Part shown: positions 1 through 64,000 of the stretch, piece by piece
Layout of the letters: each line of letters starts with the position of its first letter
Position numbering within the stretch: position 1 is the stretch's first letter
Assembly (NCBI GenBank): GCA_025499705.1
Contig: JAFMVE010000020.1
Coordinates: forward strand, 1 to 64,000
Length of the DNA: 64,000 nt
DNA from: Carboxylicivirga caseinilyticus
GTDB lineage: Bacteria > Bacteroidota > Bacteroidia > Bacteroidales > Marinilabiliaceae
Direction of reading: 5' to 3'
Program-made: the position numbers and the translations under genes
Notes under the pieces: model-generated
Told to the model about the DNA's origin: nothing
The model's input: the letters and a program-made list of their open reading frames with translations, nothing else
Database searches by the model: none

Positions 1-19
1 GAATCAATATATTATTATG

Positions 20-54
20 AAAAACAAAGAGGCTAATCGGTAAAGATTAACCTC
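20..54 (-). terminator. Terminator downstream of folD
   Basis: An inverted repeat with 10-nt arms at 29-38 and 45-54 (one G-U pair in the minus transcript) is followed on the minus strand by a T-rich tail at 20-28. It lies about 100 nt past the folD stop and would end the leftward ffh-folD transcript. Confidence 0.6.
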
Positions 55-157
55 ATATATTTTCCTTTTTAAGTATTACTTCTGAAATCGCCTATCAACA
101 GTTATAAGAATCTGTAAATAAAACACTTGTTAATGTCTTATAACTGATTATTCATTA

Positions 158-1039
158 TTATGAATATATTTCCTTTTTAGCCGATTTCAATGTATTAATG
201 ATCAAAGATGTAATCGTCATCGGCCCTACTCCACCCGGAACAGGTGTTATAAATGAACATTTAGGAGCTACTTCATCAAACAGCACATCTCCTTTTAAAC
301 GCCAACCCGACTTTGTTTCGGTTGATGGAACTCGAGTGGTGCCTACATCAATTACCACAGCTCCTTCTTTTACCATTTCGCCTTTAACAAAACCAGGTGA
401 TCCAATAGCGGCAACAATAATATCAGCCTGTAAACACAATTCTTTCAGGTTCTTAGTACGGCTATGGGCAACGGTTACAGTTGCATCTCCCGGATATCCT
501 TTTTGTGAAAGAAGTACACTCATCGGACGACCCACAATATTGCTACGACCGATAACAACCACATTCTTACCGGATGTTTCAATTTCATATCGTTTCAACA
601 ACTCCATAATTCCTTGCGGAGTAGCCGATATAAATGCAGGCATACCAATGGTCATGCGTCCTACGTTAACAGGGTGAAATCCATCTACGTCTTTACGGGG
701 ATCGATGGCTTCTGTAACTTTCTCCTCTGATATATGCTTAGGTAAAGGTAGTTGAACGATAAATCCGTCAATATCCGCATCATTGTTTAATTCATGCACT
801 TTAGCCAGTAATTCTTCTTCAGTAACATCGTCTTCATAACGAATTAAGCTTGAATTGAAACCCACTTCTTCACAGGCTTTCATTTTACCGGCTACATAGG
901 ACTCGCTTCCTCCATCATGCCCAACCAAAATGGCTGCCAGGTGAGGTTTTTTAACTCCTGAAGCAATCAATTGTTTTACTTCTTCAGCAATTTCTTCACG
1001 AATCTTTTTGGATGTTAATTTTCCGTCTATTAACTGCAT
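158..1039 (-). CDS. folD: Bifunctional methylenetetrahydrofolate dehydrogenase/cyclohydrolase FolD
   Basis: FolD interconverts 5,10-methylene-THF, 5,10-methenyl-THF and 10-formyl-THF in the cytoplasm, feeding purine and formyl-Met synthesis. The 293-residue length is typical. Visible family motifs are the catalytic Tyr48/Lys52 block ([15 protein letters not shown]), [10 protein letters not shown] at 91-100, the NADP-binding [11 protein letters not shown] loop, and PGGVGPMT at 268-275. I start at the ATG at 1039 (MQLIDGK). An upstream in-frame ATG at 1081 would place its codons inside the ffh terminator hairpin and adds a non-conserved tail. ffh lies upstream on the same strand, with a terminator between the two, so folD may have its own weak promoter or rely on read-through. 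Confidence 0.97.
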
Positions 1040-1068
1040 GGCATTGATTTTACGGTTTATGTAATAAA

Positions 1069-1094
1069 AAAAGAAGCACAATTGTGCTTCTTTT
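1069..1094 (-). terminator. Terminator between ffh and folD
   Basis: A perfect palindrome with arms AAAAGAAGCACAA (1069-1081) and its complement (1082-1094) continues on the minus strand into a run of T. It is a canonical intrinsic terminator 15-40 nt past the ffh stop codon and could act in both directions. Confidence 0.8.
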
Positions 1095-1108
1095 GTAAAT
1101 CTTCTTAA

Positions 1109-2446
1109 TTATTTGCGTCGCCCCATTGGCATCTTACCCATCATTTTACTCATTTTATTACCCGTGGTCATCATCTTCATTACCTTTCGGGTATCATCAA
1201 ATTGCTTAATGAGTCGATTCACTTCCTGAATGGATGTTCCACTACCGGCTGCAATTCTTTTTTTACGACTTCCGTCGATAACACTTGGTTGTTCTCTCTC
1301 TAATGGAGTCATCGAACGAATGATGGCTTCAATACCTTTAAAAGCATCATCATCAATATCTACATTCTTAAGCATTTTACCCATTCCAGGAATCATACCT
1401 GCCAAATCTTTCAGGTTACCCATTTTTTTGATTTGCTGGATTTGCTTAAGGAAGTCATCAAAGTTAAATTGGTTCTTGGCAATTTTCTTTTGAAGCTTAC
1501 GGGCTTCTTCTTCATCGAATTGTTCCTGAGCACGCTCAACAAGTGAAACGATATCACCCATACCCAAAATACGGTCGGCCATACGACTTGGGTGGAAAAC
1601 ATCCAATGCTTCCATTTTCTCGCCGGTACCCACATATTTTATAGGCTTGTCAACAACGCTACGAATTGATAAAGCAGCACCACCCCGTGTATCACCATCT
1701 AATTTGGTAAGAACAACCCCGTCAAAATCCAGACGATCGTTAAATTCCTTTGCAGTGTTAACAGCATCCTGACCCGTCATGGAGTCAACCACGAAAAGGA
1801 TTTCATCAGGATTGGTTGCTTTTTTAACAGCTGCAATCTCGTTCATCATCTCCTCATCAATGGCCAAACGACCAGCGGTATCGATGATTACTACATCATG
1901 AGCACCTTTCTTAGCTTCTTTAATACCATCGGTAGCCAGTTTAACCGGATCTTTACAACCTTCTTCGGTATATACCTTTGCACCAATCTGCTCACCTAAA
2001 ACCTGCAACTGGTTGATCGCCGCAGGACGGTAAACGTCACCCGCAACCAACAAAGGATTCTTACCTTTTTTGGTTTTAAGTAAGTTTGCCAGTTTACCTG
2101 TAAAAGTTGTTTTACCAGATCCTTGCAGACCAGCAATAAGAATAATGGCAGGATTACCTTTCAGGTTAATATCTACCTGATTACCTCCCATTAAAACAGC
2201 TAACTCGTCATGAACCAGCTTAACCATCATTTCACCAGGCTTAACGGCTGAAAGCACGTTTTGGCCCATGGCTTTATCTTTAACGGTTTCGGTAAACTGT
2301 TTGGCTGTTTTATAGTTAACGTCGGCATCAAGCAGCGCTCGACGGATATCTTTTAATGTCTCTGCAATATTCAGTTCGGTGATTTTGTTTTCACCTTTCA
2401 GAAGTTTAAACGACTTTTCAAGCCTTTCACTAAGATTCTCAAACAT
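1109..2446 (-). CDS. ffh: Signal recognition particle GTPase Ffh (SRP54)
   Basis: Ffh binds signal sequences of nascent membrane and exported proteins with 4.5S RNA and docks with FtsY, using GTP. The 445-residue protein shows the N-domain helical bundle, then the G domain: P-loop GLQGSGKT at 106-113, DTAGRL at 189-194 and TKLD at 247-250. The Met-rich M domain follows (MIPGMGKMLKNVD and the C-terminal GNKMSKMMGKMPMGRRK). The length is close to the family norm of about 450. A TAnnTTTG promoter element sits 27-34 nt upstream of the start codon. folD follows after a terminator. Confidence 0.98.
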   Translation of the reverse strand: MFENLSERLEKSFKLLKGENKITELNIAETLKDIRRALLDADVNYKTAKQFTETVKDKAMGQNVLSAVKPGEMMVKLVHDELAVLMGGNQVDINLKGNPAIILIAGLQGSGKTTFTGKLANLLKTKKGKNPLLVAGDVYRPAAINQLQVLGEQIGAKVYTEEGCKDPVKLATDGIKEAKKGAHDVVIIDTAGRLAIDEEMMNEIAAVKKATNPDEILFVVDSMTGQDAVNTAKEFNDRLDFDGVVLTKLDGDTRGGAALSIRSVVDKPIKYVGTGEKMEALDVFHPSRMADRILGMGDIVSLVERAQEQFDEEEARKLQKKIAKNQFNFDDFLKQIQQIKKMGNLKDLAGMIPGMGKMLKNVDIDDDAFKGIEAIIRSMTPLEREQPSVIDGSRKKRIAAGSGTSIQEVNRLIKQFDDTRKVMKMMTTGNKMSKMMGKMPMGRRK

Positions 2447-2472
2447 TCCTGTTAATCATTTAAAATGTGCTG

Positions 2473-2480
2473 CAAAATTA
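2473..2480 (-). promoter_or_regulatory. -7 promoter element of ffh
   Basis: The minus strand reads TAATTTTG, a match to the Bacteroidota -7 consensus TAnnTTTG, about 27 nt upstream of the ffh ATG. I see no well-spaced -33 TTG. Confidence 0.5.
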
Positions 2481-2499
2481 AAAATAATTGTTACCCTTT

Positions 2500-2555
2500 A
2501 AAACAAAAAAAAGGCCTAAACTTCTAAAAATATAAATTCTTAGAAATCAGGCCTC
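2500..2555 (-). terminator. Terminator of the NAD(P)H oxidoreductase gene
   Basis: The arms AGGCCT (2512-2517 and 2549-2554) and TTCTAA/TTAGAA just inside them form a hairpin. On the minus strand it is followed by an uninterrupted T run (2503-2511). It lies 50 nt past the stop of the 2604-3200 gene. Confidence 0.7.
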
Positions 2556-2603
2556 GAAAAATGTACAAACTATATGATGTTAATTATGGTATAGTGAATA
2601 AAT

Positions 2604-3200
2604 TCAGTTAGTTATAATTTGTTTAGCTGGTTCGAAAACTGAAAGGGCAACTTTTAAATGTTTTTCAATTTCTTCCGTTGATGCCGATGGTATTTGAGGA
2701 AAAAACTCCTGATGTTTTACTTCCATCCCACAAAATTCAAAAATTTCACCTCCCTGAATTTTTCTAAAAGCTTCAATTAAACCTTTTTCTTCATACTCTT
2801 CTACGGTATTACCCATTGATGTATACAAATACACCTTTTTATTGGTTAGCAAGCCTTCTATCCCATTTTTTCCAGCTTTATAAGCAAAGCCATAGGCAAA
2901 AATTTTATCAATATAACCTTTTAAGATAGCTGGAAAACCGGCCCACCACAGTGGATATACCACGCTAATAATATCTGCTTCTTTAACCAGTGCTTGTTCT
3001 GAAAGAATATCTTCTTCAGTTTCTCCTTTTTTTAATTTTTCAAGATCAGAAGGCCAAAGTACAGGATCAAATTTCATTTCGTATAAGTCTCTGACTGTTG
3101 CTGACCATCCTCTCTTTTCACTTTCAGCTTTTAATGCATCCTTTAACTGAAAACTAAAACTTTTCTTTGATGGATGTGCATATATTATTAAGTGTTTCAT
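2604..3200 (-). CDS. NAD(P)H oxidoreductase, flavodoxin-like fold (NQO/MdaB type)
   Basis: Predicted cytoplasmic flavoprotein that reduces quinones or similar acceptors in two-electron steps. It opens with the flavodoxin-fold strand and phosphate loop HLIIYAHPSKKSFSFQL (residues 3-19). It carries the family segment VYPLWWAGFPAILKGYIDKIFAYGFAY near the middle, which binds flavin and contributes to the dimer. The 198 residues match the NQO1-like bacterial family, and MdaB/KefF-type proteins are the nearest alternatives. A CAAAnnTA (-7 element on the minus strand) at 3209-3216 lies so close to the ATG that the mRNA would have almost no leader. It is monocistronic, with its own terminator. Confidence 0.85.
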   Translation of the reverse strand: MKHLIIYAHPSKKSFSFQLKDALKAESEKRGWSATVRDLYEMKFDPVLWPSDLEKLKKGETEEDILSEQALVKEADIISVVYPLWWAGFPAILKGYIDKIFAYGFAYKAGKNGIEGLLTNKKVYLYTSMGNTVEEYEEKGLIEAFRKIQGGEIFEFCGMEVKHQEFFPQIPSASTEEIEKHLKVALSVFEPAKQIITN

Positions 3201-3413
3201 TATTTTATCAAAACTAATTATTACAATTCAACAGTATCAGGTATTTCAATTACTGTTTAAGTAAAGACCAACAAAGCCTGAAAAAGTTCGATCATCAGAA
3301 GTTAAAAGTGGTAAATAATTGTTGAATATCTAACTTATAAGGTGTTAAGGAGGTATTCTTTCTCTCTGTTATTAAGAAATCCAACAAAGTCCTGTTTGAA
3401 AAAATAAAGCTAT

Positions 3414-3421
3414 TATCTTTG
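3414..3421 (+). promoter_or_regulatory. -7 promoter element of the SNF2 helicase gene
   Basis: TATCTTTG matches TAnnTTTG and lies 52 nt upstream of the ATG at 3474. No -33 TTG at the usual 18-21 nt spacing was found. Confidence 0.45.
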
Positions 3422-3473
3422 TTGACTGCCTTGGGCTGAACATATGTCGTAAAATTAAAAACGCAAAGATTTT

Positions 3474-6416
3474 ATGGAGCAGTTGGTTGCTGTTATTACG
3501 GAAAAGAGAAATATTGGATTAACGCTTATCCCTTTTTTTGTAGAAATGGAGGACGACAATTATTTGTCGTTAATAGAACAAGCCACATCTGAGCATTTGA
3601 CTGAAAATCGTTTTCCTTTTTCAGCATCGCAAAAAGAAACTGTAAAGCTGCTCAACACCATAAATGAGCAACATATTTTTAAACGATTCTCAAAACAGAA
3701 GACACAAAAACTCTTTTTTGATAATCTGGATGAAAAATATGCAGAAGAACATATAAGACCCTATATCGATAAAAAGATTGCACAGGCATTGGAGATTATA
3801 GCATTGGATAATACGCCGGTATATTATAAAAACCCTAAATATAGCAGGTTATACAAAGCTGACCGAATAAATATCAGCCCCATACACGACGAGGCTTTGT
3901 TCTCGTTTACTTTGGATAATACAGGGCTTAAATACACCCTGAAAATAAAAAAAGGGGATCAGTACTTTGGTTTAACCAATCGTGAAATACTGGAAGTAAC
4001 CAACACTCCAGCAACCTTTTTAATAAATAATCAACTTTATCGTTTCGATAACATCGACAGTAAGAAATTCCGGCCGTTTATGCGGGTAAATCATGTACTG
4101 GTTCGACCACAAAGTGTTGAAACGTATATGAATACCTTTGTACAAACCAGTATTCGAAATCATGATGTGGAAGCCATTGGTTTTGATATAATGGATAAAA
4201 AGGTGGAGATGCGTCCTATTCTTGTACTGGAAAAGGATTTATCGCATAATCCTGTTCTTACTTTGAAATTCAAATACGATCAAAAGGAATATCTGGCCGG
4301 AACTAAATCGGAAGTATTTGTTGATTTGCATAAAAAAGCCGGGCATTATCATTTTACTCGATTCAAACGAAATAAAACGATTGAATCAGCAGTTATTGAA
4401 GCCCTTAAGAACATGGGACTACGAAATGTGAGTGAATCGCAGTACCTTCCAAAGGATATTTCTGCGGAACCGCAGGCAATGTTAAACCAACTGATCGAAT
4501 GGATTAACCATCATTACGGTGACATTATTTCTAATAATATAATTCTGGTTCAAAACGGTTTTGAAGAAAGCTATTATACCGGAAAGGTTAAGCTGGAAGT
4601 AGCTTATACCGAAGATAATGACTGGTTCGATATTAATGCAGTTATTACGGTGGGCGAATTTAAAATACCATTTCATAAGATACGACAGCATATCTTAAGA
4701 GGAAAACGTGAATACCTCCTGCCGAATAAAGAGATTTTTATAATCCCCGAGGAATGGTTTGCCCGTTTTTCTGATCTGATGCATTTTGTGGAAGTAAAAG
4801 ACAATAAATTGCTATTAGGCAAGATGCATTTTAACCTCTTGGATCAGGATAAGCTGACAGAAGTATCACCCGACTGGAAAAATAAAATTGGTCAGCTCAT
4901 TAATGAAAGTAATGGTAGTTTGCTGGAAACTCCTGCCGGCTTAAATGCACAGTTGCGGCATTATCAGCAGGAAGGTTATACATGGATGCAACTATTGAAT
5001 AATAATAACTTTGGAGGTATTCTGGCTGATGATATGGGATTGGGTAAGACAATACAAACCATTTCGTTGTTGCTTCAGCAGTATAATCATTCAGGTCAGG
5101 ATGAAGTAAAAGAAAAACCTGAAGTACAGCTGGATCTCTTTGATAGTAACATCGTTGGATTTAATAAAAGTACTTTACCTGCATCATTAATTGTTATGCC
5201 TACTTCGCTGGTTCATAACTGGGCCAATGAAATTAGAAAGTTTGCACCACAACTAAAGGTTTATTTATATACAGGAACCAACCGTGTTAAAACCAAGGAA
5301 ATAGGTAAGATTCTACGACATTATCATGTGGTTTTGAGTAGTTATGGTGTGGTAAGGAATGATATAGAATACCTGGGTAATTATCCGTTTCACTATGTTA
5401 TTCTGGATGAAAGTCAGAATATTAAAAATCCGGGATCCAAGATTTACCAGGCTGTTTCTGAACTGAAATCAGCGTACCGTTTGGTGCTTACAGGTACCCC
5501 AATTGAAAATGCACTGGTTGATTTATGGGCACAAATGAACTTTGTAAATAAAGGATTACTGGGCAGTTTAAACTTCTTTAAAAACAATTTTGCAGGTCCT
5601 ATTGAGAAAAAGCAGAATGAAGAAAAAGAAAAGAAATTACAACAGTTAATTACTCCGTTTATTTTGCGAAGGACAAAAGAAATGGTTGCCAAAGAGCTCC
5701 CTCCTGTCACAGAGCAGGTTTTACTGTGTGATATGACCGAGGATCAACAGAAATTCTACGACAGAGAGAAATCCGGTATTAGAAATGAATTACTGAAGGC
5801 TGTTGAGCAAACCGGAATTAATAAAAATGCAATCCTGGCACTTAAAGCTCTTACTAAATTACGCCAGATTGCCAACCACCCGGTATTGGTTGATGATACC
5901 TACAAAGGCAATTCAGGTAAATACCAGCAGATTTTTGAGAAGCTCGAGAATATTATCAAGGAAAAACATAAAGTGTTGATCTTTTCATCTTTTGTGAAAG
6001 ATCTGGAACTTATCGAAAAGGATTTAAAAGCTCAACGATTGAGATATTCGAAATTGGTAGGTTCAACCCTCGATAGAAATAAGGCAGTGGAAGAATTTAC
6101 CAAAAACGAAGACTGCAGAATCTTTCTGATATCGCTAAAAGCCGGTGGTGTTGGATTAAACCTGGTTGAAGCCGATTATGTTTTTGTACTTAATCCCTGG
6201 TGGAATCCTGCAGCTGAAGCTCAGGCAATCAACCGGGCCCATCGAATCGGACAGACAAAAAATGTGTTTGTATATAAATTTATTTCGGCCGATAGTATTG
6301 AAGAAAAGATTATGCGCCTGCAGGAGAAGAAAATGGAGCTGGCTGATACCTTCATCACCACCAATAATCCGTTAAAAGATATTAGTGATTCGGAGCTAAA
6401 AGAATTATTTGCATAG
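3474..6416 (+). CDS. SNF2-family DNA-dependent ATPase/helicase
   Basis: A 980-residue SWI2/SNF2 ATPase, predicted to translocate on double-stranded DNA or remodel protein-DNA complexes. The ATPase core shows motif I ADDMGLGKTIQT at about 518-529, motif II DESQ at 645-648 (the SNF2 form of DEAH), and motif III LTGTP. The C-terminal helicase lobe has the QAINRAHRIGQ arginine-finger motif near 917-927. The first ~480 residues are a large bacterial SNF2-associated region without a SWIM zinc finger that I can see. This layout is common and usually single-copy in Bacteroidota. No methyltransferase or nuclease partner is adjacent, so I read it as a chromosomal repair or remodelling factor rather than a defence component. 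The DUF2807-like gene follows 73 nt downstream. Confidence 0.9.
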   Translation: MEQLVAVITEKRNIGLTLIPFFVEMEDDNYLSLIEQATSEHLTENRFPFSASQKETVKLLNTINEQHIFKRFSKQKTQKLFFDNLDEKYAEEHIRPYIDKKIAQALEIIALDNTPVYYKNPKYSRLYKADRINISPIHDEALFSFTLDNTGLKYTLKIKKGDQYFGLTNREILEVTNTPATFLINNQLYRFDNIDSKKFRPFMRVNHVLVRPQSVETYMNTFVQTSIRNHDVEAIGFDIMDKKVEMRPILVLEKDLSHNPVLTLKFKYDQKEYLAGTKSEVFVDLHKKAGHYHFTRFKRNKTIESAVIEALKNMGLRNVSESQYLPKDISAEPQAMLNQLIEWINHHYGDIISNNIILVQNGFEESYYTGKVKLEVAYTEDNDWFDINAVITVGEFKIPFHKIRQHILRGKREYLLPNKEIFIIPEEWFARFSDLMHFVEVKDNKLLLGKMHFNLLDQDKLTEVSPDWKNKIGQLINESNGSLLETPAGLNAQLRHYQQEGYTWMQLLNNNNFGGILADDMGLGKTIQTISLLLQQYNHSGQDEVKEKPEVQLDLFDSNIVGFNKSTLPASLIVMPTSLVHNWANEIRKFAPQLKVYLYTGTNRVKTKEIGKILRHYHVVLSSYGVVRNDIEYLGNYPFHYVILDESQNIKNPGSKIYQAVSELKSAYRLVLTGTPIENALVDLWAQMNFVNKGLLGSLNFFKNNFAGPIEKKQNEEKEKKLQQLITPFILRRTKEMVAKELPPVTEQVLLCDMTEDQQKFYDREKSGIRNELLKAVEQTGINKNAILALKALTKLRQIANHPVLVDDTYKGNSGKYQQIFEKLENIIKEKHKVLIFSSFVKDLELIEKDLKAQRLRYSKLVGSTLDRNKAVEEFTKNEDCRIFLISLKAGGVGLNLVEADYVFVLNPWWNPAAEAQAINRAHRIGQTKNVFVYKFISADSIEEKIMRLQEKKMELADTFITTNNPLKDISDSELKELFA

Positions 6417-6489
6417 TTTTTGTAGCTTAGTGCCGTAAATTACTTAAAGGCTTTGTTAAAGGGAAAATTTATCTGAAAACATTAATCAT

Positions 6490-7176
6490 ATGAAAATATT
6501 TAGCACATTATTTCTGTCATTTCTACTTGTTGTTGGAATGCAGGCTCAGGAAGAAGATAGTACTGTACAGAAGCAAGTACGTAAAATGGGTTCTTTCGAC
6601 CGGGTTAAGGCCAGTAAAGGTGTAAATGTTACCTTGATAGAAGGAGAAAAAGAATCGGTTGAAGTACATATTAAAAACGGTGAATTAAGCGATGTAATTA
6701 CCGAATTGGAAAGCCGACAGTTGGTTGTTAAGATGAAAACCAAGATTTACAAAGGTGTGGCAGTACAAGTGTATGTAACGTACAAAACTATTCGTGAGGT
6801 TGAAACCGGATCAGGCGGTAGTATTGATGCTGAAAATACCATTTACGCTGATAAGCTTAAAATTAAGGCTGGTGCCGATTCAAGTATTGAACTGGATGTG
6901 GATGTAAATGCGGTGGAAGCTTCGGGTAATGCTGCCCGCATTGAATTATCGGGTGTTTGTAACGTGCAGGAAGTTAATATGGGTACCGGAGGTAAATACT
7001 ACAGTTATCCATTAGACAGTAAAGAAGCCGTTGTTAAAGCAACATTGGGAAGCACCATTGAAATTACCGTTAAGGAAAAACTAAATGCTTCAACCAGTAC
7101 CGGTGGATCGGTTACTTACAAAGGCGAACCGGCAAAAATAGAAATTAAAGGAAAAGTTCAGGAAGCTGAAGAATAA
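6490..7176 (+). CDS. Secreted head-GIN (DUF2807) domain protein
   Basis: A 228-residue exported protein with a clear signal peptide ending at MQAQ (residues 1-20). The rest is a repetitive beta-rich domain with the DUF2807/head-GIN hallmarks: an opening segment like FDRVKASKGVNVTLIEGEKESVEVH, then alternating turns such as GSGGSIDAENT and GTGGKYYSYP. Such domains form a right-handed beta-solenoid in the periplasm or on the outer membrane, and their biochemical role is unknown. The C-terminus is short and charged with no TM segment. It probably shares a transcript with the upstream helicase gene, but I see no functional link. Confidence 0.85.
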   Translation: MKIFSTLFLSFLLVVGMQAQEEDSTVQKQVRKMGSFDRVKASKGVNVTLIEGEKESVEVHIKNGELSDVITELESRQLVVKMKTKIYKGVAVQVYVTYKTIREVETGSGGSIDAENTIYADKLKIKAGADSSIELDVDVNAVEASGNAARIELSGVCNVQEVNMGTGGKYYSYPLDSKEAVVKATLGSTIEITVKEKLNASTSTGGSVTYKGEPAKIEIKGKVQEAEE

Positions 7177-7233
7177 ATCAGCTTCATTACAAACGAATTA
7201 GCAAAAAGGCACAAAGAAAGCTGTATTCAGCAC

Positions 7234-7264
7234 TTGTATTATACAATGAAATTACCTTTCTTTG
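7234..7264 (+). promoter_or_regulatory. Probable promoter of the tRNA-Arg transcript
   Basis: TTG at 7234-7236, then 20 nt, then TTTCTTTG at 7257-7264 (one mismatch to TAnnTTTG), followed by GCACC. The predicted start near 7270 would put the broken tRNA copy in the leader of the intact tRNA-Arg transcript. Confidence 0.45.
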
Positions 7265-7307
7265 CACCGCATTTGAGCCAAGGGGCTTTAAAAATGCTAA
7301 AAATATT

Positions 7308-7363
7308 GGTTCCGTAGCTTATCCCGCCACGATAGCTATCGTGGGTATCGGGAGGATAGAGCA
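7308..7363 (+). pseudogene. Truncated tRNA-Arg 5' fragment interrupted by a palindromic element
   Basis: Positions 7308-7321 are identical to the first 14 nt of the intact tRNA-Arg (7403-7416), and 7354-7363 match the next conserved block GGATAGAGCA (7420-7429). In place of the three D-loop bases ATT there is a 32-nt insert at 7322-7353. Homology ends before the anticodon stem, so this copy cannot fold into a tRNA. It lies 95 nt upstream of the functional gene in the same orientation. Confidence 0.8.
7322..7353. repeat. REP-like palindromic insert in the tRNA fragment
   Basis: The core CCACGATAGCTATCGTGG (7327-7344) is a perfect 18-nt palindrome, flanked by TCCCG (7322-7326) and CGGGA (7349-7353), which extend the pairing. 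The short, GC-rich hairpin in an AT-rich context resembles REP/MITE-like dispersed elements. No second copy was noticed in this window. Confidence 0.6.
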
Positions 7364-7402
7364 TCACTGCTAAAATACAAATACCAATATTTCAAATATT
7401 AA

Positions 7403-7476
7403 GGTTCCGTAGCTTAATTGGATAGAGCACCTGGTTACGGCCCAGGAGGTTAGGGGTTCGAGTCCCTTCGGGATCA
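7403..7476 (+). tRNA. tRNA-Arg (anticodon ACG)
   Basis: A full cloverleaf can be drawn: acceptor 7403-7409 with 7469-7475, D arm GCTT/GAGC, anticodon stem CCTGG/CCAGG around loop TTACGGC (anticodon ACG, read as ICG), variable AGGTT, and T arm with TTCGAGT. The discriminator is A7476 and CCA is not encoded. A terminator follows directly. Confidence 0.95.
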
Positions 7477-7479
7477 CAT

Positions 7480-7515
7480 TAAAACCAGTAAGTCAATGAT
7501 TTACTGGTTTTTGTA
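7480..7515 (+). terminator. Terminator after tRNA-Arg
   Basis: AAAACCAGTAA (7481-7491) pairs with TTACTGGTTTT (7501-7511), followed by more T. It ends the tRNA transcript and, on the other strand, lies just past the stop of the PIN-domain gene, so it may serve both converging transcripts. Confidence 0.75.
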
Positions 7516-7518
7516 TTT

Positions 7519-8847
7519 TTAAGGTGTCAAACTTGGTGTCAAATCTTCATCTTCATCCTTATCATTTTTCTTTAGCTCTTGTATCCATTTACTCCACAAT
7601 AAAATATTTTTCTTTCTTTTTTCTCTCTCCTCGTTGTCTGTAATTATTTTTCGTAATTTATTCTCAATATCTATAGAACTTGATTTAATAAAATCTAAAT
7701 ATTTTCCTTTATCTTCATCTTTCATCGTGTTAAATAAATCCAGCTCTAACTGTTTTTTCTTATTTTCTTCGGATTCTGTTTTATGCAATTCAAGCAAATA
7801 ATTATTTAATGCTATGTTTTGAGTATCAATACTCTTATTTAACCATCTTAGATTGTCCAACCCATCTATGTTTGAATGATTTTTGAAGTATATATTCCTT
7901 AGAATGTTACGCTCAAAAACACTATCAACTTCATTTATTGAACTCTCACTAACACCTATGCCTAAAATAGATTTCCCATCTTCAAGGAAAGATGAAGTAC
8001 TATACATATGAAAAAGTTTTATATTAGCTTCATCCATTAATTCGGCTTGTAAGTTTGCATGAGGACCAATTCTCTTTTTGCCCCGCGAATCAATTATAGT
8101 CCACCAGTCAGCTTTAGCATCATCAGTAATAAATATGACATTTTTCACATCTTCCTTGCTTGCCTTTTTAATGATTTGCTTCCAAAGAATTAAATCACCA
8201 TATTTTCTTTGATATTTTATTCCACCATAACTAAATGTAGGCTTATCATTTTGGTCCTTTGAAGCATCCTTATATCCAGGTGGAATTTCATTTTTATATC
8301 TTTCTTCTCCATCTTTTTCAACTTCATCAATCCAAATTTGATCTGGTTTGTTTCCAACTTTATTTTCAAAAAGAATATCCAACTTTTCTCTAATTGAATC
8401 ATGAGTTCTTACACAAGGTTGCTTTTCATCCCAATAAGTAAGTGATTTTTTATAATTGACTATTAATTTTTGAGTTTCTTTTTGAAACTTCACTGTGCTT
8501 TCATGAAGCTTTGGAAATTTACTCTTAAGATTTAATTGCTCAATATCAGAAGAAAATACCTTTTCAATTTTTGAAATATAATTGTTGACGGAAGAAAATA
8601 TTGCCTTTTCATTTTTTATTACATCCAATCTTCTTCTCTGATATTCCAAACCAACATGATAAGGAATCCAAATTTGCTCAGTTATATTGTTAATAACTTG
8701 AAAAAAGTCTTCTCTTGTTTGTTCTGCATAACTATATAAGTTCAAGAAGATATTTGTGTCAAAAATGAACAATGTACATTCATCTTTCCATGCCTTTGCT
8801 AAATCATCTTGATTAGGTATATAATATCCATTAAAAAGATTTCTCAT
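7519..8847 (-). CDS. PIN-like nuclease domain protein (PIN_8/DUF4935 type)
   Basis: A 442-residue predicted Mg-dependent RNase. The N-terminal half fits the PIN_8 (DUF4935) fold: LFIFDTNIFLNLY supplies the first catalytic Asp30, then IPYHVGLEYQRRRLDVI, a long helical insertion, and VIFITDDAKADWW with the second acidic pair at about 241-243. The C-terminal ~180 residues are charged, Lys/Glu-rich and helical. No antitoxin, helicase or ATPase gene is adjacent, so a classical VapC pair is not supported. The position against tRNA-Arg and the isolated content suggest an acquired accessory gene, but no integrase is present. A -7-like CAAATCTA (minus strand TAGATTTG) is at 8885-8892. Stand-alone RNase or defence effector roles are guesses. 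Confidence 0.75.
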   Translation of the reverse strand: MRNLFNGYYIPNQDDLAKAWKDECTLFIFDTNIFLNLYSYAEQTREDFFQVINNITEQIWIPYHVGLEYQRRRLDVIKNEKAIFSSVNNYISKIEKVFSSDIEQLNLKSKFPKLHESTVKFQKETQKLIVNYKKSLTYWDEKQPCVRTHDSIREKLDILFENKVGNKPDQIWIDEVEKDGEERYKNEIPPGYKDASKDQNDKPTFSYGGIKYQRKYGDLILWKQIIKKASKEDVKNVIFITDDAKADWWTIIDSRGKKRIGPHANLQAELMDEANIKLFHMYSTSSFLEDGKSILGIGVSESSINEVDSVFERNILRNIYFKNHSNIDGLDNLRWLNKSIDTQNIALNNYLLELHKTESEENKKKQLELDLFNTMKDEDKGKYLDFIKSSSIDIENKLRKIITDNEEREKRKKNILLWSKWIQELKKNDKDEDEDLTPSLTP

Positions 8848-9246
8848 TGAATTTACATTAACTTATAAATTAAAAAGCTTACATCAAATCTACCATAAAA
8901 TCTAATGATATCGATCAAACACATTATTATTTTAATTTCAATTTATTAACATATGAAATGACTTATCAAATAATTAATTGGAATTAAACAAAAACTCCCT
9001 TGCTAAAATTAACAAGGGAGCACATTTAAAAATTTTCAAAATCATCATATATTTATTGCACTTAGAGCAATACAAATAATATTCAACCTCATTATTTTTC
9101 TCCTTCAAAGACTTTTTGCTTTTCTTTTGGTAACATCCCCCTCCTATTAAAACTGAGCTATAAAATTTTTTTATTAAACAACTGATTGGGTTAATTGTAA
9201 TATAAACAGCTATGTATTAACCAAACCTTATTTTACTGTAACCGAA
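8848..9246. other. AT-rich intergenic region with an orphan minus-strand terminator
   Basis: No confident gene. On the minus strand there is an AGGAGG-like sequence before an ATG at 9136 (15-codon frame ending at 9092). Further down, CTCCCTTG (8995-9002) and CAAGGGAG (9013-9020) form a hairpin whose minus-strand side continues into a T-rich stretch. A neighbouring frame without a start codon encodes a CSKC motif. It could be a tiny gene or the remains of one. Confidence 0.35.
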
Positions 9247-9897
9247 ATGAATATTAATGATTCTGATAAGAAAGTTGTAATTGTTGACGATCAAAATCTA
9301 TTTGCCGAAGGAATCGCTAAAATTGTTAATGGCCTTGACAAGGTTAAAGTGATAGCAACCATTGATTCAGGTGAAAATATTACCTATCAATTATCTATTC
9401 TTCAACCGGATGTGCTCTTTCTTGATTTAAATCTACCTAAAAAAAACGGTCTCGAAATACTAAAAGAAATACGAGGTAAATTTCCGGATTTGATCATTGC
9501 TATCTTAACCATGTATGAAGATGCTTATTTGATTAAGAAAATAAGAGAACATAAAGCCAATGCCTTTCTGTCGAAGAGTGCTAGCATTGACGAAATTCAA
9601 CAGGTAATTTTTTCAGGTAAGGAGGATCCGTTTTATATAAGTAAAAATATAAATGAAGCAACAAACAGTAGCTTCGAACTGGTTGAAGATCCTTTTTCCG
9701 TTTCGGTTCAAATAACCCAGCGTGAAAAAGAAATTATCAGACTTATTGTTGACGGAAAAAGTACAGAGGAGATTTCTGACATACTAATAATCAGCTCTGA
9801 AACGGTGAAATCACACCGAAAAAACATCTTTCGTAAACTAAATTTGAGTAAGGTAACCGAATTAATAAAATACGCCTATGAATACAAGCTTATTTAG
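9247..9897 (+). CDS. NarL/LuxR-type response regulator
   Basis: A 216-residue two-component response regulator. The receiver domain (about 8-125) has the acidic pocket VDD at 13-15, phospho-acceptor Asp60 in LFLDLNLPKKNG, and conserved Lys110. A LuxR/GerE helix-turn-helix occupies about 155-212 (ITQREKEIIRLIVDGKS, then SSETVKSHRKNIFRKL). It should bind DNA as a dimer when phosphorylated. The histidine kinase gene starts 20 nt before this gene ends, so the two are translationally coupled and form one system. An identical inverted repeat found upstream of the 11827 and 15909 genes is a candidate binding site (inference from proximity and symmetry). Confidence 0.93.
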   Translation: MNINDSDKKVVIVDDQNLFAEGIAKIVNGLDKVKVIATIDSGENITYQLSILQPDVLFLDLNLPKKNGLEILKEIRGKFPDLIIAILTMYEDAYLIKKIREHKANAFLSKSASIDEIQQVIFSGKEDPFYISKNINEATNSSFELVEDPFSVSVQITQREKEIIRLIVDGKSTEEISDILIISSETVKSHRKNIFRKLNLSKVTELIKYAYEYKLI

Positions 9898-11719
9898 GCT
9901 TTTATTAATTCCTATAATTCTATCGTTAATCAGTACAGGCTGCAGTACTGAAAATAACGACCAACCTTTAATGCCTGTAAATTTAACCGAAGAATTGAAG
10001 TCTGTATCTCTGAATGGACATTATCAGATATATTCTTCAATTCATGATCATTCGGTTTCAGAGATAGCTGATAGTTTCAATTGTACTTACTTGGGCAAAC
10101 CCGGGTATAACGAATATCTGTGGATTTGTTTTACGATTAAAAACAGCACAAATAAAAACAATGTAATACTGGAGATTAATAATAATTATCTGCATAAATA
10201 TGAGCTTTACCAATTAGTATCTGATAGTATTGGTTTATTGGCAAAAGGAGGAATTGCCTATCCGTTTCATTGGCGAAATATTGATAACAGGCGTTTTATT
10301 GAGAACCTCTCCATCGAAAGCGATTCTACTCGTTCGTATATTCTTAAAATAGATGATAGAGAAAGAGAAACCAGCCTGTCCTTAAGGGTATGGAACAAAC
10401 AAGCTTTTAATAAAAATGAAGCCAAAGATCTGCTCTTTTACAACCTCTACTTTGGCGGACTGGTTTTTATTGCAATGTTTAGTTTGCTTATTGGACTGAT
10501 ATTAAGAATGAAAGCATTTTTTGCCTACAGCTTTTATACCTTAATAATGGTTTGGTTTATGTTCGATAATTTAGGTTTTGCCTATGAGTTTTTCTATCCC
10601 AACCAACCCTTTATAAAACGATTTCTGGATACGTCTTTGATAGCTCCTCTCCTATTCTCATTTGTTCATTTTGGTGCTACCTACTTTAAGATACCCGAAA
10701 AGCACCCTACTTTATTTAAACTTATAAAAGTCTATTATTGGTCTATTTTACTGTATCTTTTATTTTGGGTGATAAGTGGAGCGCAACTAACAATGCATTA
10801 TTACTTATTAGCTAATTATACTTTTGTTTTTCTTACTTTTTCAATACAGATAAGCATTGTTGTTCTGGGTATAAAATATCAACGTATTAAAGCCTATTTT
10901 TTTATGTCGGCAGTATTTGTTCTTCTGGTCGGAGCCATATTATTTGCTCTCTCCTATGCCGGACATATTCCTTACGAATGGTTTCCGACCAACCCACTGT
11001 TAATAGGTTCTGTTATTGAGTTTGGTATCTTCTCTATTGCTTTGCTCTATGAGGTTCATCAAATTAACAAGACCAAAAACGATCTTTTAATTGCCAATGC
11101 CGAACACCAGAAAAACCTTTTGGCTGCTTATGTTGAAGGAACAGAAAAAGAACGTGCCCGTTTATCTGCCGAATTGCATGATAATGTTGGAAGCCGACTG
11201 GCCTTACTCAAGCATAAAATAAATAAAGCAGCAGACAACTCTGAGGTTACCGATGATCTTGATTCATTGTATAAAAATGTGCGCTCCATGTCGCATGAAC
11301 TGTCACCTCATGAATTTGAGATTATTAATTTACACGAATACTTACAGAATTATTTAGATGATTTTGAGAAAAGCACATCAGTTAAGGTTATACCTTACTT
11401 TAAAGATTTACATCAAAATCTGAATCCTGAAATTACACACCAGGTATTCCGTATTATTCAGGAAGCCTTACTTAACATCCAAAAACATGCCGACGCAAGT
11501 TGCATTGAGATTCAATTAATAACTCACGATAACGAACTTATACTGACCATTGATGATAATGGTAAAGGTTTTGATCCTTATGCTGTGAATTCCAATAAAT
11601 CAAACGGATTATTTAATATGAAGACGCGCGTTCAGGCATTGGATGGCACCTTCGAAATTTCATCCCAACCTAATAAAGGAACACATATTCTGGTTGCTAT
11701 CCCTTTTAAAAAAAAATAA
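9878..11719 (+). CDS. 7TM histidine kinase, HisKA_3 type, lipoprotein-like N-terminus
   Basis: A 613-residue sensor kinase partnered with the overlapping response regulator. The N-terminus resembles a lipoprotein signal (LISTGC, Cys22). An extracytoplasmic region of ~160 residues like 7TMR-DISMED2 follows, then about seven hydrophobic helices from ~187 to ~395 (7TMR-DISM type). A coiled segment leads into HisKA_3 with ERARLSAELHDNVGSR (His434 as phospho-acceptor). The C-terminal HATPase has QEALLNIQKHAD (N box) and DDNGKGFDP/GLFNMKTRV (G boxes). DISMED2 domains often sense carbohydrate-like ligands, but the ligand here is unknown. The first gene downstream carries the proposed operator, suggesting direct output from this system. 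Confidence 0.92.
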   Translation: MNTSLFRLLLIPIILSLISTGCSTENNDQPLMPVNLTEELKSVSLNGHYQIYSSIHDHSVSEIADSFNCTYLGKPGYNEYLWICFTIKNSTNKNNVILEINNNYLHKYELYQLVSDSIGLLAKGGIAYPFHWRNIDNRRFIENLSIESDSTRSYILKIDDRERETSLSLRVWNKQAFNKNEAKDLLFYNLYFGGLVFIAMFSLLIGLILRMKAFFAYSFYTLIMVWFMFDNLGFAYEFFYPNQPFIKRFLDTSLIAPLLFSFVHFGATYFKIPEKHPTLFKLIKVYYWSILLYLLFWVISGAQLTMHYYLLANYTFVFLTFSIQISIVVLGIKYQRIKAYFFMSAVFVLLVGAILFALSYAGHIPYEWFPTNPLLIGSVIEFGIFSIALLYEVHQINKTKNDLLIANAEHQKNLLAAYVEGTEKERARLSAELHDNVGSRLALLKHKINKAADNSEVTDDLDSLYKNVRSMSHELSPHEFEIINLHEYLQNYLDDFEKSTSVKVIPYFKDLHQNLNPEITHQVFRIIQEALLNIQKHADASCIEIQLITHDNELILTIDDNGKGFDPYAVNSNKSNGLFNMKTRVQALDGTFEISSQPNKGTHILVAIPFKKK

Positions 11720-11745
11720 CCATATTTTTTTCTTAAGTAATGCAA

Positions 11746-11794
11746 TTTCCCCCTTTTGGGGGATTTACCTTCAATACTGTCAGCCATAATTTAG
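11746..11794 (+). promoter_or_regulatory. Inverted-repeat operator plus -7 element (site 1)
   Basis: CCCCCTTTTGGGGG at 11749-11762, followed by ATTTAC. Then, 24 nt after the last G, TAATTTAG at 11787-11794 (one mismatch to TAnnTTTG). No -33 TTG is present, so the inverted repeat sits where an activator would replace it, centred near -44. A 24-nt block (11746-11769) is identical to 15792-15815. Confidence 0.65.
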
Positions 11795-11826
11795 CTTCAT
11801 AGTTTCTTCTAATTAAAATTTTAACT

Positions 11827-12192
11827 ATGAAAAATTATAAGTTATTATTTGTATTACCATTATTGTTGGTAGGTATTAGTATTAATGCACAATGCTATTA
11901 TTACATTGAACAAACATGCATTGGACAAAACTCTTCGGGTACTGAATTTAATGTGATTATTTCGCAAGTATATAAAGCAGAGTGCAATTTAGGCGAAATA
12001 GCATTTTATAAGCAATGGAAGGAAGCCATAGCGCTATCTAAATACTCTAAATACAAGAACCATGCGGGTGAGATTAAATATAGAATGTATAAAACAAAGG
12101 ACGATGCTCTTAAGAAAAGAAGAGAGACAATGGTTTATCACAAAAAAAATGGCTACACAATTCGTGAGTTAAACTTTGCTTATTACCCATAA
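11827..12192 (+). CDS. Small secreted protein of unknown function
   Basis: A 121-residue protein not recognised as a known family. A signal peptide ending in INAQ (residues 1-21) predicts export. The mature part is basic, Tyr- and Lys-rich (QCYYYIEQTCIGQN near the start, then KQWKEAIALSKYSKYKNHAGEIKYRMYKTKDDALKKRRETMVYHKK). Two or three Cys residues near the N-terminus could form a disulfide. The gene starts 108 nt after the histidine kinase, behind its own promoter with the shared inverted-repeat operator, so it is probably induced by the adjacent two-component system. Confidence 0.7.
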   Translation: MKNYKLLFVLPLLLVGISINAQCYYYIEQTCIGQNSSGTEFNVIISQVYKAECNLGEIAFYKQWKEAIALSKYSKYKNHAGEIKYRMYKTKDDALKKRRETMVYHKKNGYTIRELNFAYYP

Positions 12193-12454
12193 TGTAAATG
12201 TACAATCTACTTCTTATGATTTTATGCCATGTGAAGACTCCCAACAAAAAGCTGTAAAAAAGACGTTCATTTATTATGACAGAGTACAAGAAAGGCCATA
12301 AGATAGTTGAAGTAAAACTCTAACACTACCCTTAAACTACGGATAACCAAACTAATAGTTTGAATTATATCCAATTTAAAATATTGTATATCAACATGTT
12401 TTAAAATTTAAACATCTTAATATTTATATAATTATTCACTTAAATTCGTAAGTT

Positions 12455-13372
12455 ATGCCAATTAATTTAAAACAAGACACAATCGCACAACATTTGGATA
12501 ATCTTAGAAACCCAAACATAAAAGAGGATTATACAATTGAAGGGCATGTAGATATTAGATCAATTGCGGGTGCTTCAGAGAATTGGCGATTAAACGATCT
12601 TATAATATTGGATGATTCCAAACTTATTATAGGACCAACTACTCTTAACATCATTATAGAAGGTATAATTAGCACTAACTCTCAGACCCCTGTTACTGCA
12701 ATATTATCATATCCCAAAAATGATCGTAAGGCAGCAAATGGTAAAAATGGACTTCATGGATCAATTGGCGCAAGCGGTTCAAGTGATGGCAGCAGTGGGC
12801 AAAATGGAGTTCATGGTGAAGATGGAACAGATGGAGATAATGGTCTTGATGCTGGCGATGTCCTAATACAGTTAAGCAATCCGGTTAACTCAGAAATAAG
12901 GATTAACCTTGAGGCTCAGTCTGGTGGCAAAGGTGGTAGTGGAGGTAATGGAGGTGAAGGACATCGTGGGAGCAAAGCTGTTGATGGTATACCTTTTACA
13001 TGTAAAAGAGGAGGAGGAAATGGTGGAAATGGAGGCAGAGGAGGAAATGGTGGAGCCGCCGGTCTTGGAGGAGACGCAGGAGATGGAGGCAAACTAATTG
13101 TAATTGGTCCACAAATAGAACACCAACCGTTATCTTCAATTTCTCTAGAAAGCCATCAAGCTGCAGCAAAAGGACAAAATGGAAATCAAGGGAATAAGGG
13201 TATTGGAGGTAGGCAAGGAGGAGGAGGCCATGGTAGTACATGGTGCAAAGGTGGTAAAGGTGGACGTAAGGGAGCTGATGGTTATGATGGAATTATAGAG
13301 AATGACACAAGACCTGAATTTGGGAGACCTCCTGTTATCAGTTACATCACAATTCCATTAAGAAATTATTAA
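12455..13372 (+). CDS. Glycine-rich, collagen-like repeat protein
   Basis: A 305-residue protein without a signal peptide. After a ~95-residue N-terminal region with beta character there are three glycine-rich blocks. The first is collagen-like (GQNGVHGEDGTDGDNGLDAG). The second and third are GGxGGNGG-type tracts with GGNGGRGGNGGAAGLGGDAG. Hydrophobic strands such as DVLIQLSNP and GGKLIVIGP separate them. The Gly-every-second/third spacing fits polyglycine-II or collagen-like triple helical packing. A pair of Cys (FTCKR and STWCKGG) may be structural. Function unknown. No Sec signal is visible, so it is intracellular or leaves by another route. Base use is like its neighbours except where Gly codons (GGA/GGT) dominate. 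Confidence 0.7.
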   Translation: MPINLKQDTIAQHLDNLRNPNIKEDYTIEGHVDIRSIAGASENWRLNDLIILDDSKLIIGPTTLNIIIEGIISTNSQTPVTAILSYPKNDRKAANGKNGLHGSIGASGSSDGSSGQNGVHGEDGTDGDNGLDAGDVLIQLSNPVNSEIRINLEAQSGGKGGSGGNGGEGHRGSKAVDGIPFTCKRGGGNGGNGGRGGNGGAAGLGGDAGDGGKLIVIGPQIEHQPLSSISLESHQAAAKGQNGNQGNKGIGGRQGGGGHGSTWCKGGKGGRKGADGYDGIIENDTRPEFGRPPVISYITIPLRNY

Positions 13373-13571
13373 GGTTAATTAATATTTACTAATAAATCGA
13401 AAGCTAGGTTAATAAACGCATTTCCTAGCTTTCCAATTGTGAGCACCAAAACACCTTTTATGGATCTGACCAAACTTCTTTTGAAGGATTGTTCTATACA
13501 TTAGCTAGTGAGATAGCGATCTATTCAATTGTATTACTAGTAGTTAATATCTAACCAATAAAAAAATAGAC

Positions 13572-14039
13572 ATGAAACATATTATCATAATTCTTTTTGC
13601 AAGTTTTGTAAGCCATGTTGCTATTGGGCAAAACGCGAATGAGCCCACTTTTGAAGAGACCGTTGAATTCCTGCAAAAGCTTTTAAATAATGCACAAACA
13701 CATAGGGTAGGTGAGAAGTTCCGTTATGAAGTTACCGATACCCAAATTGTAATATATGTGTATAATAGACTGGATGATGAAGATGAACTAAAAACCAGGG
13801 ATTACATTAATTTGAATGAAATTGATTCTGTTGCTGCACCGGATGAAAGATCTCTTATGGTAATATATGGAATATATCCAACAAGCATTACAGAGGAAAG
13901 CATATATAATGACTGGAATAAAACTTCTGAATCTCTTTCTATCTTATATACGAAAAATATGGATGAAATTGACCGAATTTTTAAAGCACTGCAGCATCTT
14001 GCAAAATTAAGTAAACAGAAAAATAAGCCTCTGTTTTAA
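13572..14039 (+). CDS. Secreted hypothetical protein
   Basis: A 155-residue exported protein of unknown family. The signal peptide is MKHIIIILFASFVSHVAIGQ. The mature region is mostly acidic, with a short beta-strand segment (YEVTDTQIVIYVYNRL) and helices at both ends (FEETVEFLQKLLNNA and MDEIDRIFKALQHLAKLSKQ). It stands alone, 199 nt after the glycine-rich gene, and has no copy of the shared operator. It could be a small periplasmic binding protein, but nothing in the sequence proves it. Confidence 0.6.
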   Translation: MKHIIIILFASFVSHVAIGQNANEPTFEETVEFLQKLLNNAQTHRVGEKFRYEVTDTQIVIYVYNRLDDEDELKTRDYINLNEIDSVAAPDERSLMVIYGIYPTSITEESIYNDWNKTSESLSILYTKNMDEIDRIFKALQHLAKLSKQKNKPLF

Positions 14040-14162
14040 GATTTAGTTATTCACAACGGAACAATTTAACAAGATAAATATTGTTTCCTTTCATTACATT
14101 CAAGATTGATCATAGTTCACTGTTTTAGTTTGCCGGGATACCACTCTCTTAATTGGCAAAAT

Positions 14163-14762
14163 ATGAATGAATTTAATATAAATTGGGAACAAGAACGACC
14201 TAATCAACAACAGAGTGTTGATATTTGGGAGAAAACTATACTTAAACCATTTGATAATTGGTCCAATAATGCTGAAATATTAAAAGAAAAGATTGAATAT
14301 ACTCACATTAACGGAGGTATTCAATTACACAAATATAAGCTAACGAGCAATGAGCATTTCAACTGGTTTGCATATCGAAACAGGCTAAATAAAATTAATT
14401 TTGTTGAGAGAATAATAAGCCATAAAAATCTAAATAATTATAGAAATGATTTGGAAATAGAAGGCATTCCTGAAATTCAAATGATTAAATCTTGCACTGA
14501 TATTTATGATCTATCAGGATTACTTGCAAGAATTTTGGGATACGGTGGTGCTTACAATAGAATAGATCCAAAGGAAGCATGGATAGTATCAAATAATTTT
14601 ATTAAAAGTGAATTCGAGAATCGATTTGACGAAATACTGCAGTTCGTTTTTTCAATTAAGAATGCAAGATGGTTTTATAAAATAGTCTGGGACTATTCAA
14701 TTCTATTATTTGATAAGAGAAATAACATTCTGACATTACTTGACATAACCGATACAGACTAA
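14163..14762 (+). CDS. Hypothetical cytoplasmic protein
   Basis: A 199-residue protein I do not recognise. I use the ATG at 14163 (MNEFNINWEQ). An in-frame ATG at 14106 adds 19 residues of non-conserved character. There is no signal peptide or TM. Composition is Asn-, Ile- and Trp-rich with the segments FNWFAYRNRLNKINFVERI and LLARILGYGGAYNR, and the C-terminus ends in a hydrophobic strand (WDYSILLFDKRNNILTLLDITD). The size, single domain and isolated setting recall polymorphic-toxin immunity proteins, but no toxin is adjacent, so this is only a resemblance. It may be expressed together with the previous gene (66-nt gap to the longer start). Confidence 0.55.
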   Translation: MNEFNINWEQERPNQQQSVDIWEKTILKPFDNWSNNAEILKEKIEYTHINGGIQLHKYKLTSNEHFNWFAYRNRLNKINFVERIISHKNLNNYRNDLEIEGIPEIQMIKSCTDIYDLSGLLARILGYGGAYNRIDPKEAWIVSNNFIKSEFENRFDEILQFVFSIKNARWFYKIVWDYSILLFDKRNNILTLLDITDTD

Positions 14763-14958
14763 AGAAAAAACTACATATAGTAAGCTTGCAATAAAACAAA
14801 AGTTGCTAGTTGTGTTTGGTAAATCAATTCTATAGTGCGCAAAAAGTTATGTCGCCATGTTTGTTCGGTGTGTTAATACTTTTGATAAGTAATAGGCATA
14901 TTATTGTTTAGTTTACTAGCAACTGATGTATTGGTAAGTATTTAATCATGAATTTAAA

Positions 14959-15639
14959 TTGAAAACAAAAAACAGGACTCTCATTTTAACTTGCTCCGAA
15001 AGATGGTGGTATAAAAAAACGCGTAAGGCCTTTGAAGATTATGAAAATATAGATTTTACTTCTGTATTAGAAGTAAATTCTCGAGATCTTAGTCTTTATA
15101 AAAAAGTCATACTGGATGGTTCATTTGCTGATGAATGGAAAAATACTGATTTTGGCAGTTGCTTGACAGAAGAGCTTTCCAATATACTTGAACTCTATAT
15201 TTTCAATGGAGGAATATTTATAATTAGTTTTGACTTGAATAGAGATTTATCTGATTTTTCAGGTTCTTTAATATTTGATAATAAAACAAGTAATTTCCCT
15301 TTTGATTATTCTGTACGAATTGGAGAATCAATGAAAAGTATACTTTGGAATCCTGCGATATCAAGCTCACTAAAATTACAAAAAATGCTCTTTACTGTGC
15401 CTATCCAAAGTAGATTGACCAATAGTTTGTATCTTAAAGATTATTCAAATAAATGGACTGTGTTTTGTAACGATAATAATGGTAGAGCTATTGGTTTGCA
15501 CTGTCAATGCGGGAAAGGAAAGGCGTTGGTGTTATTAGACAATATATCACTGGTTACTAAAGATACTGATGGTTATGAATACAAGCTTTATCATCATGGT
15601 CATCAAATTCATAGGGAGTTTATAATTAGTTTTAAATAG
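14959..15639 (+). CDS. Hypothetical protein, possible ThuA/GATase1-like fold
   Basis: A 226-residue cytoplasmic protein. The only start in frame near the conserved N-terminus is a TTG at 14959. An ATG at 14948 is out of frame and stops after four codons. Order of elements: an N-terminal strand (RTLILTCSERWWYKKTRKAFEDY), a second strand and turn (YKKVILDGSFADEWKN), a helix-strand (LSNILELYIFNGGIFIISFD), and near the C-terminus GKGKALVLLDNISL. This alternation resembles ThuA or DUF4350-type glutamine-amidotransferase-like folds that lack the catalytic Cys. No catalytic triad is evident. Function unknown. Confidence 0.5.
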   Translation: MKTKNRTLILTCSERWWYKKTRKAFEDYENIDFTSVLEVNSRDLSLYKKVILDGSFADEWKNTDFGSCLTEELSNILELYIFNGGIFIISFDLNRDLSDFSGSLIFDNKTSNFPFDYSVRIGESMKSILWNPAISSSLKLQKMLFTVPIQSRLTNSLYLKDYSNKWTVFCNDNNGRAIGLHCQCGKGKALVLLDNISLVTKDTDGYEYKLYHHGHQIHREFIISFK

Positions 15640-15791
15640 AAAGTATCAAACACGATTCGAATTGAGTAATATATTACTATACTTCAATCAGAATCAATTG
15701 CTATTTTGATTAAATTCCTAGAATTAAAACTCCTTCATTTTCCAAACTGTTTTTCTTCCTTTTTTCAACCTTCTATCTAAAAATTTAAATA

Positions 15792-15840
15792 TTTCCCCCT
15801 TTTGGGGGATTTACTCTGCCAGCGCAGACTTCTACTTTTG
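15792..15840 (+). promoter_or_regulatory. Inverted-repeat operator plus -7 element (site 2)
   Basis: CCCCCTTTTGGGGG at 15795-15808 followed by ATTTAC, and 24 nt after the last G a perfect TAnnTTTG (TACTTTTG) at 15833-15840. Sequence and spacing equal those of site 1 at 11746. No -33 TTG at normal spacing. It drives the FISUMP gene, whose ATG is 69 nt after the -7 box. Confidence 0.7.
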
Positions 15841-15908
15841 GTTAATTACTATAATTAATCATTAAACACTAGTTTTTTTCCATTTGTAACAATCAAAAAT
15901 AGAAAATT

Positions 15909-17228
15909 ATGAAATACATATTTACAGTTTTAATATTTGGATTCATTAGTAATTTAATTGCTCAGGAGTATACTATAAATTTTACAGCTGGTGGAGATGC
16001 CACTGCTATTGATGAAATAACTGCTACCAACTTAACAACTAACGAATCAATCACCGTCTCAGGCACTGAAGCTATTATTTTCAGAAGTATATCAACAAAC
16101 ATTGAAGGCACTTCAGCTTCAGACGCCTTAAGAATTGCATCCAACCCATTTAATGGCAGTACAACATTAACTTACAAATCAGATCGTAATCAGAGTGGCA
16201 TAATTTCAATTAATAGTTTATCCGGTGAGGTTATACAATCAATAAGTGTATCTCTTAAATCTGGTGACAACCATTTTAGAATTGCTGCAAATAATCCCGG
16301 TGTTTATATTGTTTCTTTAATTACCGAAAATAGCCGGAAAAGTATTAAAGTAATACAGACGGGATCGGGTGTTGGGCAAATTACCTATGAAGGATCGACA
16401 AACAGTAATCAGAAGGTTTTAAAGTCGACGCAGGCTGAAAATGTATTAAATATTTCTTCAGAAGATATAGTTTCCATGAAAATCAGACAAGGCAACCTGG
16501 TTACAATATTAAATGACGTACCTGAAGCATCAAAAACCATTGATGTAGAACTTTACGAATGCAAAGATGGTGATAATAACACCTATCCCATTGTTCAGAT
16601 TGGTAATCAATGGTGGATGGCAAAAAATTTAAAGACAACCACCTATTCAGATGGAACACCAATTGCCAATATTACCAGTGATAATAGCTGGGATAATCTT
16701 GATAACAGCAGTACTGCGAAGGCTTATTGTTTTTTTGATAATAATGCCGATTTAAACTATGGAGCTCTCTATACATATGGAGCAGCAGTGAATGGAGAAT
16801 ATCAGGTTGGTGATAATCTGGTTCAGGGTGCATGCCCTGTTGGTTGGCATGTCCCAAACGATGAAGAATGGAATGAAATGTTGACCTATTTAATAAATAA
16901 TGGTTTTAATTATGATGGCTCAAGAAATGAGAATAAAGTGGCCAAGGCGTTGGCTTCCAATAGTGGATGGCAATCATACTATTATGAAGAAGGGTTCATC
17001 GGCATAGATTTATCGAAAAACAATAAAAGTGGATTTACGGCTTTGTCAGTCGGAGTTCGACATAAAGGTGAAGGATTTTCTGAGCCGGATGGTGCAACAT
17101 GGTGGAGTTCTACAGAATCGGATAGCAATTATGCCTATAATTGGTATTTGTCATCAGATAGTTATGGATTAGGTACCGAAGATTCTCAAAAATCTCATGG
17201 CTTATCTGTTCGCTGTGTAAAAGATTAG
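15909..17228 (+). CDS. Exported FISUMP-domain protein with internal sorting-domain-like module
   Basis: A 439-residue exported protein with the signal peptide MKYIFTVLIFGFISNLIAQ. Residues ~75-150 look like a type IX secretion sorting (Por) beta-sandwich (ASNPFNGSTTLTYKS, then PGVYIVSLITENSRKSIKVIQTG) but are internal, not C-terminal. The second half is a FISUMP domain (Fibrobacter succinogenes major paralogous domain): DGNNTYPIVQIGNQWWMAKNL-type start at about residue 219, then CPVGWHVPNDEEWNEM, and the ending GLSVRCVKD. FISUMP domains are usually surface-exposed and may bind polymers. The gene carries the same operator as the 11827 gene and so probably belongs to the regulon of the upstream two-component system. 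A strong bidirectional terminator follows. Confidence 0.85.
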   Translation: MKYIFTVLIFGFISNLIAQEYTINFTAGGDATAIDEITATNLTTNESITVSGTEAIIFRSISTNIEGTSASDALRIASNPFNGSTTLTYKSDRNQSGIISINSLSGEVIQSISVSLKSGDNHFRIAANNPGVYIVSLITENSRKSIKVIQTGSGVGQITYEGSTNSNQKVLKSTQAENVLNISSEDIVSMKIRQGNLVTILNDVPEASKTIDVELYECKDGDNNTYPIVQIGNQWWMAKNLKTTTYSDGTPIANITSDNSWDNLDNSSTAKAYCFFDNNADLNYGALYTYGAAVNGEYQVGDNLVQGACPVGWHVPNDEEWNEMLTYLINNGFNYDGSRNENKVAKALASNSGWQSYYYEEGFIGIDLSKNNKSGFTALSVGVRHKGEGFSEPDGATWWSSTESDSNYAYNWYLSSDSYGLGTEDSQKSHGLSVRCVKD

Positions 17229-17250
17229 CTTCAATAAGCATATATATAAA

Positions 17251-17285
17251 TTAAGTAAGAGGCTGTTTGACAGCCTCTTACTTAA
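17251..17285. terminator. Bidirectional terminator between convergent genes
   Basis: TTAAGTAAGAGGCTG (17251-17265) and its exact complement (17271-17285) form a 15-bp stem with a 5-nt loop. It lies between the converging 15909 and 17319 genes. The T tail is modest on both sides, but the stem is strong. Confidence 0.75.
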
Positions 17286-17318
17286 AAAAGTAATTAATTC
17301 AGAATAAAATGAAATAAC

Positions 17319-17984
17319 TTATTTTAAATAAGGTGCCATAACTTGTTGCCATATTTTGTATCCTTTGGCATTCAGATGTAATTGATCAGCAATATAAATC
17401 CCCTCTTTAGGCATTCCTTCATCATTTAGTAAAGGAGTCCATACATCTACATAATCAACCTGTCTATTCTTAAGGGCATACCTTTCTCGTTTCTTACTTA
17501 GTCTTATCATTTCATCTTTCAAAGCCCATCGTTTAGGTGTAGGTTTTAATGAAAGAAACAAAAAATCAACATCAGGAAATTGCTTTAATGTCCATTTTAC
17601 CAACTCTTTATCCTCTTTAAAAACCGATCTGGCCTTCTCTCCTGCCGTAATATCATTTCCTCCTACAAAAACAACTATTTGCTTTGGTTTATAAGGTAAA
17701 ATCAGTCGTTCTTTAAAATATAACAAGTCACTCATCTGAGAACCTCCAAAACCTCTGTTAATAATATATTTATCAGGGAAATAATCGTTAACATCCTGCC
17801 ACTTGGTAAAAGATGAGCTACCAATAAACAAAATTCCACCTTCGTTAGGATGATTTACCGAATCCATTTTTTCGAAAGCATCAATAGCCTTCCCGTACTT
17901 GACGTGGGGGTCATACTGGGCATTGAGTATAGTAGTGCACGAAAAAAGAAAAATAAGAGCTGAAACTAATTTTATGTATTTCAT
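17319..17984 (-). CDS. Exported SGNH/GDSL hydrolase
   Basis: A 221-residue secreted esterase or acetylhydrolase. Signal peptide residues 1-23 (ILNAQ). The SGNH blocks are all visible: block I IGSSS with nucleophile Ser57, block II Gly81 in GFGGSQ, block III GGND with Asn110, and block V Asp200/His203 in IADQLHLN. Such enzymes remove acetyl or other acyl groups from sugars or lipids, and the substrate here is unknown. The start codon overlaps the stop of the upstream 161-residue membrane protein by one base (TAATG), so the two are translationally coupled. The carbohydrate-related sulfatase and esterase genes nearby suit a glycan-deacylating role. Confidence 0.87.
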   Translation of the reverse strand: MKYIKLVSALIFLFSCTTILNAQYDPHVKYGKAIDAFEKMDSVNHPNEGGILFIGSSSFTKWQDVNDYFPDKYIINRGFGGSQMSDLLYFKERLILPYKPKQIVVFVGGNDITAGEKARSVFKEDKELVKWTLKQFPDVDFLFLSLKPTPKRWALKDEMIRLSKKRERYALKNRQVDYVDVWTPLLNDEGMPKEGIYIADQLHLNAKGYKIWQQVMAPYLK

Positions 17985-18469
17985 TATTCTATCGTTTTCA
18001 ATCGTTTAAAATATTTGTTTAAAGGCTGTAAATTTTGATTGTCTGCGGCAGTTTTATCCATTGCTGAACCAATTGCTAATCCTAGTACCATTCCTATTGG
18101 AATACCTATACCCAAAAAAGCCATATTACTCAATGCCATTCCAAAAGACACACCCATAGGAACACCAAACACTGACATTCCTATAGCCATCCAGCGTATA
18201 AGATACAGGTTCTTTGGCACCAGCTTTAGCTCCTTCTCTACAAGTCTTATAATATAAATTTTAGATTTCAAAAGCTTCTTGCCCAAAGCATTATTTGATC
18301 CTGTAAAGGAATTTAATTCTTCTATTACGCTATTTATCTTTCCTACAATATCAGATGGAAGATCTTTTTTACTTAACTCCAGCAATAACTTTTTAAGGTA
18401 ATTAAGTTTTTTGTGCAATCTATTATCAGAGTTTATATTATTTCTGATACTTAATTCTTTTAGTTCCAT
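17984..18469 (-). CDS. Glycine-zipper membrane protein of unknown function
   Basis: A 161-residue protein. Residues 1-85 are charged, helical and probably cytoplasmic (KLNYLKKLLLELSKKDLPSDIVGKINSVIEELN). From ~95 to ~145 there are two hydrophobic glycine-rich helices (MSVFGVPMGVSFGMALSNMAFLGIGIPIGMVLGLAIGSAMD) with GxxxG spacing typical of glycine zippers. The tail is polar. It has no family I can name. It is coupled by a one-base overlap to the SGNH hydrolase, which suggests a joint role at the membrane, for example as an anchor or channel-like partner, but this is inference. Confidence 0.65.
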   Translation of the reverse strand: MELKELSIRNNINSDNRLHKKLNYLKKLLLELSKKDLPSDIVGKINSVIEELNSFTGSNNALGKKLLKSKIYIIRLVEKELKLVPKNLYLIRWMAIGMSVFGVPMGVSFGMALSNMAFLGIGIPIGMVLGLAIGSAMDKTAADNQNLQPLNKYFKRLKTIE

Positions 18470-18595
18470 AGCTCGGGTTTAATAACGTACTAAAGATAAG
18501 AATTTAATTGATATATAGTATCTTATCAATACGAACATCATTTAATCCCTATGGTAAACAAATAAGTACTTTGAATTAGAACCTAAGCTTTTTGG

Positions 18596-20188
18596 TTATT
18601 GATAGTGTTTAAGGTTTTTAAGACTTTGTTGAAGATATTCCTGGGTTAATTCATCTGAGTCTTTGTATTTCATTCTTAATTCATTCAACTGTTGATGAAG
18701 ATTTTCACGAACAGATAAATAATTTGCATCATTATATACATTCTTCATTTCCATTGGATCTTCCTGCAAATCATATAATTCCCATTCATCCACATCATAA
18801 TAAAAATGTATTAGCTTGTACCGTTCAGTAGCAATACCATAATGACGTTTTACCATATGCCAACTTGGATATTCGTAATAATGATAGTAAAAGTTTTTAC
18901 GCCAATCATTCGGGGTATTCCCTTTTAAAATGGGAACAAAGCTTTCACCCTGCATTTCTTCAGGCACCTCTAATCCTGCCATATCCAGAAATGTTTCACC
19001 AAAATCGAGATTAGAAACGATATCACTATTTTTTGAACCAGGTTTAGTTACTCCCGGCCATTTTACCAACAAGGGTGTGCGTAACGATTCTTCATACATA
19101 AAACGTTTATCAAACCAACCGTGCTCTCCTAAATAAAATCCCTGATCAGAAGAATAAACTACAATGGTATTTTCGTCTAAACCTTTTTCTTTAAGGTAAT
19201 TCAGGATTTTCCCAACACTTTTATCGACACCTGCAATACATGCCAGATAATCCTGCATATAACGTTGATATTTAAAACGCACTAAATCATCACCCGTTAA
19301 GTTAGCCTCCTTATAATAATTTATAATTGGATCATATACTGCATCCCATGCTTTTTCCTGTTCTTCATTTAAGCGTGTTGTTGTGCCTAATTTTTCATTT
19401 TCAAACATCTTCAAATCCCGATCCATCCGCATGGTTACTGCAATAGTCATATCCTGTTCGTGGGCAGCACTTCCTCTCCCTTCATAAGTATCAAACATTG
19501 TTTCAGGTTCAGGGAAGTTTACATCTTTATACAGACTTAATTCATTTGGACCCGGTTCCCACTCGCGATGAGGAGCCTTATGTTGTACCATCAACATAAA
19601 TGGCTGATCAGACTGACTGGCATTATTTAAAAAATCAATGGCTTTATCCGTTATAATTTCAGTTACATAACCGGTCTCTTCGTGAACTCCATCGGGTGTT
19701 ATAAACTTAGGGTTATAATAAAACCCTTGATCCGGTAAAACTTCCCAGTAATCAAATCCTGTTGGATCAGAACCTAAATGCCATTTACCAACGATACCTG
19801 TTTTATATCCACCTTGTTGCAGAACTTTAGGAAATGTAAGCTGAGAGCCATCAAACCTTGTTCCTCCTTCATTTGAGACAAATCCGTTCAGATGCCCATA
19901 TTTACCAGAAATAATTGTGGCCCTTGATGGCCCGCAAATAGAATTTGTAACCAAACAACGGTTAAACAACATTCCTTCATCAGCAATTCGATCAATATTT
20001 GGGGTTGGTGCAACATCTTTTAAACGACCGCCATATGCACTTATCGCCTGAAATGCATGATCATCGGAAAAAATGAATAAAATATTTGGCTTCTTTTTTA
20101 CGCTATTTTGTTTTGATCCTGAACTAAAGCAACTGCTTATAAATGTTACAAACAGCAATAACATTAAAAACTGACCTATTTGTTTCAT
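18596..20188 (-). CDS. Type I sulfatase lipoprotein (arylsulfatase family S1)
   Basis: A 530-residue exported sulfatase. The lipobox ISSC puts the lipid-linked Cys at residue 20. The metal-binding Asp pair is in IFSDDH (42-43). The formylglycine signature is CGPSR with Cys85 (C-x-P-S-R type, matured by an anaerobic or FGE-type enzyme encoded elsewhere). Further conserved parts are GKWHLG, VQHKAPHREWEPG, and the C-terminal WELYDLQEDPMEMKNVY. The last resembles glucosamine-6-sulfatase or iduronate-sulfatase relatives, but the exact S1 subfamily and substrate cannot be read from sequence. It stands apart from the PUL at 24.7-37.6 kb, and the nearby esterase and SGNH hydrolase also suit work on decorated glycans. 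Confidence 0.92.
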   Translation of the reverse strand: MKQIGQFLMLLLFVTFISSCFSSGSKQNSVKKKPNILFIFSDDHAFQAISAYGGRLKDVAPTPNIDRIADEGMLFNRCLVTNSICGPSRATIISGKYGHLNGFVSNEGGTRFDGSQLTFPKVLQQGGYKTGIVGKWHLGSDPTGFDYWEVLPDQGFYYNPKFITPDGVHEETGYVTEIITDKAIDFLNNASQSDQPFMLMVQHKAPHREWEPGPNELSLYKDVNFPEPETMFDTYEGRGSAAHEQDMTIAVTMRMDRDLKMFENEKLGTTTRLNEEQEKAWDAVYDPIINYYKEANLTGDDLVRFKYQRYMQDYLACIAGVDKSVGKILNYLKEKGLDENTIVVYSSDQGFYLGEHGWFDKRFMYEESLRTPLLVKWPGVTKPGSKNSDIVSNLDFGETFLDMAGLEVPEEMQGESFVPILKGNTPNDWRKNFYYHYYEYPSWHMVKRHYGIATERYKLIHFYYDVDEWELYDLQEDPMEMKNVYNDANYLSVRENLHQQLNELRMKYKDSDELTQEYLQQSLKNLKHYQ

Positions 20189-20516
20189 TGGGTATTGATT
20201 ATGTTTTTATTCGATTTATTCAAATTCAACTTTCATAGCGAATGTTAAAATTGTAAATTGAATATGATTCAAAAGCTTTTTTATAAATAAGGAGAGTATC
20301 TCGACTTACTTATTTACCCATTGAAGTTACTGCAAAATTTTATATCATCCTCATTTTAATGATATTCATTCTTAAAAATTGCAATCGCAGAAGAATTTAA
20401 TTAATAAGCAATCTAATCCTAAATAATACCTATAAGCCTTACAAAAAACGATAAAGCAGTTCGTTTATTAACCTAAGAACCCGTTTTAAAACATCTGGTT
20501 AATCAAATACTACTAA
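20189..20516. other. Intergenic region without recognisable gene
   Basis: Read on both strands. It is AT-rich, with no frame of coding character, no tRNA-like fold, no strong hairpin and no TAnnTTTG element in the orientation needed for the sulfatase gene. Confidence 0.5.
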
Positions 20517-20825
20517 CTACAAAAGAACACCTTCATTATGCACCTGATCGTATAATTTTGAATCATTATAATCCTGATGCCATTCAGTTTTATTAATTAG
20601 ATGAATATTTATTTCCATAGTGGAAAGTTTTTCCGCCGCATATCGTGCATTGATATATTGTTGTTCCAACGCATAATCAACAGCCTTGGGCGTTAGAACA
20701 TAGATATCAATTTTTTGATCATAAGTATACGAAGCAGGAAATAGAACATAGATGTCTGCGTAAGGATCTAACGATTGTATACTCTGCCTTACTTGATCTA
20801 ATGCGTCGTGTGATTGAATATTCAT
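20517..20825 (-). CDS. Small nucleotidyltransferase-like protein with degenerate active site
   Basis: A 102-residue cytoplasmic protein. DPYADIYVLFPASYTYDQKIDIYVL aligns in spirit with the minimal nucleotidyltransferase (MNT) core where a GSxxxG loop is followed by SDIDLLV. Here GS is replaced by AS and only one of the two usual catalytic carboxylates is kept in KIDIYVL, so catalysis is doubtful. MNT proteins often pair with HEPN toxins, but no HEPN gene is adjacent. It lies between the sulfatase and the esterase on the same strand, with no sign of joint function. Confidence 0.55.
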   Translation of the reverse strand: MNIQSHDALDQVRQSIQSLDPYADIYVLFPASYTYDQKIDIYVLTPKAVDYALEQQYINARYAAEKLSTMEINIHLINKTEWHQDYNDSKLYDQVHNEGVLL

Positions 20826-20888
20826 GCCGCAAAAATAGAAAATTTCTCAAGCACACTATTATTATATGTTTCGCTGTTAGATATAAAG

Positions 20889-22169
20889 CTACTTTACTTG
20901 TCTTTTCAGGAAATTCAATGATTTTTCATTGCTCTCTGGAAAACGCCAATGTCCCGAAACAGGTGTAATCCATTTCTCCTTAGGTGATGTAATCAGATTA
21001 AAGGCTGAATATACCGATGTTGGACAGCAGGTTGTATCATTATATCCCCAAGAATAGAAACCAGGAACCTTAAGCATTCGGGAAAAATTTGCAACATCAA
21101 AATATGCACTTGTTTTAATGCGTGATTCTGATCTGATTTTCTCATCACGAAACATATGTGGCCAACCACCTGCCCTATCATATAAATAACCCGTAAGATC
21201 GCAAAGAGCAGGATAAAATGAAACCAGTGCCGTAACTTTCTCATTCAATGCTGCAGTAACAATGGCAAGTGCACCCCCTTGACTTCCTCCCGACACAAAA
21301 ACATTCTTACCATCAAATTCAGATAAACCACATAAGTAATCAACACAACGCACACACGACAAATAAACATTTTTATAATAATATTCATCCCTATTATCCA
21401 AATTAGAAATTACGTAATTGCCAAAAGCCGAGCTTATTTGAGAATATATTTCCTTATCCAGCATTGGATTGATTCCATGTATTTCTATACTAAGACTTAT
21501 ATAACCTTGCTCAGCAAATCCTAGATATGGTTTTATTGGTTTTACTCCAGCTCCGGGCGGCAAAAACAAAACCGGATATTTACCTTCTTCTCTAGGCTTG
21601 CTCAAGTATCCGAATATTGTTTTCTTACCCAACCCAGTACTCATCTTCATGAGAAAAGTTTCAACCTTTTCAGTAGAGAATTCCGGCAGATAGTTCAGCT
21701 CTGTTTTAAAACCAATAGTTCTTAACTCTTTTACGGCATTAGTCCAAAAGCTCTCAAAATCGTCAGGATATAACTGTGTTGGTTTGATTTTATCAGGAGA
21801 ATAACCAAGATTAATCTGGTTTTTATATTTATATCCATCCAATTCAACCCAAACTTTTAGTTGTCGAAATCCAGGTTGATTTGTTGTTTCAATGTTCAAA
21901 CTTCCTGTACCATTAAGCAATATCAGTTTACCTTGCTTATCAGCTTTCAATAATTCAGGACCATATTCATAGTTTATTTCAATGTTGTTTATGGGAACGC
22001 CATATTTTAAAACGCTAATTTCAACTATTGCATCCTCACCAATATTATAATTCCAATCCCCATTTGAAGGTGATAGAAGAATGTCTACCATCTTAATTGG
22101 TGCTGGTGAGTTTTGTGCCCAAGTAACCGAATTAATTACTATAAGGACAAAAAGTAGTAGTTTTTTCAT
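20889..22169 (-). CDS. Exported acetylxylan-esterase-like alpha/beta hydrolase
   Basis: A 426-residue secreted esterase with signal peptide MKKLLLFVLIVINSVTWAQ. Residues ~25-130 form a beta-rich accessory domain, and the catalytic alpha/beta-hydrolase domain of the AXE1 (cephalosporin-C deacetylase) type follows. The nucleophile elbow GGSQGG is near residue 295, the acid in YNDTTC near 377, and the catalytic His in SGHWRFPE near 406. The likely reaction is release of acetyl groups from plant or algal polysaccharides. The gene diverges from the Crp/Fnr regulator gene over a 126-nt spacer, and a near-consensus TATCTTTA on the minus strand lies in that spacer. Confidence 0.85.
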   Translation of the reverse strand: MKKLLLFVLIVINSVTWAQNSPAPIKMVDILLSPSNGDWNYNIGEDAIVEISVLKYGVPINNIEINYEYGPELLKADKQGKLILLNGTGSLNIETTNQPGFRQLKVWVELDGYKYKNQINLGYSPDKIKPTQLYPDDFESFWTNAVKELRTIGFKTELNYLPEFSTEKVETFLMKMSTGLGKKTIFGYLSKPREEGKYPVLFLPPGAGVKPIKPYLGFAEQGYISLSIEIHGINPMLDKEIYSQISSAFGNYVISNLDNRDEYYYKNVYLSCVRCVDYLCGLSEFDGKNVFVSGGSQGGALAIVTAALNEKVTALVSFYPALCDLTGYLYDRAGGWPHMFRDEKIRSESRIKTSAYFDVANFSRMLKVPGFYSWGYNDTTCCPTSVYSAFNLITSPKEKWITPVSGHWRFPESNEKSLNFLKRQVK

Positions 22170-22295
22170 TATTTCTAAATTTTCAGATATAAATATAAAA
22201 CCTGCATTGAATTAGTTTAAAGATACAGGGTATTATTTTTAATTTTAATAAACCTAAAAGGCTTTATATTGTATCTTATTTATATATTCGAATAC

Positions 22296-22880
22296 ATGGA
22301 AAACAAGAGGCCGGATCATAAGTTATTATACTATTTATCAAAGTGGACAAAGATTAATGAATGTGATGAACATACCATACTATCTTCTTTTGATACGTTA
22401 ACCATTAAAAAGAAAAAAGACATTTTGGTTGTGGGCGAAGTATGTAATCATATCTACTTTATTATAAAAGGCTGTATGCGTTCGTATTATGCAGATGAGA
22501 AGGGTATTGAGCATATTTTTCAGATTCGAATGGATAATAACTGGATAAGTGATCTTGAAAGTTTTTTTAGTAAAAAGCCATCCAACTACTACATCGAAGC
22601 ATTGGAAGAAACTACACTTCTGCGTATTTCATATGATAGACTTGAAAAATTATATGTTGAAGTTCCCGCATTGGAAAGATACTTCCGAATCCTTTTTCAA
22701 AAGGCGTATTTAAATTCTTTAAAGAGATTGAATGCTACCATGTGGGAACCTGCCACAGAACGTTATGCTGATATGCTGAAAGAGAATCCTGAAATGTTTC
22801 AAAGAGTGCCATTGGTTTACATTGCATCATATTTAGGAATTACGCCAGAAAGTCTAAGCAGAATAAGACGTCAAAAATAG
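22296..22880 (+). CDS. Crp/Fnr-family transcriptional regulator
   Basis: A 194-residue regulator with an N-terminal cyclic-nucleotide-binding-like beta-barrel (ILVVGEVCNHIYFIIKGCMRSYY, then ISYDRLEKLYVEVPALERYFR) and a short C-terminal HTH (VPLVYIASYLGITPESLSRIRRQK). I use the ATG at 22296. The in-frame ATG at 22269 would add nine hydrophobic residues. It has no Fnr-type Cys cluster, so a cofactor other than Fe-S is expected. The gene leads a four-gene group with an NTF2-like protein, YceI and an azoreductase. A palindrome ATCAAGTTGAT in front of that group is a possible target. Confidence 0.9.
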   Translation: MENKRPDHKLLYYLSKWTKINECDEHTILSSFDTLTIKKKKDILVVGEVCNHIYFIIKGCMRSYYADEKGIEHIFQIRMDNNWISDLESFFSKKPSNYYIEALEETTLLRISYDRLEKLYVEVPALERYFRILFQKAYLNSLKRLNATMWEPATERYADMLKENPEMFQRVPLVYIASYLGITPESLSRIRRQK

Positions 22881-22952
22881 AATATTACTTCCCCATTTTT
22901 AATGATGGTTAAGCACTGACTTAACTTACATCAATTTCATTTCTTAACATAG

Positions 22953-22987
22953 ATCAAGTTGATTGGTTTTCTGGTGCCATAAATTTG
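22953..22987 (+). promoter_or_regulatory. Promoter and palindrome before the NTF2-YceI-azoreductase genes
   Basis: TTG at 22959-22961, 18 nt, then TAAATTTG at 22980-22987 (TAnnTTTG). The palindrome ATCAAGTTGAT (22953-22963) overlaps the -33 element, a place suitable for control by the Crp/Fnr protein encoded just upstream. Confidence 0.55.
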
Positions 22988-23014
22988 CATTGTAATTAAT
23001 AATCAAAACAGTCA

Positions 23015-23392
23015 ATGCGGAAACTTGATCTAAAAAATATGTCGCTTAATGATAGGGTTAAATACCTAAATACGATGATTGAGGATCGTTTAATTCTGCA
23101 GGCTTTTGAAAAGTTCTATGCTGAGGGTATTATTATCCAGAACAATGATAATGAACCCATTAAAGGCAAGGACAGATGTAGAAAATTACAGGAAGATTTT
23201 GTCACCGGGTTAATTGATTACCAAAATGCTAAAGTTGTCAATTCGCTTATTAGTGAGAAAATATCCGTGATAGAATGGGAATTGGAATTTACTCATGAAA
23301 AATATGGACACCAATCAATGTCAATTTTAACAGTTCAATGCTGGAACAATGAAGGTGAAATATTTAATGAGAAATATTATTACAGTAAATAA
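23015..23392 (+). CDS. SnoaL/NTF2-like small protein
   Basis: A 125-residue cytoplasmic protein of the NTF2-like cone fold, as seen in SnoaL-like or steroid-isomerase-like proteins: helix (LNTMIEDRLILQAFEKFYAEGIIIQNNDNEPIKGKDRCRKLQEDF) followed by a strand-rich half (QNAKVVNSLISEKISVIEWELEFTHEKYG, then SILTVQCWNNEGEIFNEKYYYS). Catalytic residues cannot be assigned. The gap to yceI is only 30 nt, so the two are co-transcribed behind the promoter at 22959-22987. Proteins of this type next to YceI and a Crp regulator suggest small-molecule or oxidative-stress handling (inference). Confidence 0.7.
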   Translation: MRKLDLKNMSLNDRVKYLNTMIEDRLILQAFEKFYAEGIIIQNNDNEPIKGKDRCRKLQEDFVTGLIDYQNAKVVNSLISEKISVIEWELEFTHEKYGHQSMSILTVQCWNNEGEIFNEKYYYSK

Positions 23393-23422
23393 TTAAATAT
23401 AAACAAATAAATTACTTGAAGT

Positions 23423-23989
23423 ATGAAAACAGTTAAATTAGCATTAGCAGCTCTATTAGTATTATCAAGCGTAACTACTTACGCACAAAAGAAAGAAATT
23501 AAAACAGAGGATTCTAAAATTGTTTGGACTGGAAAAAAAATTGCAGGATCACATACGGGAGAAATTGAATTAAAAGATGGATACCTGGTGCTTGAAAAAG
23601 GAAAACTTTCAGGTGGTAAATTCGTGATAGATATGAATTCTATTACAAACACTGACCTGGAAGATGAAGGATACAACGCAAAGTTAGTTGGCCATTTAAA
23701 ATCGGATGATTTCTTTGGAGTAGAAAAATATCCAACTTCTGAGTTTGTTATCACAAAAGTTTCTGAACAATCAGATGATAAAGTTAAGGTTAGTGGTACT
23801 TTAACGATCAAAGGTAAAAGTGAAGATATTAGTTTTGATGCAGTTAAAAAGGGCAAGGGGTATACAGCTCAAATTGAAGTTGACAGATCAAAATTTGATG
23901 TACGCTATGGTTCAGGCTCGTTCTTTGATAACTTGGGTGACAAAGCAATTGATGACATCTTTATATTGGATATCGACTTAGCAATTTAA
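23423..23989 (+). CDS. YceI-family periplasmic lipid-binding protein
   Basis: A 188-residue exported protein with signal peptide MKTVKLALAALLVLSSVTTYAQ. The rest fits the YceI lipocalin-like barrel: SKIVWTGKKIAGSHTGEIEL, then GGKFVIDMNSITNTDLED, KSDDFFGVEKYPTSEFVITKV, the centre VSGTLTIKGKSEDISF, and the ending VDRSKFDVRYGSGSFFDNLGDKAIDDIFILDI. Members bind isoprenoid quinones or fatty-acyl amides. It is the second gene of the NTF2-YceI-azoreductase set, and a hairpin after its stop may reduce expression of the azoreductase gene. Confidence 0.93.
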   Translation: MKTVKLALAALLVLSSVTTYAQKKEIKTEDSKIVWTGKKIAGSHTGEIELKDGYLVLEKGKLSGGKFVIDMNSITNTDLEDEGYNAKLVGHLKSDDFFGVEKYPTSEFVITKVSEQSDDKVKVSGTLTIKGKSEDISFDAVKKGKGYTAQIEVDRSKFDVRYGSGSFFDNLGDKAIDDIFILDIDLAI

Positions 23990-24002
23990 TTATCAATAAA
24001 AT

Positions 24003-24034
24003 AATGCAGGACAAGAATCCTGCATTATTATTAC
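24003..24034 (+). terminator. Hairpin after yceI (terminator or attenuator)
   Basis: AATGCAGGA (24003-24011) pairs with TCCTGCATT (24018-24026), followed by the T-rich ATTATTATTA. It lies in the 67-nt gap before the azoreductase gene and could lower its transcription. Confidence 0.55.
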
Positions 24035-24056
24035 TCAACCCATAAAAAATGAACAA

Positions 24057-24650
24057 ATGAAAATTTTAATTGTAAAATACCTGCCATCCGGAGACACATC
24101 CAACACACTTACCTTGCTCAATCATTTTAAACAGAAGATGAATAAAGAGCATGAAATAACTGAAACCGATTTGATCGAAACTCCTCCTCCATTTTTTAAT
24201 CAAACTTCGATGAAAGCTTATAAAATGAGAAATTATGGAGGTTTAACATTGAATAATGAGCTTGCTGAATCTATCAAACAAATGGATATTTACACTGAGC
24301 AATTTATGAATACAGATTGGATAGTTCTGGTAACTCCAATGCATAATTTTTCATTGCCGGGTATTGTTAAGCTCTATTTTGATGCAATTATGCAAAATGG
24401 GAAAACATTTAAATACGAAGATGGTAAGCAAATTGGACTAATGACTCAAAAGAAGTTTACAGCACTATATACGAGCATGGGTAGTTACAAGGGAGAATAT
24501 GGATTTATGGATAATTTAAAAACCATTCTTAAAATCGAATTGGACTTTATGGGTATAAAAGATTACCAGTTTATACATGCCGCAACCGGAAATGAAAGTC
24601 TTTTAGATTTACAATTAACCCGTGCTAAAGAAGCTATTGAAGCATTATAA
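24057..24650 (+). CDS. FMN-dependent NADH azoreductase
   Basis: A 197-residue flavoenzyme with a flavodoxin-like fold. Characteristic parts are the phosphate-binding start ILIVKYLPSGDTSNTLTLLNHF, the flavin-contact segment VLVTPMHNFSLPGIVKLYFDAIMQNGKTFKYEDG, and YTSMGSYKGEYG. The AzoR family reduces azo compounds and quinones with NADH and FMN. It is the last gene of the Crp-linked group, 67 nt after yceI with a hairpin in between. A bidirectional terminator follows. MdaB-type quinone reductases are the closest alternative. Confidence 0.88.
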   Translation: MKILIVKYLPSGDTSNTLTLLNHFKQKMNKEHEITETDLIETPPPFFNQTSMKAYKMRNYGGLTLNNELAESIKQMDIYTEQFMNTDWIVLVTPMHNFSLPGIVKLYFDAIMQNGKTFKYEDGKQIGLMTQKKFTALYTSMGSYKGEYGFMDNLKTILKIELDFMGIKDYQFIHAATGNESLLDLQLTRAKEAIEAL

Positions 24651-24681
24651 TTATTGGTGAATTATACCAATTTCAAAAACA

Positions 24682-24710
24682 AACAGGCGAATATTTGCTA
24701 CTCGCCTGTT
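24682..24710. terminator. Bidirectional terminator between azoreductase and esterase genes
   Basis: AACAGGCGA (24682-24690) pairs with TCGCCTGTT (24702-24710). The minus-strand side continues into TTTGTTTTTG, ending the leftward PUL operon. The plus side is T-rich too. Confidence 0.7.
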
Positions 24711-24718
24711 CATATATT

Positions 24719-25504
24719 TTATTTCTGATTAAGTTTCTTTGAAAACAACCAATGTAAAAGTTTCGGTTCTGCCAATGCAGCATCCCAACTGTTGTGATTT
24801 GCCTCTGGATAAAGAGTATATTTTGTTTTCGAATTATAGCCTTGAATTTTATCAAATACGTCTTTCGAATAATGCATAGGTACAACATTATCCTTTCCTC
24901 CATGAAAAAACCAAATCGGTTTATCCTGGTATGACTTTGACAATTCAGGATTATGCCCACCACAAATTACAGTTACTGCAGCATATTTATTCTCAAATCG
25001 ATGTAGAAATTCCAACGTACCAATACCTCCCATTGAAATACCCATTATATACATCCTTTTTTTGTCAATCTGTTTGCGTTGAGCAATTTCATCAACCAAT
25101 TGATCGACCAATAAAGTTGGCCAAGGAGCTTTATTATCAACCGGAAATTCAAAAATCCATTCACCATCTTCGTTTTGATGCTTTTGTCGGTTGGTCCACA
25201 TGACTCCATCCGGGCATTGAGGAAAAACAACTATTGCAGGATACTTTTTACGTATTTTCTTATCCAGAAATAATTTACCTCCATGTGTCAATTGTTTCTG
25301 ATTGTCATCACCTCTTTCGCCTGCTCCATGCAAAAACAATATCAAAGGATACTTTTTGCCCTCTTTCATTTTTTCGGGATAAAGTATTCGATATTGAAGG
25401 GTATCAGTACCTTCAATGAATACTTTTTTCTCATAGGCATCATACTCCTGAGCCCATAAGGTTCCAACAAAAAATATCAGGATAAATAAACTATAAATTC
25501 GCAT
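24719..25504 (-). CDS. Exported alpha/beta hydrolase (prolyl-oligopeptidase/PHB-esterase-like)
   Basis: A 261-residue secreted esterase or peptidase-like hydrolase, signal peptide MRIYSLFILIFFVGTLWAQ. Motifs: oxyanion region LILFLHGAGERGDDN, nucleophile elbow GISMGG, the acid in HGGKDNVVPMHYS, and the catalytic His in ANHNSWD. Such 'predicted peptidase' esterases often act as acyl-esterases in PULs. It starts 5 nt after the GH3 gene ends, so it is the last gene of the operon. Its substrate may be an acyl decoration of the glucan or another glycan. Confidence 0.83.
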   Translation of the reverse strand: MRIYSLFILIFFVGTLWAQEYDAYEKKVFIEGTDTLQYRILYPEKMKEGKKYPLILFLHGAGERGDDNQKQLTHGGKLFLDKKIRKKYPAIVVFPQCPDGVMWTNRQKHQNEDGEWIFEFPVDNKAPWPTLLVDQLVDEIAQRKQIDKKRMYIMGISMGGIGTLEFLHRFENKYAAVTVICGGHNPELSKSYQDKPIWFFHGGKDNVVPMHYSKDVFDKIQGYNSKTKYTLYPEANHNSWDAALAEPKLLHWLFSKKLNQK

Positions 25505-25509
25505 GATTA

Positions 25510-27822
25510 TTATTTCAATTCAAAGGTTAAATGGTTACTCTCATCAGAAGAATTGGTTGAAATCCAAATATCAAATTCTCCGGGTTCAGCTACCCAATTG
25601 TTATTACTATCATACAAACTTATCAATTCTTCATTGATCTCAAAATCTACGGTTTTTGAATCTCCGCTTTCAAGAAATATTTTTTTGAATCCTTTTAATT
25701 CCTTCACTGGTCGGGTAACTGATGCTACTCTGTCACGAATATATAATTGAACGACCTCTTCCCCATCCCGATTACCGGCATTTCTAATTTCGATGGAAGC
25801 TTTAATTGTTTTTCCTTTTTCCAGAATTGTGGAACTTAATGCAGGATTTGAATAACTAAACTGCGTATAGCTCAGTCCGTACCCGAAAGGATATAAAGGT
25901 GAATTATCAGAATCGATATATGACGATCGATAATCTGCCGGTTGATCCGGATTAAAAGGACGGCCAGTATTTTTAGAGCTATAAAAAATTGGTATCTGTC
26001 CTACATTTCTAGGAAAGGTCATAACTAACTTAGCTGATGGATTGTAGTCTCCACCTAGAACATCAGCAATAGCTTCGCCTGATTTTAATCCCGGATACCA
26101 GGCTTCAACAATCGCATCCATATTTTCATCTTCCCACGATAAATCCAATGGGCGACCATTAAATAACACGAGAACAATAGGTTTACCTGTCTTTTTCAAT
26201 TCCGTCAACAATTCGCGTTGATTACCCGGCAAAGTGATATCTGTTCTGCTGGCGGCTTCACCTGACCAATGATAATTTTCTCCCATGGCTGCAATTATTA
26301 CGTCGCTTTGTTTAGCAATTCTTAATGCTTCTGAGAATCCCTTTTTATCGGGCATATTCACTTTTGAAACGTGAGCCGTTGATCTATCGATAAGCGGTAA
26401 AGTTGTGCCTTGAGCATAGTTTATTTTGACATTGCTTCCTGCATATTTAGCGTCAAGTCCTTCTCTTAATGTAACAGATTTACTTCTATCTCCTTTAATT
26501 GCCCACTCTCCATTCAAACTTTCCCTTTCATCGACAAAAGGACCAATAACAGCCACACTCTTCATTTTTAATGATTCCAGAGGAAGTATATCATTTTCAT
26601 TTTTAAGCAACACAATTGATTTTTGAGCAGCTGTGAGAGCCAGATCTTTGTGTTTAGGATTGTTTATTACATCTGTTTGTCTTTGCTCATTAAAATACAA
26701 ATATGGATCATCGAACAAACCCAGAAGAAATTTCATTTCTAAGATACGCGAAACTGCAACATTAATCTGAGACTCCTGAATACTTCCTTCTTCAACTAAT
26801 TCTTTAAGATGAGTAACAAAAGCCTCACTGATCATATCCATGTCAATTCCTGCATCCAGACTTAATTGAGCTCCATGCTTTAAATCTTTGGCATATCCGT
26901 GGTCGATTAACTCCATAATAGCGGTATAGTCGGTAACAACCATACCGCCAAATCCCCATGCATTCCTCAATATATCGTTAAAAATGTATTTATTAGCTGT
27001 ACAAGGTACTCCGTTCAAATCGTTGAAAGCAGTCATAAAAGAGGCCACACCTTCATCCACAGCAGCTTTGAACGGTGGTAAATATGTTTCATGTAAAGTT
27101 CGGTCAGATATATCAACCGAATTATAATCACGACCTGCCTGAGCTGCACCATAGGCTACAAAATGCTTGGCACAGGCCATCATTGTATTATTTTTAGTAA
27201 AATCAGTATAATCATTAATTCCCTGAAAACCTTTTACACGGGCACGTGCAACCAGACTTCCGTAAAAAACATCTTCTCCTGCACCTTCCATAACTCTTCC
27301 CCATCGCGGATCGCGTGCTATATCTACCATAGGAGCAAAATTCCAGGCTACACCGGATGCTGTTGCTTCTTCAGCTGCTACCCTTGCTGTCTGTTCCATT
27401 AAATCCAAATCCCATGAGCAGGCTTCTGCCAATGGAATGGGAAAGGTTGTTTCTAAACCATGAATAACATCAGCCGCAAACAACATGGGTATTTTAAGTC
27501 TTGAATACTTCAGATTTTGTTCCTGAAGCATTCGCAAATGATCAGCTCCAAAAACATTAAAAGTACTACCAATCATACCTTTTTTAAGATATTCGCCCGA
27601 TTGGTTATCACTCACTTCACCAGTAGCTGCAAAATTGCCTGAATACTGATTCATCTGACCTATTTTTTCTTCCAGGGTCATTAAATTAAGTACAGAATCA
27701 ACTTTGTGCTCAATTATTGGATCTCCACTATAACTGTTCCATCTAAGAGTTGAATTTTCATCATTTGTACATGATGATAAAATTCCCATTGTAACTGCAA
27801 TCCAAATCAAATTTCTTTTCAT
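25510..27822 (-). CDS. GH3-family beta-glucosidase lipoprotein
   Basis: A 770-residue GH3 enzyme. I start at ATG 27822 (MKRNLIWIAVTMGILSSC, lipobox Cys18). An ATG nine codons upstream overlaps the preceding gene's stop. Domains: GH3 N-terminal barrel with KHFVAYGAAQAGRDYNSVDIS and the nucleophile Asp near residue 298 in GFGGMVVTDYTAI, GH3 C-terminal domain, and a Fn3-like end. GH3 enzymes cleave terminal beta-linked glucose. In Bacteroides a related GH3 (BT_3567, as I recall) is a beta-1,2-glucosidase beside a GH144-type enzyme. The gene follows two PF10091 enzymes here, so sophorose/beta-1,2-oligomer cleavage at the cell surface or periplasm is a reasonable inference. Confidence 0.92.
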   Translation of the reverse strand: MKRNLIWIAVTMGILSSCTNDENSTLRWNSYSGDPIIEHKVDSVLNLMTLEEKIGQMNQYSGNFAATGEVSDNQSGEYLKKGMIGSTFNVFGADHLRMLQEQNLKYSRLKIPMLFAADVIHGLETTFPIPLAEACSWDLDLMEQTARVAAEEATASGVAWNFAPMVDIARDPRWGRVMEGAGEDVFYGSLVARARVKGFQGINDYTDFTKNNTMMACAKHFVAYGAAQAGRDYNSVDISDRTLHETYLPPFKAAVDEGVASFMTAFNDLNGVPCTANKYIFNDILRNAWGFGGMVVTDYTAIMELIDHGYAKDLKHGAQLSLDAGIDMDMISEAFVTHLKELVEEGSIQESQINVAVSRILEMKFLLGLFDDPYLYFNEQRQTDVINNPKHKDLALTAAQKSIVLLKNENDILPLESLKMKSVAVIGPFVDERESLNGEWAIKGDRSKSVTLREGLDAKYAGSNVKINYAQGTTLPLIDRSTAHVSKVNMPDKKGFSEALRIAKQSDVIIAAMGENYHWSGEAASRTDITLPGNQRELLTELKKTGKPIVLVLFNGRPLDLSWEDENMDAIVEAWYPGLKSGEAIADVLGGDYNPSAKLVMTFPRNVGQIPIFYSSKNTGRPFNPDQPADYRSSYIDSDNSPLYPFGYGLSYTQFSYSNPALSSTILEKGKTIKASIEIRNAGNRDGEEVVQLYIRDRVASVTRPVKELKGFKKIFLESGDSKTVDFEINEELISLYDSNNNWVAEPGEFDIWISTNSSDESNHLTFELK

Positions 27823-27832
27823 AATCATGATT

Positions 27833-29221
27833 TTAATTGACCGAATCAATTGTAAAACCCAGCCTGTCTAAACCTTGCTGAACATCTTTATTTCGCATAA
27901 ACAACTTCCACAACAAGCCACTTCGATAGTTCTCAATCATAACAGGAATAGGTCCCTGATCAATTGCCAAATAGCGAGGTAAGTACCAGTTATCAGACTG
28001 ACTATAGGCATCGTATGGGCCATAGGGTCCAACAAGTGAATCCGCTTCGATGTATAAATACCTCAAAAATTGCATTGATTCCCTTGGCGTGTATGGAAAA
28101 GAACTTAAGGCAGCCGTTGGAGAAATTACGCCCAAATCAGACTCACCAGGATGGTGACCTGCATATCCTGTCATGGAATAACTGGAAGTCAATCCCCATT
28201 GATCAGATCCATACCCTTCGTATCCTTTAGGATTATCAACACAGTATTTATAATGTATTTTGGCGTGATTTGATACCAACTGCCAGTAATCAGCATATCT
28301 ATCCTTTAAACCATACGGATTTAAACCCAGATAGGAATAATGGGCCCAAAACAGAGGTCCAATTGGATCATTGTTATGCTCGTAATAATTTAAAATTGTT
28401 GGTAAACCATAATAAACCGTATCATTTGTTATGGCACCATTTACAGTCCATCCCTGATGATAAACCTCGGGATCAATGGGATGTGTTGGTGATGAAGCTG
28501 CCAATACATACATTATAAGGCATTCGTTATATCCTCCCACAGGAAAGTTCATCTCCCAACCATAATTTGGCGACCAATGCCAGTATAAAACATTCTCTCC
28601 ACCCTTTGTATACCAATCCCATTCAACTTCTTTCCATAATTTATTAATATCGGCTACCAATTGCTCTTCCTGAGCATTTCCATCTTTAAAATATTCAGCT
28701 ACAGCTAGTAAACCTTGTATCATAAATGCAGTTTCAACTAAATCACCACCATTATCTTTTTTACCAAATGGAACTACCTTACCGGTTTTACCATTTAACC
28801 AATGTGGCCAGGCCCCATGAAAACGATCTGCACCCTTTAGGAATGTCACTACTTGTTGGAAACGATTTAAGGCTTCCTGTCTGGTTATAAAACCTCTTTC
28901 AATTCCAACTAATATTGCCATAACACCAAATCCTGATCCTCCAAGCGTTACAACATCCTGATCATTTTGAGGATAAATATTATCCATATGAATACGCTCA
29001 CATGCCATACCTGAATTCGGTTCTGCTCCCCCCCAGAAGTACTGAAAGGTTTGATATTGTATTGTATCCAATAATGCTTCATCTGTCCACTGTTTACTAT
29101 CTTCTTCAGTATTTTTTGAAACACCTGACTTTTGCGAAGCTGTTCCACAATTTGTCAAAATAAGTATCAGAAACAGATATATAATTGTATTTAAAACACT
29201 TGTGTAACTTCGATATTTCAT
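27833..29221 (-). CDS. PF10091 glucanase lipoprotein, GH144-like (copy 1)
   Basis: A 462-residue enzyme of the 'glucoamylase family' (PF10091), the family holding GH144 beta-1,2-glucanases. The lipobox LTNC gives Cys25. Shared blocks with the paralogue upstream are TLGGSGFGVMAILVGIERGFITR, a WPHWLNG segment, GGDLVETAFMIQGLLAVAEYF, VEWDWYT, WHWSPNYGWEMN, and the C-terminal SFPYTPRESMQFLRYLY. It lacks the Ig-like N-terminal domain of the paralogue. It starts 33 nt after that gene ends and its stop lies 10 nt before the GH3 start, so they share one transcript. The substrate class is inferred from family, not shown. Confidence 0.88.
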   Translation of the reverse strand: MKYRSYTSVLNTIIYLFLILILTNCGTASQKSGVSKNTEEDSKQWTDEALLDTIQYQTFQYFWGGAEPNSGMACERIHMDNIYPQNDQDVVTLGGSGFGVMAILVGIERGFITRQEALNRFQQVVTFLKGADRFHGAWPHWLNGKTGKVVPFGKKDNGGDLVETAFMIQGLLAVAEYFKDGNAQEEQLVADINKLWKEVEWDWYTKGGENVLYWHWSPNYGWEMNFPVGGYNECLIMYVLAASSPTHPIDPEVYHQGWTVNGAITNDTVYYGLPTILNYYEHNNDPIGPLFWAHYSYLGLNPYGLKDRYADYWQLVSNHAKIHYKYCVDNPKGYEGYGSDQWGLTSSYSMTGYAGHHPGESDLGVISPTAALSSFPYTPRESMQFLRYLYIEADSLVGPYGPYDAYSQSDNWYLPRYLAIDQGPIPVMIENYRSGLLWKLFMRNKDVQQGLDRLGFTIDSVN

Positions 29222-29254
29222 CTTGTTATTTTTTAACGATTTAAGCAGATTGGA

Positions 29255-31222
29255 TTAATAACTAAAACCCAATTTATTCAAACCAGATTGCACATCTGAA
29301 TCCTGCATAAACATATCCCACAATAACCCGGATCGGTAGTTTTCGATCATTAAAATAATTGGTCCCTGGTCAATTGCAAGAAACGAACTGGCAGTCCATT
29401 GCTCAGTAATGTTAAAAGCATCATAAAAACCATATTCTCCCCACAATTTATCTCCCATTATGTAATAGAAGTGTTTTAAGGCTTCCATCGATTCATCAGG
29501 TGTATATGGGAAAGATGACAAAGCCGCTGTTGGAGTGATAACACCTAAATCGTTGGTTGGTGAATGTGCGGAGTATCCACTGTGATTATCACTGGCTGTA
29601 AGTCCCCAACAATCTTGCTTATAACCAACGAAACGACCAGGATTATCAATGCAATAACTACTATTAATCAGCGTGTGAGCCCTGTTTTGTTCCCAATAGT
29701 TTGCATATTGATCTGATAGATTCCTGGGATCGAGTCCTAGAAATGAATAATGAGCGAAAAATAAAGGTCCACAGTAATCTCTATTTCCCAATGGCAATGT
29801 AATGTCATAAAAAGTATTTCCGTTTACCATATTCCCATTTCGGGCCCAGCCTTCATCGTACACAATTTTACTAATTGAATGAGTAGGAGAAGATGCTGCT
29901 AAAACATAAACTATCAATGCCTCATTCCAGCCGCTAACTTTCATATTTTTATCAAAGTCGTAATTAGGCGACCAATGCCATGTAATAGAATTTTCTCCCT
30001 GAGTATACCAATCCCATTCAACTTCTTCCCATAAAGTAGTAATTATATCAATTATACTTTTCTCAGTTGGATTAGTGCTATCCAGATAGTGTTTAACAGC
30101 CAGTAAGCCCTGAATCATGAATGCAGTTTCCACAATGTCTCCACCATCATCATCTGAACTAAAAGGGATTGTTTCACCTGTATCACCATCCATCCAATGT
30201 GGCCATACGCCATGCCAACGATCAGCCTGATAAAGAAAATCTACGATTTTTTTCAAACGGGTCACTCCTTCTGTCCTGGTAATAAAACCACGTTCGATTC
30301 CTACTAATATTGACATAACACCAAAACCTGAACCTCCTATTGTTACTACTCTTGATGAAGTATTTCGTTCACGTGTCAGACCCGAAGTAGGATGTGCAAA
30401 ATCCCAGAAATACTTAAATGTTTGTTGCTGAACAAGAGTTAATAACTCATTGTCTGTTATCTCAGGAAATTTCAGACTCGCATCCACTTCCGTATAAAAT
30501 TCCAGACTTAGTCCATCGAACGGACGCCCGATTCGGTTTTCTATTGATGATAAAATATTGAAAGAATATTTTGTATATCCATCCAACGCATTGTTTGCTG
30601 TAAACAAAATCACATTCGCACTCGATTGTGTCAAGGTATATCCTTGAGTTAAGTTACCTGAAGTCAATGTTGAATAATCGTTGATATCCTTCACATCAAC
30701 AGGTGTATCAAATTGTAATTCTATGGTTGTGGTTCTGCTCACATCAAATATTCTGGACATTGGATTTACCTCTGTTCCATCCATTCTTATCATCTCCAAG
30801 ACTAACGGACTAATAAGCGTTGTAAAGGAATATTGAACTTCTTCAAATGCTTCATTTTCTGCTCCTGTCAGATCATCACTTATAATTAATTGATAAGTAG
30901 TGTTTTGATCTAATTGATCATGATTCAACTTTATCAATTGATTGGAATTGAAAAATGTTAAGGTTAAAGCTATCTCTTCATTGTTATCATTCAACAATGC
31001 AATACTTTCTTGAGCTGAAGAAGGATTGACAGGTTTATTAAAGCGTATTTGAATAACTTCATCTATAGGTAAATCTTCATTTAATTCTGTTTCCGAAAGT
31101 TCTGTATCACCAATATATACATAGTTGATTTCAATGCTTTCTTTTGGAGAATCATTGGTTGATTGATCCTTACCACATGAAAACATAAATAATATAACAA
31201 AGGCTGATAGTATGAATTTCAT
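29255..31222 (-). CDS. PF10091 glucanase lipoprotein with Ig-like N-terminal domains, GH144-like (copy 2)
   Basis: A 655-residue paralogue of the downstream enzyme. The lipobox MFSC gives Cys16. Residues ~25-240 are two Big_5-like Ig domains (VIQIRFNKPVNPSSAQESIALLN and TTIELQFDTPVDVKDIN), which probably space the enzyme from the outer membrane. The catalytic (alpha/alpha)6 part from ~255 carries TIGGSGFGVMSILVGIERGFITRT, VWPHWMDGDTGETIPF, GGDIVETAFMIQGLLAVKHYL, VEWDWYTQG, WHWSPNYDFDKN and AIDQGPIILMIENYRSGLLWDMF. Two differing PF10091 enzymes in one operon suggest a surface and a periplasmic or endo/exo division of work (inference). Confidence 0.88.
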   Translation of the reverse strand: MKFILSAFVILFMFSCGKDQSTNDSPKESIEINYVYIGDTELSETELNEDLPIDEVIQIRFNKPVNPSSAQESIALLNDNNEEIALTLTFFNSNQLIKLNHDQLDQNTTYQLIISDDLTGAENEAFEEVQYSFTTLISPLVLEMIRMDGTEVNPMSRIFDVSRTTTIELQFDTPVDVKDINDYSTLTSGNLTQGYTLTQSSANVILFTANNALDGYTKYSFNILSSIENRIGRPFDGLSLEFYTEVDASLKFPEITDNELLTLVQQQTFKYFWDFAHPTSGLTRERNTSSRVVTIGGSGFGVMSILVGIERGFITRTEGVTRLKKIVDFLYQADRWHGVWPHWMDGDTGETIPFSSDDDGGDIVETAFMIQGLLAVKHYLDSTNPTEKSIIDIITTLWEEVEWDWYTQGENSITWHWSPNYDFDKNMKVSGWNEALIVYVLAASSPTHSISKIVYDEGWARNGNMVNGNTFYDITLPLGNRDYCGPLFFAHYSFLGLDPRNLSDQYANYWEQNRAHTLINSSYCIDNPGRFVGYKQDCWGLTASDNHSGYSAHSPTNDLGVITPTAALSSFPYTPDESMEALKHFYYIMGDKLWGEYGFYDAFNITEQWTASSFLAIDQGPIILMIENYRSGLLWDMFMQDSDVQSGLNKLGFSY

Positions 31223-31261
31223 TAAACAGATATTTTGGGAAGATTAAAGGACATTTGATTT

Positions 31262-31297
31262 ATAATGACCCGTTACCCTATGATAACGGGTCATTAT
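31262..31297 (-). terminator. Hairpin between LamG gene and glucanase genes
   Basis: AATGACCCGTTA (31264-31275) pairs with TAACGGGTCATT (31284-31295). On the minus strand it lies 20 nt after the LamG stop and 40 nt before the next ATG. I see no -7 element for the downstream gene, so it may act as a partial terminator that keeps SusC/D levels above the enzymes. Confidence 0.6.
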
Positions 31298-31316
31298 TGG
31301 TGTTCATCATTATTAA

Positions 31317-33059
31317 TTATAAACCATCAGCACGCATTAGAGCAACCTCTTCTGCTGATAAGGCCTTATCGAATAAATACAATTCATCCATCATACTTTC
31401 ATCAGAATTGTGTCCCCAACCAGTAAATCGTGGAGCTCCTGACATAATGGAAAGTATATTGCAACCCGTCCAGTCAATGCCTGTAAAATCGCCTTGTTTA
31501 ACTTCTACTCCGTCGATATACACCTTAGCTTCGGTAGTACTAATTGCAAAGGCAAAATGAACCCAGTTACCCGTTGCTGGATCAACATCAGCTGCAGATC
31601 CACCATCAAACCAGGAGTCTGCGGTACCATTACCTGCATTAAGTTTAAATCGTTGCATACCTCCGCTTGCTTCTCGGAAGAAACGGAAACCACTTGTTCG
31701 ATCATTTTGAGCATCCGGATTAGCTGTATCCTCTGGTCCCATTGTCAGAATACCAGCTCTGTCAGGAGTAGCATTGATATTCATCCAGAAGCTAGCACTA
31801 AATTCTGAACCTTGCACTGCTATATCATCTGTCGAAAAAGTTAAATAGGAACTTGTTGCTCCAACATAGGCATCACCATCAACCCCACTTCCATAGTCGA
31901 ATGAAGGTGAACCAACCACTGTAGCTTCCACACCTGTTAATAATTCCTTATAGTCGCCATTAAAATCCATGTAGAAGGTAGCCTTTTCCTTCAACATAAT
32001 AGTTTGGATTTCAGCCTGTGTTAAAGCTTTGTTGAACAATCGTAATTCATCCATTGCACTGCCATCAGAGTAATGACTCCAACCAGTCCAGTTAGGTTCA
32101 CCAGACATAATGGAAATTTCTTCACAATCAGTCCAGTCGACACCACTAAATGCGCCCTGTTTTACAACTTCTCCATTGATGTAAACAACACCTTCTGTAC
32201 CTGATAAGGTAAAAGCAAAGTGTGTCCATTCGCCGGTATTAGGTGTAACATCTGCAGCTGATCCACCATCAAACCATGAATCCGCAGTACCATTACCTGC
32301 ATTTAATTTGAATCGTTGCATATCACCACTGGCTTCGCGGAAGAATCGGAAACCTTTGGTTCTGTCATTATTAGTGTCTGATGGAGGAGTAACAACCAAT
32401 ATACCCGCTCGATCCATACTATTATCAATCTTCAACCAGAAACTGGCACTAACTTCGGTTGCACCTTCAAGAGCAGATACCGGGAATGTTAAATATGAAT
32501 CAGCAGCACCCTGATAAGCTGTTCCACCTTGAATACCCCCTGTAAAACCAGGTAAACCAAATGAAGACGCCAACTCAAGAGAATTCATTTCACGATACTC
32601 GTTATTAAAAGGCATATAGAATATCTCTCCATCATACAATGGTACATATGGTGGTGATTTTGCAAAATTCACATCCAAAGTAGATGTTTGTCCTTCTAAA
32701 TCGGTGGCTTCTATTGTAAGAACATGACTTCCTGTGGTAACATTATCATATGTGTATTTTTCCAGGAAGACTCTATAATCTTTAAATTCCGCATAACTGC
32801 TAATTTCTGTGCCATCTACCTTTAATGCCACTGATTTGATTTCAATATCATCTCTTACTTCAAAATCAATGGTCATCGTAGCAATGGCAGCGTTTGTCTG
32901 AAGTTCGTACCCTTCGGGTGGAAAATTAACAGTTATCTGTGGAGCTGACTCATCAGCGCCCGGGTCAACCTTTGATATATCATCAATAAACCCATCCTTA
33001 CAAGCATTAACAAACAAAAGGGTCAATGCAAGAATCATTAATTTACTATATGTTTTCAT
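31317..33059 (-). CDS. Surface lipoprotein with two LamG-like domains
   Basis: A 580-residue outer-membrane lipoprotein (lipobox LFVNAC, Cys20). Residues ~40-130 are an Ig-like domain. Two LamG/Laminin_G_3 modules follow, each starting with a GDYKE/NNEYRE-type segment and sharing an almost identical block: FRFFREASG(D/G)MQRFKLNAGNGTADSWFDGGSAADV. Such domains bind carbohydrate. The third gene after SusC and SusD normally encodes a surface glycan-binding protein (SusE/F position), which is the likely role here. The near-identity of the two modules suggests recent internal duplication. Confidence 0.82.
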   Translation of the reverse strand: MKTYSKLMILALTLLFVNACKDGFIDDISKVDPGADESAPQITVNFPPEGYELQTNAAIATMTIDFEVRDDIEIKSVALKVDGTEISSYAEFKDYRVFLEKYTYDNVTTGSHVLTIEATDLEGQTSTLDVNFAKSPPYVPLYDGEIFYMPFNNEYREMNSLELASSFGLPGFTGGIQGGTAYQGAADSYLTFPVSALEGATEVSASFWLKIDNSMDRAGILVVTPPSDTNNDRTKGFRFFREASGDMQRFKLNAGNGTADSWFDGGSAADVTPNTGEWTHFAFTLSGTEGVVYINGEVVKQGAFSGVDWTDCEEISIMSGEPNWTGWSHYSDGSAMDELRLFNKALTQAEIQTIMLKEKATFYMDFNGDYKELLTGVEATVVGSPSFDYGSGVDGDAYVGATSSYLTFSTDDIAVQGSEFSASFWMNINATPDRAGILTMGPEDTANPDAQNDRTSGFRFFREASGGMQRFKLNAGNGTADSWFDGGSAADVDPATGNWVHFAFAISTTEAKVYIDGVEVKQGDFTGIDWTGCNILSIMSGAPRFTGWGHNSDESMMDELYLFDKALSAEEVALMRADGL

Positions 33060-33074
33060 GTTAATTCAGTTTAA

Positions 33075-34604
33075 TTAGATTCCGTCTCCCAATTGTGGTA
33101 ATTCTGCAACCTGATCGGCAGGGAATGGCAAATAAGCCTTGTCCATGGTAAATGTTTTACCTTCATGAGTTAACTCAGCCACATTTTCGGTACGAACCAT
33201 ATCGTAATAACGGGTTCCCCATTCCATGGCAAGCTCAGCAAATTTTTCATCCAAAACATTTTTTGTTGTCACACCCGACAAATCAGTTAATCCGGCTCTT
33301 TCGCGCACCAGGTTAACAGCATCATCAGCAGTAAGTGATAATGATGTAGTAGCTCCTCTTGTTAGTGCTTCAGCATACATCAATAACATTTCAGCATATC
33401 TGATAACAATGAAGTTTTTATTACTACCCTGAGAAGTTCGTCCATCAATCAATTCGGTTGATGGTTGAATATGTTTACCGCTAGCAAAATTCATACGCGC
33501 ATTATCATTGAATATATCCCCTTCGCGGTTAACATTCGAGATCCATTCCGGAATAGATCCATATTGATCCTGAATTTCAGTTATTCCTGAAGGAGTAAAC
33601 ACCACACTGGTTTCCAAACGAACAGTTTCTCCTCTGTCCAACATAAATTTGATATATTTTAATGTTGGTTCATAAAATCCCCAGCCAGAACTTGCACCTG
33701 TTACAACTGGCGTCCAATTTGTACCGAATGGAGCATATAAGAATGAAAAACGATCACCTTCGCTTTGATTAAAGTCTGAATATTGGAACTCCAATATATT
33801 TTCATCATCTAATTTGCCGGCTTGTTTAAATAGGTGATAATAATCGTCAGACAATTCAAATTCACCAGAGTTTATTATTTGAGAAGTTGCACTTACTACT
33901 CCCTGATAATCTTTCATCTCCTGATAAGCCAAAGCTTGAATAGCATAAGCTGTATAAGTTGTCATACCACCTTTAATATCACTTCGCTTATTAGGATGTG
34001 TGTCCGGCAAATAAGGGATTGCCTCATCCATCTGATCAACAATATATTGCATTACCTGGTTAAGATTACTCAAAGGAGTTGCCTGAATATTACTTAACTC
34101 GTCAATCACTATACAGCCTCCGAAAGTGCGGGCAATATTGAGATATAAATAAGCTCTGATCACTTTACATTCTGCAATGTATTGATCAGCTAATGCATCG
34201 TTTGCAGCAGCTGGCCGGTATTTTTCAATTTCCTCCATTGCTGTAAATACATTAATTATATCGTTATAGTGTAATTGCCAAACTGAATTAGGATTCCAAT
34301 GACTGGCTAGATATTTAAACTCATCCTGCTCCTGCATTGGCACCTGATCTCCAGCAGCATTCACATCGTCACCTCTTATGCCTAATGTCAAAGGTTCTTC
34401 CCATGAACGGGTATATAATCCATAATAGGCACCCAGTAAAGGGAGTACCATGTTATCACCAATAGTGTAATCAACATCACTTGTAAAGGCTTCATCTTCG
34501 AAAGGCTCATTTAATTTGTCTTCACAACCAAAAAGCAATGTCAATATTAACGCACCAATTACAAAAGGTGTGAAATACTTATATATCTTGTTTACTTTCA
34601 TCAT
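33075..34604 (-). CDS. SusD/RagB-family glycan-binding lipoprotein
   Basis: A 509-residue SusD homologue that forms the lid over the SusC channel and captures oligosaccharides at the cell surface. The lipobox LTLLFGC gives Cys27. TPR-like helices follow (WQLHYNDIINVFTAMEEIEKYRP, then YIAECKVIRAYLYLNIARTFGG), and the RagB C-terminal part has NFIVIRYAEMLLMYAEALTRG and LVRERAGL. It lies 8 nt after the susC stop on the same strand and is surely co-transcribed with it. Confidence 0.95.
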   Translation of the reverse strand: MMKVNKIYKYFTPFVIGALILTLLFGCEDKLNEPFEDEAFTSDVDYTIGDNMVLPLLGAYYGLYTRSWEEPLTLGIRGDDVNAAGDQVPMQEQDEFKYLASHWNPNSVWQLHYNDIINVFTAMEEIEKYRPAAANDALADQYIAECKVIRAYLYLNIARTFGGCIVIDELSNIQATPLSNLNQVMQYIVDQMDEAIPYLPDTHPNKRSDIKGGMTTYTAYAIQALAYQEMKDYQGVVSATSQIINSGEFELSDDYYHLFKQAGKLDDENILEFQYSDFNQSEGDRFSFLYAPFGTNWTPVVTGASSGWGFYEPTLKYIKFMLDRGETVRLETSVVFTPSGITEIQDQYGSIPEWISNVNREGDIFNDNARMNFASGKHIQPSTELIDGRTSQGSNKNFIVIRYAEMLLMYAEALTRGATTSLSLTADDAVNLVRERAGLTDLSGVTTKNVLDEKFAELAMEWGTRYYDMVRTENVAELTHEGKTFTMDKAYLPFPADQVAELPQLGDGI

Positions 34605-34612
34605 GGTAGATT

Positions 34613-37600
34613 TTAGAATTTAAGATTTAGTCCAATTGTATAAACAGAAGGAATTGGATAGAACTGACGATCAATTCCATTAGGAACCTCAGGATTAAAT
34701 CCATTGTAATTAAACATTGTCAATGGTCTTTCTGCAGTTACAAATACAACTGCATCGGGCATTCCCGGACCAATTATGGAAGATCCCTTAAGTTTGTATG
34801 CTAACCTTACATTTTGAATTCTGAAGAAAGAACCATCTTCAACCAGATAGTCGCTAAAATTTTGGTTCCATCCTCTTCTCAAACCAGATGCCGAAGGATA
34901 TTTATTGGAAGTTCCATCTCCGTTCCATAGATTATTGGCCAATTCAGCATCAATGTTTGTATCGTTTGTCCAGATAATTTCCCCTCTCTTTCTGTTCAGA
35001 ATTTTGTTTCCACTTTGCCCCATTATATTCATCGAGAATTCAAGATTCTTGTAGCTTAATCCCAATACTCCACCATAAGTTAAATTTGGGAAATATGAAC
35101 CTAAGAATACCTTATCATCGTCATCAATAATATTATTGCCATCCTGATCAACAAATCTTAGATCCCCGGGAACAAGGCTGTTATCCTGTGCAACCTGATC
35201 ATTATCTATCTCACCTTGATTTTGATAAACACCCGCTACTTCGTAACCATAAAATGATAAAAGAGGCTCACCTATTTGAGATCTTTGACGAAACTCTGCA
35301 GAACCTCCATTTAGGTATTCCTGTCCGTATAGATCACGCACTTCGTTTTTAAGCGTAGCAAAATTAAATCCTAGTGTATATTTCAGATCACTGGTTATCT
35401 TTCCATTCCAGTTAACTGCCATTTCTAAACCAGAATTACGGATTACACCTACATTCTTCAAAACACTTCCAGACTGAAGCTTTAAACTCACAGGAATAGC
35501 AGCATTTTCTGTATCTCTTACATAATAATCAGCCTCAATATCCAGCTTATTTCCAAATAAGGTAGCATTTAAACCAATGTTGGTTCCGGTAACAGTTTCC
35601 CATCCCAGGTAACCAAATGTACTTGTTGTGGTGGTAGCATCAACCTGTGTGTCATCTATTGCCAGGTAAACCGGATTGGTTGTATTGGCTCCATCCTGAC
35701 GGGCAATTTTATCGTTACCTAAGCGCCCCCAACCTCCTCTTAATTTGAAATAATCAATAAAATTAGCTCCATCCATAAATGATTCCTCAGAAACCACCCA
35801 TCCTAAACCAAATGCAGGGAAAGTACCCCATTTTTCTTGATACTTTGAAGTTCCTTCTCTTCTCAATGTAAAATATGCAAGATATTTGCTCTTGTAATTA
35901 TATGAAGCACGACCAAAATATGAAATACCGTAAATTCGCTCAGCATTATCCTCAACAGATTTTGATGTTTCTGACTGTGACTGACCTATGTACCATGAAT
36001 TTTCATTCAATGGAATATCCTGTGCATATCCCTGCAGATAATCATACCATTCGTCGCGATAGGAAGTACCCAACATTAAACTGATGTTATGAGCTCCGAA
36101 ACTATCATTATAAGTCAGAACATTGTCAAGAAACTGATTGGTGTCAGATGACTTATAAGAAGAAATGCTTGAAAGTTCTCGGTTAGTATCATTTGTTACA
36201 TAGTAAGGTAATCCTACATTACGGCTTTTTAAATCCATTATGTACAAACTATAAGTAGTTTTTAGATTCAGCTTATTAGGAATCAGAGTAATATCTGTAT
36301 AAATACCCGTTAAAACTTTTCTGATATTTTGTCGATTACTCATATAATCCAGATTTAAGAATGGATTTTGAGAACCTCGGTAACCAATTAATTGAGCACT
36401 TGAGTACATACTTGCATTTGACATACCAGCGTCCATTAACTTATCATAGTTTTCCATGTCGTATTTAGGTAGTATTGGTACAGCATGATAAGCACTAAAC
36501 CATGCGCCATCATCAGCAATATACTTTGTACCATTACTAACATTTACATTCATACCAGCCTTCAGCCAGTTATTTACTTCGTGATCAAAGTTTCCTCTGA
36601 TATTTAATCTCTCATACGAGTTTTTGGCTGTTTCAAGCAAACCTTGTTGCTCATAATAACTTACGCCTAAAGAATAAGTGGTTGCTTCCGATCCACCTGT
36701 CATACTAATTGAATGGTTCTGCTGACGAGCTGTTTTTTTCATTATCTCGGCATACCAATCTGTATTTACATCAGGTACGTTAGGATTAATTCTGCTTCTT
36801 CCATAACGTTGCATGGCATTTTCAATAAACTGAATATCAGCTGCAGATCCTGTTTGATTAATATATTCCACAAACTGTTCAGCATTTGCCATTTGAAGAA
36901 CATTTTGTGGAACCTGCACTCCAATGTAACCTTCGTAAGTAACAGTAGCTTTTTTGCTTACACCACCTTTTTTAGTAGTAATCAACACTACACCATTTGC
37001 GGCCCTTACTCCATAAATAGCTGAAGCAGAAGCATCTTTAAGCACCGATAAACTTTCAATGTCTGATGGATTCAGGAAATCAATATTATCAAAATACATT
37101 CCATCCACTACATATAAAGGTTGTGAATTACTACTGGATGGATAAGAACCAATACCTCTGATTCGAACTGTGGGTTCTGTTCCGGGAGCACCGGCATTAA
37201 TAATCTGCATACCGGCAACCTTACCTTGTAGTGCCTGCATTGTTTGCCCGTTTGGACTTTTAACCAGTTCTTCTGACTTAACTGTAGTAATTGCTGATGT
37301 AAGATCCTTTACCCTTTGAGTACCATAACCTACTACAACTACTTCATCAACCAGTTGATTTGATTCTTCGAAAACAACATTTATTTCTGTTCTGCCTGCC
37401 ACAGGTATTTCCTGTGTATCAAAACCAATGAAGCTATAAACTATTATATCATCAGATGTGGCTTCAATAGTATAAAAACCTTCCAGATCGGTTATAGTTC
37501 CTGAGGATGAACCCTTAACAACTATTGAAACACCTGGGATTCCCAAATTATCTGTTCCGGTAACTTTACCTTTTACATTCAGTTGTTGCTGTGCAAAAAT

Positions 37601-37648
37601 TAAAGTCGAAACTAACAATAGAGAAATAACAAAAAGAGTTTTTTTCAT
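34613..37648 (-). CDS. SusC/RagA-type TonB-dependent outer-membrane transporter
   Basis: A 1011-residue TonB-dependent receptor that imports oligosaccharides with SusD. I start at ATG 37648 (MKKTLFVISLLLVSTLIFAQ, signal peptide). An upstream ATG at 37720 gives an implausible leader and lies upstream of the promoter -7 box. After the signal come a carboxypeptidase-like (CarbopepD_reg) domain (VKGKVTGTDNLGIPGVSIVVKGSSSGTITD), the TonB-box region DEVVVVGYGTQ, the plug domain with PTVRIRGIGSYP, and a ~22-strand barrel ending in GLNLKF. The -7 element TAATTTTG (minus) is at 37676-37683. The divergent regulator at 38033 probably controls it. Confidence 0.96.
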   Translation of the reverse strand: MKKTLFVISLLLVSTLIFAQQQLNVKGKVTGTDNLGIPGVSIVVKGSSSGTITDLEGFYTIEATSDDIIVYSFIGFDTQEIPVAGRTEINVVFEESNQLVDEVVVVGYGTQRVKDLTSAITTVKSEELVKSPNGQTMQALQGKVAGMQIINAGAPGTEPTVRIRGIGSYPSSSNSQPLYVVDGMYFDNIDFLNPSDIESLSVLKDASASAIYGVRAANGVVLITTKKGGVSKKATVTYEGYIGVQVPQNVLQMANAEQFVEYINQTGSAADIQFIENAMQRYGRSRINPNVPDVNTDWYAEIMKKTARQQNHSISMTGGSEATTYSLGVSYYEQQGLLETAKNSYERLNIRGNFDHEVNNWLKAGMNVNVSNGTKYIADDGAWFSAYHAVPILPKYDMENYDKLMDAGMSNASMYSSAQLIGYRGSQNPFLNLDYMSNRQNIRKVLTGIYTDITLIPNKLNLKTTYSLYIMDLKSRNVGLPYYVTNDTNRELSSISSYKSSDTNQFLDNVLTYNDSFGAHNISLMLGTSYRDEWYDYLQGYAQDIPLNENSWYIGQSQSETSKSVEDNAERIYGISYFGRASYNYKSKYLAYFTLRREGTSKYQEKWGTFPAFGLGWVVSEESFMDGANFIDYFKLRGGWGRLGNDKIARQDGANTTNPVYLAIDDTQVDATTTTSTFGYLGWETVTGTNIGLNATLFGNKLDIEADYYVRDTENAAIPVSLKLQSGSVLKNVGVIRNSGLEMAVNWNGKITSDLKYTLGFNFATLKNEVRDLYGQEYLNGGSAEFRQRSQIGEPLLSFYGYEVAGVYQNQGEIDNDQVAQDNSLVPGDLRFVDQDGNNIIDDDDKVFLGSYFPNLTYGGVLGLSYKNLEFSMNIMGQSGNKILNRKRGEIIWTNDTNIDAELANNLWNGDGTSNKYPSASGLRRGWNQNFSDYLVEDGSFFRIQNVRLAYKLKGSSIIGPGMPDAVVFVTAERPLTMFNYNGFNPEVPNGIDRQFYPIPSVYTIGLNLKF

Positions 37649-38032
37649 GATGTTAGATTTATTAGTTCGCTGGTTCAAAATTAAAGAGGCGATTGTTGCA
37701 AGTAAAATAATAGTATACACGACAAACTCTCAATGTTAAAAAGTGCTAATTTTCTTTTTCACAATTACCTCACCAATTCAAAACATTTTATTGCAAAACA
37801 TTATATACCTGATAGATATAATTTTCATTTTTTAACATTTAACTATTTGCAAATGTTAAAATATTTCACAAATAATGAGTTGAATACTTTAAAAAAGCCC
37901 CTAATTACAGCCATATTATTCTTTTAAATCATCTCAATTTGTGAATAATTCTTAATTTTAGAGCATATTTGTTGAAACAAATAACCAAACAGCACATCTA
38001 AGTTTTTTTTAAGTAATCAATATTTAAGTTGT
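37649..38032. other. Divergent control region of the PUL
   Basis: 384 nt between susC and its putative regulator. Apart from the susC -7 box it is very AT-rich. I found no clear inverted repeat for the LuxR-type HTH and no convincing coding frame on either strand. Confidence 0.5.
37676..37683 (-). promoter_or_regulatory. -7 element of the susC operon
   Basis: The minus strand reads TAATTTTG (TAnnTTTG) 28 nt upstream of the susC ATG. No -33 TTG lies at 18-21 nt, which fits a promoter that needs an activator. Confidence 0.5.
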
Positions 38033-40867
38033 ATGATTAAATTAAATTTAATCTTTAGGAGAGTAATACTTATCATCTTTCTTATTTTACTTAATTACCA
38101 ATTCATTCTTACTGCCCAAACAAACAGAAGCTTTTCAAAAAAAGAGTATCATGCAGCAAGCCAAAACTGGTCTGTTGGTTTTGATAATAATGGCTATGCT
38201 TATTTCTGTAACAGTACCGCATTATTACAATTTGACGGAGTGACATGGAAATCTTATCCTTCACCCAACAGTACAATTATCAGAGCTGTTGCCATAGATA
38301 AAAACAACCGCATATACACAGGTGGTTATAGAGAGCTCGGATATTGGGAGAATAATGGAAATAATGAACTTACTTATTATTCATTAACGCACCTTGTTGA
38401 AAAGCAATTTACCAACAATGAAGAGTTTTGGAGTATCTTTATCACAGATGAATCTGTTATATTTCATTCCTTTTCTAAAATATACATTTATAAAAATGAT
38501 ACCTTCTCAATTATTCAACCTGGTGGTTTTATAAATTTTGCAACCAAGGTAAATAATTCTGTTTATATAGCTATTCTCAATCAAGGTATTTACAGATTAA
38601 ATAATCAACAACTCACTCCACTAATTACTGATGACTTTTTAAAAAGTAAGTTAATCAGGTTCCTTGCTCACGATCGTGAATTGGATGTTTACTATGTAGG
38701 TACTGAATCTGACGGTCTTTTCAGTTATAATGAGGAAACTAAAAAAATAGAAATAACAAGCACAAGCATTCAGCCATTTCTAATTAAAAATCAGATTAAT
38801 AAAGGAATTTTAAATCATAATGGTGATTTTATATTAGGAACCATTTTAGATGGGGTGATTTCTTTTAATAAAAATGGAAAAGTCATATTTCATTACAATA
38901 AAGAAAATGGATTACAAAGCAACACCGTTTTAGGTATTGTAATGGATAATCTTAGTAATATATGGTTGGCTTTAGATAACGGCATCGAGTTTATTCCCGG
39001 ATCATTTGATGGTAAAAAAAGATTTTTCTATTCTGAAGAATTAGGAGCCGTATATAGTGCTGCATTGTATAATAATCAATTATATATTGGTACAAACCAG
39101 GGTTTATACACTACTCCGTGGAATAGTAAGGATGAAAAATTTGAACTCTTAGATAATACGCAAGGTCAAATATGGGATTGTAATGTAATTGATAACAAGT
39201 TATTCGTTGGTCATAATTCCGGCACCTTCATGATTGAGAATAATAAAATGGAGACCATCTCAAATTATGCAGGTGCTTATTCAATAACCCGTCATCCTCA
39301 AAATCCTGATATTCTAATTCAAGGTACATACAATGATTTAATTGTATATAAAAGAACAAATGGAGAATGGCATTTCTCCAATACAATTAAGGGTTTCAAT
39401 AATTTAATTCGTTTTGTTGAATTTGATCACCTTGGAAATTTATGGGCAAGTCACAATTATAGAGGCGTTTATAAATTGAGATTAAATGAAACATTAGACA
39501 GCATAATATCCATCAGACATTACGAAAAAATAGATACAAATAATAAAAACATCAGAAATCCAAAGGCTTTCAAAGTTGAGGGCAGAATTGTAATTACATC
39601 TGGTGAAGATATATATACCTACGATGATTTGAATGATACCATTATATTATACAATGATTTTAATAATAAACTGGGAGATTTTAAATCATCCCACAGGATA
39701 ATTCCTGCCGGCAAACATAAATACTGGTTTATCAATAAACAAGGTATGGCATGCTTTGATATTAGGCCGGATGATATTCGTCTTTTAAAAATGTATCCGA
39801 ATGCAGTTTTTCAGGATCATTTGATTCCAACCCATGAAAATGTTATTCAGTTTAATGATTCTAGCATACTTGTTAGCATGGAGAACGGTTATGCTTTACT
39901 TAATCCACTTAGTAAATCTGAAGGGGATGAAGTAAGTAATTTCGTACCAATATTAAGAGAAGCCAAATGTGATGATGGAAAAAAAGAGATTGTTAGTCTT
40001 AATGTCTCAGAAACATCATATTCATTACCCAACAGATTAAATAACATCACTTTCCGATATTCATTTCCAATAATAAATGGAGATCCTACACAATTTCAAT
40101 ATAAAATTGAAGGTTTATCTAACGAATGGTCTGTACTTACAGATGAGCCAATATTCGAAATAAGAAGGATTCCGCCAGGTGAATATACAATATTGGTAAG
40201 AGCCATAAACAATTGGAATAAATACTCTAAAACCAGTGAATTACATTTTAAAATTAATCATCCCTGGTATCAATCATGGCAGGCAATCACGATGTATTTT
40301 ATTCTTATTAGCATTTTATTTGGATTGTCAAGACGAATTACCACCCGAAAAATAAAACTAAAAGAGAGGCGAAAAAGAGAAGAAAAGGAAAAAGAACTCA
40401 TTAAACTTAGAAACGAAAAATTAAGAGATGAATTGTCTCATAAAAGTCAGCAACTGGCGGGTTCAACCATGGGAATTATAAAGAAAAACGAGTTTTTAAT
40501 GTCATTAAAAGCAAAAATTAAAAAGCAAAAAGATGCATTAGGGACCCGTTATCCAGATAAGTATTATCAGGAATTAATTAATAAGATTGATGAGAATATT
40601 TCAGGGCAGGATGACTGGCACATCTTCGAAGCAAATTTTGAACAGGCACATGAAACCTTTCTGAAAACATTAAAAGCTAATTACCCAGAACTGACACCAA
40701 GTGATTTAAGATTATGTGCATATCTTAGAATTAATTTAACATCAAAAGACATTGCACCTTTACTAGGAATCTCTGTTAGAGGAGTTGAGAATCACCGGTA
40801 TCGTTTGCGAAAAAAATTAGGATTAGAAGGTGATGAAAATTTAGTTGATTTCATTATTAATGTTTAA
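38033..40867 (+). CDS. Membrane-spanning one-component regulator: propeller, Y_Y_Y, LuxR HTH
   Basis: A 944-residue inner-membrane regulator. Signal/anchor residues 1-29, then a periplasmic two-component-regulator-propeller region with repeats such as NIWLALDNGIEFIPG and NLWASHNYRGVYKLR. A Y_Y_Y domain occupies about 665-738 (FQYKIEGLSNEWSVLTDE, IPPGEYTILVRAINNW), and a single TM helix about 750-768. A basic coiled coil of ~45 residues leads to a C-terminal LuxR-like HTH (about 886-935, LTPSDLRLCAYLRINLTSKDIAPLLGISVRGVENHRYRLRKKL). There is no HisKA, HATPase or receiver, so unlike a hybrid two-component system it should pass the sugar signal straight to DNA binding. It diverges from susC, which it probably controls. 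Confidence 0.88.
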   Translation: MIKLNLIFRRVILIIFLILLNYQFILTAQTNRSFSKKEYHAASQNWSVGFDNNGYAYFCNSTALLQFDGVTWKSYPSPNSTIIRAVAIDKNNRIYTGGYRELGYWENNGNNELTYYSLTHLVEKQFTNNEEFWSIFITDESVIFHSFSKIYIYKNDTFSIIQPGGFINFATKVNNSVYIAILNQGIYRLNNQQLTPLITDDFLKSKLIRFLAHDRELDVYYVGTESDGLFSYNEETKKIEITSTSIQPFLIKNQINKGILNHNGDFILGTILDGVISFNKNGKVIFHYNKENGLQSNTVLGIVMDNLSNIWLALDNGIEFIPGSFDGKKRFFYSEELGAVYSAALYNNQLYIGTNQGLYTTPWNSKDEKFELLDNTQGQIWDCNVIDNKLFVGHNSGTFMIENNKMETISNYAGAYSITRHPQNPDILIQGTYNDLIVYKRTNGEWHFSNTIKGFNNLIRFVEFDHLGNLWASHNYRGVYKLRLNETLDSIISIRHYEKIDTNNKNIRNPKAFKVEGRIVITSGEDIYTYDDLNDTIILYNDFNNKLGDFKSSHRIIPAGKHKYWFINKQGMACFDIRPDDIRLLKMYPNAVFQDHLIPTHENVIQFNDSSILVSMENGYALLNPLSKSEGDEVSNFVPILREAKCDDGKKEIVSLNVSETSYSLPNRLNNITFRYSFPIINGDPTQFQYKIEGLSNEWSVLTDEPIFEIRRIPPGEYTILVRAINNWNKYSKTSELHFKINHPWYQSWQAITMYFILISILFGLSRRITTRKIKLKERRKREEKEKELIKLRNEKLRDELSHKSQQLAGSTMGIIKKNEFLMSLKAKIKKQKDALGTRYPDKYYQELINKIDENISGQDDWHIFEANFEQAHETFLKTLKANYPELTPSDLRLCAYLRINLTSKDIAPLLGISVRGVENHRYRLRKKLGLEGDENLVDFIINV

Positions 40868-41051
40868 TTTCGCCATTGAATACATCCAGCCCAATAAAAC
40901 CATTCATTGACCTAAAAACTAAGTACTTAAAAACAATAACTAAAATAATTTAGAATGTAATTGCATTGTAATCAATTATCGTTTCACAATCAATTAACTT
41001 ATTTAATACTAATTAACTACATATTATTAACTATTTAAATAATTCTCAAAG

Positions 41052-41059
41052 TATTTTTG
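41052..41059 (+). promoter_or_regulatory. -7 element of the 41082 gene
   Basis: TATTTTTG (TAnnTTTG) ends 22 nt before the ATG. No -33 element found. Confidence 0.4.
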
Positions 41060-41081
41060 TATTCGGAATTTTTACCCTGTT

Positions 41082-41543
41082 ATGAAAGCTAAAACGGATT
41101 ATATATTATTCCCTGAGTGTAAACTTGTTGTAGAATTGTACCAAGGTTCAATTTATGTTGACGATATTCTGCAACTAAAATTACGAAGTGCACAGGACAA
41201 AAACTACCAGCCCGATTTTAGTGTTATCATGGATTTCAGACCTGCTACGATAGTTGGTGGTTCTATTGAAGTTAATGAATACGTTACCAAATTAAAACAA
41301 TTGCCAACAATTCTCGGTGAAAGGTACGTATCTGTTCTTACCAGTAAACCCAATGAAGTCGTTGTTGCTACTTTATTCGAATTATTTAATCGGGAACTAC
41401 CAATTGTTTCCAAGATATTCTCAACTCAGGATGCTGCCATAAACTGGCTGTCAAATGTTAATTCAGGAATAATTAACTGTTATAAGAATTTAGATAAACT
41501 ACAGGAGATTCTTACTAAGCAGGCTCATTTAGCAACAGAATAA
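41082..41543 (+). CDS. Small protein, possible STAS/SpoIIAA-like fold
   Basis: A 153-residue cytoplasmic protein. The alternation of strands and helices (LVVELYQGSIYVDDILQLKLR, FSVIMDFRPATI, VNEYVTKLKQLPTILGERYVSVLTSKP, VVATLFELFNRELPIVSKIFSTQDAAINWL) resembles the STAS/SpoIIAA-like group, often of about 130-150 residues in Bacteroidota. It lacks a clear phosphorylatable Ser/Thr in a classical DS motif, so a role in anti-sigma control is not supported. Isolated gene with its own promoter, 289 nt before ahpC. Confidence 0.5.
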   Translation: MKAKTDYILFPECKLVVELYQGSIYVDDILQLKLRSAQDKNYQPDFSVIMDFRPATIVGGSIEVNEYVTKLKQLPTILGERYVSVLTSKPNEVVVATLFELFNRELPIVSKIFSTQDAAINWLSNVNSGIINCYKNLDKLQEILTKQAHLATE

Positions 41544-41720
41544 ACCTTCTTTTTTTTCTTTTTCAGAATTTACATCAGTATTTTGATCAAATTCTTTCAA
41601 GTGTTCTCAGTCTGATATTTTACTTTCTGATATTTCTTTTTCAAAATAAAATGCAGTAGCAAATTATTAATTTGCTAGTGTTATGTATTCATATTGTGCA
41701 TATTGTCTTTCAATATAAAT

Positions 41721-41781
41721 ATCATCTATGCGGTCATTAATATTATCTATTTGATTTATGACGATCATTATTCTAGTTTTG
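41721..41781 (+). promoter_or_regulatory. ahpC promoter with paired direct repeats
   Basis: TTTG (41750-41753), 20 nt, TAGTTTTG (41774-41781) is a near-ideal Bacteroidota promoter 51 nt before the ahpC ATG. Upstream, ATCATCTAT (41721-41729) and ATTATCTAT (41742-41750) repeat at 21-nt spacing (two helical turns), suitable for an activator such as OxyR, which is only a suggestion. Confidence 0.6.
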
Positions 41782-41832
41782 CTGATGTAAAAAGAACGAA
41801 ACAAATAGTATTAATATTAAAACATTGAAATT

Positions 41833-42396
41833 ATGTCACAAATTGGAAAAGAGATTGTAGATTTTAAGGTACAAGCTTACGTAAACGAGGATTTTAAAAC
41901 AGTATCAAAAGAAGATGTACTTGGGAAATGGTCAATCTTTTTCTTCTATCCTGCCGATTTTACTTTTGTATGTCCAACTGAGTTAGAAGACCTGGCAAAT
42001 AAATACGATGAGTTTGCTGCAACTGGTACTGAAATTTATTCTGTTTCAACAGATACTCATTTTGTACACAAAGCATGGCACGATACATCTGATACAATCA
42101 AAAAGATTAAATATCCTATGTTAGCCGATCCAACCGGAGTTCTTTCTCGTGGATTTGATGTTATGATTGAAGAAGCTGGTTTGGCCGAAAGAGGAACTTT
42201 TATTGTTAATCCACAGGGAGAAATAGTTGCTTACGAAGTAGTTGCCGGAAATGTTGGTCGTAATGCAGATGAACTATTACGTCGATTGAAAGCTTTGCAG
42301 TTTGTTGCAGAACATCCAGCTGAAGTTTGTCCGGCTAAATGGGAAGAAGGCGCTAAAACTTTGGAACCAAGTATTGACCTAGTTGGTAAAATCTAA
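41833..42396 (+). CDS. ahpC: Peroxiredoxin AhpC (alkyl hydroperoxide reductase subunit C)
   Basis: A 187-residue typical 2-Cys peroxiredoxin that reduces H2O2 and organic peroxides in the cytoplasm. The peroxidatic Cys is in FFFYPADFTFVCPTELEDL (about residue 48) and the resolving Cys in HPAEVCPAKWEEG (about 167). The catalytic Thr and Arg environment (DFTFVCPTE, ERGTFIVNP) is intact. It has a strong promoter with upstream direct repeats. The partner flavoprotein AhpF is encoded 112 nt downstream, behind a hairpin that should make ahpC mRNA more abundant. Confidence 0.97.
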   Translation: MSQIGKEIVDFKVQAYVNEDFKTVSKEDVLGKWSIFFFYPADFTFVCPTELEDLANKYDEFAATGTEIYSVSTDTHFVHKAWHDTSDTIKKIKYPMLADPTGVLSRGFDVMIEEAGLAERGTFIVNPQGEIVAYEVVAGNVGRNADELLRRLKALQFVAEHPAEVCPAKWEEGAKTLEPSIDLVGKI

Positions 42397-42430
42397 TTTT
42401 TTAAGAAATTAAGTTACCTATATAATTATC

Positions 42431-42473
42431 AGGCTCCACTCCTATCAACTAAAAATGAGTGGAGCCTCTTTTT
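42431..42473 (+). terminator. Terminator/attenuator between ahpC and ahpF
   Basis: AGGCTCCACTC (42431-42441) pairs exactly with GAGTGGAGCCT (42457-42467), followed by CTTTTTAAG. It would let part of transcription read into ahpF. Confidence 0.75.
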
Positions 42474-42508
42474 AAGAACCCCGACCATCACCAATAAAAT
42501 ATAAGATT

Positions 42509-44068
42509 ATGTTAGAACAAACTATAAAAGACCAGGTACGATCATTATTCAGTAACCTTAAAAACAAGTATACTTTTGCCATTACTGTTTCAGATGACCA
42601 CAAAAGTAAAAATGAATTAGTTTCATTGCTTGAAGATGTTGCATCGTGCTCAGATAATGTTAATGTTAAAATAGATTCAGGTGATGGGTTGTCTTTTACG
42701 ATATTAAAAAATGACAAAACAACCAATGTAATATTTAGGGCTGTTCCTAATGGTCATGAGTTTACAACTTTATTATTGGCTGTTCTGAATCAGGATGGCA
42801 TAGGTAAAAACTTACCTGATGAAATTCTTACTCAACGCATTAATAATATCAATCAGAAGGTTGAATTAAAAAGCTATATTTCTCTAACCTGTACGAATTG
42901 TCCAGACGTTGTTCAGGCCTTAAATATAATGGCTTTCAACAATCCTTATATTTCGCATGAAATAATTGATGGATCGATCAATCAGGAGGAAGTAGACCGA
43001 TTGGGTATACAAGCTGTACCTACCGTTTATGCAAACGGCGAACAACTGCATGTGGGTCGCTCAACTATGATTGAATTGATTTCTAAAATTGAAAATCAAC
43101 TTGGAACCGAATTTAAGCCAACAAGTGAAGTTAAAAAAGAATATGATGTAGTTGTTGTGGGTGGTGGACCGGCAGGTGCTTCTGCAGCTATTTACTCAGC
43201 GCGTAAAGGTTTTAAAGTTGCATTGGTTGCCGAGAAAATTGGAGGCCAGGTAACCGAAACGGTTGCTATCGAAAATATGATTTCGGTACCTAAAACTACA
43301 GGTAGTGAATTAGCCGGAAATTTAATTCAGCATCTTAACGATTACCCGATAGACATATTAGAAAACCGACTTATAGAAAAAATTGAACTGGAGAACGGTA
43401 TTAAAAAATTAACCTCTTCATTAGGAGAAAGCCTAACAACTCCTGCATTAATAATTGCTACAGGCGCCAGTTGGCGTAAACTGGGTATACCAGGAGAAAC
43501 AGAGTACATCGGTTCCGGAGTAGCCTTTTGTACCCATTGCGACGGTCCTTTCTACAAGAATAAGAAGGTTGTTGTAATTGGCGGCGGTAACTCAGGATTA
43601 GAAGCTGCAATTGATCTTTCTTCCATTGCGAAAGATGTTACTGTTCTTGAATTCATGGATTCCTTAAAAGGTGATCAGGTATTACAGGATAAGTTGGCAG
43701 GATTGCCTAATGTAAAAATTGTTACCAATGCTCAAACTCTGGCCATAGACGGAGACGGTAGTAAGGTAAATGCTTTAAAATATAAAAACAGAACAACTGA
43801 GAAGGAAGAAACTATTTCAACCGATGGAGTATTCGTACAAATAGGTTTGCAGGCCAATAGTAAGGTATTTGCCGATCTAGTTGAAACCAATCGTATGGGT
43901 GAAATTGAAATAGATGCACACTGTAGAACAAAACAAGCGGGAATTTATGCAGCAGGCGATGTGTCGGTTGTTCCTTACAAACAAATTGTAATTGCTATGG
44001 GTGAAGGCTCAAAAGCAGCATTATCAGCGTTTGAAGACAATATTAAAGGAAAATTAATCGCGAATTAA
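42509..44068 (+). CDS. ahpF: Alkyl hydroperoxide reductase subunit F (AhpF)
   Basis: A 519-residue NADH-dependent flavoprotein that recycles AhpC. The N-terminal tandem thioredoxin-fold region carries [14 protein letters not shown] (Cys129/Cys132-like redox pair). The thioredoxin-reductase-like part has the FAD-binding [21 protein letters not shown], the active-site CTHC in [16 protein letters not shown], the NAD-binding [18 protein letters not shown], and the terminal [31 protein letters not shown]. The length equals E. coli AhpF (521). It is placed after ahpC with a hairpin between. Confidence 0.97.
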
Positions 44069-44089
44069 TACTATCTTTTTTATATACTC

Positions 44090-44124
44090 AGGTTCATTGC
44101 TTTTAAGTGATGAACCTTTTTTTG
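44090..44124 (+). terminator. Terminator after ahpF
   Basis: AGGTTCAT (44090-44097) pairs with ATGAACCT (44110-44117), followed by seven T residues. Confidence 0.75.
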
Positions 44125-44154
44125 TTTTATCCACTATACATTTTCATACCTTTG
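44121..44154 (+). promoter_or_regulatory. Promoter of the MFS transporter gene
   Basis: TTTG (44121-44124), 22 nt, then TACCTTTG (44147-44154), a perfect TAnnTTTG. The spacing is slightly long. The -33 element lies in the T tail of the ahpF terminator. Confidence 0.5.
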
Positions 44155-44182
44155 ATATATCTCACAATTAATTGAAGAAGGA

Positions 44183-45547
44183 ATGACAAGAGCTCAGAAA
44201 TCAGTGTTACTGGTTGCCATAATTACTTCGTTTATGGGACCATTTTTGATCTCATCTGTTAATATTGCCTTACCAATTATTGAGAAACAATTACAATTGA
44301 ATGCCGTTTCGTTAAGCTGGGTTATTACTTCTTTTTTGCTATCATCAGGAATTTTCCTGCTTCCGGCAGGTAAATGGGCAGATTTTTTAGGTCATAAAAA
44401 AATATTTAAAGCAGGAACAGTGCTTTTTCTGGTTTTTACACTCCTTTGTAGTTTTTCAACCAATGGTAACATTCTTATAATAGTTCGATTTATACAAGGT
44501 ATTGGGGCATCATTATTAATGGCAACAAGCCCGGCCATATTGGTTCGTGAATTTCCAAAAGAAAAAAGAGGGGCAGTATTGGGAATTACAGTTGCTGCTG
44601 TATATGTAGGATTAGCTGTTGGGCCGACTGCAGGAGGATTTATCACCTTTTATTGGGGATGGCAGGCTATATTTTTGCTTTCTTCATTAATAGGATTAGT
44701 AGTAATGATTGTGGCTTTTAAATATTTGGGATCTGACAAACTTCAGTCTGACAAAAAATCCCTTGATTATAAAGGTGCAATAATTTATGCCATAGGCTTA
44801 TCAGCTCTTGTATACGGATCATCTGTTATTAAAGAATATAGTGGTCAAATTATTGTTTTGAGTGGTATAGTGCTAATGTTTCTTTTCATATGGCAACAAA
44901 GTAAGTCATCAGATGCTTTCTTTCCGGTTAAGGAGTTCAAAATAAATCGTTTGTTTACCTATTCTAATCTGGCAGCTTTAATTAATTACAGTGCGACATT
45001 TGCTATTGTATTCTTAATGAGTTTATTTCTACAAAAAGCACTTGATTTAAATCCTAGAACTGCTGGAAGTATATTGATTGCTCAACCCATTGTAATGGCA
45101 GTTCTTTCACCAATTGCCGGTAAACTATCGGATAAGTACGAACCTCGTTACCTTGCTTCAGCCGGAATGTTTATATGTAGTTTAGGTTTAGGACTTTTCG
45201 CTACTCTTAATGAAAACAGCTCTTTATATTTTATTATTATTAATCTGGCGTTTATTGGATTAGGTTTTGCATTGTTCTCCTCACCAAATATGAATACCAT
45301 AATGAGTTCAGTAAGTAAGGAGAAGGCAGGAATGGCAAGTGGTATTTCTGCAACCATGCGTGTTTTAGGTCAGATTTTAAGTATGACAATAGCTACTGCA
45401 TTATTTGCCGTTTATTTCGATAAAAAATCAATTGATACAATTGATATCAACACTTTTGTAAAAGGAATGAAAATCTTATTTCTAATATTCTCTTTACTTT
45501 GTTTCAGTGGTATTTATTTTTCGTTAAACAGGGGAAAACTATATTAA
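44183..45547 (+). CDS. MFS drug-efflux transporter (DHA2/EmrB-like)
   Basis: A 454-residue inner-membrane permease with about 14 hydrophobic helices, typical of the DHA2 (EmrB/QacA) group. Characteristic parts are the early LISSVNIALPIIEKQLQLNAVSLSWVITSFLLSSG, the motif-A loop GKWADFLGHKKIF, and the motif-C region LGITVAAVYVGLAVGPTAGGFI in TM5, which marks drug/H+ antiporters. The substrate is unknown. No membrane-fusion or outer-membrane partner gene is adjacent, so it may act alone. It is transcribed from its own promoter after the ahp terminator and converges with hrpB. Confidence 0.88.
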   Translation: MTRAQKSVLLVAIITSFMGPFLISSVNIALPIIEKQLQLNAVSLSWVITSFLLSSGIFLLPAGKWADFLGHKKIFKAGTVLFLVFTLLCSFSTNGNILIIVRFIQGIGASLLMATSPAILVREFPKEKRGAVLGITVAAVYVGLAVGPTAGGFITFYWGWQAIFLLSSLIGLVVMIVAFKYLGSDKLQSDKKSLDYKGAIIYAIGLSALVYGSSVIKEYSGQIIVLSGIVLMFLFIWQQSKSSDAFFPVKEFKINRLFTYSNLAALINYSATFAIVFLMSLFLQKALDLNPRTAGSILIAQPIVMAVLSPIAGKLSDKYEPRYLASAGMFICSLGLGLFATLNENSSLYFIIINLAFIGLGFALFSSPNMNTIMSSVSKEKAGMASGISATMRVLGQILSMTIATALFAVYFDKKSIDTIDINTFVKGMKILFLIFSLLCFSGIYFSLNRGKLY

Positions 45548-45593
45548 TTTATAAGTCTTTATATCAAGAAATTCTTAAACATATTTTCTCACC

Positions 45594-48092
45594 TCATTTT
45601 TTAACACCTCTTATTGCCATCGCTTTCAAAGGGTCTTCTGGCCATTCGTGTTTTGGATAACGGGCTCGCAGTTCTTTTCTAACTTCAAAATAAGCATTGC
45701 TCCAGAAACTTTCTAAATCACCTGTTATCTGAACAGGTTTAAAACCTGGTGACAAAAGGTGCATTAATACTTTGTTTTTTCCATTATTAATGACTGGTGT
45801 TGTCATCATACCAAATACTTCCTGCAATCGTACTGCCAATACAGGTGTATTGCCATTATCAAAATACTGCAGTTTAATTTTGGATCCACTAGGCACTGTA
45901 ATTCGTTCTGGAGCTAATATATCCAACTGTTGCTGTAAATCATGAGATAAATAATGCTGAAGCACTTCCTTCAGATTAATTTTCTTCAAATCTTCTGGCC
46001 GCTTTACATTATTCAGATAAGGAGCCAACCATTCGGCACAAGTGGCAATTATTTCATCATTGGAAACATCCGGCCAGTTTTGATCTCCATTCCAGACACG
46101 CAGGCTTAATACCCTGTTTTGCCATTGAACTACTTCTTTATTAAAATCAAGCAGACTAATTCCTTCTTTTTTAATGGCATCACATATAGCCTCTATTTTG
46201 GCATTCTCAGAATAATCAGTCAATGGTTTACTTTGTAAAATAATACTACCTATTCGCAACTCATTTACAGCTTTAAAACCTCCATCTTTTGTATCCCAGT
46301 AAACCCGATCAACGTTTTTCACCATTGTAATCAGATCTCGCGGATTTAGTGGAGAAGCCAGAAATATTCTTCCGACTCCTTCTGTTGCATTCAGGTTAGC
46401 AATTGCAAGCCATTCTTCGTGTGCCAAATCATCTTCATGTCCCGCTGCTGCTATTCTACCGTTGGCTAATTTAAACTGGGCATTATTACCCGGTTTACAA
46501 TGAGCGATCCGCTCAGGATAGGTAAAAGCAAGTAATAATCCTGTTTCAAAAGGATCAAAATCACCATTGTCAACCTCACAATTGAGCATTTTTCTGTATT
46601 GAAGTGATATTTGCTCAATTCGTTTTAGCTTGTTATTCTTAAGATTTCCACTTCGATATCTTCGTAATGCTTCAACTCTCAGATTAATGTCAATTCCTGC
46701 TTCTTTCCCCAATGGATCACGTTCTTCCAGCACTGCAGCCAAATCTACAGCCAAATCTACAGCCAAAGAACTCAAACCTTCTTCACTCGCTTTTAGTAAC
46801 ATATGCGCTATGCGGGGATGAGATGGAATAGTACTTAATTGCTTCCCATGTTCAGTAATGGTATTATTTTCCAATGCATCAATCTGATGAAGCACATTCT
46901 TAGCTTGTCTGACATGACCTTTAGGTGGCAAGGTTAACCAGTTTAGTGACTCTATATCAGCCACACCCCATTTGGCAAGATCAAGCATTAAAGATGCCAA
47001 ATCAGCATCTTCAATTTCAGGTTTTTGATGCTCTGTTTTTTGATGATGACTAGCGTTGGTCCACATCCGATAACACACACCAGGACCTAATCGCCCAGCT
47101 CGTCCGGCACGTTGATCAGCTGAATCTTTTGTTATTTCAATAGTTTCCAACCTTGATAAGCCAGATCGACTATCGAAACGCAAAGTTCTGCCAAAACCAG
47201 AATCAACTACGACCTTTACACCTTCTATTGTCAAGCTGGTTTCGGCTATTGAAGTAGCCAATACAATCTTTCTTCTACCCTGTCGATCAGGCATTATAGC
47301 AGCATATTGCTTAGAAATATTTAATTGCCCGAATAATTTATGAATTTGAGTATTTCCAACTTTACCTTTTAGGAGTGATTCACATTTCTTAATTTCTCCT
47401 TCACCTGGTAAAAACACAAGAATATCGCCATCCTGCTCATTTAAAGCTCTGGATACGATCCTTGCCGTCAATTCAGGAATCATATACATATCTGAGTCTC
47501 CTGTGTATTTTATTTCAACAGGATATTGACGTCCTTCGCTTTTTACAACCTTACTGTTAAGTAAATGAGTTAAATTATTAACATCCAGTGTTGCCGACAT
47601 CACTATAATTCGCAAATCATTTCGTAGAACCTGTTGTGATTCCAATGAAAGTGCCAATGCCAGGTCTCCAAATAAATTACGCTCGTGAAATTCATCAAAA
47701 ATTACTAATCCAATATCTTCAATAGCATTATCACTTTGAAGCATTCGGGTAAGTATTCCTTCTGTAACAACTTCTATTCTTGTTTTATTACTAACAACAT
47801 TATCAAATCGAATTCGATATCCCACAGTTTCTCCTACCTTCTCTCCTATTAAGTCTGACATGCGAGAAGCAATTCCTCTTGCTGCCAAACGGCGGGGTTC
47901 AAGCACTATAATCTTTTTATCCTTTAACCAAGGCTGATCAAGCAAAGCTAAAGGAACAATGGTACTTTTTCCAGTCCCGGGAGGTGCATGAATAATTAAT
48001 CGATTATCATTTACAAGTACTTCGCTTATTTCAGATAATACTTCAACAATAGGTAATTCTATTTTAGATAAATCAAACTTCAACTCTGTCAT
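45594..48092 (-). CDS. hrpB: ATP-dependent helicase HrpB (DEAH/RHA family)
   Basis: An 832-residue DExH helicase. I start at ATG 48092 (MTELKFDLSK). An in-frame ATG at 48107 lies almost on the predicted transcription start. Motifs: Walker A HAPPGTGKST, DEFHERN (motif II), VMSATLD (motif III), TSIAETSLTIEGVKVVVDSGFGR, and QRAGRAGRLGPG (motif VI). HrpB_C features at the end (PRDLITMVKNVDRVYWDTKDGGF, then LRARYPKHEWPEDP) identify HrpB rather than HrpA. Its natural role is poorly known. The sequence near 46736-46766 holds a 12-nt in-frame duplication (AVDLAVDLA). Confidence 0.93.
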   Translation of the reverse strand: MTELKFDLSKIELPIVEVLSEISEVLVNDNRLIIHAPPGTGKSTIVPLALLDQPWLKDKKIIVLEPRRLAARGIASRMSDLIGEKVGETVGYRIRFDNVVSNKTRIEVVTEGILTRMLQSDNAIEDIGLVIFDEFHERNLFGDLALALSLESQQVLRNDLRIIVMSATLDVNNLTHLLNSKVVKSEGRQYPVEIKYTGDSDMYMIPELTARIVSRALNEQDGDILVFLPGEGEIKKCESLLKGKVGNTQIHKLFGQLNISKQYAAIMPDRQGRRKIVLATSIAETSLTIEGVKVVVDSGFGRTLRFDSRSGLSRLETIEITKDSADQRAGRAGRLGPGVCYRMWTNASHHQKTEHQKPEIEDADLASLMLDLAKWGVADIESLNWLTLPPKGHVRQAKNVLHQIDALENNTITEHGKQLSTIPSHPRIAHMLLKASEEGLSSLAVDLAVDLAAVLEERDPLGKEAGIDINLRVEALRRYRSGNLKNNKLKRIEQISLQYRKMLNCEVDNGDFDPFETGLLLAFTYPERIAHCKPGNNAQFKLANGRIAAAGHEDDLAHEEWLAIANLNATEGVGRIFLASPLNPRDLITMVKNVDRVYWDTKDGGFKAVNELRIGSIILQSKPLTDYSENAKIEAICDAIKKEGISLLDFNKEVVQWQNRVLSLRVWNGDQNWPDVSNDEIIATCAEWLAPYLNNVKRPEDLKKINLKEVLQHYLSHDLQQQLDILAPERITVPSGSKIKLQYFDNGNTPVLAVRLQEVFGMMTTPVINNGKNKVLMHLLSPGFKPVQITGDLESFWSNAYFEVRKELRARYPKHEWPEDPLKAMAIRGVKK

Positions 48093-48112
48093 TTTAAATT
48101 TGAGCAAGAATG

Positions 48113-48141
48113 CAAAGATAACTGAATTCTGTCACTACAAA
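48113..48141 (-). promoter_or_regulatory. Promoter of hrpB
   Basis: On the minus strand TTTG (48141-48138), 17 nt, then TATCTTTG (48120-48113). Transcription would start near 48107, which favours the ATG at 48092. Confidence 0.5.
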
Positions 48142-48176
48142 ACACAAAAAAAGCGCCTGGAGAATCCAAGCGCTTT
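48142..48176 (-). terminator. Terminator of the TPR-protein gene
   Basis: AAAGCGC (48150-48156) pairs with GCGCTTT (48170-48176), with an inner TGG/TCCA pair. The minus strand continues into a T run, 21 nt after the gene's stop. Confidence 0.75.
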
Positions 48177-48196
48177 GATAAATATTTTTTATGCTT

Positions 48197-48835
48197 TTAT
48201 TCAGCTTTCTTCAACTCTTCGCAACGAGCTTTGATAGTAGGAGCATTTTTTTCTCCTTTATAAATTGATAATACTTCATCACATTTAGCAATTGCTTCAT
48301 CACATAATGCTACTGATTCAGATTTAAGTGTAGCCCATTGATCAGCATTATCAGATGTTCTTGCATTTAATTTTGCCTGAGCACTTGCATATAATTCGTT
48401 TGCCTTTGAAACCAATGGTTTAACTAAATCTTTTTTGATTGCAGTTGTGTATTTACTTGTTGGGAATTTTTCGATAGACTCATCACTTAACTTCTTCATC
48501 TCCGCTTCATTTCCCTGTGCATCATAGATTTTGTAACAATAATAATTACAAGCGTCAGCTTTATAATCTAATCCTTTAGCTTGTAAATAATACTTTATTG
48601 CTTTATCATTTGCTTTTGTTTTGTATGCACATGTAGCTGCATTATACACCATGGCTGCGTCCATTTCCTCTTCCCAAGATGCAATTGCTTGTTCGTATAA
48701 ACCAAGGGCTGTTTTGTAATCTTTTGCTTTTAGTGCCTCATTTCCTTCGTTTTTTAGCTCAGCAGCAGATTTGTCCTGAGCAGTTACTCCAACAAACATC
48801 AACATCAAAAAGGATAAAGTTGCTAAATACCTCAT
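48197..48835 (-). CDS. Exported TPR-repeat protein
   Basis: A 212-residue secreted protein, signal peptide MRYLATLSFLMLMFVGVTAQ. TPR-like units follow: SAAELKNEGNEALKAKDYKTALGLYEQAIASWEEEMDAAMVYNAATCAYKTKANDKAIKYYLQAKGL, with the canonical spacing of Gly/Ala/Tyr positions. A second helical region (LVSKANELYASAQAKLNARTSDNADQW) extends to the end. It is a likely periplasmic scaffold with unknown partner. The C-terminal Cys pair (CDEAIAKCDEVL) may be redox or structural. Monocistronic with its own terminator. Confidence 0.78.
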   Translation of the reverse strand: MRYLATLSFLMLMFVGVTAQDKSAAELKNEGNEALKAKDYKTALGLYEQAIASWEEEMDAAMVYNAATCAYKTKANDKAIKYYLQAKGLDYKADACNYYCYKIYDAQGNEAEMKKLSDESIEKFPTSKYTTAIKKDLVKPLVSKANELYASAQAKLNARTSDNADQWATLKSESVALCDEAIAKCDEVLSIYKGEKNAPTIKARCEELKKAE

Positions 48836-48946
48836 AATAATAAACTTTTAATCTTTATTTAATAGATTTGATTCATTTCAATGCCCGTAAAAATAGTTTT
48901 TTTTTGAAAAACACTAATATTTATAGGGCATTTTCTTTAAAGTTGA

Positions 48947-50254
48947 TTATTTACAAACATTCAGAAGAAACGATTTGAACGATTCAAAATCTTCTGATAG
49001 TTCTTCCACATCTTTCTTACCAGCTAGAAAAGCCTTTAATCGATCTGGCTGCTCAACTTTTTGTTTTATTATTTCCTCTACCGTTTCGGGAAACTTTGCT
49101 GGATGAGCAGTTGCAAGAAACATACCAAACTCTCCTTCATCCAAAAGTTCTGTCAAAGATTTATAACCTATCGCTCCGTGAGGATCCAATATGTAATCAT
49201 TATCTGTAAACACTTTTTCAATCATTGCAAAGATATCCTCATTCGGACAAACATAGCCTGTAATTACATTTTTGATTCCTTCCAGTTTCTTATCGAACAA
49301 ATCCTGAATTCGCACAAAGTTACTTGGATCGCCTACATCCATAGCGTTTGCTGGGGTTGATATACTTTTTGCAGGTGAATATATACCTGAATACAGGTAT
49401 TTGGGAACAATATCATTAATGTTGGTAGCAGCAATAAAATGTTTAACCGGCAAACCCATTTTATAGGCAATAATTCCGGCAGTAAGGTTTCCAAAGTTTC
49501 CACTTGGAACAGAAACTATAATATCTTTTTTACCTTGTTTTACGGCTTGTGCATATCCATAAAAATAATAAACCATTTGTGGTAAGAAACGGGCCAGATT
49601 AATTGAATTTGCAGATGTAAGTACCAGTTTATTTTGCAAATCTTCATCCATGAAAGCTGACTTAACCAAACGCTGACAATCATCAAAAGTACCATCAATT
49701 TCAATTGCTGTAATGTTTTGCCCCAGAGTTGTAAATTGCTTTTCCTGTACTTCAGACACTAATCCTTTAGGATATAGAACATATACATCAACTCCATCAA
49801 CACCCAGGAAACCATTGGCCACGGCACTACCCGTATCACCTGATGTTGCAACCAGTACATTAATATGATGTTCCATACCACGTGTAAACTGGGCCATTAC
49901 CCTTGCCAGGAATCTGGCACCTATGTCTTTAAAAGCAAGTGTTGGTCCATGAAAAAGTTCCAGTGAAGAGATATTTTCACTAACCTTCTGTAAAGGAATA
50001 GGAAAATTAAAGGCTTCCTTTGTTAATTCTTTAAACTCTCCTTCTGGAATAGTCGGACAAAAATAAGGTTTAAGCACATGGTACCCTATTTCACCTAAAT
50101 TCATATTTGGCAAATCGATCCAAAAACTTTCAGGCAAAACAGGAATTTCCTCGGGCATATACAAACCCTTATCAGGTGCCAATCCGTTAATTACGGCATT
50201 TTTTAAATCACTTTTATGCGATACGTTATTGGTACTATAAAATTGCATATCCAA
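48947..50254 (-). CDS. thrC: Threonine synthase
   Basis: A 435-residue PLP enzyme that turns O-phosphohomoserine into threonine. The PLP-binding Lys lies in HGPTLAFKDIGARF (Lys109 counted from the first Met), with the phosphate-binding segment VATSGDTGSAVANGF and the VPSGNFGNLTAG loop. It belongs to the long threonine-synthase group (as in E. coli, 428 residues). A start at MQFYST, two codons later, is equally plausible. It is the third gene of the thr operon, 23 nt after the proposed homoserine kinase. Confidence 0.95.
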   Translation of the reverse strand: MDMQFYSTNNVSHKSDLKNAVINGLAPDKGLYMPEEIPVLPESFWIDLPNMNLGEIGYHVLKPYFCPTIPEGEFKELTKEAFNFPIPLQKVSENISSLELFHGPTLAFKDIGARFLARVMAQFTRGMEHHINVLVATSGDTGSAVANGFLGVDGVDVYVLYPKGLVSEVQEKQFTTLGQNITAIEIDGTFDDCQRLVKSAFMDEDLQNKLVLTSANSINLARFLPQMVYYFYGYAQAVKQGKKDIIVSVPSGNFGNLTAGIIAYKMGLPVKHFIAATNINDIVPKYLYSGIYSPAKSISTPANAMDVGDPSNFVRIQDLFDKKLEGIKNVITGYVCPNEDIFAMIEKVFTDNDYILDPHGAIGYKSLTELLDEGEFGMFLATAHPAKFPETVEEIIKQKVEQPDRLKAFLAGKKDVEELSEDFESFKSFLLNVCK

Positions 50255-50277
50255 TTTTTTACTGCTTTAACAACTAA

Positions 50278-51486
50278 CTATTTACTTCCAGATAAAAACA
50301 CTTTCATAAATTCGGTTTGATCTAAAAAGCCTACATCACCTTTCTTAACCGATTCTTCATCATATTCCTGCACCAAATCAGGCTCATTGCCTGGACGATA
50401 GATCATAAATGGTACAAAGTCACGTGTATGTGTTCTTATTTCACAAGGTGTTGGGTGATCTGGTAACATAGCAATGCTTAATTCATCTTTATGCTTAGCC
50501 AAATACTCCAAAGCTGGTTTTACAACCAATTGATCAATATCCTCAAGAGTCTTAATCTTTAATTCAACATCACCTTCATGTCCGGCTTCGTCGGGTGCTT
50601 CGATGTGAAGAAATACGTAATCATTACTTTCAAGAGCATTTAAAGCAGCCTCGGCTTTACCTGAATAGTTTGTATTAAATAGACCTGTTGCCCCTTCAAC
50701 AAAAACAGATTGAAGTCCTCCCAGTTTACCCAAACCATGGATCAAATCAACAGCCGAAATAACAACACCACTTTCAAGTCCATAAAGCTCCTTTAGAGTT
50801 GGCATGCTAGGTTTAAAACCGGCAGACCACGGCCAAATCATATTAGCTATTGCCTTTCCATTTTCTTTTCTCTTTTGATTAACCGGATGATTTTCTAGAA
50901 CGCTTTTTGATTTAAACATCAACTCTCGTAACAAATCAGCTGTTTCATGTCCTTCAGCAGGAGTTGGTAATATTTTATCAATTTTTTCACCAGGAACATC
51001 ATGAGGTGGAATACAATTTAATCCATTCTTCCCTCCCTTGATAATCATAACATGACGATAACTTACCCCTGCATAAAAACTGACTCTGTCATCACTCATC
51101 TTATCATTCAATTCGTCAATCAGTTCTTTAGCTTCCTCTGTGGTAATATGTCCTGCAGAATGATTCAACAGAATACCATTTTCCTCACTCACCAAATTAC
51201 ACCGGAAAACCAGATCATCCTCAGAGAATTCAATTCCAAGAGCTGCAGCTTCCAATACTCCTCTACCCTGATAATATTTGGCAGCATCGTATCCCATTAT
51301 GGTCATATTTGCTACTTCAGAACCAGGATGAAGTGAATCGGGCACTGTTTTTAAGAATCCAGTTCTTGAAATCTTACATAACTGGTCAATATGTGGTGTT
51401 TTGGCTGCCATCATCGGTGTTTTTCCGCCCAATCTTTCTATAGGGCGATCAGCAAAACCATCAGCCAGAATTACTAAATATTTCAT
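50278..51486 (-). CDS. Proposed homoserine kinase (apgM/phosphoglycerate-mutase-like, TIGR02535 type)
   Basis: A 402-residue member of the alkaline-phosphatase superfamily. It starts with the metal-binding VILADGFADRPIERLGGKTPM, continues with HIDQLCKISRTGFLKTVPDSLHPGSEVANMTIMGYD (the catalytic Ser region of the iPGM/apgM group), and ends with HTRDFVPFMIYRPG. A form of this family located between thrA and thrC in Bacteroidota is annotated as the missing homoserine kinase, which would phosphorylate homoserine for threonine synthase. The operon position supports that reading over a glycolytic phosphoglycerate mutase, but the reaction is inferred. It begins 73 nt after thrA ends. Confidence 0.85.
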   Translation of the reverse strand: MKYLVILADGFADRPIERLGGKTPMMAAKTPHIDQLCKISRTGFLKTVPDSLHPGSEVANMTIMGYDAAKYYQGRGVLEAAALGIEFSEDDLVFRCNLVSEENGILLNHSAGHITTEEAKELIDELNDKMSDDRVSFYAGVSYRHVMIIKGGKNGLNCIPPHDVPGEKIDKILPTPAEGHETADLLRELMFKSKSVLENHPVNQKRKENGKAIANMIWPWSAGFKPSMPTLKELYGLESGVVISAVDLIHGLGKLGGLQSVFVEGATGLFNTNYSGKAEAALNALESNDYVFLHIEAPDEAGHEGDVELKIKTLEDIDQLVVKPALEYLAKHKDELSIAMLPDHPTPCEIRTHTRDFVPFMIYRPGNEPDLVQEYDEESVKKGDVGFLDQTEFMKVFLSGSK

Positions 51487-51559
51487 AGATTAATGTTTTT
51501 CATTTGTTTGTTAAGATGCAGCTTTAATGCATAACTAACCCTAAAAATCAGGGAATTGT

Positions 51560-53980
51560 TTAAAGGTTAACAACTTTAATTATATCTGCAAAAACACCTG
51601 CCGCAGTAACATCTGCACCCGCACCATAACCTTTTATTTCCATCGGATGATCGTAATAATAATCGGTACGTAACATTATTTTGTTATTACTGTCTTCAAG
51701 CTGATAGAACGGATGACTGGCATCCACCTCAATAAATCCAACTTTTGCCTTACCTTCTTTTAATGAAGCTGCATATCGTAAGATCATTCCTCTACTCTCA
51801 GCCTCTTTTCTTTTTTGCTCGAAAGCCTCATCATAGTCTTTTAAACGAGCCATGAATTGCTCAACCGATTCATCTGTAAAGAATTCCTGTGGAAGAAATG
51901 GGGTAATATCAATATGCTTTTCTTCCAACGGATACTCACACTCACGTGCTAGAATTAACAATTTTCGCAACACATCTTTACCAATTAAATCGATACGTGG
52001 ATCTGGTTCGCTATAACCTTTTTCTTTGGCTTCCTGAACAACCTCAGATAATTTTCTTTCGGCAGACACATTATTGACAATATAATTCAGTGTACCTGAT
52101 AATACGGCTTCCAACTGAAGAATCTTATCTCCACTTTGTATCATACTATTAATCGTATTGATAATTGGTAATCCAGCACCAACATTTGTTTCAAACAGGT
52201 ACTTTACTCCTTTTTGAACAGCAGTTGTCTTCAGCTTTTTATACGTTTCGTAATCAGAAGAACTGGCTATTTTATTTGCGGTAACCACCGAAACATTATT
52301 CTGAAGTAATTTTAAATAATGTTGTGCAACTTGTGGGCTGGCAGAACAGTCAACAAAAACACTATTAGACATGTTGTTTTCAATTATCTGATCAACAAAC
52401 TGAGCAATATTGCCAGGACTAGCCTCTTTCAAAACTTCTAATGCAGATTCAAGATCCAAACCTCTATCTTTAAAAATCATTTGTCTTGAATTGGCAATAC
52501 CGGCAACACGAATGCTTAAACGTTCCACTTTAAGCAATCTTTCTGCCTGGCGTTCGATCTTTTTTAAGAGACTTTTTCCAACTGTTCCAACACCAGCTAG
52601 GTAAAGGTGAATTGCCTGATACTGGCTAAGGAAGAACGTTTCATGCACAACGTTAAGCGCCTTTCTTAAATCATCCTGATGAACAACAAAGGATACATTT
52701 AACTCTGAAGCACCCTGAGCTATTGCATATACATTGATACCGTTCTTTCCTACATCATTAAACAATTTACCTGAAACACCGGAAGTATGCTTCATTCCCT
52801 CTCCCACTATGGCAACTACTGCCATATTACTATCTACCAGTACTCCGTTTATTTGTTTACGACTAATCTCTTTTTCAAATTCATTTACCAAAGCCATTTT
52901 TGCTATTTCAGCCTCGGTTGAATTAATAACAACTGAAATACTGCTTTCGCTTGATGCCTGAGAAATAAGAATGATGTTAACGTTTTCAGAAGCTAATGCT
53001 TTAAACATTCTCATAGAAATACCCGAAACACCAATCATACCATTACCTTGAAGAGTTAAAAGACTCACATCTTTGATCGATGATAATCCTTTTACTTTTC
53101 TTTCTTCATCGGTATTTTTATCTATTAAAGTTCCCGGTGCCTCTGGATTAAAGGTATTTTTAATTAATATCGGAATTTGCTTTTGAAGCGCTGGTATAAT
53201 AGTTGGAGGATAGATTACTTTTGCTCCAAAATGTGATAACTCCATTGCTTCGGCATAGCTCAGATGATCCAAACAATATGCACGTTTTATCACTCTTGGA
53301 TCGGCAGACATAAAACCATCCACATCAGTCCATATCTCCAATATTTCAGCATCTAATCCGGCAGCTAATAAAGCGGCAGAATAATCTGAACCTCCTCGAC
53401 CTAAAGTGGTATTATCTGCGTGCTCATCACTGGCAATAAATCCTGGAAAAACAGCAACTTCTGGCAAACTAAACTTTAGTTCACCGATATTTTGCATGGT
53501 TTCGTTGATTTTCACAACATGGCCACGACCGTTTATCTCTGTTTTAATAAACTTACGACTATCAAATAATTTAGCTTCCGTAATTAAATATGAGATAATA
53601 TTTGAAGATAACCTTTCACCACAACCTGAAATGGTATCGTAACTTTTCGTACTTAGTTCACCCGTTAAGCTTACACCTTTTAATAACTGCTCCAACTCTT
53701 TCCAAATTACACTCAGGTCTTCCTGAAGTATAACTTCTACAGAAGGAGTAAACAGTTCCGATATAATCTTATTATGTTTTTCTTTTAAATAACTTAATAC
53801 ATCCTGATATGCTTCGCCTTTAACCGCTTTTTTGGATGCATTAATTAGTTCATCTGTTACACCGCCTACTGCCGAAACTACAACGACCTTGGGACCTTGT
53901 ATCTTTTCAACAATACGCTTAACACTTAGCATAGCTACAGATGAACCCATTGAGGTACCTCCAAACTTAAGTACTTTCAT
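51560..53980 (-). CDS. thrA: Bifunctional aspartokinase/homoserine dehydrogenase
   Basis: An 806-residue fusion catalysing the first and third steps of the threonine branch. I start at ATG 53980 (MKVLKFGGTSMGSS). A frame-open ATG at 54040 adds non-conserved residues that lie in the leader, after the leader peptide stop at 54041. Residues 1-~280 are the kinase (KFGGTSMG, GRGGSDYSAALLA). The two ACT domains follow (VSLLTLQGNGMIGVSG, AVVAIVGEGMKHTSG), which carry allosteric threonine control. From ~455 comes homoserine dehydrogenase with the NADP loop LYLAGVGTVGKSLLKKI and SGTLNYIVNNVS. It is the first gene of thrA-homoserine kinase-thrC, with a ~145-nt leader encoding a Thr-rich peptide. Confidence 0.97.
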   Translation of the reverse strand: MKVLKFGGTSMGSSVAMLSVKRIVEKIQGPKVVVVSAVGGVTDELINASKKAVKGEAYQDVLSYLKEKHNKIISELFTPSVEVILQEDLSVIWKELEQLLKGVSLTGELSTKSYDTISGCGERLSSNIISYLITEAKLFDSRKFIKTEINGRGHVVKINETMQNIGELKFSLPEVAVFPGFIASDEHADNTTLGRGGSDYSAALLAAGLDAEILEIWTDVDGFMSADPRVIKRAYCLDHLSYAEAMELSHFGAKVIYPPTIIPALQKQIPILIKNTFNPEAPGTLIDKNTDEERKVKGLSSIKDVSLLTLQGNGMIGVSGISMRMFKALASENVNIILISQASSESSISVVINSTEAEIAKMALVNEFEKEISRKQINGVLVDSNMAVVAIVGEGMKHTSGVSGKLFNDVGKNGINVYAIAQGASELNVSFVVHQDDLRKALNVVHETFFLSQYQAIHLYLAGVGTVGKSLLKKIERQAERLLKVERLSIRVAGIANSRQMIFKDRGLDLESALEVLKEASPGNIAQFVDQIIENNMSNSVFVDCSASPQVAQHYLKLLQNNVSVVTANKIASSSDYETYKKLKTTAVQKGVKYLFETNVGAGLPIINTINSMIQSGDKILQLEAVLSGTLNYIVNNVSAERKLSEVVQEAKEKGYSEPDPRIDLIGKDVLRKLLILARECEYPLEEKHIDITPFLPQEFFTDESVEQFMARLKDYDEAFEQKRKEAESRGMILRYAASLKEGKAKVGFIEVDASHPFYQLEDSNNKIMLRTDYYYDHPMEIKGYGAGADVTAAGVFADIIKVVNL

Positions 53981-54004
53981 ATTTATAAGTAAAATGTGAT
54001 AACA

Positions 54005-54057
54005 AAATAGAATAAAAACCTGACCTGATGATATTAACAATTATACCCCCAAAGGGG
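54005..54057 (-). promoter_or_regulatory. Candidate attenuator structure in the thr leader
   Basis: CCCCUUUGGGGG (minus strand, 54057-54046) forms a tight hairpin over the leader peptide's end. A U-rich run (54013-54017 and beyond) follows about 30 nt later. The segment AUCAUCA just before that run is complementary to UGAUGAU at the leader peptide start, so alternative pairings exist. No single canonical terminator is obvious, and the mechanism is unresolved. Confidence 0.45.
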
Positions 54058-54100
54058 TTGTGGTATTTGTTAGAGTAGATGTAAGATTATAAATCATCAT
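54041..54100 (-). CDS. Threonine-rich leader peptide of the thr operon
   Basis: A 19-codon frame on the minus strand reads MMIYNLTSTLTNTTTPLGV followed by TAA. Six of 19 residues are Thr, clustered as T7, T9, T11, T13-T15, with Ile also present. It lies about 25 nt after the predicted transcription start and 60 nt before the thrA ATG. A CCCC/GGGG hairpin (54046-54057) overlaps its last codons. This is the layout of amino-acid attenuation leaders such as thrL of enterobacteria, found here by position and composition and not by similarity. Confidence 0.75.
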   Translation of the reverse strand: MMIYNLTSTLTNTTTPLGV

Positions 54101-54130
54101 TATTTCTGTCACTTGTTTTAGAATACAACA

Positions 54131-54160
54131 CAAATATAATTAGATAATTATCAAATCAAA
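54131..54160 (-). promoter_or_regulatory. Promoter of the thr operon
   Basis: Minus strand: TTTG (54160-54157), 18 nt, then TATATTTG (54138-54131), a perfect TAnnTTTG. Transcription would begin near 54125, just upstream of the Thr-rich leader peptide. Confidence 0.6.
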
Positions 54161-54420
54161 AATAACAGCCCATTTTTTGCATTAATTTGAAGATCAAATT
54201 CACAAAACTGTCTTCAAAATAAATTCCAACACTCATTATTCTAACGTAACTCTAATTACATATCCAAATGTAATTATTGGCTGAAATAGAATGCATAACT
54301 ATCCTTAAAAAATGATATCTATTAACTTGCAAATCAGAAAAGACAATACATCTTTCTCTTTACTTTCTGAAATAGTTTTTGTAAATTATATACAAAATTA
54401 CGTACCTAAATAGTTATCAC

Positions 54421-55413
54421 ATGAAACGGATTGGCATTGCATTATTATGGATAATATTCGTAATTCTTATTACGGGATGTAATCAAAAGCCAAAAATTGG
54501 TTTTTTGATGGATAGCCTCAATAACGAGAGATGGAAAAAAGATAAAGAGCTGTTTGTTCAAAAAGTTGAAGAACTGGGAGGTACAGCAATTGTTGAAATT
54601 GCTAATACCGATCCGGAAAAACAAATTTTACAGGCTCAGGAAATGATTGATCAGGATATAGATGTTTTGGTCGTTGTTCCTGTAGACCTTCAAAAAGCTG
54701 CTGAAATAGTAAAATTAGCCCATCGAAATTATGTTCCTGTTATCTCTTACGACCGCTTAATAAAAGACTGCAATCTGGATTACTATATATCAACCGACAA
54801 TATTCATGTCGGTGAATTACAGGCTAATTATCTTACAAAGATCTCACCCCAAGGTAAATATGCTTTAATCAGTGGACCTAAGAGTGATTATAATGCTTAT
54901 TTACTTCATTTAGGATGGATGAATATATTACAACCTTTAATTGATAAAGGAGATATTGAAATTGTTGTGGATGAATTCTCCAACTTTTGGCTTCCCGATG
55001 AAGCTTTCAGAATTATGAATGCCTATTTGAAAACATCAGATCAGGTTGATGCTATCATTTGTGGAAATGATGCTCTGGCCTCAGGTGTTATTATTGCCCT
55101 GAAAGATGCACACAAAGAAGGGACCGTTTTACTTGCAGGACAGGATGCTAACATACAGGCCGTTAGAAATATTGTTGCAGGCAACCAAACCATAACAATT
55201 TACAAACCCATTGAAGCATTGGCGTTTGCTGCTGCCAATGCAGCTATGAAAATTGCAGATGGAGAAGCACCTTCAAATATGAATATCACTGTTAATAACG
55301 GTAAAAGATTAGTACCTGCTATACTTTTAGAAGCTAGTGTTGTTAATCGCCAAAATATCAAAATGACTGTTATATCAGAAGGGTTTATGGGTGAGAGTGA
55401 AGTTTTTAATTAA
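54421..55413 (+). CDS. Sugar-binding periplasmic lipoprotein (XylF-like, Peripla_BP_4)
   Basis: A 330-residue exported substrate-binding protein. The lipobox LITGC gives Cys20. Family features are the start IGFLMDSLNNERWKKDKELFVQKVEELGGTAIVEIANTDPEKQILQAQEMIDQDIDVLVVVPVD, ISYDRLIKDCNLDYYISTDN, ICGNDALASGVIIALKDAH and the late TIYKPIEALAFAAANAAMKIADGEAPS. These match the D-xylose-binding group of ABC or sensor-coupled receptors. No ATPase or permease gene lies beside it, so it may feed a distant transporter or serve as a sensor component. A terminator follows. Confidence 0.85.
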   Translation: MKRIGIALLWIIFVILITGCNQKPKIGFLMDSLNNERWKKDKELFVQKVEELGGTAIVEIANTDPEKQILQAQEMIDQDIDVLVVVPVDLQKAAEIVKLAHRNYVPVISYDRLIKDCNLDYYISTDNIHVGELQANYLTKISPQGKYALISGPKSDYNAYLLHLGWMNILQPLIDKGDIEIVVDEFSNFWLPDEAFRIMNAYLKTSDQVDAIICGNDALASGVIIALKDAHKEGTVLLAGQDANIQAVRNIVAGNQTITIYKPIEALAFAAANAAMKIADGEAPSNMNITVNNGKRLVPAILLEASVVNRQNIKMTVISEGFMGESEVFN

Positions 55414-55435
55414 TCACCTATAACATTTTATTTAA

Positions 55436-55463
55436 ATGGCCGCCAAAAGCGGCTATTTTTTTG
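55436..55463 (+). terminator. Terminator after the sugar-binding protein gene
   Basis: ATGGCCGC (55436-55443) pairs with GCGGCTAT (55449-55456, one G-U) around CAAAA, followed by T7. Confidence 0.75.
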
Positions 55464-55509
55464 TTTGATAGCCCGTGATGATTACCTATTTTTGAAAAAA
55501 GATTAATGC

Positions 55510-58500
55510 ATGTCGCAACTAAAAATATACAGAGCCTCCGCCGGTTCTGGTAAAACATATACTCTTTCGGGCGAATTTATCAAGCTATTATTTGAAGATC
55601 CTTTAAATTACAAAAGCATACTGGCAGTTACCTTTACCAATAAAGCTACCTCCGAGATGAAAAACAGGATTCTCGAAAATTTATATGCCTTATCGGTTGA
55701 AAATGATGCTGATTATCTTGAAGATTTAATGAAGATTTATAACAAATCAAAAAAACAAATACAAAAGACTGCGCGACATTTATTAATTAATATTCTAAAT
55801 GATTTTTCGAAATTCTCAGTTAATACAATCGATAGTTTCTTTCAGAAAGTAATTCGTTCATTTGCTTATGAAGCTAATCTGCCTGCGGGTTTTAAGGTGG
55901 AACTTGATACCGATCGAGTTTTATCACAGGCGGTTGATGAATTACTAAGAGAATTAGAATTAAAAGGAAATGAAGAACTTCGTGGATGGCTTATCAATCA
56001 TACATTATCAAAAATTGAAGACGGAAGAGACTGGAATATCGCCAGTGAGCTAAAAACACTTGGTAAAGAAGTATTTAAAGAGGAATTTCAGAGTTTGAAT
56101 AGTGAAACCCTAGAAAAACTGCAAAATAAACAACTTCTTAACCTCTATAATAAACAATTACGACAGATCACTCACGACTTTGAAAACGCTGTTAAAAACC
56201 TTGCATCGGAAGGATTGCTGGTTATAAAGCAACATGGAGTTAACTACGACATGCTTCATTTAAAATCAAGGTCTCCACTTAAAAATCTTGAAAAACTTAG
56301 TCTTCTGCAAAAGGCAGATGATATTCTTACTATTCAGAAATTAATTCCGTTAGTTGATAATCCGGAAGAGTGTTTTAACAAGAAGAATAACGAATCGGAT
56401 AATAACAAAATAGCTGATTGCTTTGGTGACGGGTTAAATAAAATATTATTCGACCTTTCTGAACTCTTTATAAAAAACAAGACAAATTATTGCACGGCCA
56501 GACTTATTTCGTCAAATATTAATGCACTGGGTATAACAACCGATATTGCGATTAAAGTTCAGGAAATAGCTCGTAACGAGAATTTATTTCTACTTGCTGA
56601 TGCCAATAGATTGTTGTTTCAGATTATTGATCAGAATGAAACACCTTTTATCTATGAAAAAACAGGAACACGCTATCAAAACTATATGATAGATGAATTT
56701 CAAGATACCTCTCGATTGCAATGGAATAATTTTAAACCTTTGCTTTTGAACAGTGTAGCTGAGGATAAAATGGCAATGATTGTTGGGGATGTAAAGCAAT
56801 CAATTTATCGCTGGCGTAATTCAGACTGGAAATTGTTAAGTGATCAGGTTGAAAATGACTTCAGTGATTTCGGAACAGATCCTCTGATTCTGGAAACAAA
56901 TTGGAGAAGCTTTGAAAATATCATTCATTTCAACAATATTGTATTCAAAGAAGCAGCCAGAATGCTTCAATATGAATTTATTTCATCAACAGAAGAAAAC
57001 AACCCTCAGTTTGAAATACCTGAAGATTTAAAAACAAAAATAACGAAAGCATATGATGATACGGTTCAGAAAGTAGCTTCAAAATCAACAGGAACAGGTG
57101 GCTATATTAAAATGGCTTTTCCGGAAGGCAGTAAAAAAGCCGAATTTATGATTAATGCAACAACCAAGGCTGTTGAAGAAATTGAGTCCTTACTTGCTAA
57201 GGGTTATGAATACAAGGACATTTGTATTTTGGTTCGTCGTAAAAAAGAAGGTCAGCAAATAACAGAAGCTTTGCTTTCGGGAATTTATTCAACCACGAAT
57301 CAAAAACATCCGGTTATTTCAAACGAAACACTTTTGCTGGGTAGTTCTCCGGCCGTAAACCTGGTAATTCAACAAATTAAGTACATTCAGGATCCCGAAA
57401 ACACAGTTTATGAAGCCTATGTAGATTTATACAACTCGTTTTACAAAGTTGACAATGTTGACCAAGTTGGCAGTTGTGATGGAACAGATTTAATTAGTAG
57501 TGATCAAACTATTAAAGAAGTACTAAAACAAAAATTACTTGAATTAAAAGGTCAGCCTTTGTTTGAAATGGCCGAAACATTGGTGCGTGAATTACCCCAG
57601 CAAATTTTTGAGCATCAGTTTATTTTCATCCAGGGATTATTGGATGCAATACGCGACTATGTGACCAACTATTCTGTTAATGTGCATGATTTCATTGCCT
57701 GGTGGGACGATAAAGGTATGAACACAGCCATATCAGTTCCGGAAGGACAAAATGCAATTAATGTAATGACCATACATAAATCTAAAGGTCTGGAATTTAA
57801 GGCAGTGGTCATTCCCTATTGCAACTGGCCTATAGATGACAAAGGTTTTGGAAGCCTGATATGGTGTAAACCCCAAAGTGAACCTTTTAATCAAATAGAT
57901 CTTGTGCCTGTATCATACAATTCACAACTACTTCAATCTCATTTTATTGGTGAATATCTTGATGAAAGATTGCATCAGTTTGTAGATAATCTAAACCTGC
58001 TATATGTTGCTTTTACCCGCGCCAAAGAAAGCCTGATCGTATTGGGAGAACAACCTACAAAAACAGGAGGACTTAAAAGCGTATCCAATATTTTACATCG
58101 AATTGTCAATCAACTTAACCTGGTACAGATCGATGATGCTTCCAGAAAAGAAAAAATGATTGCTGCATGGGACATTGACCATTTGATTTTTGAATACGGA
58201 GCAATACCAGCGAATGAAAACAATAAAATAAATGAACCTCAGACCGAAAATTACATCGTTCGCACCTATGCCTTAAGTGATCGGATTAAAATTCACCCTG
58301 AAAGCATGATATTGAATTCACCTGACGGGCTTATTAATCTGAAAAAAGGCAAGTTAATGCATAAGTTATTTGAACTGATTGTAACATCTGAAGACGTTGA
58401 AAGAGCAGTAATGCAACTTATAATCAATGGTCAGATTAAAACTTCGGAAAAAGATAAAATTATCGATTTTATAAGCGAAAAAATTAATCAACCATTGGTA

Positions 58501-58788
58501 TCTGAATGGTTTAACCCCCAAAATACAATCATTAACGAAGGTGATATACTAACGCCTTCTGGACTATATCGCCCTGATCGTGTAATTATAACAAAAAATG
58601 AAACCATCGTTATTGATTATAAATTTGGTGAAATCAGAAACGACAAATATAGATCTCAGGTTAACCGTTATAAAAACCTCTTAATTAGAATGGGTTATAA
58701 AAATGTGAGAGGTTTTTTATGGTATATGGGATCCGAGAATTTAATTGAAGAAGTACTTGATCAACCGCAACAAGGTAAACTTTTCTAA
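55510..58788 (+). CDS. AddA/RecB-like UvrD-family helicase-nuclease
   Basis: A 1092-residue ATP-dependent exonuclease subunit for double-strand-break processing. Helicase motifs: Walker A ASAGSGKT at 9-16, motif II DEFQDTS at about 395, VGDVKQSIYRWR, the later NVMTIHKSKGLEFKAVVIPY (motif V) and YVAFTRAKESLIVLG (motif VI). The C-terminus carries a PD-(D/E)XK nuclease with RPDRVIITKNETIVIDYKFGE (about 1017-1037), as in AddA or RecB. Bacteroidota addA genes often sit beside an addB-like nuclease gene, and none is adjacent here. The stop codon lies one base from the stop of the convergent MCP-like gene. Confidence 0.88.
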   Translation: MSQLKIYRASAGSGKTYTLSGEFIKLLFEDPLNYKSILAVTFTNKATSEMKNRILENLYALSVENDADYLEDLMKIYNKSKKQIQKTARHLLINILNDFSKFSVNTIDSFFQKVIRSFAYEANLPAGFKVELDTDRVLSQAVDELLRELELKGNEELRGWLINHTLSKIEDGRDWNIASELKTLGKEVFKEEFQSLNSETLEKLQNKQLLNLYNKQLRQITHDFENAVKNLASEGLLVIKQHGVNYDMLHLKSRSPLKNLEKLSLLQKADDILTIQKLIPLVDNPEECFNKKNNESDNNKIADCFGDGLNKILFDLSELFIKNKTNYCTARLISSNINALGITTDIAIKVQEIARNENLFLLADANRLLFQIIDQNETPFIYEKTGTRYQNYMIDEFQDTSRLQWNNFKPLLLNSVAEDKMAMIVGDVKQSIYRWRNSDWKLLSDQVENDFSDFGTDPLILETNWRSFENIIHFNNIVFKEAARMLQYEFISSTEENNPQFEIPEDLKTKITKAYDDTVQKVASKSTGTGGYIKMAFPEGSKKAEFMINATTKAVEEIESLLAKGYEYKDICILVRRKKEGQQITEALLSGIYSTTNQKHPVISNETLLLGSSPAVNLVIQQIKYIQDPENTVYEAYVDLYNSFYKVDNVDQVGSCDGTDLISSDQTIKEVLKQKLLELKGQPLFEMAETLVRELPQQIFEHQFIFIQGLLDAIRDYVTNYSVNVHDFIAWWDDKGMNTAISVPEGQNAINVMTIHKSKGLEFKAVVIPYCNWPIDDKGFGSLIWCKPQSEPFNQIDLVPVSYNSQLLQSHFIGEYLDERLHQFVDNLNLLYVAFTRAKESLIVLGEQPTKTGGLKSVSNILHRIVNQLNLVQIDDASRKEKMIAAWDIDHLIFEYGAIPANENNKINEPQTENYIVRTYALSDRIKIHPESMILNSPDGLINLKKGKLMHKLFELIVTSEDVERAVMQLIINGQIKTSEKDKIIDFISEKINQPLVSEWFNPQNTIINEGDILTPSGLYRPDRVIITKNETIVIDYKFGEIRNDKYRSQVNRYKNLLIRMGYKNVRGFLWYMGSENLIEEVLDQPQQGKLF

Positions 58789-58789
58789 A

Positions 58790-59863
58790 TCAGAACTGAT
58801 ATTCATTAATTTTTCCTGTCATAATAGATAACTGCTCTTTCATCATTTGAAATGAAGCATTAACTTTTTCAAAATTAGTATGTAAAGACTCTGTTGAATC
58901 ATGTAAATCGAAGCTTTTATTATTGGTAAAGCCAACATTGGTCCGTAATATCTGAAGATCTTCACTTAACTTCTCTACGTCTGAGTTATTCTGATCAACC
59001 TTATGTACAATATCCGAAATAATTTCAATTATCGAATTAAGATTGCTTCTAATCTCGTTTGCTTTTGAAGCTACTGATGCTGAAGACTGAACAGTAAGAT
59101 CTGCCAATTTACGAACTTCTCCAGCTACAACTGCGAACCCTTTACCAGCGTCACCTGCTTTACTAGCTTCTATTGAGGCATTTAAAGAAATAATATTAGT
59201 TTGTGCTGCAATACTGTCAATCTGATCAAGTGATTTTTCAATTTCATCGGAGTGATGCACCATTTCCTCAATCACTTTTTTGTAATTAACAATCTTTTCC
59301 TGAGTTAGCTTAAAGTTATTTTCTACAATACCCATCGATCTTAGGGCTGTATTTACAACTCTCTCTGACTCACCTGAACTTTTACCTAATCTTTCTCCTA
59401 TCTCACGCACATGATAAAGTGATTTATTTAAATCTTCCAATGTAGTTACGCCATTATTGGTATGTTCGAAGTCGTTTAAAATAGTACCAGAATAATTGGT
59501 TACTTTTAATATTTCCTTTAAAAGCAATTTGATACTTTCGATACTTGAATTAATGCCTTTTATTATCACTCCAATAGTGTCATTACTCTCCAGTATAATT
59601 AAATCAGGAATATTTTTATTACTTAAATCATCTGCAACATTGGCAATTAGCCTTAATTTTTTAATTAACAACAATTTCACAAAGCCATAACTTACTAAAC
59701 CAACAGTTATACCAGCGCAAATGCAACCAATTAAAAACCAAATAAACATTCCTTCTTTCCAATGCACAAAGAAGTTAGCATAAACAGGGAATACAAATCC
59801 CATTATAATTCCAAATGCTAACATGCATAACTGTAGTCGTCTTAGAATACTTTTTTTAAACAT
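58790..59863 (-). CDS. Methyl-accepting chemotaxis-like membrane protein
   Basis: A 357-residue protein with two N-terminal TM helices (~9-30 and ~38-66) that leave almost no periplasmic part. A HAMP-like linker ([20 protein letters not shown]) leads to a long coiled coil with the MCP signalling tip [44 protein letters not shown] (about 220-260). It lacks a sensor domain, so it may sense membrane state or act through partners. No che genes are near. It converges with the AddA-like gene with a one-base gap and no terminator. Confidence 0.85.
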
Positions 59864-60018
59864 GTTTGGGTAGGTGTTTTGTTAAAAAAAATACAATTCA
59901 TAACTCTAACAAAACTCCTATTATAAAGTTCAATTAAGAAACTTACATACAGGTAAATAAAACAATCAAATACTTAATTTAAAAATCGAATTTTAGAATA
60001 TATTTAATGAATCTTTTA

Positions 60019-60621
60019 TTACTTGTTTGTTTTTTTTGTCGCCCTGGGTTTCTTCTTTTTCTTTTCAACCGCATAACCAAATTTACCAATGCGTTTTCCC
60101 ACTTCGAAATAATGTCCGTGAGAATAAGTTATCGGCCTTGCTTTTTGCAAACTAAAAGCACCTGTTTTTTCGTCAATATATTTTTCATCTGCTTTCACAT
60201 TAACCACTTCGGCAATAAACATATCATGTGTTCCAAGCTCTTTAATCTCAGTAACTACACACTCAATATTAACAGATGATTCTTCAATGATGGGTGCCTT
60301 TACCTTAAGAGCCTTTCCGGGAGTAAGATGCATTTCTTTAAACTTATCAAACTGCCTTCCTGACCTAACGCCACACCAATCGGTTGCATAAGCAATATCT
60401 TTTGTTGTTAGATTGATAACAAACTCTCCGGTTTCTTTAAGAATGGGATAAGAATGTCGCCCTTTTCGAACAGATATATAACACATTGGCGGATCAGAAC
60501 ATATTGTTCCTGTCCATGCTATTGTTATTATATTATAGTTTTCCGGCTTATCTCCTACTGTTACCATTACAGCAGGAAGTGGGTAAATCATATTTCCTGG
60601 TTTCCAATCTTGCTTTCCCAT
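60019..60621 (-). CDS. Flavin reductase-like FMN-binding protein
   Basis: A 200-residue split-barrel protein of the flavin reductase domain family. Typical parts are YPLPAVMVTVGDKPENYNIITIAWTGTICSDPPMCYISVRKGRHSYPILKETGEFVINL, then AYATDWCGVRSGRQFDKF. It binds FMN and may reduce it with NAD(P)H or hold it for another enzyme. The C-terminal tail is extremely Lys-rich (VEKKKKKPRATKKTNK) and looks disordered, possibly for nucleic-acid or membrane contact. A -7-like TATTTTTG (minus strand, 60649-60642) lies about 20 nt upstream of the start. Confidence 0.85.
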   Translation of the reverse strand: MGKQDWKPGNMIYPLPAVMVTVGDKPENYNIITIAWTGTICSDPPMCYISVRKGRHSYPILKETGEFVINLTTKDIAYATDWCGVRSGRQFDKFKEMHLTPGKALKVKAPIIEESSVNIECVVTEIKELGTHDMFIAEVVNVKADEKYIDEKTGAFSLQKARPITYSHGHYFEVGKRIGKFGYAVEKKKKKPRATKKTNK

Positions 60622-60734
60622 ATTCTTACGTCTTTATTATACAAAAATAACATATAAAAATTAGGCTAAAAGCATTTTCATAAAAGGCATAGAATCCCGC
60701 TTATATGTTTTGCTTAAAAGTTGTACTTTATAAA

Positions 60735-60974
60735 ATGAGATACTTTTTAATTAGTTCAATTCTTTGCTTTGGTCTTTTTTACTCAATATTCTGAAACTAA
60801 TTTACATTGGAATATTTTGAAGTGAGTAGTTATTTTAATTCTAACTATGCGATTGAAGATAACCCATTGACTAAACATGATAGCATTACATAGGGACAGA
60901 GCTATAGTTTAACAGGAAAGTTAGATTTTGGATATAATAAAGTTTTAAATCTTGGATATTTTATAAGGTTTTAA
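60735..60974 (+). pseudogene. Decayed gene for a small secreted/outer-membrane protein
   Basis: An ATG with a signal-peptide-like start (MRYFLISSILCFGLFYS) loses its frame at a poly-T run near 60780. A second frame continues as EYFEVSSYFNSNYAIEDNPLTKHDSIT, hits a TAG, and then reads GQSYSLTGKLDFGYNKVLNLGYF before a stop at 60972-60974. The alternating hydrophobic/aromatic pattern of the last part fits a beta-barrel. At least one frameshift and one nonsense codon are required, so this is a broken gene. Confidence 0.55.
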
Positions 60975-61014
60975 CAGAAAACATCTGTTATTCAAATAGA
61001 TGTTTTCTGTTAAA
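60970..61014 (-). terminator. Terminator of pyrBI
   Basis: TTTAACAGAAAACATCT (60970-60986) pairs perfectly with 60998-61014, a 17-bp stem with an 11-nt loop, 14 nt after the pyrI stop on the minus strand. It is the strongest hairpin of the window. Confidence 0.75.
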
Positions 61015-61027
61015 TTAATATATTCAA

Positions 61028-61483
61028 CTACAATACCTCCAGATGTTCAGCTGTAGTAATTTTTTCACAATAATGACATTTTAGAGCTAGGGGCTCCTTA
61101 CCTGCTAATGAAAATTTTGTTGTAATCTTCTCATTATTAGTAATACATTTTGGGTTGAAGCATTTTGCTATACCTATAATACGCTCTGGTATTTCTACAT
61201 TTCTTTTTTCAACAACCTGATAATCTTTAATGATGTTTAATTTGGCTGACGGAGCAACTAATGAAATTTTATTAATATCATCATCAGCGAAGAATTTTTT
61301 AGCCACTTTAATGATAGCCTTTCTTCCTTGCTTTTTACTTTTAAAGTTTGTTCCAAAAGTTATCATACTCTCGCTTTGATCCAAACCTAAGATGGAAATA
61401 ACTTTAAACAAATGATTTGCCGGAATATGATCAATTACAGTTCCGTTTTTTATAGCGCTTACGTTTAATTCTTTTTTAACCAT
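61028..61483 (-). CDS. pyrI: Aspartate carbamoyltransferase regulatory subunit
   Basis: A 151-residue regulatory chain that binds CTP/ATP and holds catalytic trimers together. Nucleotide-binding domain: VSAIKNGTVIDHIPANHLFKVISILGL (start) and GRKAIIKVAKKFFADDDINKISLVAPSAKLNIIKDYQVV. The Zn site has four Cys in CFNPKCITN and LKCHYCEKI. It follows pyrB by 26 nt on the same strand, so the two are co-transcribed, ending at the strong hairpin 60970-61014. Confidence 0.97.
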   Translation of the reverse strand: MVKKELNVSAIKNGTVIDHIPANHLFKVISILGLDQSESMITFGTNFKSKKQGRKAIIKVAKKFFADDDINKISLVAPSAKLNIIKDYQVVEKRNVEIPERIIGIAKCFNPKCITNNEKITTKFSLAGKEPLALKCHYCEKITTAEHLEVL

Positions 61484-61509
61484 GACTTCTTACTTTATCA
61501 ATTCTTAAA

Positions 61510-62427
61510 TTATTTCACTAAACCTAAAATTGAGGCTATGATGGCCATTCGCGCATAAACACCATTCTCGGCTTGCTGAAAGTAATAGGCTTTAGGATTA
61601 TCATCAACATCAGTATGAATTTCGTTAACCCGAGGCAGAGGATGAAGAATTCTCAAATTATCTTTAGTATGATTAAGCATTGAATTACGCAATACATATA
61701 CATTCTTGACTTTTTCATATTCGATTGGATCAGAAAAACGTTCACGTTGAACCCTTGTCATATATAAAATATCGGCTTCCGATATGATATCTGTAAATTC
61801 CTTGTGTTCGTAATATTTGATACCTATTGAGTCTAAAAACAACTTATACTCATCAGGCATTTTTAAAGAGTCTGGAGCAATAAAATTAAAAGTGGTATTA
61901 AAATGTGACATAGCCATTAATAAGGAATGCACCGTACGTCCGTATTTTAAATCACCCACCATAAAAATATTCAAATTGTCTAAAGTTCCCTGAGTTTTAT
62001 AGATTGAATACAAATCCAATAAGGTTTGAGTAGGGTGTTGGTTGGCACCATCTCCGGCATTTATAATAGGCACACTTGACTGTTCAGATGCATATCGAGC
62101 AGCTCCTTCTAATGGATGACGCATTACAATCAAATCACTATAATTACTAACCATTTTAATGGTATCTTTAAGTGTCTCGCCTTTAGTGGTAGATGAAGAT
62201 GACGAATCGGAAAATCCTATAATACCACCTCCTAATCGAGTGATAGCAGTTTCGAAGCTTAAACGGGTTCGGGTTGAGGGTTCAAAAAATAGTGTTGCCA
62301 CAACTTTACTATCCAAAAGCTTTTGATTAGGATTTGCCTCAAATTCTGAAGCCAACTCAACAATGCGCATGATCTCATCCTTAGAGAAATCAGTGATGGA
62401 TACTAAACTTTTGTTCTTCATTTGCAT
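61510..62427 (-). CDS. pyrB: Aspartate carbamoyltransferase catalytic subunit
   Basis: A 305-residue catalytic chain that joins carbamoyl phosphate and aspartate, the first committed step of pyrimidine synthesis. Carbamoyl-phosphate motif [14 protein letters not shown], then [11 protein letters not shown], the aspartate-loop [12 protein letters not shown], and the C-terminal [16 protein letters not shown]. The length fits the family (~305-311). A start two codons later (MKNKSLVS) is also possible. No long leader with a pyrimidine attenuator is obvious, but an independent small transcript ends about 105 nt upstream. Confidence 0.97.
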
Positions 62428-62524
62428 TCTTTTTTAGCGATTAATCATACCACAAGGCACGACAGATATTTTGGTTTATTATTTTTAGTTTGAGAATTAT
62501 TAAAAAGAGAAAGAACCGAAGATT

Positions 62525-62562
62525 TCACAAAAAAAAGACCTGATAAAAATATCAGGTCTTTT
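62525..62562 (-). terminator. Terminator of the candidate small RNA
   Basis: AAAAGACCTGATA (62533-62545) and TATCAGGTCTTTT (62550-62562) form a 13-bp stem with a 4-nt loop. The minus strand continues into T8. Confidence 0.8.
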
Positions 62563-62708
62563 AAAAAATATCTAAAAATGAAAAATTGCTCTTTGTTATA
62601 GGTAACGTCACTAAAGAAAGAAAAACCATTACTTAACTTATCGTCAACCGGATGATAAGCATGGCATTTATGACGCCCGTTTGTATTAATTTCTTTCTTC
62701 ATTCCGGA
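62533..62708 (-). ncRNA. Candidate small RNA (~175 nt) upstream of pyrB
   Basis: A full transcription unit stands in the 414-nt gap between two genes. The promoter is on the minus strand (TTG at 62743-62741, 21 nt, TATCTTTG at 62719-62712), the start is expected near 62707, and the terminator is at 62533-62562. The RNA can form hairpins CTTATC/GATAAG and AAGAAAGAAA/TTTCTTTCTT. A weak frame from an ATG at 62702 runs into the terminator without a stop before it, so coding is unlikely. Confidence 0.45.
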
Positions 62709-62711
62709 ATT

Positions 62712-62743
62712 CAAAGATACGTAAATTTAATATTAATTACCAA
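62712..62743 (-). promoter_or_regulatory. Promoter of the candidate small RNA
   Basis: Minus strand TTG (62743-62741), 21 nt, TATCTTTG (62719-62712), a perfect match to TAnnTTTG. Confidence 0.55.
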
Positions 62744-62757
62744 GGAAAACTCTTTTT

Positions 62758-62804
62758 AAAAAATAACAATTGGGTAACTTTGATAAATATCAAAATCACC
62801 CAAT
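62758..62804 (-). terminator. Terminator of the S41 protease gene
   Basis: ATTGGGT (62769-62775) with ACCCAAT (62798-62804) and inner TTTGATA/TATCAAA. The minus strand continues into a T-rich tail, 38 nt after the protease stop. Confidence 0.7.
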
Positions 62805-62841
62805 CATTTGCTTTTCAAGCCTTAATTATGCTCTTATAATT

Positions 62842-64000
62842 TTATTCTTTCACCTCTTCCATCATAACTTCAACAGCCTTTTCTAACTGCTCATCTCTAC
62901 CTGATGTCATAATCTCATAGGTATTTTTAACCTTCACATCTGGTTCTAATTGCGAATTTTCAAGATACTGTCCATTCATATCTTTGGCTCCTACTTGCGG
63001 AATACCAAAAACCAATGAAGGGTCCTGCATACGCTCCCACCAAACTGCAGTCATTGTACCAGGCACAGGCATTCCTATTAATTTACCAATTTCCAAAGCA
63101 TGATACGCAAATGGGAAAGCATGCGCATCAGAGTAGTTTCCTTCACTCATAAGTACACAGGATGGTTTATTCCATTTAGCAATGGGTTCTGAACCAAAGA
63201 AACGTCCACCTGGATAATAATCAACATATCGCTTACCACTTAAAAAAGTTACCAAATCATCGTGCAACCAGCCACCACCATTAAAGCGGGTATCAACAAT
63301 TAAAGCCTTTTTATCATGATTACGGCCTAAAACTTCAGAGTAGAACTCACGGAAACTTGGAGAATCCATTCCTCTTACATGGACATAACCAATGGTGCCA
63401 TTCGATAGTTTTTCCGTCTCCTCTCTCCTGTTTTTTATCCATCGTTCATATAACAACTGATCTTCCTGACCTTGTGTAATTGGTTTAACTGTTTCATTCC
63501 ATCTTTGTCCACTAGCAGGGCTGTATAAACCTAGCAACGTTGGTTTACCTGCTTTATGATTCATTATTTTATACTTATTAGCATTGGTAACCTGAACACC
63601 ATCAATCTTTTCGATAATTACTCCTGTAGCTATTTTAGATTCATCATCCACTACCGGACTTTTGTCCATTACCTCTGTAATTTTTAGACCTAATCCATCG
63701 TAATTATTATCATAAAATAAACCTAAATGAGCTGTCTGATCACCTCCCTTTGCACTATGATAATAGCGACAACCAGTATGAGATCCATTCATTTCACCCA
63801 GCAATTCACTCATCATTTCTGAGAAATCGTAATTATTACTGATGAAAGGTAAAAACCTGGAATACTCACTCTTATAAAACTCCCAATCAACATTATGCAA
63901 ATCACTACGATACCACTTTCGCATCACCTGACGCCAGGCATGTTCAAGCATTGCTTCTCTTTCACCTTGAGTGTCCAGGTACATTTCGGCCTTGTAACTT
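62842..64000 (-). CDS. Tricorn-like/S41 peptidase, C-terminal part (cut by window end)
   Basis: At least 386 codons; the frame runs open to the window end, so the N-terminus is outside. Visible order: tricorn core segment (EAMLEHAWRQVMRKWYRSDLHNVDWEFYKSEYSRFLPFI), a PDZ-like domain (GLGLKITEVMDKSPVVDDESKIATGVIIEKIDGVQV), and the S41 catalytic domain with GTIGYVHVRGM, LIVDTRFNGGG and the Ser nucleophile in GNYSDAHAFPFAYHALEIGKLIG. Complete family members of ~1050-1100 residues have a WD40/TolB-like propeller in front. It probably degrades peptides in the periplasm. The Met at 63984 is internal, not the start. Confidence 0.88.
   Translation of the reverse strand, partial: SYKAEMYLDTQGEREAMLEHAWRQVMRKWYRSDLHNVDWEFYKSEYSRFLPFISNNYDFSEMMSELLGEMNGSHTGCRYYHSAKGGDQTAHLGLFYDNNYDGLGLKITEVMDKSPVVDDESKIATGVIIEKIDGVQVTNANKYKIMNHKAGKPTLLGLYSPASGQRWNETVKPITQGQEDQLLYERWIKNRREETEKLSNGTIGYVHVRGMDSPSFREFYSEVLGRNHDKKALIVDTRFNGGGWLHDDLVTFLSGKRYVDYYPGGRFFGSEPIAKWNKPSCVLMSEGNYSDAHAFPFAYHALEIGKLIGMPVPGTMTAVWWERMQDPSLVFGIPQVGAKDMNGQYLENSQLEPDVKVKNTYEIMTSGRDEQLEKAVEVMMEEVKE

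Follow-up and report, generated by a model that had tools for sequence, protein, structure and literature searches.

The window, a stretch of 64,000 nucleotides of Carboxylicivirga caseinilyticus DNA, carries a threonine operon on the minus strand, whose first gene, thrA, encodes a bifunctional aspartokinase/homoserine dehydrogenase I (986.7 bits against NCBIfam PRK09436, cut-off 726). The closest named match of thrA is that of Carboxylicivirga linearis, with 92% identity, in a set from which nearer records are possibly absent. The next gene is a 'proposed homoserine kinase' of the ApgM type, and the frame that comes after it was annotated by eye as threonine synthase. On the other side, the operon shares its intergenic region with a divergent gene (54421-55413, plus strand) which, by eye, resembles a periplasmic sugar-binding lipoprotein. 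The features of the locus, in 5' to 3' order on the minus strand, are as follows.

54159-54131, minus strand: promoter-like pair, recognized by motif only, with TTG at 54159-54157, a gap of 18 nt and TATATTTG (TAnnTTTG) at 54138-54131
54111-54108, minus strand: P1a 5' arm, TGAC, with GTCA at 54024-54021 as proposed partner (alignment A2, pair counts)
54100-54041, minus strand: leader frame MMIYNLTSTLTNTTTPLGV and its stop codon TAA, 19 codons (reading frame, conservation, shuffles)
54099-54093, minus strand: P1b 5' arm, TGATGAT, overlapping the leader start codon (alignment A2, pair counts, constrained folding)
54058-54045, minus strand: hairpin P2, ACCCC-TTTG-GGGGT, which begins in the last Thr codon
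54032-54021, minus strand: P1 3' arm, ATCATCA-GGTCA (alignment A2, pair counts)
54018-54004, minus strand: U-rich tract TTTTTATTCTATTTT, the proposed place of termination (T columns conserved in A2)
53980-51563, minus strand: thrA (NCBIfam profile)
51486-50278, minus strand: ApgM-type 'proposed homoserine kinase' (profile match)

The 19-codon frame with six Thr that the earlier note had placed between a TAnnTTTG promoter and thrA, and the hairpin that it had described over the last codons, were both confirmed. The six Thr of MMIYNLTSTLTNTTTPLGV stand at codons 7, 9, 11, 13, 14 and 15, within 54082-54056, and the ATG of thrA (53980) starts 60 nt past the end of the leader stop codon. Between the promoter, as defined by motif, and the first gene there is a short frame in which codons for the product of the operon abound.

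Frames of this composition are rare. The whole window has 478 frames that start with Met and are 12-30 codons long; only two of these contain at least six Thr, one of them being the leader, and dinucleotide shuffles of the leader region yielded such a frame once in 5000 attempts. Within the genus, a corresponding frame precedes thrA in 13 of 14 genomes, including that of the window; the fourteenth (G008) has just 86 nt of contig left upstream of thrA. The Thr runs of these genomes differ in length and in codon choice, the length changing in multiples of three, and one member (L016) keeps just two Thr codons. The comparison of thrA upstream regions that had been proposed as a check thus gave no ground against the leader, and the claim that chance is an improbable source of the frame is upheld by the shuffles and by the 13 genomes: the Thr-rich frame before thrA is not due to chance.

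We then define as an element any frame that has two or more Thr codons in the stretch leading up to a CCC..GGG hairpin and that ends inside this hairpin or just after it. The 172 thrA upstream regions searched came from relatives, from genomes drawn evenly across the order and from 80 named genome contigs, some species being present twice and some regions being short. Elements were found in 74 of them, 67 being distinct. The 98 regions that lack an element by this rule, which include Draconibacterium, Prolixibacteraceae, Prevotella and Alistipes records, represent an upper bound because the rule misses variants such as L141. In other orders of the phylum, a similar rule retrieved the element from 13 of 40 hand-picked upstream regions, and in 11 of 13 distant elements a segment like CATATCATCC was seen by eye about 12 nt after P2. 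Thr makes up 45% of the ten in-frame codons preceding the hairpin, a figure to be read in the light of the finder's own requirement for at least two Thr; Leu and Tyr lead the other two frames. Since the ends of the peptides vary (TTP*, whose stop codon is part of the loop, TPWGV* and TLRG*; asterisks denote the stop), the constant part is the hairpin and not the end of the peptide.

Two members from another order (L222 and L224) were seen by eye to have hairpin arms in which G and C are swapped (ACGGG/CCCGT), with the stop codon within the loop and Thr codons ahead of the hairpin. This exchange of arms is natural evidence for the predicted pairing. By eye as well, L233, L234 and L236 have Thr/Ile-rich frames before thrA; what follows their Thr codons is a different sequence, and a terminator-like hairpin before a T run stands farther downstream.

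With regard to the codons other than Thr, the ten codons before the hairpin contain 17% Ile in the Carboxylicivirga group, which comprises 16 leaders chosen by hand and aligned as A2, and 19% Met in the leaders that we labelled Bacteroidaceae-like (L159, L160, L168, L179, L184, L185, L189, L153, L171, L191, L193, L207, L210, L092 and L093). Given that Ile and Met derive from the same pathway as Thr, more than threonine may be sensed, and the Met richness of the Bacteroidaceae-like leaders suggests methionine as a possible second signal.

The specificity of the element for thrA depended on the search used. The exact pattern ACCCCTTRGGGGG occurred in 14 of 35 relatives, in one copy each, 13 of which lie before thrA by coordinates and one (G046) elsewhere; its reversed control gave one match in the 35 relatives. 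The looser ACCCCTNNGGGGG gave 83 matches in 49 of 148 genomes of the order and is non-specific on its own, because just 14 of these stand within 250 nt before thrA on the same strand. A pattern for the leader start has a single exact place in the window's own genome, the known leader; when up to three mismatches were allowed, it gave 54 matches against 15 for the control and was discarded as uninformative.

A covariance model, R1, was built from 63 hand-picked elements. In 60 relatives, it gave 28 matches at E<=0.1, one per genome, and all 25 matches at E<=0.0225 lie directly before thrA; as 23 of these 25 are training sequences, this result gauges the absence of other matches and not recall. 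The three weakest matches (G051, G041 and G017) are not before thrA, and the model missed one of its training elements (L023, G021). Among the 148 genomes of the order, 19 of 24 matches precede thrA (17 of them training sequences). Another (L125, ~220-305, G179), encoding MLVLASLNLVITTITTTTTTTP, lies before thrB-thrC, and L269, encoding MTTTTTTTTPMGV, precedes a divergent frame that is aspartokinase-like by eye. L270 lies at a contig end, the thrA of that genome (G153) beginning another contig, and two matches (L271 and L272) have no evident link to thr genes. In 118 genomes of the phylum, 15 of 16 matches were before thrA (14 training sequences and one, in G239, that is not); the sixteenth, L273, is an ACT repeat. 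The Thr codons are therefore kept in relatives and specific to the cognate thr operon.

Alignment A2 displays, in this order, GACC shortly ahead of the start codon, TGATGAT overlapping that codon, the Thr/Ile codons, P2, ATATCATCAGGTC and the U-rich TTATTnTATTT. Past the U-rich tract, conservation per ten-column bin drops from 0.68 to 0.39. TAnnTTTG is present upstream of all 16 leaders, with TTG 18-22 nt ahead of it in 15, and in 15 of the 16 leaders as called, the leader ATG follows it at a distance of 30-35 nt. For L008, an earlier ATG was called, and the distance counted from the MMIY start is 30 by arithmetic.

In the structure composed of P1 (GACC and TGATGAT with ATCATCA and GGTC) and P2, 85.8% of the A2 cells are paired, compared with 35-51% when the structure is slid and with 82.0 +/- 0.9% in shuffles. 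Four pairs, corresponding to 8 cells, changed on both sides; this number of pairs was reached by 56 of 500 shuffles and this number of cells by 3 of 500. The structure slid by -2 gave 5 pairs and 7 cells, which is near the observed values. The pairing of P1 and P2 is well kept and its covariation is modest. RNAalifold, applied to the group alignment, predicted P2 and not P1, and no other conserved helix was found in A2 between P2 and the U-rich tract. Taken on its own, the putative helix P1 is moderately supported.

Tests on single sequences gave weaker results. The fold of the window leader is no more stable than that of its own shuffles (z 0.37), and the RNAduplex comparison of own with swapped partners reached <=0.05 in 5 of 67 elements, near background. 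A contiguous helix had p<=0.05 by shuffles in 10 of 67 elements, 2 of them among the 16 of the group, and by swaps in 13 of 67; the binomial value of 0.0018 for 10 of 67 assumes an independence that the sequences lack. The Thr codons themselves are not a general closing arm (6 of 67). With regard to P2, the covariation test on the CCCC/GGGG core (A3) is empty because the finder demanded CCC and GGG. The pair just outside ACCCC/GGGGT covaries among 80 elements, with 41 standard pairs against 31.6 +/- 3.9 in shuffles (p 0.008), and the positions beyond it show weak covariation or none.

The earlier note had seen no standard terminator, and this holds for the whole group: a hairpin of -4 kcal/mol or below, standing directly before a U tract, was found in none of the 16 leaders, and the z value of the window fold agrees with this. 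Among the 80 elements, 17 have such a hairpin before a U tract, and for 12 of these 17 it ranks at or below 5% of 30 shuffles. In 9 of the 15 Bacteroidaceae-like leaders, a hairpin stands 34-38 nt after P2, and a T-rich stretch follows it in 5 of these 9; its arms differ between leaders yet match each other (GCTTAC/GTAAGC, GCCTGC/GCAGGC, GTCTGC/GCAGAC). In L230-L232, from another order, AT-rich hairpins such as ATATAAT..ATTATAT-TTTTTT were found by eye at the position of the group's ATATCATCAGG; they fall short of the -4 cut. As no intrinsic terminator was found in the group, we describe the leader as one that works like a leader-peptide attenuator.

These observations support the earlier proposal of a threonine-sensing control through the Thr-rich leader, by a mechanism that may be unlike the enterobacterial one; the control of thrA itself, like stalling, termination and the direction of the response, is what we infer. 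Because of its conservation and its position, this leader quite probably mediates a threonine-dependent attenuation of the thr operon, a reading for which P1 is not needed. In the proposed mechanism, the simplest one, transcription would start just after the TAnnTTTG ending at 54131, and the 19-codon leader would be translated. With charged tRNA-Thr in ample supply, the ribosomes would reach the stop codon and leave, so that P2 could fold over the last Thr and the Pro-Leu-Gly-Val codons, enclosed by P1, in which the leader start region would pair with ATCATCA-GGTCA. P1, whose end is close to the U-rich tract (54018-54004), would be the stop signal, and RNA polymerase would then tend to halt in that tract. 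Under threonine shortage, ribosomes would pause at the Thr codons; one held at the first of these would cover the start-codon side of P1, which therefore could not form, and the polymerase would continue into thrA.

Constrained folding, in which an assumed ribosome footprint from -17 to +14 of the A-site codon was masked, indicates how such a switch could behave. With a ribosome on the first in-frame ACN (Thr) codon, the mean probability of P1b fell from 0.39 to 0.05 and that of P2 stayed at 0.56. On the last Thr codon, it abolished P2 and P1b was still formed (mean 0.50), and at the stop codon it masked both P1b and P2 until release. The stalling codon and the timing would therefore matter. 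Only 6 of the 16 leaders of the group had a P1b probability above 0.5 in the free state. P1 as the detail of the switch is accordingly offered as a tentative proposal.

An alternative to this detail, which fits the wider claim of attenuation, is that another stop signal operates and that P1 is incidental. Such a signal could be, for example, a classical antiterminator/terminator pair that escaped recognition, or a Rho-dependent termination that leader translation prevents. The lack of a hairpin directly before the U tract in all 16 group leaders, the absence of P1 from the RNAalifold prediction together with its weakness in single sequences, and the local downstream hairpin that Bacteroidaceae-like leaders carry instead all point this way. 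Nevertheless, the P1 columns pair far more than the slid controls, no other conserved helix was found in A2 between P2 and the U-rich tract, and an AU-rich leader would be a poor loading site for Rho, which counts against the Rho variant. We regard such another signal as possible, short of being the expected outcome.

A role of the leader in the initiation or re-initiation of thrA translation, rather than in transcription, is unlikely. It would suit the 60 nt between leader stop and thrA ATG in the window, and one study, in its accessible part, proposes that ribosomes re-initiate at leader genes and gives a peak at 11-14 bp for Bacteroidetes (PMC4833913). This distance, however, spans 60 to 283 nt among the 67 distinct elements, and conservation within the group ends after the U-rich tract. 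It is still less probable, indeed barely credible, that the frame encodes a small protein whose product matters or that it arose by chance. The C-terminus TPWGV recurs in many members, as a functional peptide might lead one to expect, but the peptides vary widely, from 12 to 51 residues as called, and differ at their ends, whereas the Thr codons and the hairpin persist; the chance part is opposed by the single frame in 5000 shuffles.

Returning to threonine-dependent attenuation, the elements may be extended into a more speculative and rather doubtful generalization: a phylum-wide, uncatalogued family of attenuators of Bacteroidota thr genes. In its members, a hairpin would start at the last Thr codon and have the stop codon within its loop or next to it, a ribosome over the leader start codon would act as the antiterminator, and each lineage would have tuned its codon mix to further products of the pathway, with Thr and Ile in the Carboxylicivirga group and Thr and Met in the Bacteroidaceae-like leaders. 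Major gut bacteria belong to the Bacteroidota, and the literature searched has little on how members of this phylum control amino-acid synthesis. A recurrent element before thrA is a direct test case, in which the Thr codons, the hairpin and the downstream arm can be altered separately, and the Bacteroidaceae-like relatives, with their downstream hairpin and U-rich stretch, would be a convenient host for study. The element would also add a family that annotation based on Rfam missed in the window.

Related observations exist in the same phylum. The accessible text on the Flavobacterium psychrophilum transcriptome gives strong clues of leader-peptide attenuation ahead of amino-acid operons (PMC9723704); it has in common with our case the phylum and the general idea, and its main text names no threonine leader and lacks the word 'threonine'. 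Short frames reminiscent of leader peptides are mentioned for Bacteroides thetaiotaomicron in the available part of another article (PMC7366714). The Bacteroid-trp RNA motif (RF01692) is, in the portion of its source at hand, a predicted cis-regulatory RNA of Bacteroidetes whose name points to trp genes (PMC2864571); our element would likewise be a predicted cis-regulatory RNA of Bacteroidetes, and differs in that the window gives no match to this motif. No paper on a threonine leader of Bacteroidota turned up in the open literature searched, and a comparative study of attenuation from 2010 (Lopatovskaya and others; cited in PMC4833913 and PMC10272879) may contain one.

The kind of switch is familiar, and this family is absent from Rfam as searched. 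No relevant Rfam covariance model matched, either in the window at the gathering score or in 53900-54450 at E<=10; this applies both to Bacteroid-trp and to the threonine leader, RF00506, which we take to be the Thr_leader family of the enterobacterial thr leader, thrL. Enterobacterial thrL, which precedes thrA, encodes a short leader peptide and contains codons for Thr and Ile. The present leader is similar in these respects and in the proposed readout of charged tRNA-Thr. In contrast to thrL, the leader of the window has no Rfam match and no canonical terminator was found in the Carboxylicivirga group; moreover, the 5' side of the hairpin here starts inside the last Thr codon, with the stop codon inside the hairpin or just past it. 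In the pyrBI attenuator of E. coli, which responds to UTP, a ribosome on the leader frame blocks the stop signal without a separate antiterminator. The leader of thrA would resemble this type in that the ribosome itself prevents the stop signal, the proposed signal being threonyl-tRNA instead of UTP.
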